Shown: piece after piece, positions 1 to 64,000 of the stretch
Layout of the letters: each line of letters begins with the position of its first letter
Position numbering within the stretch: the stretch's first letter is position 1
NCBI RefSeq assembly: GCF_022539405.1
Contig: NZ_CP054394.1
Span: forward strand, 2,240,501-2,304,500
Reading direction: 5' to 3'
Origin: Natranaerofaba carboxydovora
GTDB lineage: Bacteria; Bacillota; Natranaerobiia; Natranaerobiales; Natranaerofabaceae
DNA: 64,000 nt
The notes under the pieces: generated by a model
Databases searched by the model: none
The model's input: only the letters and a program-made list of their open reading frames with translations
What the model was told of the DNA's origin: nothing
Program-made: the position numbers and the translations under genes

Positions 1-736
1 CTTCCAAAAGAAGTTTCCCCATAAAAGGATCTCCCACTTGAACAGCAGGGCGATCTTCTTCAGATTCTTCAGTCAGTTCTTCCGAGGCAAAACTTGCCCC
101 TCCAATACCATCTCTGCCTGTTTTTGAACCTACTAATATGAGAGAGTTTCCAACGCCTTTGGCAAAACCTTTTCTGATCTTATCTTTTTCTACAAGGCCT
201 ACACACATTGCATTAACGAGAGGGTTGTCTTCATAAGAAGAGTCAAAATACACTTCTCCTCCAACAGTAGGAATTCCAACACAGTTGCCATATCCACCTA
301 TCCCGGATACAACCCCATCAAATAAAAATTTAACTCTGTTATTATCCAAATGACCAAATCTTAACGAATTAAGGAGAGCTATTGGCCTTGCTCCCATGGC
401 AAATATGTCCCGGAGTATCCCCCCAACACCTGTAGCCGCTCCTTGATAAGGCTCAATTGCAGACGGGTGATTATGACTTTCTATCTTAAAGGCAAGTCCA
501 AGACCATCACCAATATCAAGCACACCTGCATTCTCTCCCGGGCCTTGAATCACCTGTTTCCCTTCAGTAGGGAATTCTTTTAACAGAGCTTTAGAATTTT
601 TGTAACTGCAGTGTTCACTCCACATAACCCCAAACATTGCCAGTTCAAGGTCATTTGGTTCTCTATTCATAAGTTCTGTTATTTTATCGTACTCTTCTTT
701 GGTTAGACCCACCTCTTTATACTTTGTTTGCTCCAT
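1..736 (-). CDS. purL: Phosphoribosylformylglycinamidine synthase, large subunit (N-terminal part, cut by window edge)
   Basis: PurL catalyses the ATP- and ammonia-dependent conversion of FGAR to FGAM, step four of IMP synthesis, in complex with PurQ and PurS. Only about 245 N-terminal residues lie in the window; the reading frame is open to base 1. Visible family motifs are [12 protein letters not shown] near residue 36, [21 protein letters not shown] and later [17 protein letters not shown]. The chosen ATG at 736 gives [11 protein letters not shown] and overlaps the purQ stop by 20 bases, as expected for translational coupling. Because PurS and PurQ are separate genes, this should be the small-type PurL. 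The product identity is read from sequence motifs; the full length cannot be seen. Confidence 0.93.
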
Positions 737-1430
737 CCTCTTCCCTCCAGTAGCCAAGGATTGAATTAAATATTTTAAGTCCATCGTCCGAGCCCAAAAT
801 CTCTTCTCCCACCCTTTCCGGATGAGGCATCATACCAAGGACATTTTTCTCTTTATTACAAATCCCTGCAATATTATACCTTGAGCCATTTGGGTTATTA
901 TCTTCTGTGATATTGCCATCTATATCCGAATATTTAAATATAATTTGATTATTATCTTCCAAATCTTTGATAACATCATCAGATGCATAATAATTACCTT
1001 CATTATGGGCAATTGGTATTTTAAGAATTTCACCTTCACTGCACTTTGCTGTAAAAGGGGTATTATTATTTTCTACTTTTATATAGACATCATCACAAAT
1101 AAATTTCAGATTCTTATTTCTCATCAGAGCACCCGGCAAAAGGCCAGCCTCTACAAGTATCTGAAACCCATTACATATCCCTATAACAAGTCCACCTTTC
1201 GAGGCAAAGTCGACAATGTCTTTCATTATGGTTGAAAACCTGGCCATAGCACCGGGTCTAAGATAATCACCATAGGTAAAGCCCCCTGGCAAAATCACAC
1301 AATCTATATCACCCGGCAGAGAGTCTTCATGCCAGAGATACAAAGCCTCTTCTTCTAGGACATCCTTGACAAGATGGTATGAATCTAAATCGCAGTTAGA
1401 ACCGGGAAACATCACCACACCAAATTTCAT
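717..1430 (-). CDS. purQ: Phosphoribosylformylglycinamidine synthase, glutaminase subunit
   Basis: PurQ is the class I glutamine amidotransferase subunit that feeds ammonia to PurL. The 237-residue protein starts [14 protein letters not shown], and has the oxyanion/nucleophile region [19 protein letters not shown] with the catalytic Cys in ICNG near residue 87, and the C-terminal His-Glu pair in MMPHPER. Length is normal for the family. It overlaps purS upstream by 4 bases (ATGA) and purL downstream by 20 bases, so the three FGAM synthase subunits are translated as one coupled block. Nothing is missing. Confidence 0.97.
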
Positions 1431-1681
1431 GTTGATACCTCCACAATTTCGTATTCATAGTCTTCTATTACCGGATTTGCAAGTAATCTCTTGCACATCT
1501 CTTCTACGTTTTTTTCTGCTTCATTTTTTGATTCATTATCAAGCTCTAAGGTCATATATTTCCCTATGCGAACATCTTTAACTTCATCATAGCCCATGGC
1601 CGATAACGAGCTCTGTACTGCTTCACCCTGGGGGTCAAGAACTCCTTTTTTCAACATTACCTTTATTACTGCTTTGAACAT
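1427..1681 (-). CDS. purS: Phosphoribosylformylglycinamidine synthase subunit PurS
   Basis: PurS is the small scaffolding subunit of the three-part FGAM synthase found in Bacillus-like and archaeal systems. The 84-residue protein has the typical start [19 protein letters not shown], the segment [17 protein letters not shown] and the C-terminal [18 protein letters not shown]. It begins one base after purC ends (1682) and overlaps purQ by 4 bases. The presence of purS fixes the enzyme architecture as PurS-PurQ-PurL rather than the fused long PurL of proteobacteria. Confidence 0.97.
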
Positions 1682-2431
1682 CTACTGTTCACCTCCGGAT
1701 ATTCTCTGCAAGATTTCACTGTAGCCTTCTAGTACTTCCCCCATATCCTTCCTAAATCTATCCTTATCTAATATTTTATAAGTTTCTCTATCCCACAACC
1801 TGCATGAATCAGGTGAAATTTCGTCAGCAAGAATAATATTTTCATCAGAATCCCTGCCAAATTCTAGCTTATAATCAACAAGGAGTAAATCCCTTTCATT
1901 AAAATACGGCACAAGAAGTTCATTTATCTCAAGTGCTTTTTTGGTGACTGCTTCCACCTCTTCTTCAGTTGCTATCTCTAAATTCTTTATATGATATTCA
2001 TTAATCATAGGATCACTTAATGAATCATTTTTATAATAAAGTTCAACTACCGGATATTTTAAAATCGTCCCTTCTTTAAACCCAAGCCTTTTGATCAGAG
2101 AACCGCTAACTATATTCCTGATAACTACTTCTAAAGGTATAATGTCAACTCTTTTTACCAGCATCTCTTTAGAATTAAGCTTCTTAACAAAATGTGTAGA
2201 TACATCTTGTTCTTCCAGAAAGGTATAAATTATTGAGGAAATCTTATTATTCAACACACCTTTTTCAGGCATTTCATCTACTTTAACACCATCAAAGGCA
2301 GATATACTATCTTTGAATTCAACAAGAAGGTGTTCCTTAGGGTCAAAACCATCCTCACCTTCGGTATCCTCTAAGGTATACACTCTTTTTGCCTTACCTT
2401 CGTGGAGTAAATAGCCTTTATCCAAGTCCAA
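1682..2431 (-). CDS. purC: Phosphoribosylaminoimidazole-succinocarboxamide synthase (SAICAR synthetase)
   Basis: PurC ligates aspartate to CAIR using ATP. The 249-residue protein begins MDLDKGYLLHEGKAKRVY, and contains the nucleotide-binding FKDSISAFDG, the motif EVVIRNIVSGSL and the C-terminal LADEISPDSCRLWD that are diagnostic of SAICAR synthetase. It sits between purB (20 bases upstream) and purS (adjacent), consistent with a single transcript. The start follows a good AAGGAG-like site. No abnormality is seen. Confidence 0.97.
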   Translation of the reverse strand: MDLDKGYLLHEGKAKRVYTLEDTEGEDGFDPKEHLLVEFKDSISAFDGVKVDEMPEKGVLNNKISSIIYTFLEEQDVSTHFVKKLNSKEMLVKRVDIIPLEVVIRNIVSGSLIKRLGFKEGTILKYPVVELYYKNDSLSDPMINEYHIKNLEIATEEEVEAVTKKALEINELLVPYFNERDLLLVDYKLEFGRDSDENIILADEISPDSCRLWDRETYKILDKDRFRKDMGEVLEGYSEILQRISGGEQ

Positions 2432-2450
2432 CCACTCCTTCTAAATATTT

Positions 2451-3743
2451 TTAGATACCAAGTCGCTCGAAGATTGCATTAATATTCTTCAAATGATACT
2501 TGGGATCAAAACAGTCATTTAACTCCTCTTCAGAAAGATAATCCAATATCTCTTTGTCTTCTTTTAGGATAGATAAGAAACTTCTTTCCTCTTCCCAGGA
2601 TTTCATAGCATTTCTTTGTACCATGACGTAAGCATCATCCCGAACTACGCCTTTATCAATAAGCTTTAATAAGACCTGCTGGCTAAAAACAAGACCATAG
2701 GTCCCCTGTAGGTTCTTCTCCATTCTACTTTCATTAACCTTTAAATCTTTTATGATTCTGGTAGCCTGTTTTAGGATATAATTAAGGATTATGGTGCTAT
2801 CAGGAATTATTACCCTTTCTGTCGAAGAATGGGAAATATCTCTTTCATGCCAGAGGGGCTGGTTTTCTAGAGCAGCTTGAGCATTTCCTCGAAGGATTCG
2901 TACAAGGCCGGATATCCTTTCACTTACAACCGGATTTTTTTTGTGAGGCATGGCAGATGAACCTTTTTGACCTTTGTAAAATGGCTCTTCTACTTCTCTG
3001 GTTTCTGATTTTTGTAGGCCTCTAATTTCTGTTGCCAACTTATCTAACGTGCCACCGATTATCGCAAGGGTGGTCATAAGCTCAGCGTGTCTATCTCTTT
3101 GAATAATCTGGGTAGAAACAGGTGCCGGACTAAGGCCCATCTTTTCACATACATATTCTTCAACATAAGGTGGTACATTTGCATAGGTGCCAACCGCACC
3201 TGAGATTTTACCTGCGGCAATAGAATCCTTAGCTCTTTCTAATCTTTCTTTATTTCTTAGCATTTCTGAATAAAATAAAGCAATTTTAACTCCAAGGGTT
3301 GTAGGCTCTGCATGGACCCCATGGGTTCTACCTATCATGACTGTATCTTTATGTTCTCTTGCTTTTTCTTTAAGTGCTTCTGTAAGTTCATCAAGATCAT
3401 TTAACAAAACTTCACAAGCTTCTTTGATAAGAGCAGACATTGCAGTATCTACCACATCAGAAGATGTAAGCCCATAATGAAGATATCTTTTCTCAGGACC
3501 AAGACTCTCTGCAACACAGCTTACAAAAGCTATCACATCATGCCTTGTCTCTTCTTCAATCTCTAATATTCTAGAAACTTCAAAGCTTGCATTTTCCCTA
3601 ATTTTTTTGACATCATCTTCTGGCACAACATCCAAATTAGACAGAGCCTCTAAGGCGTAGATCTCAACCTCTAACCATTTTTTAAACTTGTTTTCAAGAC
3701 TCCAGATCTTTTTCATCTCAGGACGTGTATAACGTTCAATCAT
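2451..3743 (-). CDS. purB: Adenylosuccinate lyase
   Basis: PurB splits SAICAR to AICAR and adenylosuccinate to AMP, both with release of fumarate. The 430-residue protein starts [20 protein letters not shown] and carries [16 protein letters not shown] with the catalytic His region near residue 141, and the superfamily signature [12 protein letters not shown] near residue 262. Length is typical of the Bacillus-type enzyme. It overlaps purE by 4 bases (ATGA at 3740-3743), so the two are coupled. Function is firm from motifs and context. Confidence 0.97.
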
Positions 3744-4267
3744 TTTATATCAAATCCTTTTTCTAAATATTTTTCATACCCAAATTCTTTAAGTCTTTCT
3801 GATTTTTCTTTAATATTATCTGACATATCTTTTTTGAACTTAATCAAATTATCTCTAACTTCATCAGAGTGAATTCCTATCATTGATACTGCTAATATCC
3901 CTGCGTTTCTGGCTCCGTTAATAGCTACAGTAGCAACCGGCACCCCAGGTGGCATCTGCACTATTGAATGAAGCGAATCCACACCGCTTAAACTCCTAGA
4001 CTTAACAGGTACACCTATTACAGGAAGATGAGTAAGTGAAGCAACCATCCCAGGAAGATGAGCGGCCCCCCCTGCTCCTGCTATTATAACACTTATTCCA
4101 TTTTTGTGCGCATTTTTGGCATACTCATACATCCTATCAGGTGTCCTATGAGCTGAGACAATCTCTTCCTCATAGTCCACTCCTAGCTCGTCTAATACCT
4201 TACAAGCTTCCTGCATAACAGGAAGATCAGAATCACTACCCATAATAATCCCAACTTTAAAATCCAT
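3740..4267 (-). CDS. purE: N5-carboxyaminoimidazole ribonucleotide mutase
   Basis: PurE (class I) converts N5-CAIR, made by PurK, into CAIR. The 175-residue protein has the phosphate-binding [13 protein letters not shown] at the N-terminus, [13 protein letters not shown] with the catalytic His, [14 protein letters not shown] and [24 protein letters not shown]. These are signatures of the bacterial PurK-dependent class. A GGAGG site precedes the ATG at 4267. It is normally directly behind purK; here 350 bases filled with repeat fragments separate the two genes. Confidence 0.97.
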
Positions 4268-4298
4268 CTATCCAAACCTCCTTTAATCTCTACTATAC

Positions 4299-4345
4299 CA
4301 AGGTCTTCATCACCACCATGAGCCAAACCTTAAGCTAAACTTGAC
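4299..4345 (-). repeat. Degenerate partial copy of family 2 variable-arm palindrome
   Basis: Bases 4299-4339 align with the left half of the complete copy at 4534-4615: CCAAGGTCTTCATCACC then ACCATGAGC then TAAACTTG correspond to CCAAGGTTTGCATCATT, ACCATAAGC and TAAACTTT. The right half is absent and the self-complementarity is lost. It lies 32 bases upstream of the purE start and immediately abuts a truncated family 1 end. Read as a decayed relic. Confidence 0.5.
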
Positions 4346-4391
4346 GATTCTACTGCAAAAAGTCTTATGAACAAAGTTTTGTTTTTTATTG
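4346..4391 (+). repeat. Truncated left end of family 1 repeat
   Basis: The segment GATTCTACTGCAAAAAGTC, then TTATGAACAAAGTTTTG and a short TTTTTATTG, matches the left terminus of the about 225-bp family 1 repeats seen at 18164, 25663 and elsewhere. After about 46 bases the match stops; the interior and right end are absent. It sits in the purK-purE gap. The remaining stretch 4392-4533 shows no gene and no clear match that I can support. Confidence 0.7.
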
Positions 4392-4533
4392 TCTACCACT
4401 GCCGTTACCTGCTTGTTTGGTACATACCCATTAGTGAATATTTATTTGTACTAAATCTAAGGTGCGCAAGAGGTTTTAGAAATGTCATGTCAATGTCTGA
4501 GCGAAAGCGAGTTTTGATACATCTCTTGGCCAA

Positions 4534-4615
4534 GGTTTGCATCATTACCATAAGCTAAACTTTTAATTTGGACGGTTTTCCCAAATTCTTGTTTGGCGTT
4601 GGTATGATGCAAACC
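4534..4615 (-). repeat. Family 2 variable-arm palindrome, copy after purK
   Basis: Left arm GGTTTGCATCATTACCA (4534-4550) pairs with right arm TGGTATGATGCAAACC (4600-4615) with one bulged base. Between them lies the family core, which on the minus strand reads ACCAACGCC ... AAGAATTTGG ... CCAAATTAAAAGTTTAGC ... TATGGT. The outer arms differ completely from those of other copies. It starts 2 bases after the purK stop codon in purK orientation. It has no U-run, so it is not an ordinary intrinsic terminator, though it would form a strong hairpin in the mRNA between purK and purE. Confidence 0.75.
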
Positions 4616-4617
4616 CC

Positions 4618-5787
4618 TCACTCTCCTATTATCCTCAATACCTCAAACGCCTTATCCGCCTTTTCTTTCGCGTCTGCCACCGTATTAGCAGTTACTGTAA
4701 AGTGTCCCATTTTCCTTCCTGGCCTAGTTTCATTCTTTCTGTACAAATGCAAACTTAAACCCTCTATCTCAAGTGCCCTGCCAAGGCCTTTAGCCACTGG
4801 CTTACCTTTTTTCTCTCCAAGAAGATTCACCATTACAGCAGGTCTTAACAACGTAGGATTAACAAGAGGAAGATCTAATATAGCCCTAAGATGAGTTTCA
4901 AACTGAGATACATCACAGGCTTCTATGGTATAATGACCTGAATTATGGGGTCTAGGCGCTATTTCATTAACAAAAACCTCATCCTTCTGGTCAACGAAAT
5001 ATTCTATCCCAAAGATACCCACATCCCCATAGAGGGCCATTATTTCCGCTGATAATTCTTTTACTTTTTCTACAACACTCCTTGGAAGGCTTGAAGGAAC
5101 TGTTGTGGTGTGAAGAATACTTTCATGATGGATGTTATGGGCGACAGGATAGATAACAATCTCTCCTTTGTTATTTCTTGCAGCCATAACCGATACTTCC
5201 ATTTGAAAATCTATATGATTTTCTAAATACAGGGAGTTTTTGTCCCCGCCAAGCTCTTCATAAGCTCTCTTTAAACTTTCTTCGATATCTTCTTCTATTA
5301 GATAATTACCTTTTCCATCATACCCGCCTTTACTGGTTTTTAACATAGCGGGGATACCAAGGCTTTTGACTGCTTCTTTTAAACCATCTAAATCATCAAC
5401 ACCCATAAAAGGAGTCACCGGTATATCATGGCTTTCCAAAAATTCCTTTTGTCTTCTTTTATCCTGGATAATTTCAAGAGTATTAGAAGAAGGTCTAACA
5501 ATATGCCCTCTGTCTTCAAGCTCTTTTAGGTAACTTGCACTTATATGCTCAAATTCATAGGTCAAGACATCTGATTCACCTGCTATCTCCAAAAAACCAT
5601 CCAGGTCAAAAAAATCACTGACAATCTGCTTGTCACAAACTTCCCCTGCAGGAGATAAAGGGGTAGGGTCAAGAACAACGACCCTCAGCCCCATGGTTTT
5701 TGCTTTCTGTGCAAGCATTTTGCCAAGCTGTCCTCCGCCAATTATCCCAAGAGTAACACTATATATCTTTTCTGGATCAAAAACCAT
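4618..5787 (-). CDS. purK: N5-carboxyaminoimidazole ribonucleotide synthase
   Basis: PurK is the ATP-grasp enzyme that makes N5-CAIR from AIR, bicarbonate and ATP. Motifs include GIIGGGQLGKMLAQKA near the N-terminus, PAMLKTSKGGYDGKGN (ATP-grasp loop), FVNEIAPRPHNSGHYT and VNLLGE. I choose the ATG at 5787 (MVFDPEKIYSV, 389 residues) because GGGAGGAG lies six bases before it; an in-frame start 30 bases earlier has no such site. Upstream is almost entirely a family 1 repeat, so any promoter for the purK-purL block must lie in or beyond that repeat. Confidence 0.96.
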   Translation of the reverse strand: MVFDPEKIYSVTLGIIGGGQLGKMLAQKAKTMGLRVVVLDPTPLSPAGEVCDKQIVSDFFDLDGFLEIAGESDVLTYEFEHISASYLKELEDRGHIVRPSSNTLEIIQDKRRQKEFLESHDIPVTPFMGVDDLDGLKEAVKSLGIPAMLKTSKGGYDGKGNYLIEEDIEESLKRAYEELGGDKNSLYLENHIDFQMEVSVMAARNNKGEIVIYPVAHNIHHESILHTTTVPSSLPRSVVEKVKELSAEIMALYGDVGIFGIEYFVDQKDEVFVNEIAPRPHNSGHYTIEACDVSQFETHLRAILDLPLVNPTLLRPAVMVNLLGEKKGKPVAKGLGRALEIEGLSLHLYRKNETRPGRKMGHFTVTANTVADAKEKADKAFEVLRIIGE

Positions 5788-5857
5788 CTCTTTCTCCTCC
5801 CTAAACTGGAAAAACAAAATTAATTATTCCGGTGTAAAAAATCATATAAAAAAACTG

Positions 5858-6046
5858 TTGATTCTGGTACAAAAGTCATATGAACAAAGTTTTGTTTTTG
5901 ATTGCAATACATCTTGATAAGAAAGCAGGAAAAATAAGGTCTCATGACGCCGAAGTCATTAGCTAATCGAGCTCGTAGATGACTTCTTAGATTAGGTAGC
6001 CTTATTTCGACTATCGGCGAATCTTAGATGTATCAATAAAAAACAC
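5858..6046 (+). repeat. Family 1 palindromic repeat, right end truncated
   Basis: Starts TTGATTCTGGTACAAAAGTC, ATATGAACAAAGTTTTG, then the conserved interior with ATACATCTTG ... AATAAGG ... CCTTATTTCGAC ... AGATGTATCAAT, and stops at AAAAAACACTTAATCAA. The right terminal repeat is missing: the sequence passes directly into the stop codon of the permease gene at 6047. The two inner hairpins are more diverged than in other copies. A further degenerate left-end-like stretch (ATTCCGGTGTAAAAAATCATAT) lies at 5826-5847, hinting at nested or repeated insertion. Confidence 0.8.
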
Positions 6047-7336
6047 TTAATCAACTATAAAATGGATCACAGAAACCACTGCAAGTATATATATAAACCA
6101 GTGAACTTCTTTACCTTTACCTGCAAATAGCTTTACCAGGGGATAAGCGATAAATCCACCTGCTATACCGTGAGCTATACTAAAAGTAAAAGGCATTAAC
6201 GCTATAGTAACAAAAGCAGGAAACGCTTCTGTAAAATCCTCAAAATCTATATCCTTTACCGCACCCATCATTAAAACGCCTACAATTATTAGAGCTGGTG
6301 CAGTAGCATACCCTGTAACAAGACCAGCAAAAGGAGCCAAAAATAGTGTTAGCAAAAACAATACCCCGACAACAATTGAAGTAAAACCTGTTCTTCCACC
6401 TTCAGATACACCTGCTGTACTTTCAACATAAGTGGTAACAGTACTAGTACCCATCAAAGCACCACCCATGGTCCCAACTGCATCAGCTAACATGGCATTT
6501 TTTACTTTTGGAAGCTCGCCTTTTTCGTTCAAAAATCCTGCTCTCGCACCTGTTCCAAGAAGTGTTCCCATGGTATCAAAAAGGTCAACAAAAACCAAAG
6601 CAAATAAAACTATTATTCCAACTTCTAAAACTGCAGCAAAATCTAGCTGAAAAGCAATTGGCTCCAGACTATTAGGAGCGCCTACAATATGGCCGACACT
6701 AGTTGGCACATCTGCCACTCCAACGAAAAAGCTAAATATGGTAGCACCGATAATTCCAAGTAGTATAGCTCCTCTTACCTTGAGTGCCATCAAAATAGCA
6801 GTCAACAAAAGCCCAAATATGGCTACCAGAGGTCCAGGAGCTGTTACATCGCCCATAGTAACAAGAGTACCTTCATATGCAACAATGAGCTCTGCATTTT
6901 GAAGCCCTATAAAAGCAATAAACAAACCTATCCCTGCGGCAACTGCCCTTTTCAAAGTTGTTGGCACAGCAGCATCTATTTTTTCTATTAAACCTAAAAT
7001 AGCTAAAAGACCAAAAGCCACACCTGAAATAAATACTGCTGCTAGAGCTCCTTCCCATCCTACTCTTGGTGCAACGTTAAATGCGAAAAAAGCATTTAAC
7101 CCCATTCCACTAGCAAGGGCAAAAGGATAATTAGTTAATAGACCCATCAAAATAGTAGACAATGACGCAGCAATTATAGTAGCTGTCATTACAGCACCTT
7201 CGTCCATTCCAGCTCCAGCCAAAATATCTGGGTTGACGAAAATTATGTAGGCCATTGTCATAAAAGTAGTGATTCCTGCTATTACTTCTTTTTTGTAATT
7301 TGTGTCATGCTTTGAAAACTGAAAGAACTTTTCCAT
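6047..7336 (-). CDS. NCS2/AzgA-PbuG family purine (hypoxanthine/guanine) permease
   Basis: An integral membrane proton symporter of the AzgA/PbuG branch, which imports hypoxanthine, guanine or adenine. The start region MEKFFQFSKHDTNYKKEVIAGITTFMTMAYIIFVNP is diagnostic in segments, followed by ALASGMGLNAFFAF, FVDLFDTMGTLLGTGARAG and STVTTYVESTAGVSEGGRTG. About 12-14 hydrophobic segments fit 429 residues. I place the start at ATG 7336, after a GGGGG site, rather than 36 bases further upstream. Position between guaA and purK supports a purine substrate. The exact base cannot be told from sequence. Confidence 0.9.
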   Translation of the reverse strand: MEKFFQFSKHDTNYKKEVIAGITTFMTMAYIIFVNPDILAGAGMDEGAVMTATIIAASLSTILMGLLTNYPFALASGMGLNAFFAFNVAPRVGWEGALAAVFISGVAFGLLAILGLIEKIDAAVPTTLKRAVAAGIGLFIAFIGLQNAELIVAYEGTLVTMGDVTAPGPLVAIFGLLLTAILMALKVRGAILLGIIGATIFSFFVGVADVPTSVGHIVGAPNSLEPIAFQLDFAAVLEVGIIVLFALVFVDLFDTMGTLLGTGARAGFLNEKGELPKVKNAMLADAVGTMGGALMGTSTVTTYVESTAGVSEGGRTGFTSIVVGVLFLLTLFLAPFAGLVTGYATAPALIIVGVLMMGAVKDIDFEDFTEAFPAFVTIALMPFTFSIAHGIAGGFIAYPLVKLFAGKGKEVHWFIYILAVVSVIHFIVD

Positions 7337-7374
7337 CCTGATGATTCCCCCTTTTTTAGTTTTAAGCAACAAAC

Positions 7375-7394
7375 CTGCAGTTTAACCTGCAGGC
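7375..7394. other. Small hairpin between guaA and permease
   Basis: CCTGCAG-TTTAAC-CTGCAGG forms a 7-bp perfect stem in the 88-base gap between guaA (upstream on the minus strand) and the permease. There is no clear U-run after it on the minus strand. It may be a weak terminator or mRNA-stability hairpin; no purine riboswitch core could be recognised in the gap. Confidence 0.4.
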
Positions 7395-7424
7395 TCTTTG
7401 ACATAGTTATAAATTTGTTCTACT

Positions 7425-8990
7425 TTACTCCCATTCAATAGTTCCGGGTGGTTTTGAAGTAATATCATACACAACTCTATTTATTCCTTGGACTTCATTT
7501 ACTATTCGATGGGATATTTTTTCTAAAACTTCATAAGGAAATCTATACCAATCTGCAGTCATTCCATCCTGACTGTTAACCGCTCTAATTGCAACTGTGT
7601 GTTCATAAGAGCGCTCATCACCTTTTACACCGACACTCTTAACGCCTGGCAAAACCGCAAAAAGCTGCCAAATATCATTGTAGAGGTCTGCTTTTCTCAC
7701 TTCATCTATCAGTATATAATCTGCTTCCCGTAGTATCTCCAATTTTTCTTCATTTACTTCTCCAAGAACTCTTATCGCAAGACCAGGCCCAGGGAAAGGA
7801 TGTCTCCAGGCAAGCTCATCTGGCATTTTTAGTTCTTTTGCCACTTTTCTAACCTCATCTTTGAATAGAGAAGTCAAAGGCTCCAAGAGTGATAGCTCCA
7901 TCTTTTCAGGAAGCCCACCAACATTATGGTGAGATTTTATAACACTAGCCGAATCAGTACCACTTTCTATCACATCAGTATATATTGTCCCCTGAACAAG
8001 AAAGTCAATGTCACCTATTTTGTTCGCCTCTTCTTCAAATACACGGATAAATTCTTCTCCAATAATCTTTCTTTTCTTTTCAGGATCTACTACACCTTTT
8101 AATTTATTCAAAAACCTGTCTACAGCATCAACATAGATAACCTTCATATTGTATTCGTCTCTTAATGTCTGAAGTACTTCTTCAGGTTCATTTTTACGAA
8201 GCAGTCCATGATTAACGAATATACAGGTAAGATTATCGCCCAAAGCTTGATGCACAAGAAGAGCTGCAACTGAAGAATCTACACCACCTGAAATTCCACA
8301 TACTGCTTTTTTGTCGCCTGCTTCTTTATATATCTTTGAAACCATACTTTCCACATAGGAATCCATTGTCCAACTTCCAGAAAAGTTTGCAACATTAAAT
8401 AAAAATCTATCAAGAACATCTTCGCCATATTCTGTATGCTTTACTTCAAGGTGAAACTGAATACCATAGAAGTTTTTTTCCGGGTGATAAATGGCCGCTT
8501 TGTATGAGCTTTCTGTCAAAGCTGCAACTCTAAACCCTGAAGGAACTGATTCAACAATATCCCTATGGCTCATCCATACATTTTGTTTTTGTGGAAGGCC
8601 TTCAAAGATAGGCACAAGCTCATCAGAATGTTTATCTTGTTCTATATTTATAACACTTTTGCCGTATTCGCCGCTATCGCCCTTTCTTACCTCACCACCT
8701 AGCTCTTTTACCATTAACTGCATACCATAGCATATACCAAGGACAGGTACTCCAAGCTCAAATATTTTAGGGTCAATACCGGGCGCCCCCTCAGCATAAA
8801 CGCTTTGAGGACCTCCAGACAAAATTATTGCTCCTGGAGAAAGTGCTTTTAATTTTTCTGCGTCTGTAGTATGTGGTAATATTTCACAATATACATTTTT
8901 CTCTCTAATTCTTCTTGCAATTAATTGAGTGTATTGGGCTCCATAATCAAGAACAACAGCAAGTTCCTCTCTAGACAACTTAAACCACAT
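7425..8990 (-). CDS. guaA: GMP synthase (glutamine-hydrolysing)
   Basis: GuaA converts XMP to GMP with glutamine and ATP. The N-terminal class I amidotransferase domain (about residues 10-200) has LDYGAQYTQLIARRIRE, the nucleophile loop GICYGMQLM and IQFHLEVKHTEYG; the ATP pyrophosphatase domain has the P-loop CGISGGVDSSVAALL near residue 232; the C-terminal dimerisation domain ends YDITSKPPGTIEWE, the invariant GuaA terminus. Length of 521 residues is normal. It lies 24 bases after the TPR gene and upstream of the purine permease, all on one strand. Confidence 0.97.
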   Translation of the reverse strand: MWFKLSREELAVVLDYGAQYTQLIARRIREKNVYCEILPHTTDAEKLKALSPGAIILSGGPQSVYAEGAPGIDPKIFELGVPVLGICYGMQLMVKELGGEVRKGDSGEYGKSVINIEQDKHSDELVPIFEGLPQKQNVWMSHRDIVESVPSGFRVAALTESSYKAAIYHPEKNFYGIQFHLEVKHTEYGEDVLDRFLFNVANFSGSWTMDSYVESMVSKIYKEAGDKKAVCGISGGVDSSVAALLVHQALGDNLTCIFVNHGLLRKNEPEEVLQTLRDEYNMKVIYVDAVDRFLNKLKGVVDPEKKRKIIGEEFIRVFEEEANKIGDIDFLVQGTIYTDVIESGTDSASVIKSHHNVGGLPEKMELSLLEPLTSLFKDEVRKVAKELKMPDELAWRHPFPGPGLAIRVLGEVNEEKLEILREADYILIDEVRKADLYNDIWQLFAVLPGVKSVGVKGDERSYEHTVAIRAVNSQDGMTADWYRFPYEVLEKISHRIVNEVQGINRVVYDITSKPPGTIEWE

Positions 8991-9014
8991 CCCATCCTTA
9001 ATAGTTTTACATTC

Positions 9015-9707
9015 TTACTTCAACTCTTCTTCTATCTCTTTGATATCTTCTTCATCTTCTATTATTTCTTTTTCTTCTTCTATTTCAATACTTCCAAGGA
9101 TCTCTTCATACTGTTCAATCATACTTTCATAATGTGCTCTCTCTTCCTCTGATATATCATCAAGTTCCAAAATCTCTTCCCACTTAGTCAGGGCTTTTTC
9201 AATATCTCCTGTTTGAAGATGATATATACCATAGACTTCGAGAACATTTGAATTGTTCGGGTCTAGTTCATAGCCTTTCTCAATATATTCTTTTCCGGCT
9301 TCTAGGTCATCCATATATATTGAGACAAGTCCTTTGTTAGATAATGCTTCTACATTTTCTTCATCTATATCAAGGGCTCTATCAAAAGATTCTTGAGCAT
9401 CTTCTAAATATTCATCAGCCATATCTTCACTACCTTCCTGAAGATACTCCATTCCTGCAAATAACTGAAGCCCTCCTAGCTCTAACCAATTTGCTATTTC
9501 GTCCGGATTTTGATCTACTTCTGCTTTAAATGTATCAATATATTCGTCAATGTCACCCTGCTGCGGGGCACCTTCTTTCATGCCACCACCACCTAAGCCA
9601 CCCACTCCCGTACCTAATAGAGTAGAGCCTATTAAAGCTAGGCCAGCAAATATAGCAATCACAAGGACAACTGTCTTTTTTCTTTTTCTAAAATAATTCG
9701 TAATCAT
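9015..9707 (-). CDS. Membrane-anchored tetratricopeptide-repeat protein
   Basis: Function is not known. The protein has a short basic N-terminus (NYFRKRKKT), one transmembrane helix (VVLVIAIFAGLALIGSTLL), a glycine-rich linker, then an extracellular or periplasm-facing TPR region of about three repeats, e.g. EDAQESFDRALDIDEENVEA and GKEYIEKGYELDPNNSNVLE, and a very acidic C-terminal tail rich in Glu. I choose ATG 9707 (230 residues) because AAAAGGGGAG lies nine bases upstream; the in-frame start at 9764 lacks such a site. Probably a scaffold or assembly factor; nothing links it to purine metabolism apart from co-orientation. Confidence 0.75.
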   Translation of the reverse strand: MITNYFRKRKKTVVLVIAIFAGLALIGSTLLGTGVGGLGGGGMKEGAPQQGDIDEYIDTFKAEVDQNPDEIANWLELGGLQLFAGMEYLQEGSEDMADEYLEDAQESFDRALDIDEENVEALSNKGLVSIYMDDLEAGKEYIEKGYELDPNNSNVLEVYGIYHLQTGDIEKALTKWEEILELDDISEEERAHYESMIEQYEEILGSIEIEEEKEIIEDEEDIKEIEEELK

Positions 9708-9837
9708 TACATTATACTCCCCTTTTGTAAGATGACTTTTATTAAACACGAACATTAGTCTCAAATAAACTATTTTTTTTATACAAACTTATTATAATTC
9801 CCACAGGTCACTGCTGTCAATTAAATTAAAAACAAAA

Positions 9838-9863
9838 CTACCCCCGTCTTAAGACGAGGGTAG
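9838..9863 (-). terminator. Intrinsic terminator of groESL
   Basis: On the minus strand CTACCCTCGTC-TTAA-GACGGGGGTAG forms a stem with one mismatch, followed by TTTTGTTTTT. It lies 16 bases after the groL stop codon and fits a strong rho-independent terminator. Confidence 0.85.
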
Positions 9864-9878
9864 TCTTATATCACTCTA

Positions 9879-11525
<1,647 letters not shown>

Positions 11526-11549
11526 TTACCTCCTTTGTTCTTTATTTAT

Positions 11550-11840
11550 TTATTCGATTACGGCCAGGATATCATCCTGACGCAGAATTAAGTACTTTTC
11601 ATCATCTCTCTCAATTTCATTACCAGCAAACTTTGAGTAGATGATTTTATCTCCAACTTTTACTTCAGGCTCTACTCTATTACCATCATCTAATATCTTT
11701 CCAGAGCCTACTGCTACTACTTCACCTTCTTGAGGTTTTTCTTTAGCCTGTTCCGGCAATACTATGCCGCTTTTAGTCTTTTCTTCCTGCTGCTCTACAA
11801 GCTTAACTAAAACTCGATCTCCAAGTGGCTTGATACTCAT
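11550..11840 (-). CDS. groS: Co-chaperonin GroES (10 kDa)
   Basis: GroES caps GroEL. The 96-residue protein starts [16 protein letters not shown], carries the mobile loop [16 protein letters not shown], and [15 protein letters not shown] followed by [14 protein letters not shown], all standard. A GGAGGGTAAC site precedes the start. First gene of the bicistronic groESL operon. Confidence 0.99.
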
Positions 11841-11887
11841 CTTTTGTTACCCTCCTTTAATCTATCTATTTTTATTTATACACATTG

Positions 11888-11914
11888 TTAGCACTCGCAG
11901 TTATCGAGTGCTAA
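11888..11914 (-). promoter_or_regulatory. CIRCE operator (HrcA binding site)
   Basis: TTAGCACTC-N9-GAGTGCTAA is a perfect CIRCE inverted repeat, 48 bases upstream of the groS start. In Firmicutes HrcA binds CIRCE to repress heat-shock chaperone genes, so groESL here is expected to be HrcA-controlled (established knowledge applied to a site seen directly). Confidence 0.97.
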
Positions 11915-11919
11915 TTACA

Positions 11920-11948
11920 TTTATAATAATATACAAATTATGAAGCAA
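11920..11948 (-). promoter_or_regulatory. Candidate sigma-A promoter of groESL
   Basis: Minus-strand TTGCTT (11948-11943) and TATAAA (11925-11920) are separated by 17 bases and lie just upstream of CIRCE, placing the operator across the start of transcription. The match to consensus is moderate. The rest of the 345-base gap up to the fadD start (11949-12260) is AT-rich with no gene; an isolated AATTCAACGGCAAAAAGTC at 12120-12138 resembles the tip of a family 1 repeat. Confidence 0.5.
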
Positions 11949-12260
11949 AATCAATAATTAAGCTAAAAAATACAACCCTCTCTCCTTTCAATATTTAAAA
12001 TTATCTCCCACTATCTCTTACTAATTATAAATTTTACTTGATTTTGCATCTATCTGTTTTGGTATTATGGACTAGTTGAAACATATTTATACATTATCTG
12101 AACATTTTTATCCAGTGTTAATTCAACGGCAAAAAGTCTAGTAATACAACAGTGCAAATTTTTTAATAATAAGTTACAAATTAGTATTGTTTTTTCAGAA
12201 AATTTTTAATACTATATATATACCACCAAAAAAGTAGCTAATATTAAGGAGGTTTTTATT

Positions 12261-13988
12261 TTGCAGTCAACAGATCTAAAACAATGGTTTAAAAGTTACC
12301 CTGATGACATCCCTAAATCATTAGACTATCCAGACATCCCTCTATACGAAATTCTAGAACAAACTACAAAAAAATATCCGGATAAAACTGCTACCATTTT
12401 TTATAATGCTAAATTAAATTATAAAGAACTATATAAACAGGTGAATGCATTAGCAAAAAGTCTTCAAGACCTTGGAGTACAAAAAGGTGATCGTGTTTCT
12501 ATAATGCTTCCAAATACACCTCAGCTTGTAATTGCTTACTATGCTGCTCTTAAGATAGGAGCAATAGTTGTACAAACAAATCCTCTTTACAAAGAAAATG
12601 AACTAAAACACCAAATGGTAGACAGCGGTTCAAAAGCCATCATTTCATTAGATATGTTTTATCCCACTATTCAAAGCGTAAGAAAAGATACACATTTAGA
12701 AAATGTTATCCTGACAAGTTTAAAAGATTATCTTGCTTTCCCATTAAACTTAATATACCCATTAAAAGAAAAAAAAGAAGGAAACAGCGTAAAAATACCA
12801 GCTCAAGAAGATATAATCTGGTTTAACTCTTTAGTAGAAAAAAATAAAGGCAGAGAACCACAAGCTCCTGACATTGACCCAAACGAAGACCTAGCCTTGA
12901 TCCAGTATACAGGCGGAACTACAGGTACTTCAAAAGGAGCTATGCTAACACACAAAAACCTTGTATCCAATATCTATCAGATGAAACACTGGATCCCTGA
13001 TCTAAAAGAAGGCGAAGAAGTAACGATGGGTGCTCTCCCATTCTTCCATGTTTATGGAATGACGGCATGTATGAACTACTCGATTGCCGCTGCCGGAACT
13101 TTAATACTAGTGCCTAAGTTTGAAGTAAATACTGTATTGAAGTTGATTAAAAAATATAAACCTACGCTGTTCCCAGGAGTTCCAACAATGTATATAGCTC
13201 TTTTAAATCATCCCGACATTGAGAAATATGATATTTCGTCCATAAGAGTCTGTTTAAGCGGGGCCGCACCATTGCCAGTAAAAGTTCAAAAACAATTTGA
13301 AGAAATCACAGGCGGAAAATTAGTAGAAGCCTATGGTCTTTCTGAGACTTCCCCCGCTGCCACCTGCAATCTAATATACGGCCATAGAGAAGAAGGAAGT
13401 ATAGGTATCCCTGTACCAGATACAGACTGCAAGGTAATTAATCTAGAAACAGAAGAAGAGGAAGTCCCTATCGGCGAAAGGGGAGAGTTAGCGATAAAAG
13501 GTCCCCAGGTTATGAAAGGATACTGGAACATGCCTGAGGAAACTGAAGCTGTCCTTCGTGACGGTTGGTTCTATACAGGTGATATAGCAATAATGGACGA
13601 AAACGGCTTCTTCTATATTGTAGACAGGAAAAAAGATGTTATCCTAGCAGGAGGATTTAACATCTATCCCAGGGACATAGAAGAAGTACTCTACAAACAC
13701 CCAAAAATCTCTGAAGCTTGCGTTATAGGAGTTAGTGACGATTATCGCGGCGAAACAGTAAAGGCATATGTAGTACCTAATGAAGGTGAAAATTTGACCG
13801 AAAGTGAACTTGAAAAATACTGCAAGGAACATCTGGCATCTTATAAAGTACCAAAGATTTTCGAACTAACCGATGAGCTTCCAAAAACCCTTGTTGGAAA
13901 GGTTTTAAGACGTTCATTAAGGGAACAAGAAGAAACCAAAGCAGTAAAAGAAACGGCTACATCAGAAGAACCTTCAGAAACTGGGTAA
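12261..13988 (+). CDS. fadD: Long-chain fatty acid--CoA ligase (ANL superfamily)
   Basis: Adenylates a fatty acid and transfers it to CoA. The 575-residue protein shows the P-loop LIQYTGGTTGTSKGAMLTHKN in two parts, LPFFHVYGM, the EAYGLSETSP motif, GWFYTGDIAIMDENGFFYIVDRKKDVI and the C-terminal catalytic Lys in PKTLVGKVLRR. Translation starts at TTG 12261, eight bases after AAGGAGG. It is the only plus-strand gene between groESL and the Mo-cofactor block and appears monocistronic. A short charged tail rich in Glu and Thr follows the normal C-terminus. Chain-length preference cannot be seen. Confidence 0.93.
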   Translation: MQSTDLKQWFKSYPDDIPKSLDYPDIPLYEILEQTTKKYPDKTATIFYNAKLNYKELYKQVNALAKSLQDLGVQKGDRVSIMLPNTPQLVIAYYAALKIGAIVVQTNPLYKENELKHQMVDSGSKAIISLDMFYPTIQSVRKDTHLENVILTSLKDYLAFPLNLIYPLKEKKEGNSVKIPAQEDIIWFNSLVEKNKGREPQAPDIDPNEDLALIQYTGGTTGTSKGAMLTHKNLVSNIYQMKHWIPDLKEGEEVTMGALPFFHVYGMTACMNYSIAAAGTLILVPKFEVNTVLKLIKKYKPTLFPGVPTMYIALLNHPDIEKYDISSIRVCLSGAAPLPVKVQKQFEEITGGKLVEAYGLSETSPAATCNLIYGHREEGSIGIPVPDTDCKVINLETEEEEVPIGERGELAIKGPQVMKGYWNMPEETEAVLRDGWFYTGDIAIMDENGFFYIVDRKKDVILAGGFNIYPRDIEEVLYKHPKISEACVIGVSDDYRGETVKAYVVPNEGENLTESELEKYCKEHLASYKVPKIFELTDELPKTLVGKVLRRSLREQEETKAVKETATSEEPSETG

Positions 13989-13990
13989 AG

Positions 13991-14077
13991 GTATTATCCT
14001 AACGTACCAACGACTCGCTAAAAATTTGCAAAACAAATGCAAATTAAATGCTCGCTTATGGTACGTTAGGATAATAC
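13991..14077 (+). repeat. Family 2 variable-arm palindrome, copy after fadD
   Basis: Left arm GTATTATCCTAACGTACCA (13991-14009) and right arm TGGTACGTTAGGATAATAC (14059-14077) are perfectly complementary over 19 bases. Inside is the family core: ACCAACGACTCGCTAAAAAT, TTGCAAAACAAATGCAAATT, AAATGCTCGCTTATGGT. It begins 2 bases after the fadD stop, in fadD orientation, in the convergent gap to mogA. It likely acts as a hairpin 3' end for fadD mRNA, but no U-run is present. Confidence 0.8.
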
Positions 14078-14102
14078 GCCAAATACAAAAAAACTAAACG
14101 GA

Positions 14103-14597
14103 TTACTCTCTTGCACATTCTGAAGCTTGGCCTGATAATGTCTCAAGAGCATGAGGGATTGCTGGAATTATTACATCCATGCATTCTTCTACAGCTTTTG
14201 GGCTTCCTGGCATATTGATAATAAGGGTTTTTCCTCTAACCCCCGATACCCCTCTGCTTAACATACCATGAGGGGTTTTTTTGATACTTTCATAGCGCAT
14301 AGCTTCCGCTATTCCTGGTACCTCTTTTTCAATTATTTTTAGAGTTGCTTCCGGGGTAAAGTCTCTTGGACTTAGACCAGTACCTCCTGTAGTTAGTATT
14401 ATATCTACTTTCTTTTCATCTGATAAATAACACATAACCTTTATTATTTCCTGTTCTTCATCGGGAAGAACCCTATACTCTTCCACTTCTATATCCAATT
14501 CATTAAGTTTTTTTTCTATTAGTTTCCCACTTTTATCTTCTCTTTCACCCTTTGAACCTTTATCACTTAGCGTCAATATCCCCGCTCTAAATGTCAT
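14103..14597 (-). CDS. mogA: Molybdopterin adenylyltransferase (MogA/MoaB family)
   Basis: Adenylates molybdopterin before metal insertion by MoeA. The 164-residue protein starts with FRAGILTLSDKGSKGEREDKSG in segments, and has LTTGGTGLSPRDFTPEAT (pterin-binding loop) and INMPGSPKAVEECMDVI. It is third in a minus-strand block with two moeA genes, so pterin-cofactor metal insertion is the block's job. In this genome the tungsten-type AOR at 20866 is a likely customer. Confidence 0.92.
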   Translation of the reverse strand: MTFRAGILTLSDKGSKGEREDKSGKLIEKKLNELDIEVEEYRVLPDEEQEIIKVMCYLSDEKKVDIILTTGGTGLSPRDFTPEATLKIIEKEVPGIAEAMRYESIKKTPHGMLSRGVSGVRGKTLIINMPGSPKAVEECMDVIIPAIPHALETLSGQASECARE

Positions 14598-14660
14598 GAT
14601 CTATCTCCACCACCCTACATAATATCTTGATTAAAATATTTTTATATAATAATTTTGCAC

Positions 14661-16610
14661 CTAAATTTCTGCCATTACCTCACCTGTTTTTGATAAGTCA
14701 TAACCAGAGAGTTCGCCGACAGATTCTTTAAACTCATCACTTTTTAAACTTTTTAAAAGGTTTTTGATCCCGGACATTTCATAATATTTTTTTGGTATAA
14801 TTAGATCAAATCTTTCCTTAGCCAAAAAAACAAAGTCAAGGTCTAAGGCTTCAGCTGCTGCCCTAATACCTAGTCCGACATCAGCCGCACCTCCGCTGAC
14901 CGCTGCTGCAACAGATAGATGGTTTACCTCTTCCTTTTCATACCCCTTAATGTCATTAGATGAAATCTTTTCATTTTCTAGATGATAATCTAGTAACACC
15001 CTGGTACCTGCACCCCTTTGTCTATTGACAAGTCGGACATCTTCTCTTAAAAGATCTTTTATGTTTTTAATACCTTTAGGGTTATTTTTCTTAACAATAA
15101 ACCCTTGATCTCTGTATATTAAGTTTATCACAATCAACTCTTCATCTTTGATATATTTTTTGATAAAAGAAGTGTTATATTCCCCTGTCTTTGGGTCAAG
15201 TAGATGAACACCTGCTAAATGGGCTTCTCCCCTAGCAATTGCCATGATACCACCCATACTACCTACATTAGTTGAAGCAAGATTATATGGATAATGGTTT
15301 TTGTGTAGGATTTCACCCAGCAGGTCTAGAGTTATATCATGGCTACCTATACTTACAAGGGTATTGTCCACCAGCTGTCTGGGTTTTAAAAGCTGTACCG
15401 TAACTTCTTCATCTTTGTCTAATCCTTCTTTCATTTGAGGAACTACGACTATCCCATCAGCCTCAACCATAGACATAACTATACCAGCACCTCTTTTTAG
15501 AGGAGAGGCAATATAATCACCATCTAACAGCCCAAGTTTAACTCTCACATATTCGGACGCATTTAAAGATGAGACTAATTTTTTGGATATTTTTGCTTTA
15601 ACTTTTTCTCTTTCCAAATTTTCTTCACTTATCTTCTTCTGTCCCATTAACCAGTAATCAAGTAAAGGCTTAACAAAACACTCAAGGGCAATAAGAGCTG
15701 ACACAGGATAACCTGGTATTCCAATTACAGGAGTATTATTTACCATACCAATTACAACTGGTTTTCCTGGTTTTATAGCAACCCCGTGGACCAACACTTC
15801 TCCTAGTTCGTCCACCACTTTATATGTATAATCCTCTCTACCTGCCGATGAGCCTGCGTTAATTATCACTAGATCAAAAGCATTTGAAAGATTATTAATT
15901 TCAGTTTTTAGCTTTTCATAATCATCTTCAACTTTCTCCTGTCTATAAGGTTCTCCGTCCCACTCCAAAACATTTCCTGCTATCATCCTGGAGTTATATT
16001 CTATTATGTCTCCTGGCTTCATATTTTCCCCAGGCTCGATTAATTCATCTCCTGTTGGCAAAACCCCAACTTTTGGAGGAATTTTTACCTTAATCTCTGT
16101 GATCCCCCCTGCCAAAAGCGCACCTATATCAACAGGGCGAAGTTTATGATTTGAGGGAACAATCATTTCGGTAGCTACTAGATCTTCTCCTATAGTCCTG
16201 ACATTCTCCCACGGCGAAACTGATTTTACGATCTCTATCTCATCATCATTTAACCATTCAACCTCTTCAATCATGATCACAGAATCTGTACCTTTAGGGA
16301 TAGGATCACCTGTATCAACTACAAAAGCCTCGCCTTTGGCAAGAGACAATGTCACTGGGTTTCTAGAGCTTGCTTCTCTAGTGTTTTTAGAATTAACAGC
16401 CACTCCATCCATTGCACTGGCATGATAATGAGGCGACGATACTCTGGCAAAAACGGGCTCACTTGTATACCTACCGCGGGCATTATCAACAAACACTTTC
16501 TCAGAACGTACATCACCCATTTCGCCTAAATCATCTAGTGCATCAAAAAGCTTTTTTCTTGCTTCTTCTAATGAAACATTTTCTAGATAAACCTTTCTAT
16601 CATCTTTCAT
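14661..16610 (-). CDS. MoeA-like molybdopterin molybdenumtransferase fused to a periplasmic-binding-protein domain
   Basis: Residues about 1-405 are MoeA: YHASAMDGVAVNS, GDPIPKGTDSVIMIEEVE, VGVLPTGDELIEPGE, SAGREDYTYKV and PGYPVSALIALECFV. Residues about 415-640 form a substrate-binding domain of the LysR/PBP type with NTLVSIGSHDITLD at its start, VGSMGGIMAIARGEAHLAG and RQRGAGTRVLLDYHL. This fusion is known in archaea and clostridia and the added domain is thought to sense or bind the oxyanion. It follows the second moeA by 40 bases and has a GGAGG site. Two MoeA paralogues suggest separate handling of Mo and W, which is inference. Confidence 0.9.
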   Translation of the reverse strand: MKDDRKVYLENVSLEEARKKLFDALDDLGEMGDVRSEKVFVDNARGRYTSEPVFARVSSPHYHASAMDGVAVNSKNTREASSRNPVTLSLAKGEAFVVDTGDPIPKGTDSVIMIEEVEWLNDDEIEIVKSVSPWENVRTIGEDLVATEMIVPSNHKLRPVDIGALLAGGITEIKVKIPPKVGVLPTGDELIEPGENMKPGDIIEYNSRMIAGNVLEWDGEPYRQEKVEDDYEKLKTEINNLSNAFDLVIINAGSSAGREDYTYKVVDELGEVLVHGVAIKPGKPVVIGMVNNTPVIGIPGYPVSALIALECFVKPLLDYWLMGQKKISEENLEREKVKAKISKKLVSSLNASEYVRVKLGLLDGDYIASPLKRGAGIVMSMVEADGIVVVPQMKEGLDKDEEVTVQLLKPRQLVDNTLVSIGSHDITLDLLGEILHKNHYPYNLASTNVGSMGGIMAIARGEAHLAGVHLLDPKTGEYNTSFIKKYIKDEELIVINLIYRDQGFIVKKNNPKGIKNIKDLLREDVRLVNRQRGAGTRVLLDYHLENEKISSNDIKGYEKEEVNHLSVAAAVSGGAADVGLGIRAAAEALDLDFVFLAKERFDLIIPKKYYEMSGIKNLLKSLKSDEFKESVGELSGYDLSKTGEVMAEI

Positions 16611-16650
16611 CGTTCAACCTCCTCAAAGTCTCTACGGAAAAAATATATAA

Positions 16651-17895
16651 TTATAGTAAATATACTTCCACTTCTTCTCCTGACCTAAGCCCTTCTGTAT
16701 TTCTTGGAATTTTAAGTAACCCTTCCGCCTCTACAAGGGTAAATATTAGTCCTGACTCTCCAAGTACCGGTATGACATTATAATTCCCATTTTCATTTTC
16801 TTGTAATTTGACCCGGACATAATCTTCTCTTCCTCCTCTTGAGGAAAGGTTGCGGGTAAGTTTCCCTCTAATTGTAGGCACAGGAGGTGAATCTTTTTTG
16901 CCGCTGATAATATCAATAGCTTTTTTGACAAATAACCTAAAGGTAACCATAGCACTCACAGGGTTGCCGGAGAGGCCAAATATGGGCTTATCATCAACCA
17001 TCCCAAAGATAGTTGGTTTGCCAGGTTTTATTGAAATACCGTGAAATATCACCCCTGGATCACCGATCAAATTAATTACATCCGAAGTTACATCCTTCTC
17101 CCCTACAGAACTACCACCTGATACAATAACAAGGTCGTTTTCTTCTAAAGCCTTACTTATATATTCTTCTACTTTATCCTTATTATCAGGGCATATACCA
17201 TAATTAATAGGCTTAGCCCCTGCTTCAAGAACCTCTGCGCTAAGAGCCCAGGAGTTAATATCCCTTATTTTGCCCGGGGTAAGTTCTTCAGAGGGTCCTA
17301 TAATTTCATCTCCTGTTGAGATAATTCCTACTTTAGGTTTTTTATATACTTCTACTTCAGTAATCCCAAGAGCTGCCAAAGCCCCTAGATCCTGTGTTCT
17401 AATCTTATGACCACCTTCCAAAACTTTCTGGCCTTTTTTTACGTCTTCTCCAACTTTTATCACATTTTCACCTGGTGAAATAGGTTTGTTTATCAGAATA
17501 GAATCTTCTCCAAGGGCTTCTGTTTCCTCTATCATCACAACTGAATCGGTTCCCTGTGGAAGCATCCCACCAGTAGCTATCTCAACAACTTCTTCTTTTT
17601 TCACTTGTACTTCAGAAGCCTCTCCCATTAGTACCTTGCCTGCAAGAGTAAAAACTCCAGGAAAAGATTCACTGACTCCATAAGTTTCATCTGCCCTCAC
17701 AGCATATCCATCAACTGTTGACCTAGAAAAAGGAGGCAGATCTAAAGAAGAGTGTATATCTTTATACACTATCCTGTTTAAAGACTCTTCTGTTGAAATT
17801 ACTTCATTTAATTGTTTGTCATTATAATAACCTACACTTTTAAGAGTATAGATAATTTCGTTTATAGCTTCATCAACCGTCAAAACTTCTAGCAT
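16651..17895 (-). CDS. moeA: Molybdopterin molybdenumtransferase MoeA
   Basis: Inserts molybdate or tungstate into adenylated molybdopterin. The 414-residue protein has LPPFSRSTVDGYAVRADETYG, PQGTDSVVMIEETEA, VGIISTGDEIIGPSEEL, VSGGSSVGEKDVTSDV and GLSGNPVSAMVTFRLFV, with the C-terminal MoeA domain IV ending EEVEVYLL. This is the stand-alone form, upstream of the PBP-fused paralogue and mogA. The order small Cys protein - moeA - moeA-PBP - mogA is on one strand with short gaps. Confidence 0.95.
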   Translation of the reverse strand: MLEVLTVDEAINEIIYTLKSVGYYNDKQLNEVISTEESLNRIVYKDIHSSLDLPPFSRSTVDGYAVRADETYGVSESFPGVFTLAGKVLMGEASEVQVKKEEVVEIATGGMLPQGTDSVVMIEETEALGEDSILINKPISPGENVIKVGEDVKKGQKVLEGGHKIRTQDLGALAALGITEVEVYKKPKVGIISTGDEIIGPSEELTPGKIRDINSWALSAEVLEAGAKPINYGICPDNKDKVEEYISKALEENDLVIVSGGSSVGEKDVTSDVINLIGDPGVIFHGISIKPGKPTIFGMVDDKPIFGLSGNPVSAMVTFRLFVKKAIDIISGKKDSPPVPTIRGKLTRNLSSRGGREDYVRVKLQENENGNYNVIPVLGESGLIFTLVEAEGLLKIPRNTEGLRSGEEVEVYLL

Positions 17896-17959
17896 AGCAA
17901 CCCGTACACCTCACTTATCTGATAACAAATAACAATTCTATCTCAATATAATCCCCATT

Positions 17960-18154
17960 CTAAAAACATCCTAATTGACAGCTAACTATCTTTATATCCA
18001 TCTCATCTGCCATTTCTCCTACTTTTTTTAGGCTGTAAGAGTGCTTTTCACTTATCTCATAACAGCTAGAACATGATATTTTGCCATCTTTAGAATTCTC
18101 TTTTATTAGCTCTTTTAATCTTTGATCTTCATTTGACATTTCATCTACCCCCAA
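17960..18154 (-). CDS. Small Cys-containing protein of the molybdopterin block, unknown function
   Basis: A 64-residue protein with a GGGGGTAG site before the ATG at 18154. It has an N-terminal charged helix, then KISCSSCYEISEKHSYSLKK, a helix KKVGEMADEMDIKIV and the C-terminal SCQLGCF. Four Cys in CSSC and CQLGC arrangement could bind metal; the helical pattern resembles a small winged-helix-like fold. I believe similar short proteins or domains ending CQLGCF occur beside pterin-cofactor or xanthine-dehydrogenase accessory genes in clostridia, but I cannot confirm it. Its position 65 bases upstream of moeA suggests a link to the cofactor block. Confidence 0.55.
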   Translation of the reverse strand: MGVDEMSNEDQRLKELIKENSKDGKISCSSCYEISEKHSYSLKKVGEMADEMDIKIVSCQLGCF

Positions 18155-18163
18155 TTATTAATT

Positions 18164-18388
18164 TTGATTCAACTGCAAAATTCATATGAACAAAGTTTTG
18201 TTTTTAATTGCAATACATCTTGATAAGAAAGCAGGAGAAATAAGGCCTAATAACAGGAGGTCATTAGCTAATCGAACTCAGGATGAGTTCTTAGATTTGG
18301 AAGCCTTATTTCGACTGCTGCCGAATCTTAGATGTATCAATTAAAAACACTATAATTATGTGAATAGACTTTTTGCAGCCTGGATCAA
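18164..18388 (+). repeat. Family 1 palindromic repeat, full-length copy
   Basis: About 225 bp from TTGATTCAACTGCAAAA to TTTTGCAGCCTGGATCAA. The interior holds TTTTTAATTGCAATACATCT pairing with AGATGTATCAATTAAAAA, AATAAGG pairing with CCTTATT, and two tip hairpins, CTAATAACAGGAGGTCATTAG-like and GAACTCAGGATGAGTTC. It lies between the betaine-binding protein gene and the small Cys protein. It contains no open frame of note. Same orientation as most other copies. Confidence 0.88.
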
Positions 18389-18447
18389 TTTTCTATATAT
18401 ACTTTATTATAAAGTGATAATAATATCAAGCTAAGTTAATAAAAGAA

Positions 18448-18477
18448 GGACACGGAAAAAATAGGTTCTCCGTGTCC
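18448..18477 (-). terminator. Intrinsic terminator of the betaine-binding protein gene
   Basis: On the minus strand GGACACGG and CCGTGTCC form a perfect 8-bp stem around a 14-base A/T-rich loop, followed by TTCTTTTATT. It lies about 40 bases after the stop codon at 18519. Confidence 0.8.
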
Positions 18478-18518
18478 ATTCTTCTACCATTAACCATTAC
18501 GTTCATCACTTGCTTTAA

Positions 18519-19472
18519 TTAACCTTCATATACCTCTTTTAAAACTTCCTGTGCATCTTCACCATCAGGTGTTTCCATTCCATCAACCCATTCGAGAACT
18601 AAGTCAAGGTTTTCTTCTACCCACTCTTGGGCAACTTCTTCAGCTGGTCTTTCATAATAACCATGCTCGTATACCCAATCATTTACAATATCTTCATCAA
18701 CGTCAAATTGAATAAAATACTTAGCAAGGTTTGGGTTCTCTTCTTCAAAACCAGGTCTTGATATTGTACCTACTTTTTCACCTTCACCCCAGATACCTTC
18801 AGGATCATCGAGATATTCCATATCAAATAGGACATTCATATAATGAGGTTCCCAACCGCTAAATACTACCCATTCTTCATTATCTATGGCTTGTTCTACT
18901 TCAGCCATCATAGCAGCTTCGTTACTAGGGATAAGCTCCCATTCACCGAGTCCATAAGTGTCATCTTCAAAAGCATCTATCATAATTTGATTTCCATCAT
19001 TACCTTCTTCTAAACCATAATACGTATAATCAAATTCCTCAGAGTAATCAGCCAAATCTTCCAAAGAAGTGATGCCTTCTTCATAAACATAAGTCGGTAC
19101 TGCTGGTGCATATGCTGTCTCTTCTAGATGAGTTTCAAGATGAATTACATCTCCTGCTTCTAAAGCATTCTCAAGAGGAGTACCCCAGGTTTGAAACCAA
19201 GCATCTGTAAATACATCAATGTCTCCGTCACTCATACCCTGTAAGACAACAGGCAACGTATAGTTTTCTAGTTCAACATCAAAACCAAGGGATTCTAAGA
19301 TTTCTTTATTTACATAACTTTTTTGAGTAGAGCATGTCCATTCAACTTTTGCTAGACTGATTTCATCTAATGCTACTTCTTCTTCTCCGCATCCTCCTGC
19401 AAAAACACTACTTACCAAAATCAAAGCTAAAGCTAAAGATAAAATAATTTTGCCCTTTCTTAAAGATAACAT
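18519..19472 (-). CDS. Glycine betaine/proline ABC transporter substrate-binding lipoprotein (OpuAC/ProX type)
   Basis: A 317-residue secreted lipoprotein: basic start LRKGKII, hydrophobic LSLALALILVSS, lipobox VFAGGC with Cys about residue 28. The mature domain is the OpuAC type: VEWTCSTQKSYVNKEILESLG, GDIDVFTDAWFQTW, EEWVVFSGWEPHYMN and tryptophans suited to a cation-pi cage for a quaternary amine. It stands alone: no ATPase or permease gene is adjacent, so it must work with a transporter encoded elsewhere. A terminator follows. Fits osmoprotectant uptake in a salt-adapted organism. Ligand (betaine, choline or carnitine) cannot be fixed from sequence alone. Confidence 0.88.
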   Translation of the reverse strand: MLSLRKGKIILSLALALILVSSVFAGGCGEEEVALDEISLAKVEWTCSTQKSYVNKEILESLGFDVELENYTLPVVLQGMSDGDIDVFTDAWFQTWGTPLENALEAGDVIHLETHLEETAYAPAVPTYVYEEGITSLEDLADYSEEFDYTYYGLEEGNDGNQIMIDAFEDDTYGLGEWELIPSNEAAMMAEVEQAIDNEEWVVFSGWEPHYMNVLFDMEYLDDPEGIWGEGEKVGTISRPGFEEENPNLAKYFIQFDVDEDIVNDWVYEHGYYERPAEEVAQEWVEENLDLVLEWVDGMETPDGEDAQEVLKEVYEG

Positions 19473-19636
19473 AACTTAAAAATAACCCCCTATAATAATT
19501 TTTTATACAGTATATACTTTACAATCTTTATACTAAAGTTTTTTAAAGTAAAAATCAAGCTTTAAAAAACTTTTTAACAGTTAATATAAAACAAATAACA
19601 TCAATTTAACTCATTAAATCATCAATGTCCCCATTT

Positions 19637-20812
19637 TTAGAAGCATTTACGATAGATTTCTTCATAACCTTTGATGTCTATATCCCTTGGATTCCCTATA
19701 GTCTGAGGATCATGGTATGCCTCTTTCGCAAGTCTTGAGAGCATTCCTTCATCTACTCCAAGATCAGTCAAAGTTGGAGCATCTATATCTTCTGTAAGTT
19801 CATAAACTGCATCTACAGAAGCTCTAGCCGCATCTTCAAGGCTCATATTAAAGGTATCTACGCCGAGAGCCTGGGCAATCCTGGCAAATTTGTATGGATC
19901 GCCAATCCAATTGTATTCCATCGAAGGTGCAAGGGTCGCAGCAACTGCTGAACCGTGAGGAACAGAGACAATACCTCCAAGGGTCTGTGTCATAGCGTGA
20001 ACTGCACCAGCACTTTCACTACCATAAGATATACCTGCAAGATTAGCAGAGATAGCCATACCATACCTTGCTTCAATGTCCTGCCCATTACCTACAGCCC
20101 TTCTAAGGTACTTACCTGCGTACTCTATAGCCAGAAGTGCTACTGCATCAGTATGAGGCTGTGCATAGTGACAGGTATAGCATTCAATAGCATGACATAG
20201 CGCATCCATACCAGTACCTGCAGTTACATGAGGTGGCATAGACACATGAAGCTCGGGATCTACAATAGCAGTATAAGCAGCTATCAAAGGGCCACCGGTA
20301 TTAAACTTAAATTCCCTAGCAGGATCTTTGATAACAGCCCACATTGTCACTTCACTACCTGTACCTGCAGTAGTAGGTATTGTAACAAAAGGTGGGACTC
20401 TGTACTGAAGGGGCTTTTTACCTTCTGCTGCCTCATATTCTAAGACCGGCTCATCATGAACAACTTCTACTCCTATGGCCTTTGCAGTGTCCATGGAACT
20501 ACCACCACCAAGACCAATTAAGCTATCACACCCTTCTTCTTTGTAACAGCTTGTACCCTTTGCCACAGTGTTAATACACGGATCAGCTACTACTCCATCA
20601 AAAACTGCATAGGAAATACCTGCTTCTTTCAAAGGTTCTTCGATTTTCTCAAGTAATCCGGCGTTTTTTACTCCTTCATCTGTTACAATTAATGGCTTTT
20701 CCACCCCTAGCTCTTTTATCCTTTTGCCAAGTTCTTTTGTAACCCCTATCCCGTGCACCACTTTCGTTGGAAGTTCAAACTCATTGCCCTTAATTTGCTC
20801 AAATCTAAACAT
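19637..20812 (-). CDS. Iron-containing (group III) alcohol dehydrogenase
   Basis: A cytoplasmic NAD(P)-dependent dehydrogenase of 391 residues. It has GLGGGSSMDTAKAIGV near residue 100, TIPTTAGTGSEVT, and the metal-ligand regions GTGMDALCHAIECY and GAVHAMTQTLGGIVSVPHG. Length and motifs are canonical. It lies immediately downstream of the AOR gene (54 bases) and upstream of the betaine-binding protein gene. Alcohol dehydrogenase plus AOR would oxidise an alcohol through aldehyde to acid, or run in reverse. Given the GbsR-like regulator nearby, a choline dehydrogenase role like Bacillus GbsB is possible but unproven. Confidence 0.92.
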   Translation of the reverse strand: MFRFEQIKGNEFELPTKVVHGIGVTKELGKRIKELGVEKPLIVTDEGVKNAGLLEKIEEPLKEAGISYAVFDGVVADPCINTVAKGTSCYKEEGCDSLIGLGGGSSMDTAKAIGVEVVHDEPVLEYEAAEGKKPLQYRVPPFVTIPTTAGTGSEVTMWAVIKDPAREFKFNTGGPLIAAYTAIVDPELHVSMPPHVTAGTGMDALCHAIECYTCHYAQPHTDAVALLAIEYAGKYLRRAVGNGQDIEARYGMAISANLAGISYGSESAGAVHAMTQTLGGIVSVPHGSAVAATLAPSMEYNWIGDPYKFARIAQALGVDTFNMSLEDAARASVDAVYELTEDIDAPTLTDLGVDEGMLSRLAKEAYHDPQTIGNPRDIDIKGYEEIYRKCF

Positions 20813-20865
20813 TTAAAATACCTCCTTATTATTATAACATTAAAATTACTATTAAAAATTTTTAT

Positions 20866-22707
20866 TTAAATATTAATTTTTAACTCTTTTAACTTTTCTT
20901 CCGTTGGATGTCCTTGTTCGTTCCACCCTCTTAATCTGTAATACTCCTGAAGCATCTTCTCTTCGTCTTCTTCAGTAAATTTGTTTCCCTTAACAGGACC
21001 ATCAGGTATTTGTTCATAAAAACGTTTTGGAAGTTTTTCCTTTTTGTAATCTATACCCTGCATAACATTAAACATTCTGGTGGTATTCCATATTCTTTCT
21101 CCTATTTCCTTAAGCCTTTCGCTGCTCATTTCATCACCAGTTGCAGCCTCATAAAGCTCAAGGTAAGCATCCTCACTTATCCCAAAACTTCCAAAGTCAC
21201 ATTTGACCATAGTATCTAGCGCGGCTAGATAATCTTGATCGTCAATTACTATTTCAGCCTTCTTGTTTGTGCCGGTTCTTTCTATCTCTTCTCCATCAAA
21301 GAGTTCTCCACCAACTTCATAATTTATTGGAAAAGCCCTTTGATGACATGCTCCCCTATCAGCGGTTAGATAAGCAAGCCCCATTCCAGGAGAACTTCTT
21401 GGTTCAAAGGCAGGAAACTCCATACCTTTAACATGACAGGCAAATTCTTTTGACTTAGTGTTTAACTTCTTAGAAGCCCTGGACACACCGGTTGATAGCA
21501 GCTTACCAAGTTTACCTTCGACACCCGCCGTATCTATTATAGCCTTTTCTAGGTTTTCTGCAGAGCCAAAAGACAACTCTATCCCATCAAAATCCTCTGC
21601 TTTCATAATTCCTTTTTCGTAACATTCCATTGCAAAACCAAGCACTCCGCCCATACTCATTCCATCTAGACCAAGGGCATCACATAGATAAACAAGATAG
21701 GTTAACTCCTTGACATCTGTTAGTCCAAGATTAGCTCCCATAAGTGCTGAGGTTTCATACTCTACGATATCTGACTTTGTTCCTTTTCTTTTTCCTTCTC
21801 TAATAACGCCCTGCTTACTACAGGCTATAGGGCACGAGGCACATCCTTCATGCCTTAGCCAAAGTTTGTCCCTTTGATCTATATGTGATATACCTTTGGG
21901 TTCAGAAGTGCCTTTTTGGTAATTATTCACCGGCAAAAGCCCTTCTTGATGAGAAAACCACATAGTAGGGGCAGTACCAAAGTTTGAAAGTTCTTCAATT
22001 TCTTCTGATGATTCTAGCCCACCAATTGCTTTATCTATAGCCTTCTTGAATTTTTCTTTATCCTTTACGCTTACCATGTTTGTTCCTTTTACTGCCACAG
22101 CTTTGAGATTTTTGGCACCCATAACAGCTCCTATACCGCCCCTGCCAGCCTGTCTATTATATTCGCATGATACAAGGGAGAAGGGCACTTGATTCTCACC
22201 GGCAGGTCCAATACAAGCTGTTTTGTAGGAGTTATCATTTAACTCTTCTCTGATTTTTTCTTTTGTTTCAAATGTATCCAGACCTTTTAAATTTTCCCCG
22301 TCCCTAAATTCTACGTGGCCATCTTCAATTTTTAAATAAATAGGTTTTTGTGCGTTTCCTGTAACCATTACTGCATCAAACCCAGCGTATTTAACCTCCT
22401 GGGCAAAGTGCCCCCCAAAATATGAATCTACAAAACCTCCAGTAAGGGGTGAAGTCGAAATTATAACCCCTCTCATAGCAGGAGCCCTTGTACCTGTCAA
22501 AGGCCCCGTGGCAAATATAAGAGGATTATTATATCCAAGGGGATGAATCATCTTCCCGTTATTACAACTTTCTCTGTACAAAAGCCATGCTCCAAGACCC
22601 TTGCCACCAACATACTTTTCCATAACTTCCCGGGAAAGTATCTCTACTTCATAGGTTTCTTTTTCTAAATCAATTTTCAGTACTTTTCTAGTCAAAGGCT
22701 CAATCAT
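20866..22707 (-). CDS. Aldehyde:ferredoxin oxidoreductase (tungsten/pterin enzyme)
   Basis: Oxidises aldehydes to acids with ferredoxin as acceptor, using a bis-pterin tungsten cofactor and one [4Fe-4S] cluster. The 613-residue protein has VGGKGLGAWLLYRE, GPLTGTRAPAMRG, RGGIGAVMGAKNLKAVAVKG, the cluster motif CASCPIACSK and later LCDALGLDGMSMGG with the fourth Cys, and MEFPAFEPRSSPGMGLAYLT. Start ATG 22707 is placed nine bases after GGAG and overlaps the ferredoxin stop by 8 bases. The moeA/mogA block nearby supplies the cofactor route. Substrate is not determined. Confidence 0.94.
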   Translation of the reverse strand: MIEPLTRKVLKIDLEKETYEVEILSREVMEKYVGGKGLGAWLLYRESCNNGKMIHPLGYNNPLIFATGPLTGTRAPAMRGVIISTSPLTGGFVDSYFGGHFAQEVKYAGFDAVMVTGNAQKPIYLKIEDGHVEFRDGENLKGLDTFETKEKIREELNDNSYKTACIGPAGENQVPFSLVSCEYNRQAGRGGIGAVMGAKNLKAVAVKGTNMVSVKDKEKFKKAIDKAIGGLESSEEIEELSNFGTAPTMWFSHQEGLLPVNNYQKGTSEPKGISHIDQRDKLWLRHEGCASCPIACSKQGVIREGKRKGTKSDIVEYETSALMGANLGLTDVKELTYLVYLCDALGLDGMSMGGVLGFAMECYEKGIMKAEDFDGIELSFGSAENLEKAIIDTAGVEGKLGKLLSTGVSRASKKLNTKSKEFACHVKGMEFPAFEPRSSPGMGLAYLTADRGACHQRAFPINYEVGGELFDGEEIERTGTNKKAEIVIDDQDYLAALDTMVKCDFGSFGISEDAYLELYEAATGDEMSSERLKEIGERIWNTTRMFNVMQGIDYKKEKLPKRFYEQIPDGPVKGNKFTEEDEEKMLQEYYRLRGWNEQGHPTEEKLKELKINI

Positions 22708-23161
22708 TTTTTTCAACTCCTTCCCGGTAAAGCTTAATAGCCCCTTTCGGGCAGTTTTTTATACAAGCAGGCTCTCCATCGCAAAGCTCGCATTTATACG
22801 CTTTTTTGTCTTTTATAACTATTACACCTTTAGGGCAGTATTCTTCACATCTACCACAGCCTGTACATTTTTCATTATTTATAGATACTACTTCTAAACT
22901 TATTTCATTACCCTCATTATCTTTTTTAATGATATTTTTCTTTGATATTGCTGATACAGGACAAACCCTTTCGCAAGCTGCATTGTCACATTGATTACAA
23001 GCTACGGGTTCCACAAAGATACCATCTTTTAGATCTTCTACTTTTAACATGGCATACCTTGGGTTATACCCTCCAAAGTTCTCTTCACAACATGTAAGCA
23101 TACAAATATTACAACCAGTACAAAGATCAAATTCCGGGATTAGTTTAGCTATTTTCATCAT
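22700..23161 (-). CDS. Multi-cluster 4Fe-4S ferredoxin partner of AOR
   Basis: A 153-residue protein of the HycB/AOR-associated type with four cysteine groups: CTGCNICMLTC, CNQCDNAACERVCP, CTGCGRCEEYCP and CELCDGEPACIKNCP, enough for about four [4Fe-4S] clusters. It is cotranslated with AOR (8-base overlap) and is thus its likely electron partner. First gene of the operon, preceded by a GGGGGA site and, 140-200 bases further up, by a promoter and TGTACA operator candidates. Confidence 0.93.
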   Translation of the reverse strand: MMKIAKLIPEFDLCTGCNICMLTCCEENFGGYNPRYAMLKVEDLKDGIFVEPVACNQCDNAACERVCPVSAISKKNIIKKDNEGNEISLEVVSINNEKCTGCGRCEEYCPKGVIVIKDKKAYKCELCDGEPACIKNCPKGAIKLYREGVEKND

Positions 23162-23297
23162 CCCCCTTCTATAAACATAATTTTAAAACTAAGAAACTTA
23201 AAAGTAGGAATTAAGTAACCACAAAAAGAAGACAACTTACATCTGACTTCAATACATAAAGGTGCCATAACATAAAGATTGTAAAGATGGTTCAATC

Positions 23298-23317
23298 TGT
23301 ACAGTTTTTATTGTACA
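23298..23317 (-). promoter_or_regulatory. Candidate operator with two TGTACA half-sites, ferredoxin-AOR operon
   Basis: TGTACA occurs at 23298-23303 and 23312-23317 (14 bases apart), in the minus-strand context TTTGTACAATAAAAACTGTACAG. The same hexamer pair lies in the leader of the GbsR-like gene at 24124-24138. It is just downstream of a -10 box, the position of a repressor site. Assignment to the GbsR-like protein is inference. Confidence 0.5.
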
Positions 23318-23325
23318 AACTGACA

Positions 23326-23356
23326 ATATTATACCCTAAGTTGAGTAATTATGCAA
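23326..23356 (-). promoter_or_regulatory. Candidate sigma-A promoter of ferredoxin-AOR operon
   Basis: Minus-strand TTGCAT, 17 bases, TATAAT (the -10 lies near 23328-23333) sits about 165 bases upstream of the ferredoxin start and directly upstream of the TGTACA operator pair. The leader from here to 23162 holds no other feature I can name. Confidence 0.5.
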
Positions 23357-23376
23357 ATCAACTTAATAAATTTCAG

Positions 23377-23499
23377 TACAAAATTCTATTCACATAATTA
23401 AGCTCTAACGACATCCTATCATTAGAGCTTAATTATCCTGCTTTCTCATTACAATTATAAACAAAACTTTGTTTATTGACTTTTTGCACCAAAATCAAT
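23377..23499 (-). repeat. Family 1 repeat, rearranged internal-deletion copy (reverse orientation)
   Basis: Reading the minus strand: GATTTTGGTGCAAAAAGTC, AACAAAGTTTTGTTTATAATTG, AATGAGAAAGCAGGA, then a single perfect-ended hairpin AATTAAGCTCTAA ... TTAGAGCTTAATT, then ATGTGAATAGAATTTTGTA. The first tip hairpin survives while the second and the right half are lost. It lies between the GbsR-like gene and the ferredoxin gene and could terminate the former. Confidence 0.75.
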
Positions 23500-23567
23500 T
23501 TTTCTTTTTTGCAATAATAAAAGACAAAAAAAAGTAAAGGAGAAGAAAAAGAGAGAGGGGGTAGGGG

Positions 23568-24107
23568 CTATTTTTCAGGTGGGATTAATTTGAATATCTC
23601 ACCAGATTCTACGCTATCAGCAAGTTTACCTAGCCAGTTATAATAGGTCTTACCTTCTTCTAATTTCTCTAAATCTGATTTCGCTTTTTCTCTTATTTCG
23701 CTGTCTTCACTTTCTAACAATTCCTGGAGTTCAGGTTCAGCGCGTCTTATTGCATCCATATTAGCCTCAATCTCTCTTCTCCACATGGGAACGAAAAAAT
23801 TTATAAAGTGAGTGAAAAAGTTCTTTTCACCCAGATAAAGATCCTTTCTAACACCTTTTCTCCATACTTTTTTGACCATTTTATTTTTCTCTAAATTTCT
23901 AACACCTGTACTCATACTGGTCTTACTCATTCCCATAGACTCCTGAAGTTCGTCTAATGTCATTGGTTCATCGCTAAAATATAATATAGAAAATAAGTGC
24001 CCTATACTTGGAGTTATCCCATAAAGATCCATGGTTTTTGCCAGAGCGGACCCTACGTCATTTCTAGCCCTTTCTAATTTCTCTTTGTCATTTTCTTTTT
24101 CATCCAT
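23568..24107 (-). CDS. GbsR/MarR-family winged-helix transcriptional regulator
   Basis: A 179-residue DNA-binding protein with the GbsR layout: helix SALAKTMDLYGITPSIGHLFSILYF in segments, helix-turn-helix MTLDELQESMGMSKTSMSTGVRNLE near residues 57-80, wing MVKKVWRKGVRKDLYLGE, and a long helical C-terminal dimer region. In Bacillus, GbsR senses choline and represses betaine synthesis and choline uptake genes. I choose ATG 24107 after AGGTGG; an open stretch upstream is unlikely to be translated. It lies between the AOR operon and a small membrane protein gene. Its own leader carries the TGTACA pair also seen before the AOR operon. Confidence 0.85.
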   Translation of the reverse strand: MDEKENDKEKLERARNDVGSALAKTMDLYGITPSIGHLFSILYFSDEPMTLDELQESMGMSKTSMSTGVRNLEKNKMVKKVWRKGVRKDLYLGEKNFFTHFINFFVPMWRREIEANMDAIRRAEPELQELLESEDSEIREKAKSDLEKLEEGKTYYNWLGKLADSVESGEIFKLIPPEK

Positions 24108-24123
24108 TATTAACCACCTACTT

Positions 24124-24138
24124 TGTACAATTTGTACA
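24124..24138 (-). promoter_or_regulatory. Candidate autoregulatory operator, TGTACA pair
   Basis: TGTACA-ATT-TGTACA lies 17 bases upstream of the start codon of the GbsR-like gene. About 20 bases further upstream on the minus strand a TTGCTA-17-TATAAT promoter candidate is present (around 24156-24190). The shared hexamer with 23298-23317 suggests one regulator for both units. Confidence 0.5.
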
Positions 24139-24261
24139 GTTATTTCTTTACGTCTTAATAATATTATATTCTTTTCCTGCGTATTTAGCAAGTTATTATG
24201 AACAAATTCAATATTTTTCTTTGTCTTATTCATCAGAATATTTTACTATAATATCACTTAA

Positions 24262-24732
24262 TCAGATAGCTTCATCGTCAATATATTCTTCTTCTGTATA
24301 ATCTTGGCCTTGTACTAGCTTTTCTTCAAAACACCTCATTACTAAAACACCGGCAATAACACTTAGTACAATATTTAGCTCTAACTGTTGCAGTGGTGTA
24401 AAGACCCACCCGAGAAAGATATTATCCATTGGATCTTTCACCCCAAACCAACCTTGCCAGGTTACATGGGGAATAAAAGATATCACCAGAAAAACCACTA
24501 CAGGTATGAATTTTATGTAATTTAATTTTACATCTGCCCTGATTACATTCAAAATAGTTCGCCACTCTAAGATAGCACCCAAAACAACTCCCCAAAGAGA
24601 TAATAGTAAAGAATGGAAAATAAGTAAACTCTCAGAAGGTTCTTGTGAAATGACCCAGGCACTGCTTGACATCAAATTAAGCACTATAACAGCACCAATA
24701 AGTAATAGGACCAACGCTAACCTGCTTTTCAT
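24262..24732 (-). CDS. Small four-helix membrane protein, unknown function
   Basis: 156 residues with a GAGGTG ribosome site before the ATG. Four hydrophobic segments: LALVLLLIGAVIVLNLM, LLIFHSLLLSLWGVVLGAIL, YIKFIPVVVFLVISFIP and LELNIVLSVIAGVLVMRCF; acidic tail rich in Asp and Glu. I do not recognise the family. It sits upstream of the GbsR-like gene on the same strand, with 154 bases between its stop and that gene's start, in which the regulator's own promoter seems to lie. Confidence 0.65.
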   Translation of the reverse strand: MKSRLALVLLLIGAVIVLNLMSSSAWVISQEPSESLLIFHSLLLSLWGVVLGAILEWRTILNVIRADVKLNYIKFIPVVVFLVISFIPHVTWQGWFGVKDPMDNIFLGWVFTPLQQLELNIVLSVIAGVLVMRCFEEKLVQGQDYTEEEYIDDEAI

Positions 24733-24763
24733 GAAATTTCACCTCTCGTATTAATAAAATAGT

Positions 24764-24827
24764 AATTCAGGCTGCAAAAAGTCATATGAACAAAGTTTTA
24801 TTAATAGACTTTTTGCACCAAAATCAA
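24764..24827 (+). repeat. Family 1 repeat reduced to its two ends
   Basis: AATTCAGGCTGCAAAAAGTC, ATATGAACAAAGTTTTATT joins directly to AATAGACTTTTTGCACCAAAATCAA. About 160 bases of interior are absent compared with full copies, leaving a 64-bp miniature hairpin between the MBL gene and the membrane protein gene. The two ends also differ at the variable base positions inside the terminal repeat. Confidence 0.8.
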
Positions 24828-24845
24828 TAATAAAACTTAAATTAA

Positions 24846-25595
24846 TCAAACTATGTAGGTCTTACCTTCTATAGCCAAATTAGTATCCTCAAACACCTCT
24901 CTTGCTTCGTAGAGAAGGTTTTTTTCTTCATAAAATGGCCAGAAGTGAGTTAAAATAAGCTTCTTGACAGCGGCTTTTTTGGCCAAATTAGCAGCATCTT
25001 TTGTTGACATGTGTCCTGGCACTGTCCCTTTGTCTTCTTCCATTAAAGAACTCTCACACAATAACAGGTCAGCATTTTCACAAAGCTTAAACAGCTCACT
25101 TCTAAGGGAAAGTGAGCTATCTCCGGTGTACACTATTTTTTTGCCGTTATATTTAATAGCAAAAGCTGCACATTTCATTGGATGATTAGTTTCTAACCAT
25201 TCTATCAAAAAAGGATCAAAGGGATAATCAAGGCCTGCTTGAAGTTTGATCACAGAAAAAATATTCTGGTAGTTTTCTAATTGTCTTACCTCATACTGCG
25301 GTTCATTAGGCGTATATATTCTTAAAGGTGAATTTATATTACCCATTCTCATATTTGCGCTCCAAGCATGTCTTAGAGAGTGAATATCAGCTTTATGATC
25401 AGGATGATGATGGGAGAGCAAAACACCCTTTAAATTCGTAATGTCAATATGTCTTTGAAGCCTGCTTAAAACTCCACTGCCAAGATCTAAGAGCAGATAA
25501 TCACTACCGCCCTTCACCAAATACCCAGAACATGCCCCGTCTTTTGGAGGGAAAGGAGAATACTTCCCTAGCACCGTCACTTCAAACTCGGCCAC
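24846..25595 (-). CDS. MBL-fold metallo-hydrolase
   Basis: A 249-residue metallo-beta-lactamase-fold enzyme with the zinc motif LLSHHHPDHKAD near residue 64, IVYTGDSS (metal ligand Asp) near 157, CESSLMEED and GHMSTKDAANLA, and the final His in ILTHFWPFY. This pattern resembles the RNase Z/PhnP-like group of small hydrolases; substrate unknown. I choose GTG 25595, eight bases after GAGGGG, over an upstream in-frame GTG that overlaps the ribosome site. Flanked on both sides by family 1 repeats, so likely a single-gene unit. Confidence 0.85.
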   Translation of the reverse strand: MAEFEVTVLGKYSPFPPKDGACSGYLVKGGSDYLLLDLGSGVLSRLQRHIDITNLKGVLLSHHHPDHKADIHSLRHAWSANMRMGNINSPLRIYTPNEPQYEVRQLENYQNIFSVIKLQAGLDYPFDPFLIEWLETNHPMKCAAFAIKYNGKKIVYTGDSSLSLRSELFKLCENADLLLCESSLMEEDKGTVPGHMSTKDAANLAKKAAVKKLILTHFWPFYEEKNLLYEAREVFEDTNLAIEGKTYIV

Positions 25596-25662
25596 AATTA
25601 ACACCCCTCAGCTGCACCTTTTATTGTTTCCTTGCTTCCAACAAAATTACCTGTATCAAGCT

Positions 25663-25887
25663 TTGATTCAACTGCAAAAAGTCATATGAGCAAAGTTTTG
25701 TTTTTAATTGCAATACATCTTGATGAGAAAACAGGAGAAATAAGGCCTAATGACAGGACGTCATTAGCTAATTGAACTCACGATGAGTTCATTAATTAGG
25801 TAGCCTTATTTCGACTGCTGACGAATCTTAGATGTATCAATTAAAAACACTATAATTATGTGAATAGACTTTTTGCAGTAGAATCAA
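25663..25887 (+). repeat. Family 1 palindromic repeat, full-length copy
   Basis: 225 bp. Ends TTGATTCAACTGCAAAAAGTC and its near-perfect complement ending GTAGAATCAA. Inner pairing is very clear here: GTTTTTAATTG(CA)ATACATCT with AGATGTATCAATTAAAAAC, GCAG and AAATAAGG with CCTTATTT and CTGC, and the tip hairpins CTAATGACAGGACGTCATTAG-like and GAACTCACGATGAGTTC. It sits 14 bases after the argH stop, before the MBL gene. Confidence 0.9.
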
Positions 25888-25901
25888 CTTTTGATTTGCT
25901 T

Positions 25902-27311
25902 TTATATTAACTTCACAAGTTTCTCACAAGTAGCTTCCTGACTTAAAACTTCCTTTCTAGCAACTTCTATCTGTCTCATAACCTCTGTCTCAGCGGGGCC
26001 ACCCCTGCTTTTTTTCTGCTGCACAGAATCTTTCGGGTCAAGATAGTAGAAGGCCTTTTCATCTAACACAGGGGAAATATCTTTTAACTCTTCAAGGGTT
26101 AACTCAGATAGAAGTTTGTTATTCTCCTGACAATATAAAACAGCTTTGCCCACAAGAGCATGGGCATCTCTAAAGGATATCCCCTTTTTCACCATATAAT
26201 CAGCAAGGTCAGTAGCATTTGAGAAGTCACTGTATACAGCTTCTTTCATCTTTTCTTCATTAACTTTGATTCCAGGTAACATCCCGGTAAACAAAGTTAT
26301 AGAAACCATTAGGGTCTCCACAGCATCAAAAAAACCTTCTTTGTCCTCCTGCATATCTTTATTATATGCTAAGGGAAGTGCTTTCAAAGTGACAAAGAGA
26401 CCATTAAGAGAACCAAGGACCCTTCCTACCTTACCCCTAATTAGCTCGGCTACATCGGGGTTTTTCTTCTGGGGCATAATACTTGACCCGGTACAAAAAC
26501 TATCATCAAGCTCTATGAATCCATACTCCGAAGAAGACCATAAGATGATATCCTCACTGAATCTACTTAGATGAGTCATAATAGTACTCATACAAAACAA
26601 AAACTCTAACACAAAATCCCTATCACTTACTGCATCCATGCTGTTTTCATACAGCCTCTCAAATTGAAGCTCATCCCTAACCGACTCTCTATCAATAGGA
26701 TAACTCGTACCTGCAAGGGCACAGGCACCAAGGGGCATTATATCAACCCTTTTATACAGATCAAAAAGTCTCTCAACGTCTCTACTCAACATCCCGTAAT
26801 ATGACATCAAATGATGACCAAGACTTATAGGCTGAGCCCTCTGCAGGTGGGTATAACCAGGCATTACAGTAAGTTTATGTTCATCTGCAAGATCTAGAAC
26901 TGCTTTTTCTAGTTCTATCAAAAGTTCTATCATCCCCACAAGCCTATCTCTTGCATAAAGATGTAGATCAAGGGCAACCTGGTCGTTTCTGCTCCTTGCA
27001 GTATGGATCTTCTTTGCCACATCACCTATAATCTCTATAAGCCTTGCTTCTATATTCATATGAATATCTTCATGCTCGACTTTGTAAGAGAACTTACCTT
27101 CTTTAATTTCACTTTCTACCTGTAAAAGCCCTTTTAAGATTTTATCTCTATCATCTGAGGTTATTATTTCTCTTTCAGCAAGCATCTTTACATGGGCTCT
27201 ACTGCCTATAATGTCATAAAGGGCTAGTTTTTTGTCAAAATCTATTGAAGCATTGAATTTTTCCACAAGCTTATCAGTTTCCCCGGTAAACCTGCCTCCC
27301 CAGAGCTTCAT
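25902..27311 (-). CDS. argH: Argininosuccinate lyase
   Basis: Splits argininosuccinate to arginine and fumarate, the last step of arginine synthesis. The 469-residue protein begins MKLWGGRFTGETDKLVEKFNAS in segments and has KIHTARSRNDQVALDLHLY, MPGYTHLQRAQPISLGHHL and the superfamily signature GSSIMPQKKNPDVAELIRGK near residue 280. It follows argG by 38 bases and ends the arginine gene cluster. Canonical in all respects. Confidence 0.97.
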   Translation of the reverse strand: MKLWGGRFTGETDKLVEKFNASIDFDKKLALYDIIGSRAHVKMLAEREIITSDDRDKILKGLLQVESEIKEGKFSYKVEHEDIHMNIEARLIEIIGDVAKKIHTARSRNDQVALDLHLYARDRLVGMIELLIELEKAVLDLADEHKLTVMPGYTHLQRAQPISLGHHLMSYYGMLSRDVERLFDLYKRVDIMPLGACALAGTSYPIDRESVRDELQFERLYENSMDAVSDRDFVLEFLFCMSTIMTHLSRFSEDIILWSSSEYGFIELDDSFCTGSSIMPQKKNPDVAELIRGKVGRVLGSLNGLFVTLKALPLAYNKDMQEDKEGFFDAVETLMVSITLFTGMLPGIKVNEEKMKEAVYSDFSNATDLADYMVKKGISFRDAHALVGKAVLYCQENNKLLSELTLEELKDISPVLDEKAFYYLDPKDSVQQKKSRGGPAETEVMRQIEVARKEVLSQEATCEKLVKLI

Positions 27312-27349
27312 AAAAGTTCACCTCTATTCACTTCTTATCGATCAGGTCC

Positions 27350-28555
27350 TTAGTTTTTCTTCTTTCTTTCAATTATACCCTGATTCATAGCCGAAAGGCC
27401 AAACAAATTAATAAACCCTTCCGCATCTTTTTGATCATACACTTCATCTTCCTCAAAAGTTGCCAGCTCTTCGTTGTATAAACTATACGGAGAAGTTCTT
27501 CCAGCAATTTGGACAGAACCCTTGTACAATTTCAGTTTAACCTTACCTGTAACATTCTTTTGGGTTTCATCAACAAAAGCATCAAGGGAATCTTTAAGCT
27601 TCGTGAACCATAGACCATTATAAACCAGTTCAGCATACTTCTGACTTACAGTCTCTTTGAAATGCATAGTATCTTTGTCTAAGACAAGATATTCTAGCTC
27701 ATTCTTAGCTGTAAACAACAACGTACCACCAGGTGTCTCATATACTCCTCTAGATTTCATCCCAAGAAGCCTGTTCTCAACAATATCAATCCGGCCAATT
27801 CCGTGTTTTCCAGCTATGTCATTAAGCTTTTCAAGCATTGGTACCGGTTCGAATTTTTCCCCGTCTACTTTAATAGGGATACCCTGCTCAAATTCTAGTT
27901 CTAGATAGCAAGGTTCGTCTGGAGCCTTTTCAGGTGAATCAGTCATTAAGAACATGTCATCTTCAGGCTCAAAGTATGGATCTTCAAGGACACCGCCTTC
28001 ATAGCTTGAGTGCCACAGATTCCTATCTATACTAAAAGGTTTGTCCTTACTTACAGGAACAGGGATATTATTATCTTCAGCATATTTAATACAGTCTTCC
28101 CTGCTTTTAAGATCCCACTCCCTCCATGGAGCGATGATTTTCAAATGAGGCATTAAAGATTTGACTGTCAGTTCAAATCTAACCTGATCATTTCCTTTCC
28201 CTGTACAGCCGTGAGCTATGGCATCCGCTCCTTCTTTTTCTGCAATTTCACATAACCTCTTTGCAAGGACAGGTCTTGCAATTGCAGTTCCAAGAAGATA
28301 CTTTCCTTCATACAGAGCGCTTGCCTTCAGGGTAGGATAGACATAGTCAGTCACAAACTCCTCTGTCAAGTCCTCTACGTATGCTTTTTCGGCCCCTGTT
28401 TTAAGGGCTTTTTCTCTAACAGGTTCCAAATCTTCTTTTTGCCCCACATCTCCTACCATAGCAATTACTTCACAATCATATAAGTTTTTTAACCATTGTA
28501 CAGCAACAGACGTATCTAGGCCGCCTGAATATGCCATTACTACTTTTTTAACCAT
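27350..28555 (-). CDS. argG: Argininosuccinate synthase
   Basis: Joins citrulline and aspartate with ATP. The 401-residue protein has the N-type ATP pyrophosphatase loop [32 protein letters not shown], and [29 protein letters not shown] site precedes the ATG. The 293-base gap to argF upstream suggests its own promoter or internal start; no T-box motif is visible there. Confidence 0.97.
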
Positions 28556-28848
28556 TTTTAGCTCCCTCCCATAAATCTAAAATCCATTGCTCTATTTGTT
28601 TTTTGTTCTATTTCTTATCCATTTGAAAATCCCAAAAAACATAAGTAGTGATTTTAGTAGTCTAAAGATAATTAAAACTCCTTATTTGGTAATAATTTAC
28701 ATGATAATAAGATTTCTTATTTGCCCGATAAAGATAGCGCAAAAGGTAGAGGCAGGGAAAAAAGCTAGAGCATTTTATAATATAAACACTTTTATGTTTT
28801 AAAAAATCCCAATATCAAAAAATTAGCTTATGCGGGTAGCTATTTTCC
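28556..28848. other. argF-argG intergenic region
   Basis: 293 bases, AT-rich, without repeat-family sequence. Minus-strand GGGTAGAGGC-like sequence near the argF stop pairs loosely with GCCTCTACCC (28753-28862 region: GGTAGAGGCAGGG and CCCTAGCCTCTACC), giving a possible long hairpin after argF. A 71-codon plus-strand frame here has no ribosome site or recognisable product and is not called. Confidence 0.35.
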
Positions 28849-29817
28849 CTAGCCTCTACCCCCATCCATCATTAATGACACCAGTATCCCTTTTTGCGCA
28901 TGCAGCCTATTTTCAGCTTCTACAAACACCCTTGATTTTTTACCTTCCATAACGCTATCTGTTATTTCCTCATCCCGGTGTGCCGGAAGACAGTGTAAAA
29001 CTATTGCATCTTGATGTGCCTTAGCTAGTAAGTCATCATTAAGCTGAAATGGAGTAAGATCTTTTAGCCTTTCTTCTTTTTCAGCTTCATCTCCCATACT
29101 TACCCATACATCAGTATATAAAACCTGACTTTCTGCTACTGCTTCTGCTGGATCATCAGTAATTTTTATCTTACTTCCCTGTTTACTAGCAATCTCTTTT
29201 GCCTCATTAACAATATCTTCTCTAGGAAAATACTTTTTGGGTGCACCAATGGTTATGTTTATCCCCATTTTGCTGCATCCGTATAGAAGAGAATGGGCCA
29301 TATTATTTTTGCCATCACCTAAATATGTCAAAGACAAACCAGAGAATGAATCAAACTCTTCTTTGATGGTCAAAAGATCTGCCATCACTTGACAGGGATG
29401 ATAAAGATCAGTCAAACCATTTATCACTGGTACACTAGAATAATCAGAAAGCTCTGTTATAGTATCATGAGAAAAAGTTCTAACCATAATCCCATCAAGA
29501 TATCCAGATAAAACCCTTGCGGTATCTTTTATTGGTTCTCCTCTTTTTAGCTGTAGATCATTCGAGCTCAAAAATAACCCCATTCCACCAAGCTGGTGGA
29601 TAGCCACCTCAAAGGAAACCCTTGTTCTAGTAGATGGCTTTTCAAACAACATCCCAAGAGTTTTCCCTGCAAGGTAAGGCGTTTTGGTGCCTTGTTTTTG
29701 TTCTTTCTTTATCTTACTAGACAAATCCAATATGGACTCTAACTCTTCTTTACCAAAATCCTTAAGGGTCAAAAAATCCCTACCCTTTAAAGACTCTATC
29801 GTCCTATCAATAGCCAC
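28849..29817 (-). CDS. argF: Ornithine carbamoyltransferase
   Basis: Forms citrulline from ornithine and carbamoyl phosphate. The 322-residue protein has the carbamoyl-phosphate loop FEKPSTRTRVSFEVA, DLYHPCQVMADLLTI, GDGKNNMAHSLLYG and the ornithine loop LHCLPAHRDEEIT. I choose GTG 29817 (VAIDRTIESLKGRD) because AGGAGGTG precedes it by eight bases; the longer in-frame start at 29865 would lie inside the adjacent family 1 repeat and is rejected. Separated from carB by that repeat. Confidence 0.96.
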   Translation of the reverse strand: MAIDRTIESLKGRDFLTLKDFGKEELESILDLSSKIKKEQKQGTKTPYLAGKTLGMLFEKPSTRTRVSFEVAIHQLGGMGLFLSSNDLQLKRGEPIKDTARVLSGYLDGIMVRTFSHDTITELSDYSSVPVINGLTDLYHPCQVMADLLTIKEEFDSFSGLSLTYLGDGKNNMAHSLLYGCSKMGINITIGAPKKYFPREDIVNEAKEIASKQGSKIKITDDPAEAVAESQVLYTDVWVSMGDEAEKEERLKDLTPFQLNDDLLAKAHQDAIVLHCLPAHRDEEITDSVMEGKKSRVFVEAENRLHAQKGILVSLMMDGGRG

Positions 29818-29851
29818 GGACTTAGCACCTCCTGTGTAGGAACTCGGGTTT

Positions 29852-30074
29852 CGATTTAACTGCAAAAAGTCATATGAACAAAGTTTTGTTTTTATTTACA
29901 ATACATCTTGCTGAGAAAGCAGGAGAAATAAGGCCTAATGACAGGATGTCATTAGCTAATTAAACTCAGGATGAGTTATTTAATTAGGAAACCTTATTTC
30001 GACTGCACTCGAAGCTTAGATGTATCAATTAAAAACACTTGTTTATGTGAATAGACTTTTTGCAGTAAAATCAA
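29852..30074 (+). repeat. Family 1 palindromic repeat, full-length copy overlapping the carB stop codon
   Basis: Runs from CGATTTAACTGCAAAAAGTC to GACTTTTTGCAGTAAAATCAA. Same interior as other copies. Its right terminus covers the carB stop codon: the minus-strand TGA of carB (30073-30071) is the TGA of the terminal TTGATTTTACTGC. The left end reaches to 35 bases upstream of the argF start, so the repeat fills the whole carB-argF junction within the arginine operon. Confidence 0.9.
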
Positions 30075-33000
30075 TCCTCTAAATACTCCCCTAAACTCTT
30101 AACATTTATCTTTCCACCAGACTCGACCAAATATTTCAATGCTTTTAAATAAGCAGCTGCAGTATCAGGTGAAGTAAGAGTAGTTATCTTCAGCTCAGAG
30201 CTTAGTCTTCTAAGTTTAAATCCTGCAGAATCAGGGCTTTTGCTACCTGTAGGAGTGTTTATCACAAGGTCTATTTCCCCATCTTTTAGTAAGTTCATTA
30301 CATTCGGGAGACCTTCGCCAACTTTAGTAACAACTTCTACATTGTTGATACCTTTATCCTTAATAGCATCATAGGTTCCTTGTGTAGCATACAGCTTGAA
30401 TCCAAGTTTTGAGAATTCTTCAGCAAGAGGAATAACCTCCTCTTTATGTTCATCTGCAACGGAGAACAATACATTTCCTTTTTCGAAAAATTCATTACCA
30501 GAAGCAAGAAGGGTCTTGTATAAAGCAAGAGCAAAATCTTCGCCTATTCCAAGAACCTCCCCTGTGGACTTCATCTCCGGCCCAAGGGAAGTATCTACTT
30601 TGTGAAGCTTCTCAAAAGAAAATACCGGCGCCTTGACAGCCGTAAAATTCATCTCTGGATAGACACCTGTGCCGTATCCAAGCTCACTAATCTTTTCTCC
30701 TAGCATACATCTAGCTGCAAGATCAACAGCAGGTATCCCGGTTACCTTTGCTATAACGGGTACGGTCCTGCTTGCTCTTGGATTAATCTCTAACACATAA
30801 ACCCTATCATTATAGTATATATATTGAATGTTAAAGATTCCTTTTATATTCAAGGCACGGGCAATTTTCCTGGTGTAATCTTCAATTTCGTGTTTTGCCT
30901 TATCAGACAGGCTCTCGGGGGGATAAACTGCCATACTATCACCCGAGTGTACCCCGGCCTCCTCAACATGCTCCATAATCCCAGGAATTAACACATCTTC
31001 CCCGTCACTTATAGCATCTATTTCTACTTCCTTTCCAGGAAGATAACTATCCATTAACAGAGGATAATCATCGGAAACTTTAGTAGAAAGCGACAGGTAA
31101 TCAAACAATTCCTGCTCATCTCTAACAATCTCCATGGCTCTGCCGCCGATAACATAAGAAGGCCTTACAAGAAGGGGAAAACCTATCTTCTTTGATGCTC
31201 CTAGAGCATTTTCTTTACTTGTGACGGTTGTTCCCTCTGCCTGAGGTATATTCAGTGAGCGTAGAAGGCTGTAACACTTCTCCCTATCTTCAGCCTTATC
31301 AATGCTTTCTGGTGATGTTCCAAGAATATTAATACCTTTTTTGTGCAGCGGTCTTGTAAGATTTATGGCAGTCTGACCACCAAACTGAACCACACAACCC
31401 TCAGGATTTTCCTTGTCAATAATATCAAAAGCATCTTCAGGACCTAAGGGCTCAAAGTAAAGCTTATCTCCACAGTCAAAGTCCGTACTAACGGTCTCAG
31501 GGTTATTATTAACAATTATCACCTTTTTGCCTGCTTTTTGTAGAGACCATACACAGTGAACACTTGCATAATCAAACTCAATCCCCTGACCAATTCTTAT
31601 GGGACCAGAGCCAAAAACGATGACTTTTTCGTCATCATCACTTTCAACCTGATTTTCGCCTTCATAAGTGCTGTAAAAATAAGGCGAATCCTTGCCGTAA
31701 TCTCCTCCATAAATAGTTACTTTTCTATATGAAGGATAAATGTCAAATTCTTTTCTTTTATTTCTAACTTCATCAGAAGTGGAGTTTACAACAATAGCAA
31801 TCTCATCATCTGACATTCCGTACTTTTTAGCTTTAGAAAGCAGTTCCTCTGAAACATTCTCCAGGGTTGTTTCCCTAAGTTTCTTTTGTGTTTTCACCAC
31901 ATTATTTATGGTTTCCAGGAAAAACATATTTATTTCAGTAAGCTCTTCTAATTTCTCAGGCGCGACACCTAATTCAAGGGCTTTTGCCAGGCCAAATAAT
32001 CTTCTGTCATCACCTAGTTTAACAAGTTCTATAGCCTGCAAGTCTATAAAATGCTCAATTTCTGGCAAATAAAATCCTATATTATCTATTTCAAGAGAGC
32101 GAAGGGCTTTTAGGAAGGCTCCTTCAAGGGTTCTATCCAAAGACATGACCTCTCCTGTAGCCTTCATCTGAGTACCAAGTATCCTTCCCGCATCTTCAAA
32201 CTTATCAAAAGGCCACCTGGGTATTTTTACAACGACATAATCTAAAGAAGGCTCCGAAAAATAAGATGATTCATCATCAGGATCCTCATCTAGCTCATCT
32301 AATCCGTACCCCAGAGCAATCTTAGTAGAAACTTTGGCTATTGGATAACCTGTCGCCTTAGATGCAAGGGCACTTGACCTGCTAACCCTTGGATTAACCT
32401 CGATAACATAATATGAACCTGACCCTTCTTTATCTAGGGCAAATTGAACATTACAGCCGCCTTCAATCTCTAACCCGGAGATAATTCTAAGGGCACTATC
32501 CTTCAAAATTTTATATTCTTTATCGGTTAAAGTTTGATTAGGTGCAACTACTATACTATCCCCCGTATGAATCCCTATAGGATCAAAATTTTCCATGTCA
32601 CAGATAGCTATGGCATTTCCTTTTCTATCCCGCATCACTTCAAACTCTATCTCTTTCCACCCTTTAACGCTTTTTTCTATAAGTACTTCGCCAATTATGC
32701 TCAAATTAAGGCCCCGCTTAACAATATCAATCAGTTCTTCTTCATTCCTGGCATTTCCACCACCGCTTCCACCAAGGGTATAAGCAGGACGCACTATAAC
32801 GGGATAACCTATTTTATCTGCAAAGTCGACTGCTTCCCCTGCAGTCTTAACCACAGTACTGTCGGGTACAGGTTCATTTAGCTCATTCATTGCTGATTTA
32901 AACTCTTCTCTATCTTCGGCTTTTTCGATGGAAATTAGAGAGGTGCCTAAGAGCTTAACTCCATACTTTTCAAGAACACCATTTTTGGAAAGTTGAAAAG

Positions 33001-33298
33001 CAAGGTTTAAAGCCGTCTGGCCTCCAAGTCCTGGAACAAACCCATCGGGACGCTCTTTTTCTATCACCCATTCAACAAAGTCTGGAGTTAGAGGTTCAAA
33101 ATATACTTTGTCACACAGCTCCAAATCCGTCATTATAGTAGCAGGATTACTATTTACAAGTACTACTTCAATCCCTTCTTCTTTTATAGCTTTTAGTGCC
33201 TGGGTCCCTGCATAGTCAAATTCCGCCGCCTGACCAATAACAATAGGACCGGAACCGACAAGCAGTATTTTATCTATATCATTTAAGGGCAAGCCCAT
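30071..33298 (-). CDS. carB: Carbamoyl-phosphate synthase large subunit
   Basis: Makes carbamoyl phosphate from bicarbonate, ammonia and two ATP. The 1075-residue protein shows two homologous synthetase halves: LLVGSGPIVIGQAAEFDYAG and IVRPAYTLGGSGGG in the first, VFGSGPIRIGQGIEFDYAS and LVRPSYVIGGRAMEIV in the second, and a C-terminal MGS-like allosteric domain with VINTPTGSKSPDSAG. Inside the arginine operon between argD and argF. Notably carA, the glutaminase subunit normally next to it, is absent from the window. Confidence 0.97.
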   Translation of the reverse strand: MGLPLNDIDKILLVGSGPIVIGQAAEFDYAGTQALKAIKEEGIEVVLVNSNPATIMTDLELCDKVYFEPLTPDFVEWVIEKERPDGFVPGLGGQTALNLAFQLSKNGVLEKYGVKLLGTSLISIEKAEDREEFKSAMNELNEPVPDSTVVKTAGEAVDFADKIGYPVIVRPAYTLGGSGGGNARNEEELIDIVKRGLNLSIIGEVLIEKSVKGWKEIEFEVMRDRKGNAIAICDMENFDPIGIHTGDSIVVAPNQTLTDKEYKILKDSALRIISGLEIEGGCNVQFALDKEGSGSYYVIEVNPRVSRSSALASKATGYPIAKVSTKIALGYGLDELDEDPDDESSYFSEPSLDYVVVKIPRWPFDKFEDAGRILGTQMKATGEVMSLDRTLEGAFLKALRSLEIDNIGFYLPEIEHFIDLQAIELVKLGDDRRLFGLAKALELGVAPEKLEELTEINMFFLETINNVVKTQKKLRETTLENVSEELLSKAKKYGMSDDEIAIVVNSTSDEVRNKRKEFDIYPSYRKVTIYGGDYGKDSPYFYSTYEGENQVESDDDEKVIVFGSGPIRIGQGIEFDYASVHCVWSLQKAGKKVIIVNNNPETVSTDFDCGDKLYFEPLGPEDAFDIIDKENPEGCVVQFGGQTAINLTRPLHKKGINILGTSPESIDKAEDREKCYSLLRSLNIPQAEGTTVTSKENALGASKKIGFPLLVRPSYVIGGRAMEIVRDEQELFDYLSLSTKVSDDYPLLMDSYLPGKEVEIDAISDGEDVLIPGIMEHVEEAGVHSGDSMAVYPPESLSDKAKHEIEDYTRKIARALNIKGIFNIQYIYYNDRVYVLEINPRASRTVPVIAKVTGIPAVDLAARCMLGEKISELGYGTGVYPEMNFTAVKAPVFSFEKLHKVDTSLGPEMKSTGEVLGIGEDFALALYKTLLASGNEFFEKGNVLFSVADEHKEEVIPLAEEFSKLGFKLYATQGTYDAIKDKGINNVEVVTKVGEGLPNVMNLLKDGEIDLVINTPTGSKSPDSAGFKLRRLSSELKITTLTSPDTAAAYLKALKYLVESGGKINVKSLGEYLED

Positions 33299-33328
33299 CT
33301 CCTCCTTTAGGCAGTGATACCAATAATA

Positions 33329-34540
33329 TCAAGATTCTATATCAGCGATCACATTTTCAAGTATTCCAAGTGCAATATCTATCTGGTTCTTCTCAATTAC
33401 TAGAGGTGGCAAAAGCCTTATAGTACTATCACCTATCGCATTTATAAGCAACCTCTTTGATAGGCATTCGCCAAGAATCTCCCCGGCACAACCATCCACC
33501 TGCAGGGCAATCATCATCCCTTTATGTCTTACACCTTGAACAGAAGAATAATTGAGAGCTAGCTCTTCAAGTTCTTTTACAAAGTAACTGCTTTTTTCCT
33601 GAACGTTTTCTAAAAAACCGTCCTCTAATAGAGTATTAACCACTGCCACTCCAGCCTCTGCTGCCACCGGGTTGCCGCCAAAGGTGCTTGCATGATCTCC
33701 CGGCGAAAATGACTTCGCCACTTCGTCAGTACAAAGCATAGCACCTATGGGGAGCCCTCCACCAAGAGCCTTTGCAAGGGTCATAACATCGGGTGTTACC
33801 CCATAATGTTCATGGGCAAAAAGTTTTGCAGTCCTGCCCATCCCCGTCTGTATTTCATCATAGATGAGAAGTATATCCTTTTCCTTACAGAGCTCTTTTG
33901 CCTGCTCTAGATAATCTTTTTCGCAGGGGTGTACCCCTCCCTCACCAAGGATAGGTTCAATCATAACAGCACAGGTTTTGTCATCTACTTCCTTTTTAAG
34001 CGCATCTATATCATTTAGAGGCACATAGCTAAATCCTTCTGGCAGCGGGCCAAAGCCTTTTCTGACTTTTTCCTGTCCTGTAGCTGTCAAAGTTGCCAGA
34101 GTTCTTCCGTGAAAGGATTTTTTCACAGTAATTATTTTCTTTCTATTTTCACCATATTTTAACTCAGAATATTTTCTTGCAAGTTTGATAGCAGCCTCAT
34201 TTGATTCCGCGCCACTATTTGCAAAAAATACTTTGTCTGCAAATGAATTTTCTATAAGTAGTTTAGAAAGTTCCACCTGGGGCACTGTATAGTACAGGTT
34301 ACTGGTATGAAGAAGTTTATTCATCTGTTTGGTTGCAGCTTCAACCACTCCTGGATGAGAGTGTCCTAGGTTGTTAACACCAAGTCCAGACAACAGATCC
34401 AAGTACTCATTTCCTTCCTCGTCATGCAAAATACAACCCTTACCTTCTACAAACAAAGGGGTTTTCTCAGGGTTTCTTCCGTAAGTATTTATTATATAGC
34501 TACTTTCAAGCTCTTTGATTTTGTCATAATCCTTAAACAT
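33329..34540 (-). CDS. argD: Acetylornithine aminotransferase
   Basis: PLP enzyme forming N-acetylornithine. The 403-residue protein has LDLLSGLGVNNLGHSHP, ANSGAESNEAAIKLARKY, ITVKKSFHGRTLATL, IYDEIQTGMGRTAKLFAHE and the PLP-lysine region TLAKALGGGLPIGAM near residue 250. Between argB (12 bases) and carB (30 bases). Length and motifs are canonical. Confidence 0.96.
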   Translation of the reverse strand: MFKDYDKIKELESSYIINTYGRNPEKTPLFVEGKGCILHDEEGNEYLDLLSGLGVNNLGHSHPGVVEAATKQMNKLLHTSNLYYTVPQVELSKLLIENSFADKVFFANSGAESNEAAIKLARKYSELKYGENRKKIITVKKSFHGRTLATLTATGQEKVRKGFGPLPEGFSYVPLNDIDALKKEVDDKTCAVMIEPILGEGGVHPCEKDYLEQAKELCKEKDILLIYDEIQTGMGRTAKLFAHEHYGVTPDVMTLAKALGGGLPIGAMLCTDEVAKSFSPGDHASTFGGNPVAAEAGVAVVNTLLEDGFLENVQEKSSYFVKELEELALNYSSVQGVRHKGMMIALQVDGCAGEILGECLSKRLLINAIGDSTIRLLPPLVIEKNQIDIALGILENVIADIES

Positions 34541-34552
34541 AATCTATCCCTC

Positions 34553-35458
34553 CTAAGCACTAACCATAGTTCCTATACCTCTGTCTGTAAATATCTCAAG
34601 CAGCAGGGAATGTTTCAAATTTCCATCAACAATGTGTGTTCTTTTCACCCTGTGCTCTAATGCCTTAATACACGCCTCAACTTTCGGAATCATTCCTTCT
34701 TTAATCTTACCTTCAGTTATCATCTCTCTAGCCATAGATATACTAAGAGTAGATATAACTTCATCATCATCTTCTTCAGAATACTTAATACCGGGCACAT
34801 CCGTCAAAAGAATTAACTTCTCCGCTCCAAGAGCTCCTGCAAGCTCCCCGGCAGTATGATCTGCATTTATATTAAGTGATTTGCCGTCCATATCTACAGC
34901 TACAGGGGAGATTACAGGTATAAAATCCTGATCTGCCATATGTTTTATGATCTCAGGATTTACCTTTTTGATATCACCAACTGCTCCAAGGTCTATCTCT
35001 TTATTACCTTCACTTTCAACAGCAGGCCTTGTCGGGGGACGTTTTTCTGCCACCAATAGGTCTCCATCCTTACCGGTAAAACCAGCAGCTTTACCTCCCA
35101 AATTATTAAACATTCCTACAATATCTTGATTTATTTTGCCAAGTGCCATCTCAGTAAGCTCCATAGTTTCTTCATCAGTGACCCTGAGTCCATTTACAAA
35201 TTCAGGCTCTTTATTAACCTTTTCCATCAGCTTGGTTATTTCTCTTCCACCACCATGAATCACAACAGGCGATACTCCTATATATTTTAGAAGGATAATA
35301 TCCAGGAGTATAGACCTTTTAAGTTCTTCATCATCCAAAATACTGCCACCAAATTTAATTACAAAAGTCTTATTGCTAAAAGTCTTGATGTAGGGTAAAG
35401 CCTCTATTAAAACATCAGCTTTTTCTATTACACTTTTAACACTTTTATCTTCTCTCAC
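34553..35458 (-). CDS. argB: Acetylglutamate kinase
   Basis: Phosphorylates N-acetylglutamate. The 301-residue protein has TFVIKFGGSILDDEEL, VVIHGGGREITKLME, LGAVGDIKKVNPEII, NINADHTAGELAGALGAEKLI in segments and KIKEGMIPKVEAC. The N-terminal helix SVIEKADVLIEALPYIKTF is the extension found in arginine-inhibited, hexameric enzymes, so feedback inhibition by arginine is likely. Start is GTG 35458 after a GGGGG site. Confidence 0.95.
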   Translation of the reverse strand: MREDKSVKSVIEKADVLIEALPYIKTFSNKTFVIKFGGSILDDEELKRSILLDIILLKYIGVSPVVIHGGGREITKLMEKVNKEPEFVNGLRVTDEETMELTEMALGKINQDIVGMFNNLGGKAAGFTGKDGDLLVAEKRPPTRPAVESEGNKEIDLGAVGDIKKVNPEIIKHMADQDFIPVISPVAVDMDGKSLNINADHTAGELAGALGAEKLILLTDVPGIKYSEEDDDEVISTLSISMAREMITEGKIKEGMIPKVEACIKALEHRVKRTHIVDGNLKHSLLLEIFTDRGIGTMVSA

Positions 35459-35485
35459 TTTTATCCCCCCATTAAGTTTTTAATT

Positions 35486-36675
35486 TTAACTTCTATACAT
35501 TCCATTGATCTTGACATACTCATAGCTTAGATCAGATCCATAGGCCACAGCTTCTTCATCTCCAAGGCCAAGTTCTACTGTCACTGATACTTCAAAAGGT
35601 TTTAGTATTTCACTTGCTCTTTCTTCATCAAAAGATAAGCCCTGTCCGTTTTTTACAACCTGAATATCCCCAAGATAAACCGAGACCTTTTCTGGCACTA
35701 TCTCAACTCCTGAGTTGCCAACAGCCATTATAATCCTACCCCAGTTAGCATCTTCGCCAAAAAAGGCAGTTTTAACAAGGTTTGAATTTAAGACTGTCAT
35801 GGCGATCTTTTGGCATCTTCAAAGGTCTTTGCCTGTTTTACGTACAGTTTTATAACTTTAGTTGTACCTTCGCCATCAGAGACTATCATCATTGAAAGTT
35901 TTTTATTCAGCTCTGTAAGAGCATCTCTGAATTTGAAGTAGTTCTCATCTTCTTGATCTATAGTCTTATTCTCACCCGCTCCATTTGCAAGAGCTATTAC
36001 CATGTCATTAGTGCTGGTATCACCATCCACAGTCATCAGGTTATATGACCGATCAACACTATAAAATAGTGCTTTGTTTAAAAGTGGCTTTGAAATAGCA
36101 ACATCTGTTGTAACAAAACCAAACATTGTAGCCATATTAGGATATATCATTCCACTTCCCTTAGCCATTCCGCCAATTGTAATTTCTTTACCGTCTATTT
36201 CTGTAGTAACTGAAGCTTCCTTTGGTTTTGTATCGGTTGTCATTATAGCTAGCGCTGCATTTTTGTTTCCATCTTTTGATAGTATAGGTGCGACGTTTTC
36301 AATCCCTTCTTTTAGCTTTTCCATGGGAAGATACTCACCAATTAAGCCAGTTGAGCCGACTATCACCTCTTCTTTTTTTATTCCCAAAGCTTTGGCTGTG
36401 CACTCTGCCATCTCCTCTGCATCTTTCATACCCTGCTCTCCGGTACATGCATTTGCTAGGCCGCTGTTTACCACAATGGCTCTGGGATTTGCGTTATCTA
36501 TATGATCTTTTGTTACCACTACAGGAGGTGCCACAAATTTATTTTTTGTATAAGTTCCTGCTGCTGTAGTGGGATGTTCTGATTTGACCATAGCAAGATC
36601 TAACTTTGATTTACTTTTTCTAACTCCACAGTGTATTCCTTCAGCTAAATATCCTTTTGGACTAGTTATTCCCAT
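35486..36675 (-). pseudogene. argJ: Glutamate N-acetyltransferase/acetylornithine acetyltransferase, split by an apparent -1 frameshift
   Basis: ArgJ recycles acetyl groups in the cyclic arginine pathway. The frame from 36675 (MGITSPKGYLAEGIHCG, GGAGG ten bases upstream) covers the alpha chain and the self-cleavage site KGSGMIYPNMATM, then ends at TGA 35797 after DAKRSP. The rest lies in another frame from 35800: TVLNSNLVKTAFFGEDANWGRI to the C-terminus. Adding one A to the A4 run at 35808-35811 restores DAKKIAMTVLNSNLVKT, a perfect ArgJ join with normal total length near 396-399. ATGA overlaps the two frames, so coupled translation as two chains is also possible. Either sequence error, mutation or a truly split gene. 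Confidence 0.8.
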
Positions 36676-36697
36676 CTTTCTCACACCTCCGTAAAAA

Positions 36698-37735
36698 TCA
36701 GGGCCAAAGGGCAGTTTTCATAAGGCCTTCATCTTCTTCAAATCCATACATTATATTCATATTCTGAACGGCCTGCCCGCTTGCCCCTTTTATTAAATTA
36801 TCTATCACCGACATCATTATAAGAGTATTTGTATTTTCATCCATTACAAAGGAAATCCCAAATGAATTGGTACCATAAATCCACTTAACCTGGGGATAAC
36901 CTTCTAATAGCATAGCAAAAGGGCTATCCTTATAAAATTCTTCAAGGCAGTTACTGACATCTTCCTTCGAAAGCTTATCCTTCAAACTAACGTATATTGT
37001 AGAGAATATCCCCCTGTCCATAGGTACAAGATGAGGGCTAAATAATAAAGATAAATTTTCACCTGCCGCTTCAGATAGAGCCTGTTCCATCTCTGGGCCG
37101 TGCCTGTGAGAAGCAACATTATAAGCCTGGAAATTATTATTTCGCTCCGGGTAGTGAAAAATTTGTTTTGGCTCTTTGCCCCCACCAGATACTCCCGTTT
37201 TACAATCTGCAATTATATTTTCCTTATCTATAAGTCCTTTTTCTAACAAAGGATACAGCGGCAAAATTACCCCTGTAGGGAAACAACCCGGGTTTGCAAC
37301 CAGACTCGCCTTTTTGATACTCTCCTTATTTATCTCACAAAGGCCATACACAGCATCCTTAAGAATTTCTTCATATTTATGTGTAATCCCGTACCATTTC
37401 TGATACACCTGGATATCTTTTAATCGATAGTCACCGGATAGGTCAATTACTTTCACATCTTCTTTCAGCCACTCAGGCACTACATCCATCGAGACTTTAT
37501 GAGGAAGTGCTGCAAATACAAGATCAAGTTCTTTAGCATCTTCTTTTTCCGGGTGAACTCCTTTAAGGATAAGGTCTTTTTCTGGTTCATTAAAATGTGG
37601 CATTACATCTGATAATTTATTTCCTTTATTGCTTTCTGAAGCAATATAACATAAATCTACTTTATCATGTGCTGACAAAATCCTACAAAGCTCTATCCCA
37701 CCGTAACCTGTTGCACCTAACACTCCAACTTTCAT
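36698..37735 (-). CDS. argC: N-acetyl-gamma-glutamyl-phosphate reductase
   Basis: NADPH-dependent reductase of acetylglutamyl phosphate. The 345-residue protein begins MKVGVLGATGYGGIELCRIL and has FAALPHKVSMDVVPEW and the active-site Cys in SLVANPGCFPTGVILPLYPL. I choose ATG 37735, nine bases after AGGAGGG, rather than the frame start 24 bases upstream. First gene of the arginine operon, directly behind the T-box leader. Confidence 0.96.
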   Translation of the reverse strand: MKVGVLGATGYGGIELCRILSAHDKVDLCYIASESNKGNKLSDVMPHFNEPEKDLILKGVHPEKEDAKELDLVFAALPHKVSMDVVPEWLKEDVKVIDLSGDYRLKDIQVYQKWYGITHKYEEILKDAVYGLCEINKESIKKASLVANPGCFPTGVILPLYPLLEKGLIDKENIIADCKTGVSGGGKEPKQIFHYPERNNNFQAYNVASHRHGPEMEQALSEAAGENLSLLFSPHLVPMDRGIFSTIYVSLKDKLSKEDVSNCLEEFYKDSPFAMLLEGYPQVKWIYGTNSFGISFVMDENTNTLIMMSVIDNLIKGASGQAVQNMNIMYGFEEDEGLMKTALWP

Positions 37736-37822
37736 TTTGTATATCCCTCCTGTAACCAAAGTCTAATAACTATAGTTTAAAGTCTTTCTGACAAGAATCT
37801 AAACCTAAAATCTTCTAATAAA

Positions 37823-38110
37823 ATTAAAAATCCGCCCCCATATAAAAACATACAGGGACGGAATATTATCATCTTCCGCGGTGCCACCCTGGTTGACCGG
37901 ATATAATTCGGCCCCCCTTAACAAAAGCACTACAGACGTTAACGGCGTCCTAACCGTTAAGACCTACTCTCAGTTGAGGTCAATTAAAAAATTAACTAAC
38001 CACACCGGTTTCGGCCTTAAAGCTCCAGAGTGCGCTTCCATTCTTCCGTGGTAGCAGGCTCTCACCATCCCTGCCTCGCTTTGACCATAGAGAAGAATGT
38101 ACTCTCTCCT
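37823..38110 (-). promoter_or_regulatory. T-box riboswitch, arginine-specific (CGC specifier)
   Basis: Minus-strand leader of argC. The T-box sequence AGGGTGGCACCGCGG is at 37890-37876. Stem I opens with AGAGAGTAC near 38107-38099 and closes with ACTCT directly after the specifier; the codon in the specifier position (38034-38032) reads CGC, arginine. A terminator stem CCGTCCC/GGGGGCGG with a T-run lies at 37861-37823. Uncharged tRNA-Arg would stabilise the antiterminator and switch on argC-J-B-D and probably the genes below. Codon choice rests on my alignment by eye. Confidence 0.9.
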
Positions 38111-38196
38111 TCAAAGCTTTTTTCATCGATTCTATATTTAAGTTTATTAAGAATAATACACCTCTGAGTTTGATATGTCAAGTGTAATATTCAATT

Positions 38197-38283
38197 TTTA
38201 TTTGTCTATCATACCAACTCTCACTAGAATTTGTAAAAATCGTACAAATTAAAAGTTCGTTTATGGTATGATAGACAAATAAA
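38197..38283 (+). repeat. Family 2 variable-arm palindrome
   Basis: Left arm TTTATTTGTCTATCATACCA (38197-38216) and right arm TGGTATGATAGACAAATAAA (38264-38283) pair perfectly over 20 bases. Core: ACCAACTCTCACTAGAATTT, GTAAAAATCGTACAAATT, AAAAGTTCGTTTATGGT. It is 87 bp like the fadD copy. It lies upstream of the T-box leader, in the gap after the DUF401 gene, in opposite orientation to that gene. Confidence 0.8.
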
Positions 38284-38351
38284 TGTTATCATCTCGCGTA
38301 AGTTCAAGGTAAGCTCCCTTATAGTATGCAAACTAATAATCTTTCATAGGG

Positions 38352-38381
38352 GTACCAACTCTCACTAGAATTTGTAAAATT
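38352..38381 (+). repeat. Truncated family 2 repeat at the DUF401 stop codon
   Basis: GTACCAACTCTCACTAGAAT plus TTGTAAAATT repeats the start of the copy at 38213 almost exactly, then breaks off at the TAA stop codon of the DUF401 gene (38382-38380). No right half remains. Confidence 0.7.
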
Positions 38382-39666
38382 AATAAAGACTCCATATAAT
38401 AGCATTTATCACAGTAACTAGCAGCATTATGATTGTAGGTACTGAGAGTTCGTATATTATCTTCTTAAAGTTTGCCTCGAAGTGTTCTCTAGTCAGGACC
38501 AGGCAAAGGTGAATTGGCGAAATAAAGTATCCCGCAAGGCTAGTAACGTACAACATGCCAAATAAACCATAAAACGCTCCACCATCAGGCAGCATCGAAC
38601 CAAAGATAGGATAGGATATTCCAAAAGCCGCGAGATTATGGCCCGTAAAAAAGCCAGCCAAAAAGGGCACTATAAAGACTAATACCCCAAGGGGAATACC
38701 CATCTCTATAAGATACGTTGACATCACATCTACGATACCAGAACTTTCAATAAAACCCTGATAAAGCATTATCCCTACTACGGCAAATATCATATTCCAT
38801 TTCACAGCATATTTTAAATATGAAAACCTGGTTTTAATCTCTTCACTCAAGCCCTGTGAGGAAATAGTAATATAATTAAGGAAAGCAATTACTACCCCCA
38901 CAAAGATTGCTGCAGGGATATATACATCAAATACAATTGCTAAAAAAACAGCAGTAAACAGAGGGGATATACTCTGTACAAAACTAACTATATTTTTAAA
39001 ATCAATTGATCCAGTATTTTTATTTTTAGTAGAATTGTTATTAGCCACATCTGATTCATCTTTGTAAACTGATACCCCTCTAAACAACCAGAAAAAACTT
39101 GTCACCAAAGTAATAATAGTAGCAGGCAAGTTTAGCAGTAGAAAAATACCTAAAGATACCCCTGACATTTCTAAAGCCAATATAACTGCTGGAAAAAGTG
39201 GGAAAATCAAAAACCAAATATGCCTGAAAAACATATTAACTCCACTCATCCTAGAAGGGGATAAGTTAAGCTTATTTCCTACTTCTTCAACCATAGGAGC
39301 AGATAAAATAGCTCCACCCGGAACAGGAAGCATTCCTATAAGAGATGGGAGTATAGAAGCCAAAAGCCTGTTATCTTTTATCAATATATTTAGACTGCTA
39401 AGCATTTCATCAAGACTACCCGTCCTCTTTAAAAGCTCCCCCAACACACCAATAAAAAAAACTACTAAAACCAAGTTTATAGTTTCAGGAGATGTCAAGC
39501 TCTGAAAAAAGACTTCACCAATCTTGCCAAAAGACATTCCAGTAGAGATCCCTACCATCAAACTGGCAATAACCATGCTTATTCCCATTGGTACCTGCTT
39601 TCTAGTAAGGTACATAATCAGTACTATTGATAGAAAAACCCCTAGTATTCCTATTACTTCAGTCAT
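38380..39666 (-). CDS. DUF401-family integral membrane permease
   Basis: A 428-residue polytopic membrane protein with about 11-12 hydrophobic helices. The N-terminal VLIMYLTRKQVPMGISMVIA, VVFFIGVLGELLKRTGSL and LIGMLPVPGGAILSAPMVEEVG are typical of the DUF401 group, which is related to anion/dicarboxylate permeases (ArsB/NhaD-like fold). Substrate is unknown. Its stop codon touches a truncated family 2 repeat and its upstream side is a full family 1 repeat, so it is likely a single-gene unit. Confidence 0.8.
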   Translation of the reverse strand: MTEVIGILGVFLSIVLIMYLTRKQVPMGISMVIASLMVGISTGMSFGKIGEVFFQSLTSPETINLVLVVFFIGVLGELLKRTGSLDEMLSSLNILIKDNRLLASILPSLIGMLPVPGGAILSAPMVEEVGNKLNLSPSRMSGVNMFFRHIWFLIFPLFPAVILALEMSGVSLGIFLLLNLPATIITLVTSFFWLFRGVSVYKDESDVANNNSTKNKNTGSIDFKNIVSFVQSISPLFTAVFLAIVFDVYIPAAIFVGVVIAFLNYITISSQGLSEEIKTRFSYLKYAVKWNMIFAVVGIMLYQGFIESSGIVDVMSTYLIEMGIPLGVLVFIVPFLAGFFTGHNLAAFGISYPIFGSMLPDGGAFYGLFGMLYVTSLAGYFISPIHLCLVLTREHFEANFKKIIYELSVPTIIMLLVTVINAIIWSLY

Positions 39667-39726
39667 AATTTCTCCCCCATAATCTATTACTATTGCTTAC
39701 CACAATTTATTATAAAATTATTCTTT

Positions 39727-39949
39727 TGATTCTGGTGCAAAAAGTCATATGAGCAAAGTTTTGTTTTTAATTATAATACATCTTGACGAGGAAGTGGGAG
39801 AAATAAGGTCTAATGACAGGATGTCATTAGCTAATCGAACTCAGGATGAGTTCATTGATTTGGAAACCTTATTTCTACCGCTGACGAGTTTTAGATGCAT
39901 CAATTAAAAACACTTTACTTATGTGAATAGACTTTTTGCACCAGAATCT
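39727..39949 (+). repeat. Family 1 palindromic repeat, full-length copy
   Basis: Ends GATTCTGGTGCAAAAAGTC and GACTTTTTGCACCAGAATC are a perfect 19-base inverted repeat. Interior pairs as in other copies (ATACATCT with AGATGCAT, AATAAGG with CCTTATT, tip hairpins CTAATGACAGGATGTCATTAG-like and GAACTCAGGATGAGTTC). Between the cyclo-ligase stop (20 bases away) and the DUF401 start. Confidence 0.9.
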
Positions 39950-39969
39950 TCTTTTATTTTCTTAATATT

Positions 39970-40575
39970 TTACCTTACATCAATCACTCTATCTTCTGTA
40001 AATATCAAATGTAACCTTTTATCCCATTTGTCAAGGGGAACTTTTGTCACGATCTGTTCTTCAAAAGAGACAGCAGCAAGAATCGTATCCTCTCTCAGCT
40101 TTGATATAAACCGGTCATAATAACCTCCGCCATAACCAAGTCTATATCCGTCCTCATCAAAAGCTACTCCAGGCACAACCACAAGATCAATCTCTGTAGG
40201 CTCTAAAGGAAAAAGTCTGTCTTCTTTAGGCTCTAAGACCCCATAATTACCGTATGCAAAATCATTTTCTAAGTCCACTATCAAAGCAGGAACCATAGTT
40301 TTTGTCTTAGGATAAGTCTTTGGCACGGTGACTTTTTTGCCTTTTTTTATAGCATCTTTTATTATCGGCATTGTATCTACTTCATTCTGAAATGGCAGAT
40401 AAGCCATAATACTATTTGCCTTTTGATAACTCGAAAAAGAAATAAATTTTTCTTTTATAGATTCACTCTTTCTATCCACTTCTTCTATTGGTATTTCTTT
40501 CCTTTTGTCAATCATCTCTTTCCTAAGTCTCTTTTTTTCTTCTTTCATCTTATCTTCCATACTACCTTCCCCCAT
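39970..40575 (-). CDS. 5-formyltetrahydrofolate cyclo-ligase
   Basis: Converts 5-formyl-THF to 5,10-methenyl-THF with ATP. The 201-residue protein has the basic N-terminus KKRLRKEMIDKRKEIP, IMAYLPFQNEVDTMPI, VVVPGVAFDEDGYRLGYGGGYYDRF (substrate/ATP loop) and the C-terminal PLDKWDKRLHLIFTEDRV. The ATG at 40575 follows GGGGG by eight bases; ATG 40560 is an alternative. Stands between proS and a family 1 repeat. Confidence 0.92.
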   Translation of the reverse strand: MGEGSMEDKMKEEKKRLRKEMIDKRKEIPIEEVDRKSESIKEKFISFSSYQKANSIMAYLPFQNEVDTMPIIKDAIKKGKKVTVPKTYPKTKTMVPALIVDLENDFAYGNYGVLEPKEDRLFPLEPTEIDLVVVPGVAFDEDGYRLGYGGGYYDRFISKLREDTILAAVSFEEQIVTKVPLDKWDKRLHLIFTEDRVIDVR

Positions 40576-40622
40576 AACGTTAACCCCCTGTCACTAAAGT
40601 GAGCTTACTATGTTCTCACGCA

Positions 40623-40704
40623 AATTTTTATGTCATGCCATAAGCGAACTTTTAATTTGCACGCTTTTAGCAAATTCTAGTGAGGCGTTGGCATGACATA
40701 AAAA

Positions 40705-40706
<2 letters not shown>
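40623..40706 (-). repeat. Family 2 variable-arm palindrome, copy after proS
   Basis: Left arm AATTTTTATGTCATGCCA (40623-40640) and right arm TGGCATGACATAAAAATT (40689-40706) pair perfectly over 18 bases. On the minus strand the core reads CCAACGCCTCACTAGAATTT, GCTAAAAGCGTGCAAATT, AAAAGTTCGCTTATGG. The outer arm includes the last two bases of the proS stop codon TAA, and the orientation follows proS. Confidence 0.8.
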
Positions 40707-42149
<1,443 letters not shown>

Positions 42150-42267
42150 TTAAAATCCTCCTAACATTTGTAGATTCTAGAAAACTAATCATTATTTTGG
42201 CTAACCTATCTTTTATTTCATGCAGTTAAGCATCAGTATCAATGTATCATATGTATATATACGTATG

Positions 42268-42307
42268 AAAAACGTCCTCTTACCTTTAAGGCAAAAGGAC
42301 GTTTTTA
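42268..42307 (-). terminator. Bidirectional intrinsic terminator after the ABC transporter gene
   Basis: AAAAACGTCC ... GGACGTTTTT forms a 10-bp A/T-flanked stem with inner CTTACCTTTAAGG pairing. Runs of T follow on the minus strand. Located 45 bases after the ATPase stop codon and about 120 bases before the proS start. The rest of 42150-42351 shows no feature. Confidence 0.8.
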
Positions 42308-42351
42308 TTATAGCATACACAAGCTGTCAAAACAATTTAGACGGTGTTTTC

Positions 42352-43077
42352 TTAGACAGGGCTTTTTTCTTTGCTTTCTTCTTTCTCCACCTTGCCATCC
42401 ATTAGTGATATTACCCTCTTGGCATAATCACAATTAGAAGTGTCATGAGTAACCATTATTATAGTTAAGCCTTCATCATTCAAACGGTTAAATATCTCCA
42501 TTATTTCTTTTCCTGTAGCAGAATCAAGACTCCCTGTTGGTTCATCAGCTAATATAAATAAAGGTTTATTAACAAGGGCACGTGCAATTGCTACTCTTTC
42601 TTTTTCTCCACCGGATAATTGACTTGGAAGTCTATTAGCCTTATCATCAAGTCCCATATCTTCAAGGACTTTTAAGGCTTTGTCTATCTTTTCTTTTTTT
42701 GGCATGTTTACCACAGCAAGGGGCAAAAGAACATTCTCTACAGCTGTCAAATACGGCACAAGCTGATAATCCTGGAAAACAAAGCCTACATACTTTCTTC
42801 TAAAATCTGCAAGATCTTCTGATGAAAGAGAATAAACATCCATATCATCGATTATTAACTCGCCCTTAGTAGGATTATTCAAGCCCCCTAGGATCGACAA
42901 GAGTGTCGTCTTTCCAGAACCAGAAGGACCAACCACTGCAACGAATTCACCTTTTTCAATGGACATATTTATACCATCAAGGGCTCTAACCTCTTTATTA
43001 TCGTCATTTTCTTCGCCAGTATTATAGATTTTTGACAGATTTTCTATCTTAACAATTTCCATATTAATTTCCTCCAA
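42352..43077 (-). CDS. ABC transporter ATP-binding protein (MacB/LolD type)
   Basis: Cytoplasmic ATPase of a type VII ABC system. The 241-residue protein has Walker [18 protein letters not shown]-loop [10 protein letters not shown], signature [15 protein letters not shown], Walker [14 protein letters not shown] and H-loop MVTHDTSN. The partner FtsX-like permease lies upstream, with a full family 1 repeat between. Together with the DUF2318-like protein upstream it resembles the ABC part of the Ftr/P19 iron systems of Campylobacter; metal or efflux role is inference. Confidence 0.9.
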
Positions 43078-43100
43078 TTACGATAATTAAAATCTAAATT

Positions 43101-43325
43101 TTGATTCCGGTGCAAAAAGTCATATGAACCAATTTTTGTTTATAATTGCAATACATCTTAATGAGAAAACAGGAGAAATAAGGTCTAATGACAGGATGTC
43201 ATTAGCTAACCTGACTCAGGATGAGTTCTTGAATTAGGAAGCCTTATTTCAACTGCTGTCGAATTTTAGATGTATCAATTAAAAACACTATATATTTGTG
43301 AATAGACTTTTTGCACCAGAATCAA
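43101..43325 (+). repeat. Family 1 palindromic repeat, full-length copy
   Basis: 225 bp from TTGATTCCGGTGCAAAAAGTC to GACTTTTTGCACCAGAATCAA. Interior as elsewhere, with CTAATGACAGGATGTCATTAG-like and GACTCAGGATGAGTTC hairpins. It fills the gap between the FtsX-like permease stop (3 bases away) and the ATPase start (24 bases), so it is transcribed within this operon. Confidence 0.9.
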
Positions 43326-43328
43326 GTT

Positions 43329-44513
43329 TTACAACAATCTAAGTGCCTCAGTAGGATTAAGGTTTGAAGCCTTGTAAGCAGGATATAGAGTTCCAATAAC
43401 GCCCATTGTTACAGATAATATAATTGAAAACAGCAGCAATAACGGTTCAAATCCAAGCTGTATATTAAGTTCTCCCAAAGACGGCCCAATCATCAGGGCA
43501 GTAACATATCCTGCAAGATAACCAATAATTCCACCTGCCCCACTAAGAATCACAGCCTCTAATAAGAATATCTTCATAACATGGCTCTTTCTATAGCCAA
43601 TAGCCCTAAATACTCCTATCTCCCGCACTCTTTCGTTAACTGATGACATCATAGTCGTAACAACTATCAAAATCCCAATTAACACCACAACTGTTGAAAC
43701 CGCTAAAGAAAAGTTTGAAAAGCCCTGTATAGTTTCATCCCTAGCAACAGCTTCTTCCCTTAAAGCCATAACCTCAGCTTCCGGGAGCTCTTCCGAGATC
43801 TCCTCTTCTATAGTTGTAATTGGACATTCTGTACAGTAGGCACTTACTTCTATAAGTGAATACTCGCCCTCTCTATCCAAAATAGACTGTGCCCTATCAA
43901 GGGAGATAAAGACTATACCATCTTCTTCTGCACCCATTCCCTCCAAAACACCAGCTATCTCAAAGCTTTCACCATCTACCTCTATTTCATCACCAATTCC
44001 TTTTCCAAATGATTCAGCAACCCTTTTACCTATTATTGTTTGATCTTCCTCCATTCCATCATATACGAAATCTATCTTTGGTTTACTGCTATCTTCAAAG
44101 TCCCACCAGGGCTTAAGCCTAAGCTCTTTGGCAAAGTCAAGTCCTACAATAAGGCCATCTTCCCCACTAATTGTAGTAGATCCGATTACTTTTGGCGAGA
44201 TAATATTTAAACTATCCGCGTGATGGATGCTTTCTATCCTTTCTACTGCATCTTCGTTGATTTCTTCTACATGATAAGTAACCCCCGGAAGGGGCACCCC
44301 ACCATAAGTCAAACTAAGGCCCTCAGATTTTGGCGCAACGACAAGGTTTGCCCCAAACTCATCCATCTGTTCCCCTACTTGCCTTTGCATAGAAGTATTA
44401 ATCACATAAAGACTTGTAACAGTCGCCACAGCTATTACAAGACTAAAAACTATAAAAAATATTTTAAGCTTTCTTCTTTTCAAATTATTAAGCGCTATTT
44501 GAACAAGGCTCAT
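43329..44513 (-). CDS. FtsX-like ABC transporter permease
   Basis: A MacB/FtsX-fold permease of about 394 residues: one N-terminal helix (IFFIVFSLVIAVATVTSLYV), a large external domain of about 240 residues containing CTEC, then three helices in the FtsX domain with NERVREIGVFRAIGYRKSHV, the coupling segment. ATG 44513 is preferred (AGGGG eleven bases upstream); ATG 44522 is too close to that site. The external Cys pair AYCTECP could matter for metal or redox sensing. Partner ATPase is directly downstream. Confidence 0.88.
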   Translation of the reverse strand: MSLVQIALNNLKRRKLKIFFIVFSLVIAVATVTSLYVINTSMQRQVGEQMDEFGANLVVAPKSEGLSLTYGGVPLPGVTYHVEEINEDAVERIESIHHADSLNIISPKVIGSTTISGEDGLIVGLDFAKELRLKPWWDFEDSSKPKIDFVYDGMEEDQTIIGKRVAESFGKGIGDEIEVDGESFEIAGVLEGMGAEEDGIVFISLDRAQSILDREGEYSLIEVSAYCTECPITTIEEEISEELPEAEVMALREEAVARDETIQGFSNFSLAVSTVVVLIGILIVVTTMMSSVNERVREIGVFRAIGYRKSHVMKIFLLEAVILSGAGGIIGYLAGYVTALMIGPSLGELNIQLGFEPLLLLFSIILSVTMGVIGTLYPAYKASNLNPTEALRLL

Positions 44514-44564
44514 TTTATGCATTACCCCTTATCTTTATCTGGTGTTTGTGTTCTAAAGGTAAAT

Positions 44565-44648
44565 TTGGAGCAAAAAGTCATATGAACAATGTTTTGTTTT
44601 TAATTGCAATACATCTTGATAAAAAAGCAGTAGAGATAAGGTCTAAAA
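44565..44648 (+). repeat. Truncated left half of a family 1 repeat
   Basis: GAGCAAAAAGTCATATGAAC, AATGTTTTGTTTTTAATTGC, AATACATCTTGATAAAAAAGC and AGAGATAAGGTCTAA match the left 85 bases of full copies; the tip hairpins and right half are absent and the sequence runs into the 3' end of the DUF2318-like gene. Confidence 0.8.
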
Positions 44649-44662
44649 CTTTTGCTGGCAAA

Positions 44663-45202
44663 CTATTCTAATTGTTCCAACTCAATTTTTATCTGCCCAT
44701 CCTCAAAGATAAAATCTAGTTTGTTAGGCAAATAACCCTCTTCTTCAGCCACCGATGCATCCAATTTGTTTCTATGTTCCAAGTCATACACGCTGTAACA
44801 ACCATCACACACAAGGGTATCATTTTCTATATAATATTCAGTAGACTCGCATAACTTACACTTACTCTCACTAACAAATATTCTACCTGATGGAGCAACA
44901 TAAGACATTAACCTAACATCCTCAGAGGACACTTCAGGCACCTCAAAAGACACAAGGCCATTATGATCAACTTTTTTGACTGGCAAACTAATATACTTTT
45001 CAGTAGTATCAGTTTCAACTTCTTTCATGTATATTCTTTCTCCATCATAGCTACGAGAAGATAACAAGGGCTTATCTCCTTCAGAGTCCTCAAAAAAAAC
45101 CATGCCAAACCATGCCCTCGCCCCAAACACAAGAAATAATATCAAAACAATTAAGCCTAGCAAAAAAAGGTTCGTTTTAGTTTCTTTAAAACCTTCTTTC
45201 AT
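44663..45202 (-). CDS. Membrane-anchored Cys-rich protein, DUF2318/FtrD-like
   Basis: 179 residues: an N-terminal helix (LFLLGLIVLILFLVFGARAW) followed by an external domain with SLPVKKVDHNGLVSFEVPE, MSYVAPSGRIFVSESKCKLC and the second pair VCDGCYSVYDLE. The C-x2-C ... C-x2-C spacing of about 14 residues fits DUF2318 iron-sulphur/metal proteins associated with ABC and Ftr-type iron systems, though the usual GGCNP end is absent. It sits between the M56 peptidase and the FtsX permease on one strand. Family placement is moderate. Confidence 0.65.
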   Translation of the reverse strand: MKEGFKETKTNLFLLGLIVLILFLVFGARAWFGMVFFEDSEGDKPLLSSRSYDGERIYMKEVETDTTEKYISLPVKKVDHNGLVSFEVPEVSSEDVRLMSYVAPSGRIFVSESKCKLCESTEYYIENDTLVCDGCYSVYDLEHRNKLDASVAEEEGYLPNKLDFIFEDGQIKIELEQLE

Positions 45203-45255
45203 CTTCTTACCTCCATATCATCTTAACTCTAAGGTTAAGCTCCAACATAAATCCA

Positions 45256-46251
45256 CTAACACAGATAAAAAAGAAACATCAAAGCACTCATAACAAAAGC
45301 AACCTCTTTAATTTTATCTAATTTTAAGGATTCAAAACCGTTATCATCAAACCATAGCAGGTTTTCTACTCTTCTTGCAGTGCCACCTTTTGTCCAACTA
45401 AAACCTGCAACTACAGGGTTTGGATTTTGACTTTGTGATTTTTTCACTTTCAAAAGCCCACGCCCCAAAGACAAAGGTTCTTTTGTATATAATGAAGCCA
45501 GTACATCACAGGCTTCTTCACGTTCTTTCATGTACATTTTTTTTGCCAAAAGAGAAAAAGGACTGAAAAACAGCATATAACTAACTACTGTCATTACTAC
45601 GTCCCATGTAGTATCTTTTAACTTAATATGAGAAAGTTCGTGAGCAATTACCCCTTTTAGCTCCTTTTCATCCAAAAGTCCTAATAAACTTTCTGAAATA
45701 TAAATTTCTGGTTTAAAAACTCCACTAGTAAAAGATATAGTTTCTTCTGTGAAAATTATATAAACATCAGGCCTGTTTTTCAGGTTCATCTCAAAGGCTA
45801 AATCATCTAAAATACTATGGATTTTATCATCATTATTTAAACTTAATGAAACTTTTCTAGCTTTTTTTATAAAATTAATTCTTTTTTTATAGGCTTTGAA
45901 ACTCAAGAATAAAGTCATAATAAATATAATAAGCGACAAGGGTACAATCCAGGTAGAGATAAACCCACCCAGCTTACATACAAAGTGAAAAGGAAAAATA
46001 AAAGGAAATCCAACTGAGTTATCTGGATTTACATAACCACAAGTACGAAAGAAACTAAAATAAAAAACAGGATACGATATTATTGGTAAAATAATTACCA
46101 ATAGATATAACCTTCTTAAAACTAAAGAAGAAGGTTTGAAAGCTTTTGACCATAAAGCAACCATCAAAAACAAAATGGCTGAACTCAATATTACATAAGG
46201 CATAAGTGAATGGTTTTGGTAAATTAAAATAATCTCTTCCACGTTATCCAT
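45256..46251 (-). CDS. M56-family membrane metallopeptidase (BlaR1/MecR1-like)
   Basis: 331 residues. Three to four N-terminal helices (e.g. ILSSAILFLMVALWS, RRLYLLVIILPIISYPVFYF, STWIVPLSLIIFIMTLFLS), then the cytosolic zinc protease domain with VIAHELSHIKLKD (HExxH) and MKEREEACDVLASLYTKE (third ligand region). A final helix closes the protein; the penicillin-binding sensor domain of true BlaR1 is missing. Paired with the BlaI-like gene 6 bases upstream, it probably cleaves or inactivates that repressor on a signal. Confidence 0.88.
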   Translation of the reverse strand: MDNVEEIILIYQNHSLMPYVILSSAILFLMVALWSKAFKPSSLVLRRLYLLVIILPIISYPVFYFSFFRTCGYVNPDNSVGFPFIFPFHFVCKLGGFISTWIVPLSLIIFIMTLFLSFKAYKKRINFIKKARKVSLSLNNDDKIHSILDDLAFEMNLKNRPDVYIIFTEETISFTSGVFKPEIYISESLLGLLDEKELKGVIAHELSHIKLKDTTWDVVMTVVSYMLFFSPFSLLAKKMYMKEREEACDVLASLYTKEPLSLGRGLLKVKKSQSQNPNPVVAGFSWTKGGTARRVENLLWFDDNGFESLKLDKIKEVAFVMSALMFLFYLC

Positions 46252-46257
46252 CCTTTT

Positions 46258-46683
46258 TTAATCTTGTTTCTCTCTATCTAAAAGTTTTTCTTCTAGTTTT
46301 TTTAGTTTATGTTCGTCTTCATCTTTATATTTTTCAATAAACTTACTAACGGCTACATCTTCAAAATCCTCAAACAATCCATCCATAACTTTACCAACTA
46401 CATAACTAAGAAGTTCATCTTTCTTCCATATAGATGTATAAATATAAGCATTACCCTCTTTTTGCTGCTTTAACAAGCCTTTTTTGGCAAGTCTTGTCAT
46501 AACTGTCATCACAGTAGTATAGGCAATCTTTTTGTTAACAGATATATCTTCATAAATTGTCCTAACAGTCACCGGTTCTTTTTCCCATACTTTTTCTAAT
46601 ATCTCTGCTTCTAAGTCTCCCAAAATTTTTCTCAATCCCTTTTCGTGGGGCCTAAAATCCCCTACAGAAATTCCCTTTTCCAT
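46258..46683 (-). CDS. BlaI/MecI/CopY-family transcriptional repressor
   Basis: 141 residues with the winged helix typical of Penicillinase_R: KILGDLEAEILEKVWEKEPVTVRTIYED, then KIAYTTVMTVMTRLAKKGLLKQQKEG (recognition helix and wing), and a helical dimerisation tail. First gene of the BlaI - M56 - DUF2318-like - FtsX - ATPase string. In known systems the M56 partner relieves BlaI repression. Start ATG 46683 lies after GAGGGAGG. Confidence 0.92.
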   Translation of the reverse strand: MEKGISVGDFRPHEKGLRKILGDLEAEILEKVWEKEPVTVRTIYEDISVNKKIAYTTVMTVMTRLAKKGLLKQQKEGNAYIYTSIWKKDELLSYVVGKVMDGLFEDFEDVAVSKFIEKYKDEDEHKLKKLEEKLLDREKQD

Positions 46684-46722
46684 GATGGCTGGCCTCCCTC
46701 TTTCATATTATATTTTAATTTA

Positions 46723-46760
46723 AGTATATATCTTTGGTTTACTACTGTCAATCGTAGAAT
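46723..46760 (-). promoter_or_regulatory. Promoter of the BlaI operon with overlapping palindrome
   Basis: Minus-strand TTGACA (46751-46746), 17 bases, TATACT (46728-46723). A CTAC-N8-GTAG palindrome (46742-46757) covers the -35 box and may be the BlaI-type operator, whose known half-sites are TACA/TGTA-like. Promoter is well supported; operator is a guess. Confidence 0.6.
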
Positions 46761-46765
46761 CCATC

Positions 46766-46853
46766 TGTACTAAAAAGCGCACAAATCAAATGCTCGCTTT
46801 TTGTATGCAGTCAAATAATAAAACTTTTTGTGAATAGACTTTTTACAGTAGAA
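46766..46853 (+). repeat. Decayed family 2 core followed by a solo right end of family 1
   Basis: GTACTAAAAAGCGCACAAAT then CAAATGCTCGCTT (46768-46800) resembles the 3' part of the family 2 core. TTTTTGTGAATAGACTTTTT then ACAGTAGAA (46824-46852) is the right terminus of family 1 without the rest. Both relics lie in the 257-base divergent gap between the BlaI gene and the deacetylase gene. Confidence 0.55.
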
Positions 46854-46940
46854 GGAATTTATCATAAAAAAACGAATCTAAATAACGAATCTAAATTAGG
46901 TAATAGCACTATCTAAAAACCAAGAATCGGAGGGAAAATT

Positions 46941-48065
46941 GTGAGGAAAAATTTATCATCTATGCTACTTATCACTCTAGTTCTAACTTTGTTTGTAACA
47001 CCGTTAATTCTGTCAGGTTGTGGTGATGAACCTGCAGTAGAAGACGAAAAAACAGATGAAAAAGAACAAAAAGAATCTAAAGAACAAGAAGAAAAAGAAA
47101 CTGATGAAAAAGAACAAGATAAAGAACATGAAAAAGAAAAAGAAGAGGAAATTGAAGAAATAGACTATGAAAAAGTACAGCCAAATGAGCTTGGAGAAAT
47201 AATGATCCTTATGTATCACGATGTTGGAGATGAACTAGGGGATTGGAAAACTACAAGAGAAGACTTTAGAGATGATATGGAAAGACTTTACGAAAAAGAT
47301 TATAGGTTAGTTGATCTAATGGACGTTGTTAACGGTGAGATTGATATACCTGCAGGCACTACCCCTGTTGTACTTACTTTTGACGATGGGCATACTGGCC
47401 AGTTCGATGTAATAGAAGAAAATGGGGAAAAAATTGTAGACCCTGATAGCGCTGCCGGCATTATTTTAGAACTTAGTGAAGAATACGATGATTTTACAGT
47501 AGCAGGTAATTTTTATATTAATTCTTACCCGGAGCCTTTTGGTGATAGAGATAATTTGGGAGAAAAGCTAGAAGTCTTGACAGACCATGGGTTTAGCGTG
47601 GGTAATCACGGTTATGCACATGCACGCCTTGATCATCTAGATACTTCTGAAGAAGTTCAAGAAGAGCTAGGTAAAATGCAAAAGAAAGTAAAGGAAGCTT
47701 TTGATGGCTACAAGTTTGATAGTCTCGCCCTTGCTTATGGACAGTGGCCTAGCGAAGAGCTTAAAGAGTATGTTTTTTCTGGAGAATATGACGGGGCAAC
47801 TTATGAACATAAAGCAGTATTAAATGTAGCTTACTTCCCGGAAGTATCTCCTTTTCACGAAGATTTTGACCCATTAGACCTTGAAAGGGTAAAAGCAAAT
47901 GATGGTGTTGATCAGGAAATGGACAGATGGCTAGATACTTACGAAGAAAGTCCAGAGAGAAGATATATTAGTGATGGAAGAACTGATACAATAGCTATAC
48001 CAGAAGATAATGAAGACAAGTTAAATGAAGATATAATAGAAGAGTACGAAGTTATAACGTATTAA
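46941..48065 (+). CDS. Polysaccharide deacetylase (NodB domain) lipoprotein
   Basis: 374 residues from GTG 46941 after GGAGGG. N-terminal lipoprotein signal LLITLVLTLFVTPLILSGC with Cys near residue 28, then an extremely charged Lys/Glu linker (about residues 32-77), then the catalytic domain: ILMYHDVGDE, VVLTFDDGHTGQFDVI (metal Asp pair) and FSVGNHGYAHARLDHL (metal His pair). Probably removes acetyl groups from cell-wall or exopolysaccharide glycans outside the membrane. Single-gene unit ending at a palindrome. Confidence 0.87.
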   Translation: MRKNLSSMLLITLVLTLFVTPLILSGCGDEPAVEDEKTDEKEQKESKEQEEKETDEKEQDKEHEKEKEEEIEEIDYEKVQPNELGEIMILMYHDVGDELGDWKTTREDFRDDMERLYEKDYRLVDLMDVVNGEIDIPAGTTPVVLTFDDGHTGQFDVIEENGEKIVDPDSAAGIILELSEEYDDFTVAGNFYINSYPEPFGDRDNLGEKLEVLTDHGFSVGNHGYAHARLDHLDTSEEVQEELGKMQKKVKEAFDGYKFDSLALAYGQWPSEELKEYVFSGEYDGATYEHKAVLNVAYFPEVSPFHEDFDPLDLERVKANDGVDQEMDRWLDTYEESPERRYISDGRTDTIAIPEDNEDKLNEDIIEEYEVITY

Positions 48066-48072
48066 AAAAGCT

Positions 48073-48127
48073 TGGGCGAAGGGAGGGTCTCTACGCAGGA
48101 TTTGGTACTGTCCTCGCCTTTCGCCCA
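48073..48127. terminator. Palindrome between convergent lipoprotein genes
   Basis: TGGGCGAA (48073-48080) pairs with TTCGCCCA (48120-48127), with weaker inner GGAGG/CCTC pairing. It starts 7 bases after the deacetylase stop. The outer arm is unlike any other repeat here, but its placement resembles that of family 2 elements. Likely a bidirectional 3'-end hairpin. Confidence 0.5.
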
Positions 48128-48152
48128 CCCTTCTAAGCATTTCCCGCTATTA

Positions 48153-48638
48153 TTATTCTTGCTCAATCTTTTCAATGTGATCCATACTACTTACCGAAAT
48201 TGAAAAATGACTTTCGCCGTGATCATCTATACTTTTTGTTTCCTCGTTTACTTCAAGCACTCCTTTTATCCTTAAAGGCTCAAAAGTGAAGCGAAGATAC
48301 TCCCCCTGAGGTAAAAGCACAATCATCACATCCATATAGTCGACTTCTTCTCCCTCACAAAACGGACAACTTTCACTAGGGGTATTAATTAGATAAAAAT
48401 GATTCTCCCGAAAAGGTGAAATAGGCGACATCCAACCATCAAAAACAACTGTTTCACCATCTAACTCATAAGCTTTATCACTAATAACTCTCTCGCCCTG
48501 TTCATTTTCCGACAAATCCTCTATATTCCACACTTCAAATCCGTCATAAAATTTTTCTTCACCACAACCTAAAAATAATGCCATAGCAAAAATACTAGTA
48601 AGAACAATTACAAAACCCATTTTGAGTATTTTTTTCAC
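48153..48638 (-). CDS. Lipoprotein of unknown function with CPFC motif
   Basis: 161 residues. Signal with lipobox SIFAMALFLGCGEE (Cys near residue 25). The mature part has GETVVFDGWMSPISPFRENHF and LINTPSESCPFCEGEEVDYM, then VMIVLLPQGEYLRF and LRIKGVLEVNEE, a beta-rich OB-like pattern. The CPFC pair suggests metal or thiol chemistry. It recalls lipoproteins that accompany DUF2318/FtsX transport loci (DUF3299-like), but I cannot assign it firmly. Convergent with the deacetylase gene. Confidence 0.6.
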   Translation of the reverse strand: MKKILKMGFVIVLTSIFAMALFLGCGEEKFYDGFEVWNIEDLSENEQGERVISDKAYELDGETVVFDGWMSPISPFRENHFYLINTPSESCPFCEGEEVDYMDVMIVLLPQGEYLRFTFEPLRIKGVLEVNEETKSIDDHGESHFSISVSSMDHIEKIEQE

Positions 48639-48990
48639 TAATATTACTCTCCCTTTTTATTCTTGGACTATTTTTATTTTCTAGCTATACAAATTACAAT
48701 TCATAAGCTTAAAGCATATTCTATAAGAAAAGTTGCGCTTTTCGAATCTATTTGTATTATGTCTAACATAATAATAGTTAATTTCCTTTTTGTAAATTGA
48801 TAAAATATTTTGAATATTATTTAATTTATTAAAATGTTACAAGGTAAGAAGGATTTTCAAGTTCATCATAGAACTTTTAATTTAAAAATGCATTTTAATT
48901 TTATTGAGTCAGAATAAATTGTGCTTCGTTTTAGAATTTTTCGCCTTTTTGTGAATAGTATAACTATATACCCTTAAGGAGTCTGGTGAT
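48639..48990. other. Divergent intergenic region upstream of the mrp operon
   Basis: 352 AT-rich bases between the lipoprotein gene and mrpB. A TTTTTGTGAATAG fragment (48948-48960) matches the right-end region of family 1. AAGGAGTCTGGTGAT provides the mrpB ribosome site. The operon promoter should be here but I see no convincing box. Confidence 0.3.
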
Positions 48991-49323
48991 ATGAAAGATT
49001 TTATTCTTACTACAGTAGCAAGTTACATCATACCATTTATACAGTTATATGGACTTTACTTAACTTTTCATGGTCATGATTCCCCCGGAGGCGGCTTTGC
49101 CGGAGGTATTATTATTGGCATGGGCTTTTTGCTTTACTTTATTGCTTTTTCCCCGGATCCTGATAATATCAATCTTCCAGACCTTGGAACAGTAAGCGGT
49201 CTTATAGTAATAGCCACACTTTTATCTTTATACTTTTTTGGTGACGGTTTTGAGATAGGGATAGGTTTTAAAGTAGCTCTAGTAATTGTTGGTATTTACT
49301 TTACCATCGTAAGGGAGGTCTGA
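48991..49323 (+). CDS. mrpB: Mrp-type Na+/H+ antiporter subunit B (MnhB)
   Basis: 110 residues, four membrane helices. LTTVASYIIPFIQLYGLYLTF, then GHDSPGGGFAGGIIIGMGFL is the hallmark MnhB loop. First gene of a ten-gene antiporter operon; in classical order mrpA precedes it, but here the MrpA parts come later. Stop is 4 bases before the mrpC start. Confidence 0.94.
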   Translation: MKDFILTTVASYIIPFIQLYGLYLTFHGHDSPGGGFAGGIIIGMGFLLYFIAFSPDPDNINLPDLGTVSGLIVIATLLSLYFFGDGFEIGIGFKVALVIVGIYFTIVREV

Positions 49324-49327
49324 TTCA

Positions 49328-49720
49328 TTGGAGGTTATTAACGATCTAATCTATAATTACCCGTATTTTGCATCAATAATTTTGTTTAGCGTTGGCTGTT
49401 TTATCATCCTGGCTGAATCAAACCTGATAAAAAAAATAATAGGAATAAACATCATGGAAACTTCTGTGTTCTTATTTTTCATAGCCCTTGGAAACATCAA
49501 AGGACACAGTCCACCAGTAATATCACCCTACTTAACAGAAGAAGCAGCAGCACAGCAGTTGTACATTAATCCCCTCCCTTCAGCGCTGGTTCTGACCGGG
49601 ATAGTTGTAAGTTTGAGTATAACAGCTTTTGCATTAGTAATAGTCGCCAAAATTTATAAGTATTACGGTACCATTGATAGTCACGAAATTTTTGAAATAA
49701 GAAGCAGAAAGAAGTGGTGA
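49328..49720 (+). CDS. mrpC: Mrp-type antiporter subunit C (NuoK-like)
   Basis: 130 residues, three helices homologous to NuoK. Start TTG 49328 lies nine bases after GGGAGG. Helices include ASIILFSVGCFIILAESNLI and ALVLTGIVVSLSITAFALVIV; the motif IGINIMETSVFLFFIALG and DPLPQALVLTGIV-equivalent INPLPSALVLTGIVVS are typical. A short insertion GHSPPVISPYLTEEAAAQQ lies between helices two and three, as in other MrpC. Confidence 0.94.
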   Translation: MEVINDLIYNYPYFASIILFSVGCFIILAESNLIKKIIGINIMETSVFLFFIALGNIKGHSPPVISPYLTEEAAAQQLYINPLPSALVLTGIVVSLSITAFALVIVAKIYKYYGTIDSHEIFEIRSRKKW

Positions 49721-49721
49721 T

Positions 49722-51236
49722 ATGATGATCGAGTTTATGTTTTATAATCCACCAGTAATTGTGTTAGTTATATTAATATTTGCACTTTTAATGCCTCTTT
49801 TGGGTAGATACTTGGGACATTTGGCCGGTTATATAGCCGCCCTTGTTGCCGGTTTTTCCTTTATTGTTTCATTAATTTTTGCTTTTATGATCTCCGAAGG
49901 GGAAAAAGTAAAATACGTTGTTTTGGACTATTATTCTAGTATTGGTATCGAAGTTGTTTTGGATTCTTTAACCATTTATATGATGGCTGTGATGAGTGGT
50001 ATTTCCCTTGCCATCTTACTCTATAGTGTGCCTTCTATCAAAAAAGAGGTCCGTGAAAAAGCTATCGGTTGGTATTATACTTTGTACCTTCTGCTGTTGT
50101 CTGCAATGTTTGGAATTATAATGACTAATGATCTTTTTAACCTTTATGTTTTTGTTGAAGTTGTAGGGATTAGCGCCTGTGCTCTTGTTATCATAAAAAA
50201 CGACCGCGCCTCAACAGAGGCAACTTTAAAGTATCTTCTATTAACTGCAATTGGTTCTGGATTTTTGCTTTTTGGCATAGGCCTTACTTATGCCATTACA
50301 GGTCATCTAAACTTAGATCACGTTCATTATTCATTGGCTATTTTTAGCTATGATTTTCCATTTCTGATGTGGACAATAATAACATTCTACTTCATAGGTT
50401 TTGGTATTAAGGCGGCTTTGATGCCATTTCATGTATGGCTTCCTGATGCTCACTCAAAAGCACCTACAGCGTCAAGTGCAGCACTATCAGGTCTTGTGGT
50501 TAAGGCATACATTATTGGTCTTATAAAAGTATATAACGTTTTGATGCAGGCACCATTATTTGACTTCGCCCACATCAAGATAGCCATACTAATACTCGCT
50601 TCTATTGCTATGATAGGGGGATCATTTTTTGCTTATGTACAGCATGATCTTAAAAGACGCCTTGCTTACTCTAGCGTGGCCCAAATAGGTTACATTTTCC
50701 TTGGGATATCCCTTGGAACAGTTTCTGCTCTTACTGCATCTTTTCTTCATATTCTACATCACGGTGTTGTTAAAGCATGTCTGTTTATGACAGCAGGCTC
50801 AATTTATTACCAGACTGAAGAGACAGATGTGAGAAATTTATCAGGGCTTGGGTTTAAAATGCCAATAACTTTCACAGCCTTTACCATTGCTTCGTTATCT
50901 ATGATCGGTCTCCCATTATTTTCTGGTTTTATTACAAAGTGGTATTTGGCTGTAGGTAGTATTGAAGCAGATAACTATATTTTTGTAATTCTAATTGTTA
51001 TCAGTGGACTTCTAAATGCTCTTTACTTTTTCCCGATTGTATGGCAGGGCTTTTTTGATCCACCTGCCAAAGATGCTCCAGATTCTGGCTGGAAAATAGA
51101 TAAAATACCACTACCTATGTTAATAAGTACAGTTGTTTTAGCTATTTTTAGCATATTTATTGGGTTATTCCCTAAATATCCTTTGGCAATTATAACCGAT
51201 GCAGTCAATAATCTTGATGGATTTCTATTTTATTGA
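49722..51236 (+). CDS. mrpD: Mrp-type antiporter subunit D (NuoN/NuoM-like)
   Basis: 504 residues with about 14 helices, a proton/cation-translocating module. Key polar residues are present: the Glu in LYVFVEVVGISACALV (TM5), Lys in FGIKAALMPFHVWLPDAHSKAP (TM7) and HHGVVKACLFMTAGS later. Standard length. Its stop overlaps the upstream alternative start of mrpE. Confidence 0.95.
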   Translation: MMIEFMFYNPPVIVLVILIFALLMPLLGRYLGHLAGYIAALVAGFSFIVSLIFAFMISEGEKVKYVVLDYYSSIGIEVVLDSLTIYMMAVMSGISLAILLYSVPSIKKEVREKAIGWYYTLYLLLLSAMFGIIMTNDLFNLYVFVEVVGISACALVIIKNDRASTEATLKYLLLTAIGSGFLLFGIGLTYAITGHLNLDHVHYSLAIFSYDFPFLMWTIITFYFIGFGIKAALMPFHVWLPDAHSKAPTASSAALSGLVVKAYIIGLIKVYNVLMQAPLFDFAHIKIAILILASIAMIGGSFFAYVQHDLKRRLAYSSVAQIGYIFLGISLGTVSALTASFLHILHHGVVKACLFMTAGSIYYQTEETDVRNLSGLGFKMPITFTAFTIASLSMIGLPLFSGFITKWYLAVGSIEADNYIFVILIVISGLLNALYFFPIVWQGFFDPPAKDAPDSGWKIDKIPLPMLISTVVLAIFSIFIGLFPKYPLAIITDAVNNLDGFLFY

Positions 51237-51256
51237 GCAAGGGGGAGAATTTTTTG

Positions 51257-51769
51257 ATGGAGAACTATAAGATCAAAGACTTTTTTGGTTTTTTAACAAT
51301 TACAATACTTCTTTTAGGCTTTTGGTTTATGCTTGCACCGTATTTTGATTTTTATAATGTTTTTCTTGGTATTTTATTTTCAGCTAGTTTAACCTATATC
51401 TGGAGAAAAAATCTATTTAAATCCAAGAAAAAAACAAAATTTGGTTTCAAACAAATTTTCTTATTTGCTTTTTATATTTTTAGCCTAATACTAAACATTG
51501 TCAAGGCTAATATAAACGTTGCAAAAATAGTTCTAAGTCCAAAAATGCCTATAGAACCTGGCATCGTTGTAGTAAAGTCTATCCTTCAAAATGATTTATC
51601 TAAAGTATTTTACAGTAATTCAATAACCTTAACACCAGGTACCCTTACAGTAGATTCAGATGGAGATAAATTAATCATCCATGCTCTTACAAAAGAAAAT
51701 GCATACGGTGTATCTGATTGGTATATGGAAAATTTAATGAAGAATATTGAAGAAGGTGAGCCAAAATGA
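51257..51769 (+). CDS. mrpE: Mrp-type antiporter subunit E
   Basis: 170 residues. Two or three N-terminal helices (FFGFLTITILLLGFWFMLA, FLFAFYIFSLILNIVKANI) then the conserved cytosolic region VKSILQNDLSKVFYSNSITLTPGTLTV, split here only for citation, and the end DWYMENLMKNIEEGEPK. I prefer ATG 51257 after GGGGGAG to the TTG at 51233. Overlaps mrpF by 4 bases. Confidence 0.92.
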   Translation: MENYKIKDFFGFLTITILLLGFWFMLAPYFDFYNVFLGILFSASLTYIWRKNLFKSKKKTKFGFKQIFLFAFYIFSLILNIVKANINVAKIVLSPKMPIEPGIVVVKSILQNDLSKVFYSNSITLTPGTLTVDSDGDKLIIHALTKENAYGVSDWYMENLMKNIEEGEPK

Positions 51770-52068
51770 TACAGTCACTGTTCGACTTTTCAGGATTAAG
51801 TTTAATAGAGTTCTCATTTAGAGGTGCAACACTTGTCATTATTATTACATCTTTTATGGCACTCTACAGAATACTGATCGGACCCAAACGAAGCGATAGA
51901 ATTTTGGGGGTAAATGTACTTACTAATAATGTAATTGTAATCCTTGTGATCCTGGCATTCTTAACCCAAAATTATACTTTTATTGATGCAGCAACAGTTT
52001 ATGTGCTATGTGCCTTTATAGGTACTTTAAGTGTTCTTAAATTTTTGGTATACGATCGGGGAAGTTGA
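51766..52068 (+). CDS. mrpF: Mrp-type antiporter subunit F
   Basis: 100 residues, three helices. The conserved segment LYRILIGPKRSDRILGVNVLTNN in the first loop and FIDAATVYVLCAFIGTLSVLKFL at the end are typical MrpF. Coupled by ATGA overlap to mrpE; 58 bases before mrpG. Confidence 0.93.
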   Translation: MIQSLFDFSGLSLIEFSFRGATLVIIITSFMALYRILIGPKRSDRILGVNVLTNNVIVILVILAFLTQNYTFIDAATVYVLCAFIGTLSVLKFLVYDRGS

Positions 52069-52126
52069 GATTTGGTCTTTATAAGTCTTTATGAATTTGG
52101 CTTTTATATGAAGGAGGACATTTATT

Positions 52127-52510
52127 ATGAACTTGCTTTTTGAAATTTTTGTTTCACTTTTAATTTGGGCCGGGGCTTTCTTTTTATTCGTAGGTTCACT
52201 GGGGCTTATTCGTCTGCCTGATATCTTTACAAGGATGCATGCAACTTCAAAGTGTGACACTCTTGGGTCTGGTCTTGTACTTTTTGCGGTGATTTTGACC
52301 ATAGGCTACTTTGCCCAGATCACAAAATTAATATTTATCATAGGTTTTATCTGGTCAATAAACCCTGTAATAGCTCACCTAATTGCCAAAATAGAATATA
52401 TGCGTGATACACCCCTAACACCCGGCAGCTTCATAATGAACTGCTATTCGTCTGATAGAAGCTGTGTAGTTGATACGGTTAAAGAAGGAAGTGATAATGT
52501 TGATGCCTGA
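52127..52510 (+). CDS. mrpG: Mrp-type antiporter subunit G
   Basis: 127 residues, three helices. LIWAGAFFLFVGSLGLIRLPDIFTRMHATSKCDTLG contains the family signature LIRLPDxFTRMHA..K..TLG. Longer than some MrpG by a hydrophilic C-terminal tail with two Cys (NCYSSDRSCVVDTV). AAGGAGG precedes the ATG. Overlaps the next gene by 14 bases. Confidence 0.93.
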   Translation: MNLLFEIFVSLLIWAGAFFLFVGSLGLIRLPDIFTRMHATSKCDTLGSGLVLFAVILTIGYFAQITKLIFIIGFIWSINPVIAHLIAKIEYMRDTPLTPGSFIMNCYSSDRSCVVDTVKEGSDNVDA

Positions 52511-52745
52511 TATTTTGGTAGTTGTCCTTTTATCATTCTTAATAGTGGCAAGTATCTCACTAATATTTATAAAAAATTTAATTTCCTGCATCATTTTATT
52601 TGGCGCATACTCACTTGGCATGGCTCTAGTGTGGCAGCAGTTTAATTCTCCTGATATCGCCATCACAGAAGCCGCTGTAGGTATAGCAATGACAGTTCTT
52701 ATGGTTGCAGTTGCAACCAAAGTGGAGGGTGAGACTGATGACTAG
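52497..52745 (+). CDS. MbhD-like small subunit (DUF4040), equivalent to part of the MrpA C-terminus
   Basis: 82 residues with three helices: DILVVVLLSFLIVASISLIF, LISCIILFGAYSLGMALVW, and the conserved FNSPDIAITEAAVGIAMTVLMVA. This is the MbhD domain, fused to the C-terminus of MrpA in classical antiporters and separate in archaeal Mbh-type complexes. ATG 52497 is chosen because GAAGGAAG lies six bases before it; an earlier in-frame start lacks a site. Overlaps its downstream neighbour by 8 bases. Confidence 0.88.
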   Translation: MLMPDILVVVLLSFLIVASISLIFIKNLISCIILFGAYSLGMALVWQQFNSPDIAITEAAVGIAMTVLMVAVATKVEGETDD

Positions 52746-53028
52746 AAGAAAACTTTTTATAATTGCATTAATATTGGTCCTTGGAACTAACCTTTTTATA
52801 TTTACAATGGCAATAGCGGAGCTTCCCACTTATGGAGATCCGGGCAACCCAACCAATAACCATGTTAGACAACACTATGTAGAAAGAACTGTAGAAGGAG
52901 TCGGAGGGGACAATATGGTTGCTAATATTCTCGTTGATTACAGAGCTTATGATACCTTGATAGAAATAATAGTACTTTACTCTGCTATAATTGCTATTTT
53001 AGCTACACTAAAGTTTACCACCAATTAA
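52738..53028 (+). CDS. MbhE-like small subunit, equivalent to the MrpA C-terminal end
   Basis: 96 residues: a first helix FIIALILVLGTNLFIFTMAIAEL in parts, an external loop YGDPGNPTNNHVRQHYVERT, then NMVANILVDYRAYDTLIEIIVL and a second helix. NxVTAILVDYRGxDTLxE is the hallmark of MbhE and of the MrpA C-terminal region. ATG 52738 follows GGAGGGTGAGACTG. Thus the MrpA tail is split into two free-standing genes here. Confidence 0.88.
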   Translation: MTRRKLFIIALILVLGTNLFIFTMAIAELPTYGDPGNPTNNHVRQHYVERTVEGVGGDNMVANILVDYRAYDTLIEIIVLYSAIIAILATLKFTTN

Positions 53029-53057
53029 CCAGAAAGCGAATGAAGGGATGGGAGATA

Positions 53058-54446
53058 ATGAACTTCAAAAAAATCTTACCCAGTTTAATTACGGCTATAA
53101 CAGCTATTTTGGTCCTTATTTTGGTTAATAGTGTTTATACTAGTGAAGAATTTCTTCAGTTCACATTAATCGAGATTACTAAAGATCTATCTATATCTTT
53201 AAAAATTGATCCTTTAGGAGGATTTTTTGCCTCTCTGGCTTCAGTGCTTTGGTTTTTTACTAGTTTGTATGCAACAGGTTATCTTGCCAAGAAAGAAAGA
53301 CAATCTACTTTTTTTACATTCTTTCTTCTTTCTCTGGCAGTAACTTTGGGGATATCTTTTTCAGCTAACCTTTTTACTTTTTATCTATTTTATGAACTTT
53401 TAACTCTTACTACCTATCCCCTTGTTACCTTTGACAAATCAAAAGAAGCTGAAAGAGCAGGTGTCATTTATCTAATATATAGTTTTGCAGGGGCAGGTTT
53501 TGTGCTCTTGGGGATGTTCTTAGTCTATTCAATGACAGGTACCCTTGATTTTCACCACCAGGGAATACTGGCTGCAGGCAGTGGTTCTGATTTCCAATTA
53601 ATCGCAACTTTTTTTATTTTTATTATAGGGTTTGGTGTCAAAGCCGCAATCATACCACTACATTCATGGCTGCCTCTTGCAATGGCAGCACCGACTCCGG
53701 TAAGTGCGCTACTTCACGCTGTAGCAGTTGTTAAGGCAGGTATTTTTGGAATACTTAGGGTCATGTATTCAATTTACAATGTCGATCTGTTGCAGTATTT
53801 GAATGTAGGTATCATTCTTTCGATAATAGCTTCATTTACGATAATAATTGCATCAATTATTGCGATGAAGCAGGATGTTCTAAAAAGACGCCTTGCCTAC
53901 TCAACAATAAGTCAGCTTGGATATATCACCCTCGGTGCTGGGATGGTTAATTTTGCCGGCTTCTCAGGTGGGGTGATTCATATATTTAACCATGCGTTAC
54001 TTAAGATCACCCTGTTTTTTTGTGCAGGGATAATAATAAAAATGACAGGCAAGAAAAAAATCAGTGAACTAAAAGGAGTAGGAAAACAACTCCCATTAAC
54101 CATGACAGCTTTTACTCTTGCAAGTATTGGTATGATAGGAATACTACCACTTAATGGTTTTATATCGAAGTGGTATCTCGTAGAGGGAAGTTTAAATATT
54201 GGTGCACCTGTTTTCTTTGGGGTATTAATGCTTAGCAGTTTCCTAAATGCTTGCTACTTCTTCCCAATTATATCACAAGCTTTTTTCAAAGAAGGGGTAT
54301 TTGAAAAAAGCAAAAACCTTGAAGCTCCAGCTGCAATGCTTGGACCAACGTTAGTTCTAGCTCTTGCCTGCCTGTTTTTTGGCATATACTTAGACTTTAG
54401 TGTGCCACTAGTCCAAACTGTAGCATCTTATTTCATCTCTTCTTAA
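53058..54446 (+). CDS. Second MrpD-like antiporter module (NuoN/NuoM family)
   Basis: 462 residues, about 14 helices. TM5 Glu in FTFYLFYELLTLTTYPLV, TM7 Lys in IIGFGVKAAIIPLHSWLPLAMAAP, and KQDVLKRRLAYSTISQLGYI. The ATG at 53058 after GGGATGGGAGATA is preferred to the ATG at 53040. It is a paralogue of mrpD in the same operon, giving an extra ion-translocating module not present in the seven-gene Mrp. Confidence 0.9.
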   Translation: MNFKKILPSLITAITAILVLILVNSVYTSEEFLQFTLIEITKDLSISLKIDPLGGFFASLASVLWFFTSLYATGYLAKKERQSTFFTFFLLSLAVTLGISFSANLFTFYLFYELLTLTTYPLVTFDKSKEAERAGVIYLIYSFAGAGFVLLGMFLVYSMTGTLDFHHQGILAAGSGSDFQLIATFFIFIIGFGVKAAIIPLHSWLPLAMAAPTPVSALLHAVAVVKAGIFGILRVMYSIYNVDLLQYLNVGIILSIIASFTIIIASIIAMKQDVLKRRLAYSTISQLGYITLGAGMVNFAGFSGGVIHIFNHALLKITLFFCAGIIIKMTGKKKISELKGVGKQLPLTMTAFTLASIGMIGILPLNGFISKWYLVEGSLNIGAPVFFGVLMLSSFLNACYFFPIISQAFFKEGVFEKSKNLEAPAAMLGPTLVLALACLFFGIYLDFSVPLVQTVASYFISS

Positions 54447-54459
54447 GGGGGGAAACATT

Positions 54460-56457
54460 ATGTATGAACCAGATACAATTATTCAAATGCCCTGGCCCTT
54501 TTTGGCAGTAATAATACCATTAATAGGTGGTTTGATCATACTTGTCAAAAGAAACATTTCTATAACAGTTATGAACACTATGTTATTTGTCTTTTCTTTT
54601 TTACCGCTTTTATTTACTATTTTGATGTTTAATACAATTACTAAGACAAAAGTATATTACTTTAGTATGGATATAGTATCTCCTTTCAATCTAACTTTTC
54701 AGGTTGATGGGCTTGGGTTCTTGATAGCTCTTGTTTCAGCTTTTGTCTGGTTTAGTGCAACGGTGTATTCTTTTTCCTATATGGAAAAGTACAAAGATAA
54801 AAGCCGTTTTTACGGCTATCTATTATTAACCCTCAGTGGGACCATAGGAGTAGCCCTGGCAGGAGATTTCTTAACGCTGCTATTATTCTTTGAGATTATG
54901 ACCCTGGCATCTTACGTCCTTGTGGTACACAGTCAGTCCGAAGAAGCTTACGATGCAGGTAATATATATTTATATATGGGTATTTTTGGAGGCTTAAGTG
55001 TATTTGCCGGTTGTGGTCTTTTATACTATCTTTCCGGTTCAGTTGATTTCGTAGAAGCATCCCAGGGGTTAATTGAGGTAGGAGAGCCTGGACTTAGATA
55101 CCTTGTCGTTATACTTTTTAGTATTGGTTTTGGGATAAAAGCCGGTATGATGCCAGTTCATATCTGGCTTCCAAAAGCCCACCCTGTAGCACCTGCCCCT
55201 GCAAGCGCTTTGCTATCAGGTATAATGATCAAAGCAGGTGCTTATGGAATAATCCGTACATTAAGTCTTTTTGCTCCTCCTGGTGGAATTGATATTGAAT
55301 CACTGGGTGTTCTCTCCCCTGACATAATTTGGCAGTATTTTAGCAATATGGGCTATGTATTAATCTGGATTGGTGTAGTAACTATGTTTATGGGGGTTAG
55401 TATTGCTTTGCTCCAGGGAAATGCCAAAAGGATGCTGGCATGTCATAGTATAAGTCAGATGGGTTACATCTTAATGGGAATTGGAGCTGCAGCCTATCTT
55501 GGAAATGAAGGCGGAATGGGCCTTTCAGGCTCAATATATCATATCATCAACCACGCCCTCTTTAAATCGCTATTATTTTTATCAGTAGGCATGGTGTATT
55601 TAAAGACAAAAGAAGTAAATATGTATAACCTTGGAGGTCTTTGGAGGAATTTACCTTTTACAGCTCTGTTTTGTCTAATAGCTGCCCTTGGAATAGCAGG
55701 CTTTCCAGGGCTTAATGGTTATGCAAGTAAAACATTGCTGCACCATGCTATAGAAGATTCAGCTATTTATGGAGCTCATTACACCTCTCTAATGACAGCA
55801 GAAAAAATATTTGTAGTAACAAGTTGTGGCACAGTTGCATCTTTTATCAAGTTAATGCACATGACCTTTTTTGGCAAAAGGCCTGACGATCTAAAAGAAG
55901 TAAAAGGTGAATCACTAGCAGCTAAACTTTCTATGGGTTTTTTAGCCCTTTCTATAATAGCACTAGGAGTCTTCCCCCATGCTTTTATCGGAAAGGTCCT
56001 TGTTCCAACCCTTAGCTATTTTAATATGGAAGCTGATCACCTTGAGTACCTGGCAGACACTAATGTTTTTATTGCACCTGATCTGATTAATATTCTAATA
56101 GCTTTTGCTGGTGGAACAGCTATCTATATAACTGGCAAAAAAACAGGACTATTCAAAAAGAAGCTACCCGAGTGGCTTGGAAGCGAATTTTACTTTGGTA
56201 AGTTTAATAAATTTAGCGACTCGGCCTGGACAGTGGCAATTACAGCTTTAGAAGCAATTTTGAGACCAATCAAAACTTTAGCACAAAAAATATATAGTTT
56301 TGGCTTTAACTCTCTTATGAAATTAGATTACAGACCAGGCGATGCTAATACTTACCAAACAATAAGCTTTGCAAACTTAGATTTTGATCTCTTAATAGTG
56401 ATAATCATGTTATCTGCTGTTTTATCTCTAGCGTTTTATATTCAGTTTTTTATTTAG
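54460..56457 (+). CDS. Large antiporter module, NuoL/MrpA N-terminal-like
   Basis: 665 residues, about 16 helices. It has the antiporter core with TM5 Glu in LTLLLFFEIMTLASYVLVV and TM7 Lys in FGIKAGMMPVHIWLPKAHPVAPAP, then about 150 extra C-terminal residues with further helices ending LLIVIIMLSAVLSLAFYIQFF. It probably takes the place of the MrpA N-terminal module. Last gene of the operon; a miniature family 1 repeat follows. Confidence 0.88.
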   Translation: MYEPDTIIQMPWPFLAVIIPLIGGLIILVKRNISITVMNTMLFVFSFLPLLFTILMFNTITKTKVYYFSMDIVSPFNLTFQVDGLGFLIALVSAFVWFSATVYSFSYMEKYKDKSRFYGYLLLTLSGTIGVALAGDFLTLLLFFEIMTLASYVLVVHSQSEEAYDAGNIYLYMGIFGGLSVFAGCGLLYYLSGSVDFVEASQGLIEVGEPGLRYLVVILFSIGFGIKAGMMPVHIWLPKAHPVAPAPASALLSGIMIKAGAYGIIRTLSLFAPPGGIDIESLGVLSPDIIWQYFSNMGYVLIWIGVVTMFMGVSIALLQGNAKRMLACHSISQMGYILMGIGAAAYLGNEGGMGLSGSIYHIINHALFKSLLFLSVGMVYLKTKEVNMYNLGGLWRNLPFTALFCLIAALGIAGFPGLNGYASKTLLHHAIEDSAIYGAHYTSLMTAEKIFVVTSCGTVASFIKLMHMTFFGKRPDDLKEVKGESLAAKLSMGFLALSIIALGVFPHAFIGKVLVPTLSYFNMEADHLEYLADTNVFIAPDLINILIAFAGGTAIYITGKKTGLFKKKLPEWLGSEFYFGKFNKFSDSAWTVAITALEAILRPIKTLAQKIYSFGFNSLMKLDYRPGDANTYQTISFANLDFDLLIVIIMLSAVLSLAFYIQFFI

Positions 56458-56468
56458 ATTCAAAAAGT

Positions 56469-56568
56469 GATTCTGGGTGCAAAAAGTATATTCACATAAG
56501 TATGGTGTTTTTAATTGATACATCTAAAAACAAAACTCTGTTCATATGACTTTTTGCACCCAGAATCA
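56469..56568 (-). repeat. Miniature family 1 repeat, interior deleted, reverse orientation
   Basis: 100 bp. Ends TGATTCTGGGTGCAAAAAGT and its exact complement, a perfect 20-base inverted repeat. The inside keeps ATTCACATAAG, GTGTTTTTAATTGATACATCT and AAAACTCTGTTCATATGAC, but both tip hairpins are gone. It lies 12 bases after the antiporter operon, before the convergent malic enzyme gene, and may serve as 3' end. The stretch 56569-56634 has no feature. Confidence 0.85.
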
Positions 56569-56634
56569 AAATTCTAATGGTAGCAGGCAGCTGCGCTTAA
56601 GACCACCAACAACGAATCTATAACAAGCCTTATA

Positions 56635-56686
56635 AAAAAAGGATAGGCTCCCCCGATAATATCATCAGGGAAAACCTATCCTTAGA
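56635..56686 (-). terminator. Intrinsic terminator of the malic enzyme gene
   Basis: On the minus strand AAGGATAGG and CCTATCCTT flank an inner CCCTGATGAT ... ATCGGGGG stem, followed by TTTTTT. It lies about 15 bases after the stop codon. Confidence 0.85.
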
Positions 56687-56700
56687 AGAGAATGAGTAAG

Positions 56701-57915
56701 CTACTTTTCAAGATCCTTCCCAATTTCATCTAAGGGCTTTTCTTTTCTTGCAATGCCACTCTCCATAGCAGCCTTGGCTGCTGCCTTGGCAACTGCAGGA
56801 GCTACCCTCTTATCTAGCGCATTTGGGATAACATAATCTTCTTTAAGATCTGATTCATCAACAAGTTCAGCTATTGCATATGCTGCAGCGATTTTCATAT
56901 CTTCATTTATGTCAGTAGACTGTACATCAAGAGCACCCCTCATAATTCCTGGGAATGCAAGTACATTGTTTATCTGATTTGGGAAATCACTTCTACCGGT
57001 ACCTACAATTCTTGCCCCAGCTTCTTTAGCTTCATCAGGGAAAATCTCAGGTACAGGGTTTGCCATTGCAAAAATCATAGCATCGTCATTCATGGACGAA
57101 ACCATATCCTTAGTTACAGAACCTGCAACACTAACACCTAAGAAAGCATCTGCTCCCTTCATTGCATCAGCAAGTGTGCCTTTAACCATATCTTTGTTAG
57201 TCTTTTCTGCTAGCTCTTCTTTAGCCCAGTTCATTCCTTCTTTTCTGCCTTTGTATATAGGTCCTTTTGAATCACAAAGGATCAGGTTTTTCACATTCAT
57301 ATCAAGAAGTATCTTTGCAACAGCTACTCCACCTGCTCCTGCTCCATTAACAACTACATTCAAATCTTCAACTTTTTTGCCAAGTACTTTCACAGCATTT
57401 ATCACTGCTGCTGCTGCAACTATGGCTGTTCCATGCTGATCATCGTGGAATATAGCAAGCTCAGTCTGCTCTTTTAGCTTTCTCTCAACTTCAAAACATA
57501 CAGGAGCCGTTATGTCCTCTAAGTTAATTCCGCCCCAGGTTGATTCAGTTAAAGTTACTGCCTTTACTATTTCGTCCGCATCCTGACTATCAACACAAAT
57601 AGGGAAAGCATCAACATCAGCAAATTCTTTAAATAATACTGCCTTACCTTCCATAACTGGCATAGCAGCTTTGGGCCCTATGTTGCCTAGCCCTAGCACA
57701 GCAGACCCATCGGTTACAACTGCAACAAGATTTCCTCTTGCAGTGTATTCCCATACATCCTCACTGTTCTCGTGAATTTTCTTGCATGGTTCAGCAACTC
57801 CCGGCGTATAAGCAAGGCTCATATCATCAGCTGACTTGAGCGGCACCTTGCTTACCACTTCGATTTTCCCTTTGTTCTTCCTGTGTAACTCCAAAGCTTT
57901 TTCTTTAACATCCAT
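56701..57915 (-). CDS. NAD-dependent malic enzyme (oxaloacetate-decarboxylating)
   Basis: Converts malate to pyruvate and CO2 with reduction of NAD(P). The 404-residue protein is the short bacterial type: [75 protein letters not shown] and the NAD-binding [28 protein letters not shown] site precedes the ATG. Single-gene unit with its own terminator. Confidence 0.94.
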
Positions 57916-58112
57916 AAAAAATCCCTCCCAAATATTTAAAATTTGTAATGATGCCTTTACTCACAATAAAAATTCACCTTAAAAGGCCAATAGCATACTA
58001 AGTACATCAGTTAAGGAAAAGTTTAGATTTAATATAATTTTCTAAAAAGTTAAAATTTTAACTAATTATGCCTGAATAAAACAACTATATTAAGTTTTTT
58101 GTTGCTTTATCC

Positions 58113-58156
58113 TAAAAAAATAGAATACAAATATTCTTTTTATTGTATTCTATTTA
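58113..58156 (-). terminator. Intrinsic terminator of bioY
   Basis: Minus-strand AAATAGAATACAA pairs with TTGTATTCTATTT, followed by a T-run (TTTTTTTAGG). Located about 40 bases after the bioY stop. The remaining 57916-58112 is AT-rich and holds no gene. Confidence 0.8.
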
Positions 58157-58193
58157 GTATATTTCTATTAATTTTTTAAAATCCCTTCCACGA

Positions 58194-58772
58194 TTAAGTG
58201 AAAATAATACCTTTTTCTTTAAGCGTGTTTAGTGATTCTACCAATATAACTGTTCCAAATACTTTGAATACATCTCCAATTAAGTACGGTACCACACCTG
58301 CCATAATAGCTTCATTCAAACCAAGCTCTAATACAAACATCAACCATAACACTCCAAAAAAGTATACTACAAAGATTCCACCTGTAATTATTGACAAAGT
58401 TGAAGATATGATACTGTTACACCTTTCGTTTAGTAATTGATATATCAAACCAATCACATAACTCCCCACAACAAATCCTACCAAATAGCCACCGCTTTCT
58501 CCAAACAAAACAGCAGGACCACTTCTAAAGCCAGCAAAAATAGGAAGGCCAACAACACCTAGGAAAATATAGACCAGCTGACTCATAGCAGCTTTTTTGG
58601 GTCCAAGTAAAACTCCGGCTAGCATAGGGCTTACAGTTTGGGCGGTAACTGGCACGGGACTAAATGGAATAGGAATATAAATGAAAGATAATACCCCCGT
58701 AAGAGCAGCAAAAAGCGCCATTAATACTAAGTCTTTGATAGTATAATTTTTCATCCCTTGTCCTTCCGTCAT
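58194..58772 (-). CDS. bioY: Biotin transporter substrate-binding subunit BioY
   Basis: S-component of an ECF-type biotin importer. The 192-residue protein has about six helices, with IPFSPVPVTAQTVSPMLAGVLLGPKKAAMSQ (in parts) and FAGFRSGPAVLFGESGGYLVGFVVG, both family hallmarks. No A/T components are near, so it works alone or with a shared energising module. ATG 58772 lies seven bases after AGAGGTG. Controlled by the BirA site just upstream. Confidence 0.93.
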   Translation of the reverse strand: MTEGQGMKNYTIKDLVLMALFAALTGVLSFIYIPIPFSPVPVTAQTVSPMLAGVLLGPKKAAMSQLVYIFLGVVGLPIFAGFRSGPAVLFGESGGYLVGFVVGSYVIGLIYQLLNERCNSIISSTLSIITGGIFVVYFFGVLWLMFVLELGLNEAIMAGVVPYLIGDVFKVFGTVILVESLNTLKEKGIIFT

Positions 58773-58818
58773 TATTATATCACCTCTTTAATTATTAAAA
58801 TAATATTTCCTATCAGCC

Positions 58819-58851
58819 TTTGTTAACCTCATATTTTTTCTTGGTTAACGG
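58819..58851 (-). promoter_or_regulatory. BirA operator upstream of bioY
   Basis: TTTGTTAACC, 14 bases, GGTTAACGG is the conserved BirA box of Firmicutes (TTGTTAACC-N14/15-GGTTAACAA) with one or two end deviations. It is 47 bases before the bioY start. The bifunctional biotin ligase/repressor BirA would shut bioY when biotin is plentiful. Confidence 0.88.
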
Positions 58852-58946
58852 TCTTTTCAATATTTCTACAAAATATTTTTTTCCCCTTCCTTTGTTTATG
58901 TTAAAATTAAAAAAAAATAAGAATTTTTTTGGGGGGAGATGATATC

Positions 58947-59222
58947 ATGACAGGAATTATAATTGGTATAATCGTTATTATAGCTGTAGTTTATTTAATT
59001 AATAAAAGAACTAATATATTTAAAGGTCCAGGTGGTGCTTTACCAGGTACCAAGAAAAATTTGAGAGAGCAGTGTAGAGCACTTCTAAAAATGCCTCCTG
59101 ATGAAGCAGATAAAGTTATAGATAGATTAATCGAAAGGCAAAAAGAAAAAAATCCTGGCCAATCAGAAGAATGGTATCTAGACAAAATTCTGTTTGATTT
59201 AGAAAAAGATAAACATAGATAA
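58947..59222 (+). CDS. Small single-helix membrane protein, unknown function
   Basis: 91 residues from ATG 58947, seven bases after GGGGGGAG. One N-terminal helix (GIIIGIIVIIAVVYLIN), then a charged cytosolic domain with NLREQCRALLKMPPDEADKVIDRLIERQ and SEEWYLDKILFDLEKD. No family recognised. A clear terminator follows 11 bases after the stop, so it is expressed as a single gene. Confidence 0.7.
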   Translation: MTGIIIGIIVIIAVVYLINKRTNIFKGPGGALPGTKKNLREQCRALLKMPPDEADKVIDRLIERQKEKNPGQSEEWYLDKILFDLEKDKHR

Positions 59223-59232
59223 ATATATACAT

Positions 59233-59262
59233 AAAAAAGCCCTTATTAACCGGGCTTTTTTT
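59233..59262 (+). terminator. Intrinsic terminator after the small membrane protein gene
   Basis: AAAAAAGCCC-TTATTAACC-GGGCTTTTTTT: short GC stem with A/T extension, about 10 bases after the stop codon; usable on both strands. Confidence 0.85.
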
Positions 59263-59313
59263 ATGTACTCATTTTAACAACATATATTTCAACGTTGTAA
59301 ATCTTTTTCTAAA

Positions 59314-59916
59314 TTAATAGTTATCTTCTACCTTCCATTCTTTCCATACCTTTCCTGCTAAGTCTGGACGGGGTTTTAAAGTCTTTTTGCCAGGTTCCCA
59401 ACCTGAAGGAGTTACTTCCCCTGTTTTTTCTATATGTTGATATGCTTTTACTTGACGAAGTAGTTCTGAAACGTTTCGACCAACTTCTGGTGTCAAAACC
59501 TCCATTGCCCTAAGTTTACCTTCTGGATTTATGAGAAAACGACCTCTTATATTCACTCCACCTTCTTCACTATATACCCCATACGCACGTCCGATTTTGC
59601 CATTGGAATCAGACATCATAGGAAAAGGAATCCCACCTTCAACCATCTTAGATAGTTCCACTTCCTGCCAAATCTTATGGCTGAAGTTACTATCAGTACT
59701 AATAGCTACAACATCTACCCCTAATTCTTGCAGTTCATCATACTTAGCAGCAACTGCTGCTATCTCTGTTGGTCATACAAATGTAAAATCACCAGGATAA
59801 AAACAAAGAACCAACCATTTTCCTTCATAATCAGACATTTTAACAGTTTTAATCTCATTTTTCACTAAAGCTTTCCCTTCAAATTCAGGTGCTTTCTTAC
59901 CCACAACAGCGCTCAT
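59314..59916 (-). CDS. Selenocysteine-containing peroxiredoxin (AhpC/Prx family, in-frame UGA at the peroxidatic position)
   Basis: 200 residues read through one TGA. ATG 59916 follows CTAAAGGAGG. The frame reads [31 protein letters not shown], then TGA (59775-59773, codon 48), then [51 protein letters not shown]. In all Prx of this type the residue after FTFV and before PTE is the catalytic Cys, so the TGA encodes selenocysteine rather than stop. A SECIS-like hairpin follows at the right distance. The resolving Cys of AhpC (GEVCP) is Thr169 here (GEVTP); the only other Cys is Cys38. Reduces peroxides in the cytoplasm, with an external thiol as reductant. Confidence 0.92.
59745..59762 (-). 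promoter_or_regulatory. Bacterial SECIS-like hairpin after the Sec UGA
   Basis: In the mRNA, UAGCAGC-AGUU-GCUGCUA forms a perfect 7-bp stem with a four-base loop whose second base is G followed by U. The loop begins 18 bases after the UGA codon. Both properties fit the bacterial SECIS model (apical loop G in the first two bases, 16-37 bases from UGA), recognised by SelB. Confidence 0.8.
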
Positions 59917-60112
59917 ATTGTATTCCTCCTTTAGAATTCTCTAATAGTTATTATTCGTTATTATTTTCAAATTTCCTTTTATTATTTAAAATTTGTTTTA
60001 ACAATTAGGAGTGTTTTAATTTAGAAGTGATTAGATGAATACTTTTAATTTTTTATTTGTGAAATAATTATCAAACAAGTTGCTTTCATTATTAGTTATT
60101 TTTAGTTAATTA

Positions 60113-60141
60113 TTGAAACTTTCTCTCCTGCGTGGTATAAT
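60113..60141 (+). promoter_or_regulatory. Sigma-A-type promoter of the FMN-binding lipoprotein gene
   Basis: TTGAAA (60113-60118), 17 bases, TATAAT (60136-60141), 41 bases upstream of the GTG start. The 266-base gap from the peroxiredoxin start to this gene otherwise shows no feature. Confidence 0.75.
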
Positions 60142-60182
60142 ATCTTAGGATTAAAAACAATAAAATATGAGGGGGAAGACAG

Positions 60183-61949
60183 GTGAAAAAATTTTTACTT
60201 ATTATCGGGCTTGTTTTAGTTGTAACTTTCACAATTTTGGGTTGTGAGCAAGGAGATGTTGACACACCAGTAGCAGACCCGCCAGAAACTATGGATGGTA
60301 CATTTGTAGGTTATTCAGAGGAGAGTAGAGGGTTTACAAAAGCAGAAGTAGTTATTGAAGACAGCAAAATAGTAGGAGTAACATTAAAAGAATTTGATAA
60401 TAGAGGATTAGTTAAAGATGTTGACTTTGAGTATTTGAATGAAGGCCGTATTGAAAGTTGGGGAGAGCGCGTAGATAATTCAGAAGAGTTTTTCGAAGAA
60501 TTCGAAAGTCATGCGGCAATGACTGAAGAATTAGAAAGAAGGTTCGTCGAAACAAATGCAGCTGACATTGACGGAATTACTGGGGCCACAAGTACATCTG
60601 ATCAAGCTATTGAAGCTGTTGAGATGGCTTTAGCAAAAGCAGAGGGCGAGACCTTATTTGACGGCAGATTTATGGGTATTTCTGATGACGACTCAAGAAG
60701 TTGGGGAATAGCAATTGTTGAAGTAGAAGATGGAAATATAGTAGACGTTGAGCTAGAAGAAGTTGCAAAAGATGACCCGTATGGTTTAAAAAGAGATTCA
60801 GACCTTAAAGACGAAGAATACAGTTATGAAGAATTCCATGAAGCAAAAGAAGAAATGCCAGGAAGATTTGTAGGTGCTAATGGGCCTGAAGTAGACATTT
60901 ATACAGGTGCCACGGGAAGCTCAGAACAGTGGAAACAAGCAGTAGCAAGAGCTCTTGCAAAAGCCGGGGTATATGAAAGAACAGTAGGAGCCTCAGAGGA
61001 AAGCAGAGGATTTACTAAAGCAGATATAATACTTGATGGTGACGAATTTGTAAACATTGGTTTAACAGAATACACTAATGACGGCCTAAGAAAAGATGTA
61101 GACTTTGAATATTTAGATGAAGGCCGCATCGAAAGCTGGAGCGAGCGTATAGATGTTGATTTATTCGAAGAATATGATAGCCACGGGGCAATGGTTTCAG
61201 AACTAGAGAATAGATTCTTGGAATCAAGCTCTAGTGATGTAGATGGTATAACAGGCGCAACTAGCACATCAGACCAGGCGAAAGAAGCGGTAGCAAATGC
61301 CCTTTCTGAAGGGCCTTTTGATGGAATTTTCATGGGAATTTCCCCAATAAATATGAGAGATACCTGGGGAATTGCTATTGTAACCTTTGAAGATAGCAAT
61401 ATAGTAGAAGTTGAGTTAAATGAAGCAAGATTAGATAATGAAGGCGAAGTAGAAGTAAAAGATGAAGACTATGATTGGGATGAATTCCATGAAGCAAAAG
61501 AAGAAATGCCAGAAAGATTTATAAATGCTAATGGGTCAGAAGTTGATATCTATACTGGTGCTACAGGTAGTTCTAATCTTTGGATGGCTGCTGTAAGAGA
61601 CGCTATGAATAACGCAAAGATAGAAGCAAAAGTTTCTGAGATACCACAAGAAATTGAAGAAACTGAAGAAGAAGCTGAAGAAGTTACTGACGAAGAAAGC
61701 TTCACCGGCTCTGGAGAAGGTTTCAAAAGCACAATAGAAGTTAAAGTTACTATGGTTGGAGATGAAATTGTGAACGTTGAAGTATTAAACCAGGATGAAA
61801 CACCTTCATATTGGGAAGATGGTGTGAAAACTGTAGATGACATTCTTGAGGCAGGAAGCACTGATGTAGATACGGAAACTGGAGCAACAGCCTCAAGCGA
61901 AGGTATTGTAGAAGCTGTTAATGATGCTGTAGGGCATATCATTAACTAA
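60183..61949 (+). CDS. Lipoprotein with five tandem FMN-binding domains
   Basis: 588 residues from GTG 60183 after GAGGGGGAAG. Signal LLIIGLVLVVTFTILGC with lipid-Cys 21. Five FMN_bind (NqrC/RnfG-like) domains follow, each ending in the flavin-attachment type motif: DGITGATSTSD at 130, DIYTGATGSSE at 238, DGITGATSTSD at 354, DIYTGATGSSN at 455, DTETGATASSE at 563. Domains 1 and 3 and domains 2 and 4 are close copies (shared GFTKA..., RIESW, EFHEAKEEMP), so an A-B pair was duplicated and a fifth domain added after a Glu-rich linker. In NqrC/RnfG the motif Thr carries FMN through ApbE; up to five flavins are thus possible. Likely extracytoplasmic electron carrier. Confidence 0.88.
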   Translation: MKKFLLIIGLVLVVTFTILGCEQGDVDTPVADPPETMDGTFVGYSEESRGFTKAEVVIEDSKIVGVTLKEFDNRGLVKDVDFEYLNEGRIESWGERVDNSEEFFEEFESHAAMTEELERRFVETNAADIDGITGATSTSDQAIEAVEMALAKAEGETLFDGRFMGISDDDSRSWGIAIVEVEDGNIVDVELEEVAKDDPYGLKRDSDLKDEEYSYEEFHEAKEEMPGRFVGANGPEVDIYTGATGSSEQWKQAVARALAKAGVYERTVGASEESRGFTKADIILDGDEFVNIGLTEYTNDGLRKDVDFEYLDEGRIESWSERIDVDLFEEYDSHGAMVSELENRFLESSSSDVDGITGATSTSDQAKEAVANALSEGPFDGIFMGISPINMRDTWGIAIVTFEDSNIVEVELNEARLDNEGEVEVKDEDYDWDEFHEAKEEMPERFINANGSEVDIYTGATGSSNLWMAAVRDAMNNAKIEAKVSEIPQEIEETEEEAEEVTDEESFTGSGEGFKSTIEVKVTMVGDEIVNVEVLNQDETPSYWEDGVKTVDDILEAGSTDVDTETGATASSEGIVEAVNDAVGHIIN

Positions 61950-61970
61950 GTCAAAAAAAGAGAGATCAAA

Positions 61971-61996
61971 AAAAGAGGCCATTTTAGGCCTCTTTT
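61971..61996. terminator. Bidirectional terminator between the FMN lipoprotein and PHP genes
   Basis: AAAAGAGGCC-ATTTTA-GGCCTCTTTT is a perfect inverted repeat with A and T tracts on both sides, placed between two convergent genes (21 bases after one stop, 8 before the other). Confidence 0.9.
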
Positions 61997-62003
61997 ATAT
62001 TTT

Positions 62004-62813
62004 TTATTTCAATTTATTTGCTATAGCTTTTCTATCTTCATAAGTATAAAAATACTCAAAACCAGTTTCCAAAAGTAATTCATGAGCATGCTGAATTTTA
62101 TCTCCTATCTCTTCTTCACTATGAGCATCAGAACCTATGGTGATAACCTCTCCGCCTAGCTCTTTATATCTTTCCAAAACTTCAAAAGATGGTAAAGGCG
62201 TCAATAAGCCGTATCTGTAGCCTGATGTATTTAGCTCGATACCCTTCCCTTTATCGATTATTAGTCTTAATATATCATCGATCATGGGTTTAAGTTCATA
62301 AGTAAAAATTATATCATTTTTCCCTTTAAATCTTTTTATATAACGCCTCATTAGATCAAGATGACCAAGGCAGTCAAAGTTATCATAATTCTCTAGGCAG
62401 TAGTACATTTCTTCTAAATATAGTTTGTATGCTTTTTCGGCAGATATCGACTTATGAAAACCCCAGTCATTTACCTCTACTCCATTCACCTCGTGCAAAG
62501 ATGCCAGCACAAAATCATAGGAGTGAGCCTTGATATATTCTTTACTTGCATTCAAGGTGCTTCTAGACAAACCAAGCTCTACTCCTATTTTAATCTTAGG
62601 GCAATCTTTTTTCATAGAAACTTCCTTGATCTCTTCAAAATACTTTTTAGTATATTCTTTGAGAGACTCTATACTACCGCCATCTAAATCATCTGGCTCC
62701 AAATGATCTGTTATACAAATTTCCTTAATGTTTTTCTTTTTTGCTTCTTCTATCAATTCCCTAATATCCATATTAGAATCATCCGAGAATTTGGTATGGA
62801 CGTGATAATCCAC
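62004..62813 (-). CDS. PHP-domain phosphoesterase (histidinol-phosphatase HisJ-like)
   Basis: 269 residues. Metal-binding motifs of the PHP fold: DYHVHTKFSDDSNMD at the N-terminus, EICITDHLEPDD, KIKIGVELGLS, FVLASLHEVNG, FDCLGHLDLMRRY and TIGSDAHSEEEIG. This set matches HisJ-type histidinol phosphatases. The frame stays open upstream and the GTG at 62813 has its AAAGGAG site about 27 bases away, so the exact start is uncertain. Histidine genes are not nearby, so another phosphoester substrate is possible. Confidence 0.82.
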   Translation of the reverse strand: MDYHVHTKFSDDSNMDIRELIEEAKKKNIKEICITDHLEPDDLDGGSIESLKEYTKKYFEEIKEVSMKKDCPKIKIGVELGLSRSTLNASKEYIKAHSYDFVLASLHEVNGVEVNDWGFHKSISAEKAYKLYLEEMYYCLENYDNFDCLGHLDLMRRYIKRFKGKNDIIFTYELKPMIDDILRLIIDKGKGIELNTSGYRYGLLTPLPSFEVLERYKELGGEVITIGSDAHSEEEIGDKIQHAHELLLETGFEYFYTYEDRKAIANKLK

Positions 62814-62872
62814 TAGATTAGTTACAGCAGATATATTACCATCTCCTTTTACTTATATACTGCTTTTGCTTT

Positions 62873-64000
62873 TTACTCTAATACTGCCCCGGTACTTGCC
62901 GATTTAACCAGTCTAGCATATCTAGCCAGATAACCTTTATTAACTTTTAATGGAGGTTTCTCAAATTCTTCTCTTCTCTTTTTTAGCTCTTCTTCTGATA
63001 GCTCTACATTTAACTTTCTTTCAGGTATATCTATCTCAATAATGTCCCCATCACGAAGTAGACCTATCTCCCCTTCTTCCATCGCTTCTGGTGAAATATG
63101 TCCAATAGCCGCTCCCCTGGTAGCCCCCGAAAATCTACCGTCTGTAAGAAGAGCTACATCTTTATCAAGGCCCATTCCAGCTATAGCAGAGGTTGGGCTT
63201 AACATTTCTTTCATACCAGGACCACCCTTTGGTCCCTCATACCTTATTACCACAACATCTTTTTCTTTTATTTTCCCATCAAAAATTGCCTCAATCGCTT
63301 CCTCTTCAGAATCAAAAACCTTCGCGGGACCTTTATGTCTAAGCATCTCTTCTGCAACAGCAGACTCCTTAACAACTGCACCCTCAGGAGCCAAATTCCC
63401 TTTAAGAATCGCAAGCCCTCCTGTAGGCCTATGGGGAGAATCAATGGGCTTTATAACATTTTCATCTTCAATTTCTTTATCTTTTACATTTTCCCCAATT
63501 GTCTTCCCTGTTATTGTTTTGGCATTCTCATCAAGCAAATCACCCTTTATAAGCTCATTCATAAGGGAAGGTATGCCTCCTGCCTCATGAAAATCCTCCA
63601 TATGATGTTCACCACTAGGACTTAACTTCGTTAAATAAGGTGTATCCCCACTTATTTCATCAAACAAATCTAACTCCAAGGATATGCCCGCTTCATTTGC
63701 AATAGCAGGAAGATGAAGCACGGTATTAGAAGAACCAGCCATTGCCATATCAACAGCTATCGCATTTTTAAAAGCAGATAGGGTCAGTACATCCAAAGGC
63801 TTAAGATCACTTTCCAAACAGTTCATCACTTGTTTCCCTGCTTCTCTTGCAAGCCTAAGCCTCTCACCGCTGTGTGCCATAGCTGTACCATTATATGATA
63901 GACCCATTCCAAGAGCTTCTGTCAAACAGTTCATACTATTAGCTGTAAAAAGCCCAGCACATGACCCACATCCAGGACAGGTCTTTTCTGCCACAGCTTC
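62873..64000 (-). CDS. ilvD: Dihydroxy-acid dehydratase (C-terminal two thirds, cut by window edge)
   Basis: Dehydrates dihydroxy-isovalerate and -methylvalerate in valine/isoleucine synthesis using an Fe-S cluster. The frame is open to base 64000; about 375 residues are visible against a usual length near 555. [22 protein letters not shown] holds a cluster Cys; [54 protein letters not shown] and [23 protein letters not shown] are signatures, and the end is SASTGAVLE. Upstream genes are out of view. Confidence 0.95.

Follow-up and report, generated by a model that had tools for sequence, protein, structure and literature searches.

A lipoprotein with five predicted covalent FMN sites in two paired units and a tethered domain in Natranaerofaba carboxydovora

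Natranaerofaba carboxydovora is described as an extremely haloalkaliphilic CO-using acetogen of the class Natranaerobiia (Sorokin et al., 2021, as cited in PMC12835891). The window studied here is a 64,000 bp stretch of its genome (NZ_CP054394.1, positions 2,240,501 to 2,304,500), which consists of a single contig of 3.26 Mb (G000:C1). The class is represented in this work by three genomes: this one and its relatives G001 and G002. An open reading frame with a GTG start and 588 codons, judged to be a genuine gene, codes for a protein with five FMN_bind domains (Table 1). It is under purifying selection (dN 0.29-0.32 vs. dS above 1). The promoter-like site in front of the gene and the terminator-like hairpin behind it point to a monocistronic unit. 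The product begins with MKKFLLIIGLVLVVTFTILGC, which we judged by eye to be a lipoprotein signal ending in the lipobox TILG-C21; a lipobox ahead of the domains had already been noted in a preliminary description of this locus. The neighbouring genes encode a peroxiredoxin and BioY-like, malic-enzyme-like, histidinol-phosphatase-like and IlvD-like proteins (all but the peroxiredoxin assigned by eye). No dedicated redox partner was found in an operon with the five-FMN_bind gene or adjoining it, and the neighbourhood is not conserved at the G002 relatives.

Table 1. Features of the five-FMN_bind locus (window coordinates).
Feature	Position	Strand	Basis
Promoter-like site TTGAAA-17-TATAAT with extended TG, putative	60113..60141	+	consensus scan, 11/12 matches
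Ribosome-binding site AGGGGGAA, 5 nt upstream of start	60170..60177	+	sequence
Five-FMN_bind lipoprotein, 588 aa	60183..61949	+	ORF and PF04205 x5
Lipoprotein signal peptide to lipidated Cys21 (TILG-C), predicted	60183..60245	+	sequence; helix 2-19 in model
Domain A1 (pair 1, N-terminal half; FMN-bind2 type)	60291..60638	+	boundaries; pLDDT mostly >90 except insertion loop
Predicted FMN acceptor Thr136 (DGITGAT)	60588..60590	+	motif
Domain B1 (pair 1, C-terminal half; FMN-bind2 type)	60648..60971	+	boundaries, model
31-bp exact direct repeat, copy 1 (EFHEAKEEMP)	60831..60861	+	sequence comparison
Predicted FMN acceptor Thr244 (DIYTGAT)	60912..60914	+	motif
Domain A2 (pair 2, N-terminal half)	60972..61310	+	boundaries, model
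Predicted FMN acceptor Thr360 (DGITGAT)	61260..61262	+	motif
Domain B2 (pair 2, C-terminal half)	61311..61640	+	boundaries, model
31-bp exact direct repeat, copy 2	61482..61512	+	sequence comparison
Predicted FMN acceptor Thr461 (DIYTGAT)	61563..61565	+	motif
Acidic flexible linker before domain C	61641..61694	+	pLDDT <50 at aa 487-504
Domain C (FMN-bind1 type; CbFMN4 domain 1 relative, PDB 8p2b)	61695..61946	+	phmmer E 1.5e-11; best Pfam stretch 513-583
Predicted FMN acceptor Thr569 (DTETGAT)	61887..61889	+	motif
Intrinsic terminator-like hairpin, 10 pairs, then T-rich tail	61971..61996	+	sequence scan

Pfam finds PF04205 (FMN_bind) five times in the product (whole-protein E-value 1e-39, 135.5 bits against a cut-off of 22). 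As each of the five domains exceeds the curated cut-off in the genome profile search, the match is far beyond chance. The five D-x-x-T-G-A-T motifs start at residues 130, 238, 354, 455 and 563, and their spacing of 108, 116, 101 and 108 residues agrees with the five TGAT/S motifs at intervals of about 101-116 residues reported earlier. The ApbE substrate motif, [S/T]GA[S/T] with an upstream Asp, is complete in 5/5 domains. Its several FMN_bind domains, together with predicted export and lipidation, place the protein among the predicted multi-flavinylated proteins as delimited by Meheust et al. (2021). It stays below the cut-offs of NF041941 (PplA; 34.7 vs. 325 bits), rnfG (39.3 vs. 102 bits) and nqrC (15.9 vs. 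144 bits).

The domain order A-B-A-B-C given in the preliminary description is correct, but A and B, 33-48% identical, act as halves of one unit. Home-built sequence profiles separate A/B domains from C. We surveyed 34 proteins with A/B domains from the window genome, its relatives, Halanaerobiaceae MAGs and other Bacillota. All of them have an even number of these domains (34/34), two in 27 proteins and four in the remaining 7, and an odd number occurs in none. FMN-bind2 domains are described in the accessible text of Huang et al. (2024; PMC11334425) as often present in even numbers (two or four) and predicted to pack sheet to sheet into two-flavin units. A and B are probably the two halves of one paired unit of FMN-bind2 type; C belongs to a different subtype, FMN-bind1. 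Compared with C, the A domain (some 115 aa) and the B domain (some 108 aa) have insertions, but both are shorter than the roughly 160 aa published for FMN-bind2.

The AlphaFold2 model of A1-B1 is one compact body (mean pLDDT 89, pTM 0.85). In the full-length model, about 4 residues separate the last helix of B1 from the first strand of A2, and domain C, whose best solved relative is domain 1 of CbFMN4, is poorly modelled. FMN-binding proteins head the fold matches: 3o6u (Z 12.9, rmsd 2.9 over 113), 8p2a (Z 12.3, rmsd 2.4 over 89) and 8p2b (Z 9.2, rmsd 2.4 over 82). Matches to IscU and lipoate ligase (Z 6-8) are at background level for the aligner used and were discarded. The even A/B number, the pair predicted as one body and the insertions relative to FMN-bind1 all recall FMN-bind2 proteins; the extra FMN-bind1 fifth domain on a flexible linker sets our protein apart, such a mixture not being described in the accessible part of that source.

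We took the flavin pocket of 8p2b (PMC10339131) as a reference. Aligned with its sequence, all five domains have an aromatic residue at or next to the flavin-stacking position (F, W, F, W, F) and keep a hydroxyl two residues past the acceptor Thr. Judging from this alignment, the flavin-holding residues are kept in character across the five domains. In 8p2b, the Thr of an E-T-P segment contacts flavin N5 (PMC10339131). Domain C retains this segment and the A/B domains carry a nearly invariant Lys around the same place, which could shift the flavin potential. These N5 surroundings bear on the idea that the protein is a redox buffer or store, i.e., a flavin pool taking up and releasing up to ten electrons without any directed path. 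The three flavins of SaFMN3 are reported to show a single redox potential (PMC10339131, text available in part), so no internal gradient would be required, and the flexible tether of domain C in the model also suits a buffer. However, two subtypes with different predicted N5 surroundings (ETP Thr in C, Lys in A/B) suggest that the flavins differ in potential and do not form a uniform pool, and we regard a simple buffer as quite improbable.

The A-B pair was previously thought to have been duplicated recently, on the strength of near-identical DNA stretches. The quoted stretch is real, but this 31-bp tract is the only exact run of at least 15 bp between the two halves, which are 66% identical in DNA overall. 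At the protein level A1 and A2 are 61% and B1 and B2 60% identical. The same codon is used at 33 of the identical A1/A2 residues (31.3 predicted from codon usage) and at 41 in B (30.2 predicted), the latter excess including the 31-bp tract. NG86 dS values of 3.7 (A) and 1.2 (B) put synonymous sites near saturation. Moreover, the A-B-A-B arrangement is present in two proteins of G002, which belongs to another family of the class (55% and 53% identity). We therefore reject a recent duplication. A truly recent one can be seen elsewhere: among two neighbouring genes of another genome (L107:5839-8973, G341), each encoding four A/B domains, one has nearly identical pairs.

In the domain tree (C-domain fragments that aligned onto B1 instead of C were left out of the alignment) B1 clusters with the B1 domains of the two G002 proteins (support 86/95), so the duplication of the pair is older than the split. 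A1 and A2 of the window genome group together (98/98), in discordance with the B tree, and carry a shared insertion of 4 residues that G002 lacks. Their grouping and common insertion suggest that the A domains may have been homogenised later by gene conversion. The C domain joined A-B-A-B separately: one of the A-B-A-B proteins of G002 has it at the N-terminus, with an intervening PF07833 domain, and upstream of the gene for the other there is a separate gene that codes for a C-type lipoprotein of 120 aa.

Acceptor motifs are less well kept in some paralogues. In the A-B lipoproteins L089:5309-6139 (G000:C1 1829 kb) and L043 (G001) both are degenerate (TEAT, TDAT, SEAT), and such proteins may carry no covalent flavin. 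One of two motifs is degenerate in the paralogues at 2411 kb in G000 and 1139 kb in G002, and both B motifs of the 730-aa G002 protein are TEAT. Flavin in every domain is therefore not obligatory for the family, and the five-FMN_bind protein itself could be flavinylated in part, the remaining domains serving as structural halves of pseudo-dimers. Since all five motifs and the pocket positions are complete in it, we consider this unlikely.

A search for ApbE, suggested earlier as a check on the covalent flavins, found one in the window's genome, a lipoprotein (PF02424, E-value 8e-77). The missing ApbE gene that would have spoken against them is thus not observed. The cluster containing it has the order rnfC-D-G-E-A-B, Mrp-type antiporter genes, apbE and a gene for a PF07456 (Hpre_diP_synt_I) membrane protein; the last two thus follow the Mrp-type genes directly behind the rnf operon (L087:8629-16733, G000:C1 ~429-437 kb). 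The PF07456 protein also has a weak ECF-transporter match. As apbE is about 1.4 Mb away from the five-FMN_bind gene on the circular chromosome, co-location lends no support to ApbE acting on this protein. Nevertheless, the lipoprotein signal, five intact motifs, conserved pocket residues and an ApbE in the genome make five covalent FMN and a role as an extracytosolic electron carrier, as first proposed, a prediction well supported by sequence.

RnfG of the window's genome has two FMN_bind domains. G002 has an A-B lipoprotein gene next to rnfC and divergent from it, and the RnfG encoded there carries three FMN_bind domains. Besides this three-domain RnfG (at 1142 kb), G002 encodes an RnfG-like protein of 580 aa that carries five FMN_bind domains (L060, G002:C2 ~675.6-677.3 kb), which may mark a second Rnf complex. 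The window's genome has eight genes with FMN_bind domains, none of them with an open frame large enough for a flavin-fused fumarate reductase. One of the eight, at 1760 kb, codes for a membrane protein in which FMN_bind and 4Fe-4S domains are combined. It lies in a cluster of succinyl-CoA-synthetase-like, fumarate-reductase-like and fumarase-like genes with a transporter and Fe-S membrane proteins (L093:678-11314, G000:C1 ~1755-1765 kb), and its product may be the flavinylated anchor that holds a fumarate or succinate enzyme to the membrane.

The only LPXTG protein (PF00746) detected in G000, and likewise in G002, is a C-type flavoprotein encoded beside a sortase gene. These wall-anchored (LPETG) proteins with a single FMN_bind domain are located at L092:6632-7876 (G000:C1 ~2026.6-2027.9 kb) and L097:5436-6838 (G002). 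Domain C of the five-FMN_bind protein groups with the wall flavoproteins in the tree (81/82) and is nearest to the G002 LPXTG protein (63% identity). No sortase or LPXTG match was obtained in G001, the third genome of the class, and a literature search for a sortase-anchored FMN_bind protein yielded nothing relevant.

We propose that the five-FMN_bind protein is an ApbE-flavinylated, membrane-anchored electron carrier relaying electrons toward wall or external acceptors (probability about 0.6). It would be exported, lipidated at Cys21 and then supplied by the single ApbE with FMN at Thr136, 244, 360, 461 and 569, presumably in all five sites. A1-B1 and A2-B2 would each form a compact two-flavin body, the two bodies being joined almost without a linker, with the C domain hanging on an acidic flexible tether and probably making the acceptor contact. 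The donor would be a membrane-surface flavoprotein in its reduced state, the best candidate being Rnf, whose RnfG has an extra FMN_bind domain. From there electrons may pass along the flavins to acceptors in the wall or outside the cell. A search of the available literature found no published electron acceptors for the organism, and a scan for haem proteins with a CXXCH-like DNA pattern proved too unspecific (232 hits vs. 98 in the control). Given the A-B gene adjoining rnfC in G002 and the kinship of domain C to the wall flavoproteins, a relay from Rnf to the wall is the most economical idea.

A stronger version has electrons crossing the wall from multi-flavin RnfG through the five-flavin lipoprotein and the LPXTG single-flavin protein to extracellular acceptors. 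It draws on the wall proteins just described, both with an adjoining sortase, and on the affinity of domain C to them, but the tree support is moderate, the genes are scattered, and co-occurrence in two genomes, with G001 having no sortase or LPXTG match, is weak statistics; we therefore hold it as a tentative possibility. More broadly, and rather doubtfully, we speculate that haloalkaliphilic Natranaerobiia-like bacteria have an all-flavin path across the envelope, built of multi-flavin RnfG, two rigid two-flavin bodies with a tethered flavin domain and the sole detected LPXTG flavoprotein, in which C, being kin to the wall protein, would dock with the same partners.

The number of domains, presented earlier as unusual, is not new: the catalogue of Meheust et al. 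(2021; PMC8238504) has 2081 proteins with multiple FMN_bind domains from 1530 genomes, particularly of Gram-positives and with up to 13 sites, and multi-flavinylated proteins were proposed there to act like multi-haem cytochromes, as long-distance electron carriers. The five-FMN_bind protein belongs to this described class and is a good new example of it, being extracytosolic, with more than one FMN_bind domain, ApbE motifs and a number of sites within the known range; unlike the class, its gene stands alone, outside any flavinylation gene cluster. SaFMN3 and CbFMN4, with three and four predicted sites, were produced and carry covalent FMN according to the accessible text of Tong et al. (2023; PMC10339131; PDB 8p2a, 8p2b). 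Our protein resembles them in having several covalent FMN on Thr (predicted here) and in domain C, homologous to CbFMN4 domain 1, but they are strings of near-identical domains (>80%) on flexible linkers, while the five domains here are diverged, of two subtypes, and four of them paired. PplA (NF041941) of the Gram-positive Listeria is likewise an FMN_bind lipoprotein, and its modifying enzyme is ApbE-like, but the sequence match is weak and PplA has fewer domains. Multi-flavin RnfG, already noted in PMC8238504, has extra C-type FMN_bind domains and occurs in the same genomes; it is a membrane subunit of a complex and not a lipoprotein.

Particular to the five-FMN_bind protein are the two FMN-bind2 pairs combined with one FMN-bind1 domain that is kin to a wall-anchored flavoprotein. 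Multi-flavinylated proteins are numerous and their function is unproven. This one is useful, as it unites both subtypes and five intact sites with a single ApbE, a two-flavin RnfG and one detected sortase-anchored flavoprotein, so that a chain of donor, relay and acceptor could be tested with few parts.

The head-to-head arrangement with the peroxiredoxin gene could also suggest a surface oxidant defence, in which the five-FMN_bind protein would supply electrons and be co-regulated with the divergent peroxiredoxin; reduced SaFMN3 is reported to be able to use dioxygen (PMC10339131, accessible text). We find this very improbable, as the peroxiredoxin shows no export signal in the sequence inspected while the five-FMN_bind protein is extracytosolic, and the genes of the G002 relatives are not arranged in this way. 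The peroxiredoxin gene itself (AhpC-TSA and 1-cysPrx_C domains; window 59314-59916, minus strand) has an in-frame TGA exactly where the codon for the peroxidatic Cys is expected (FTFV-TGA-PTEI). The genome contains a tRNA-Sec match over the Rfam cut-off (70.3 bits), and the product is probably a selenocysteine peroxiredoxin.
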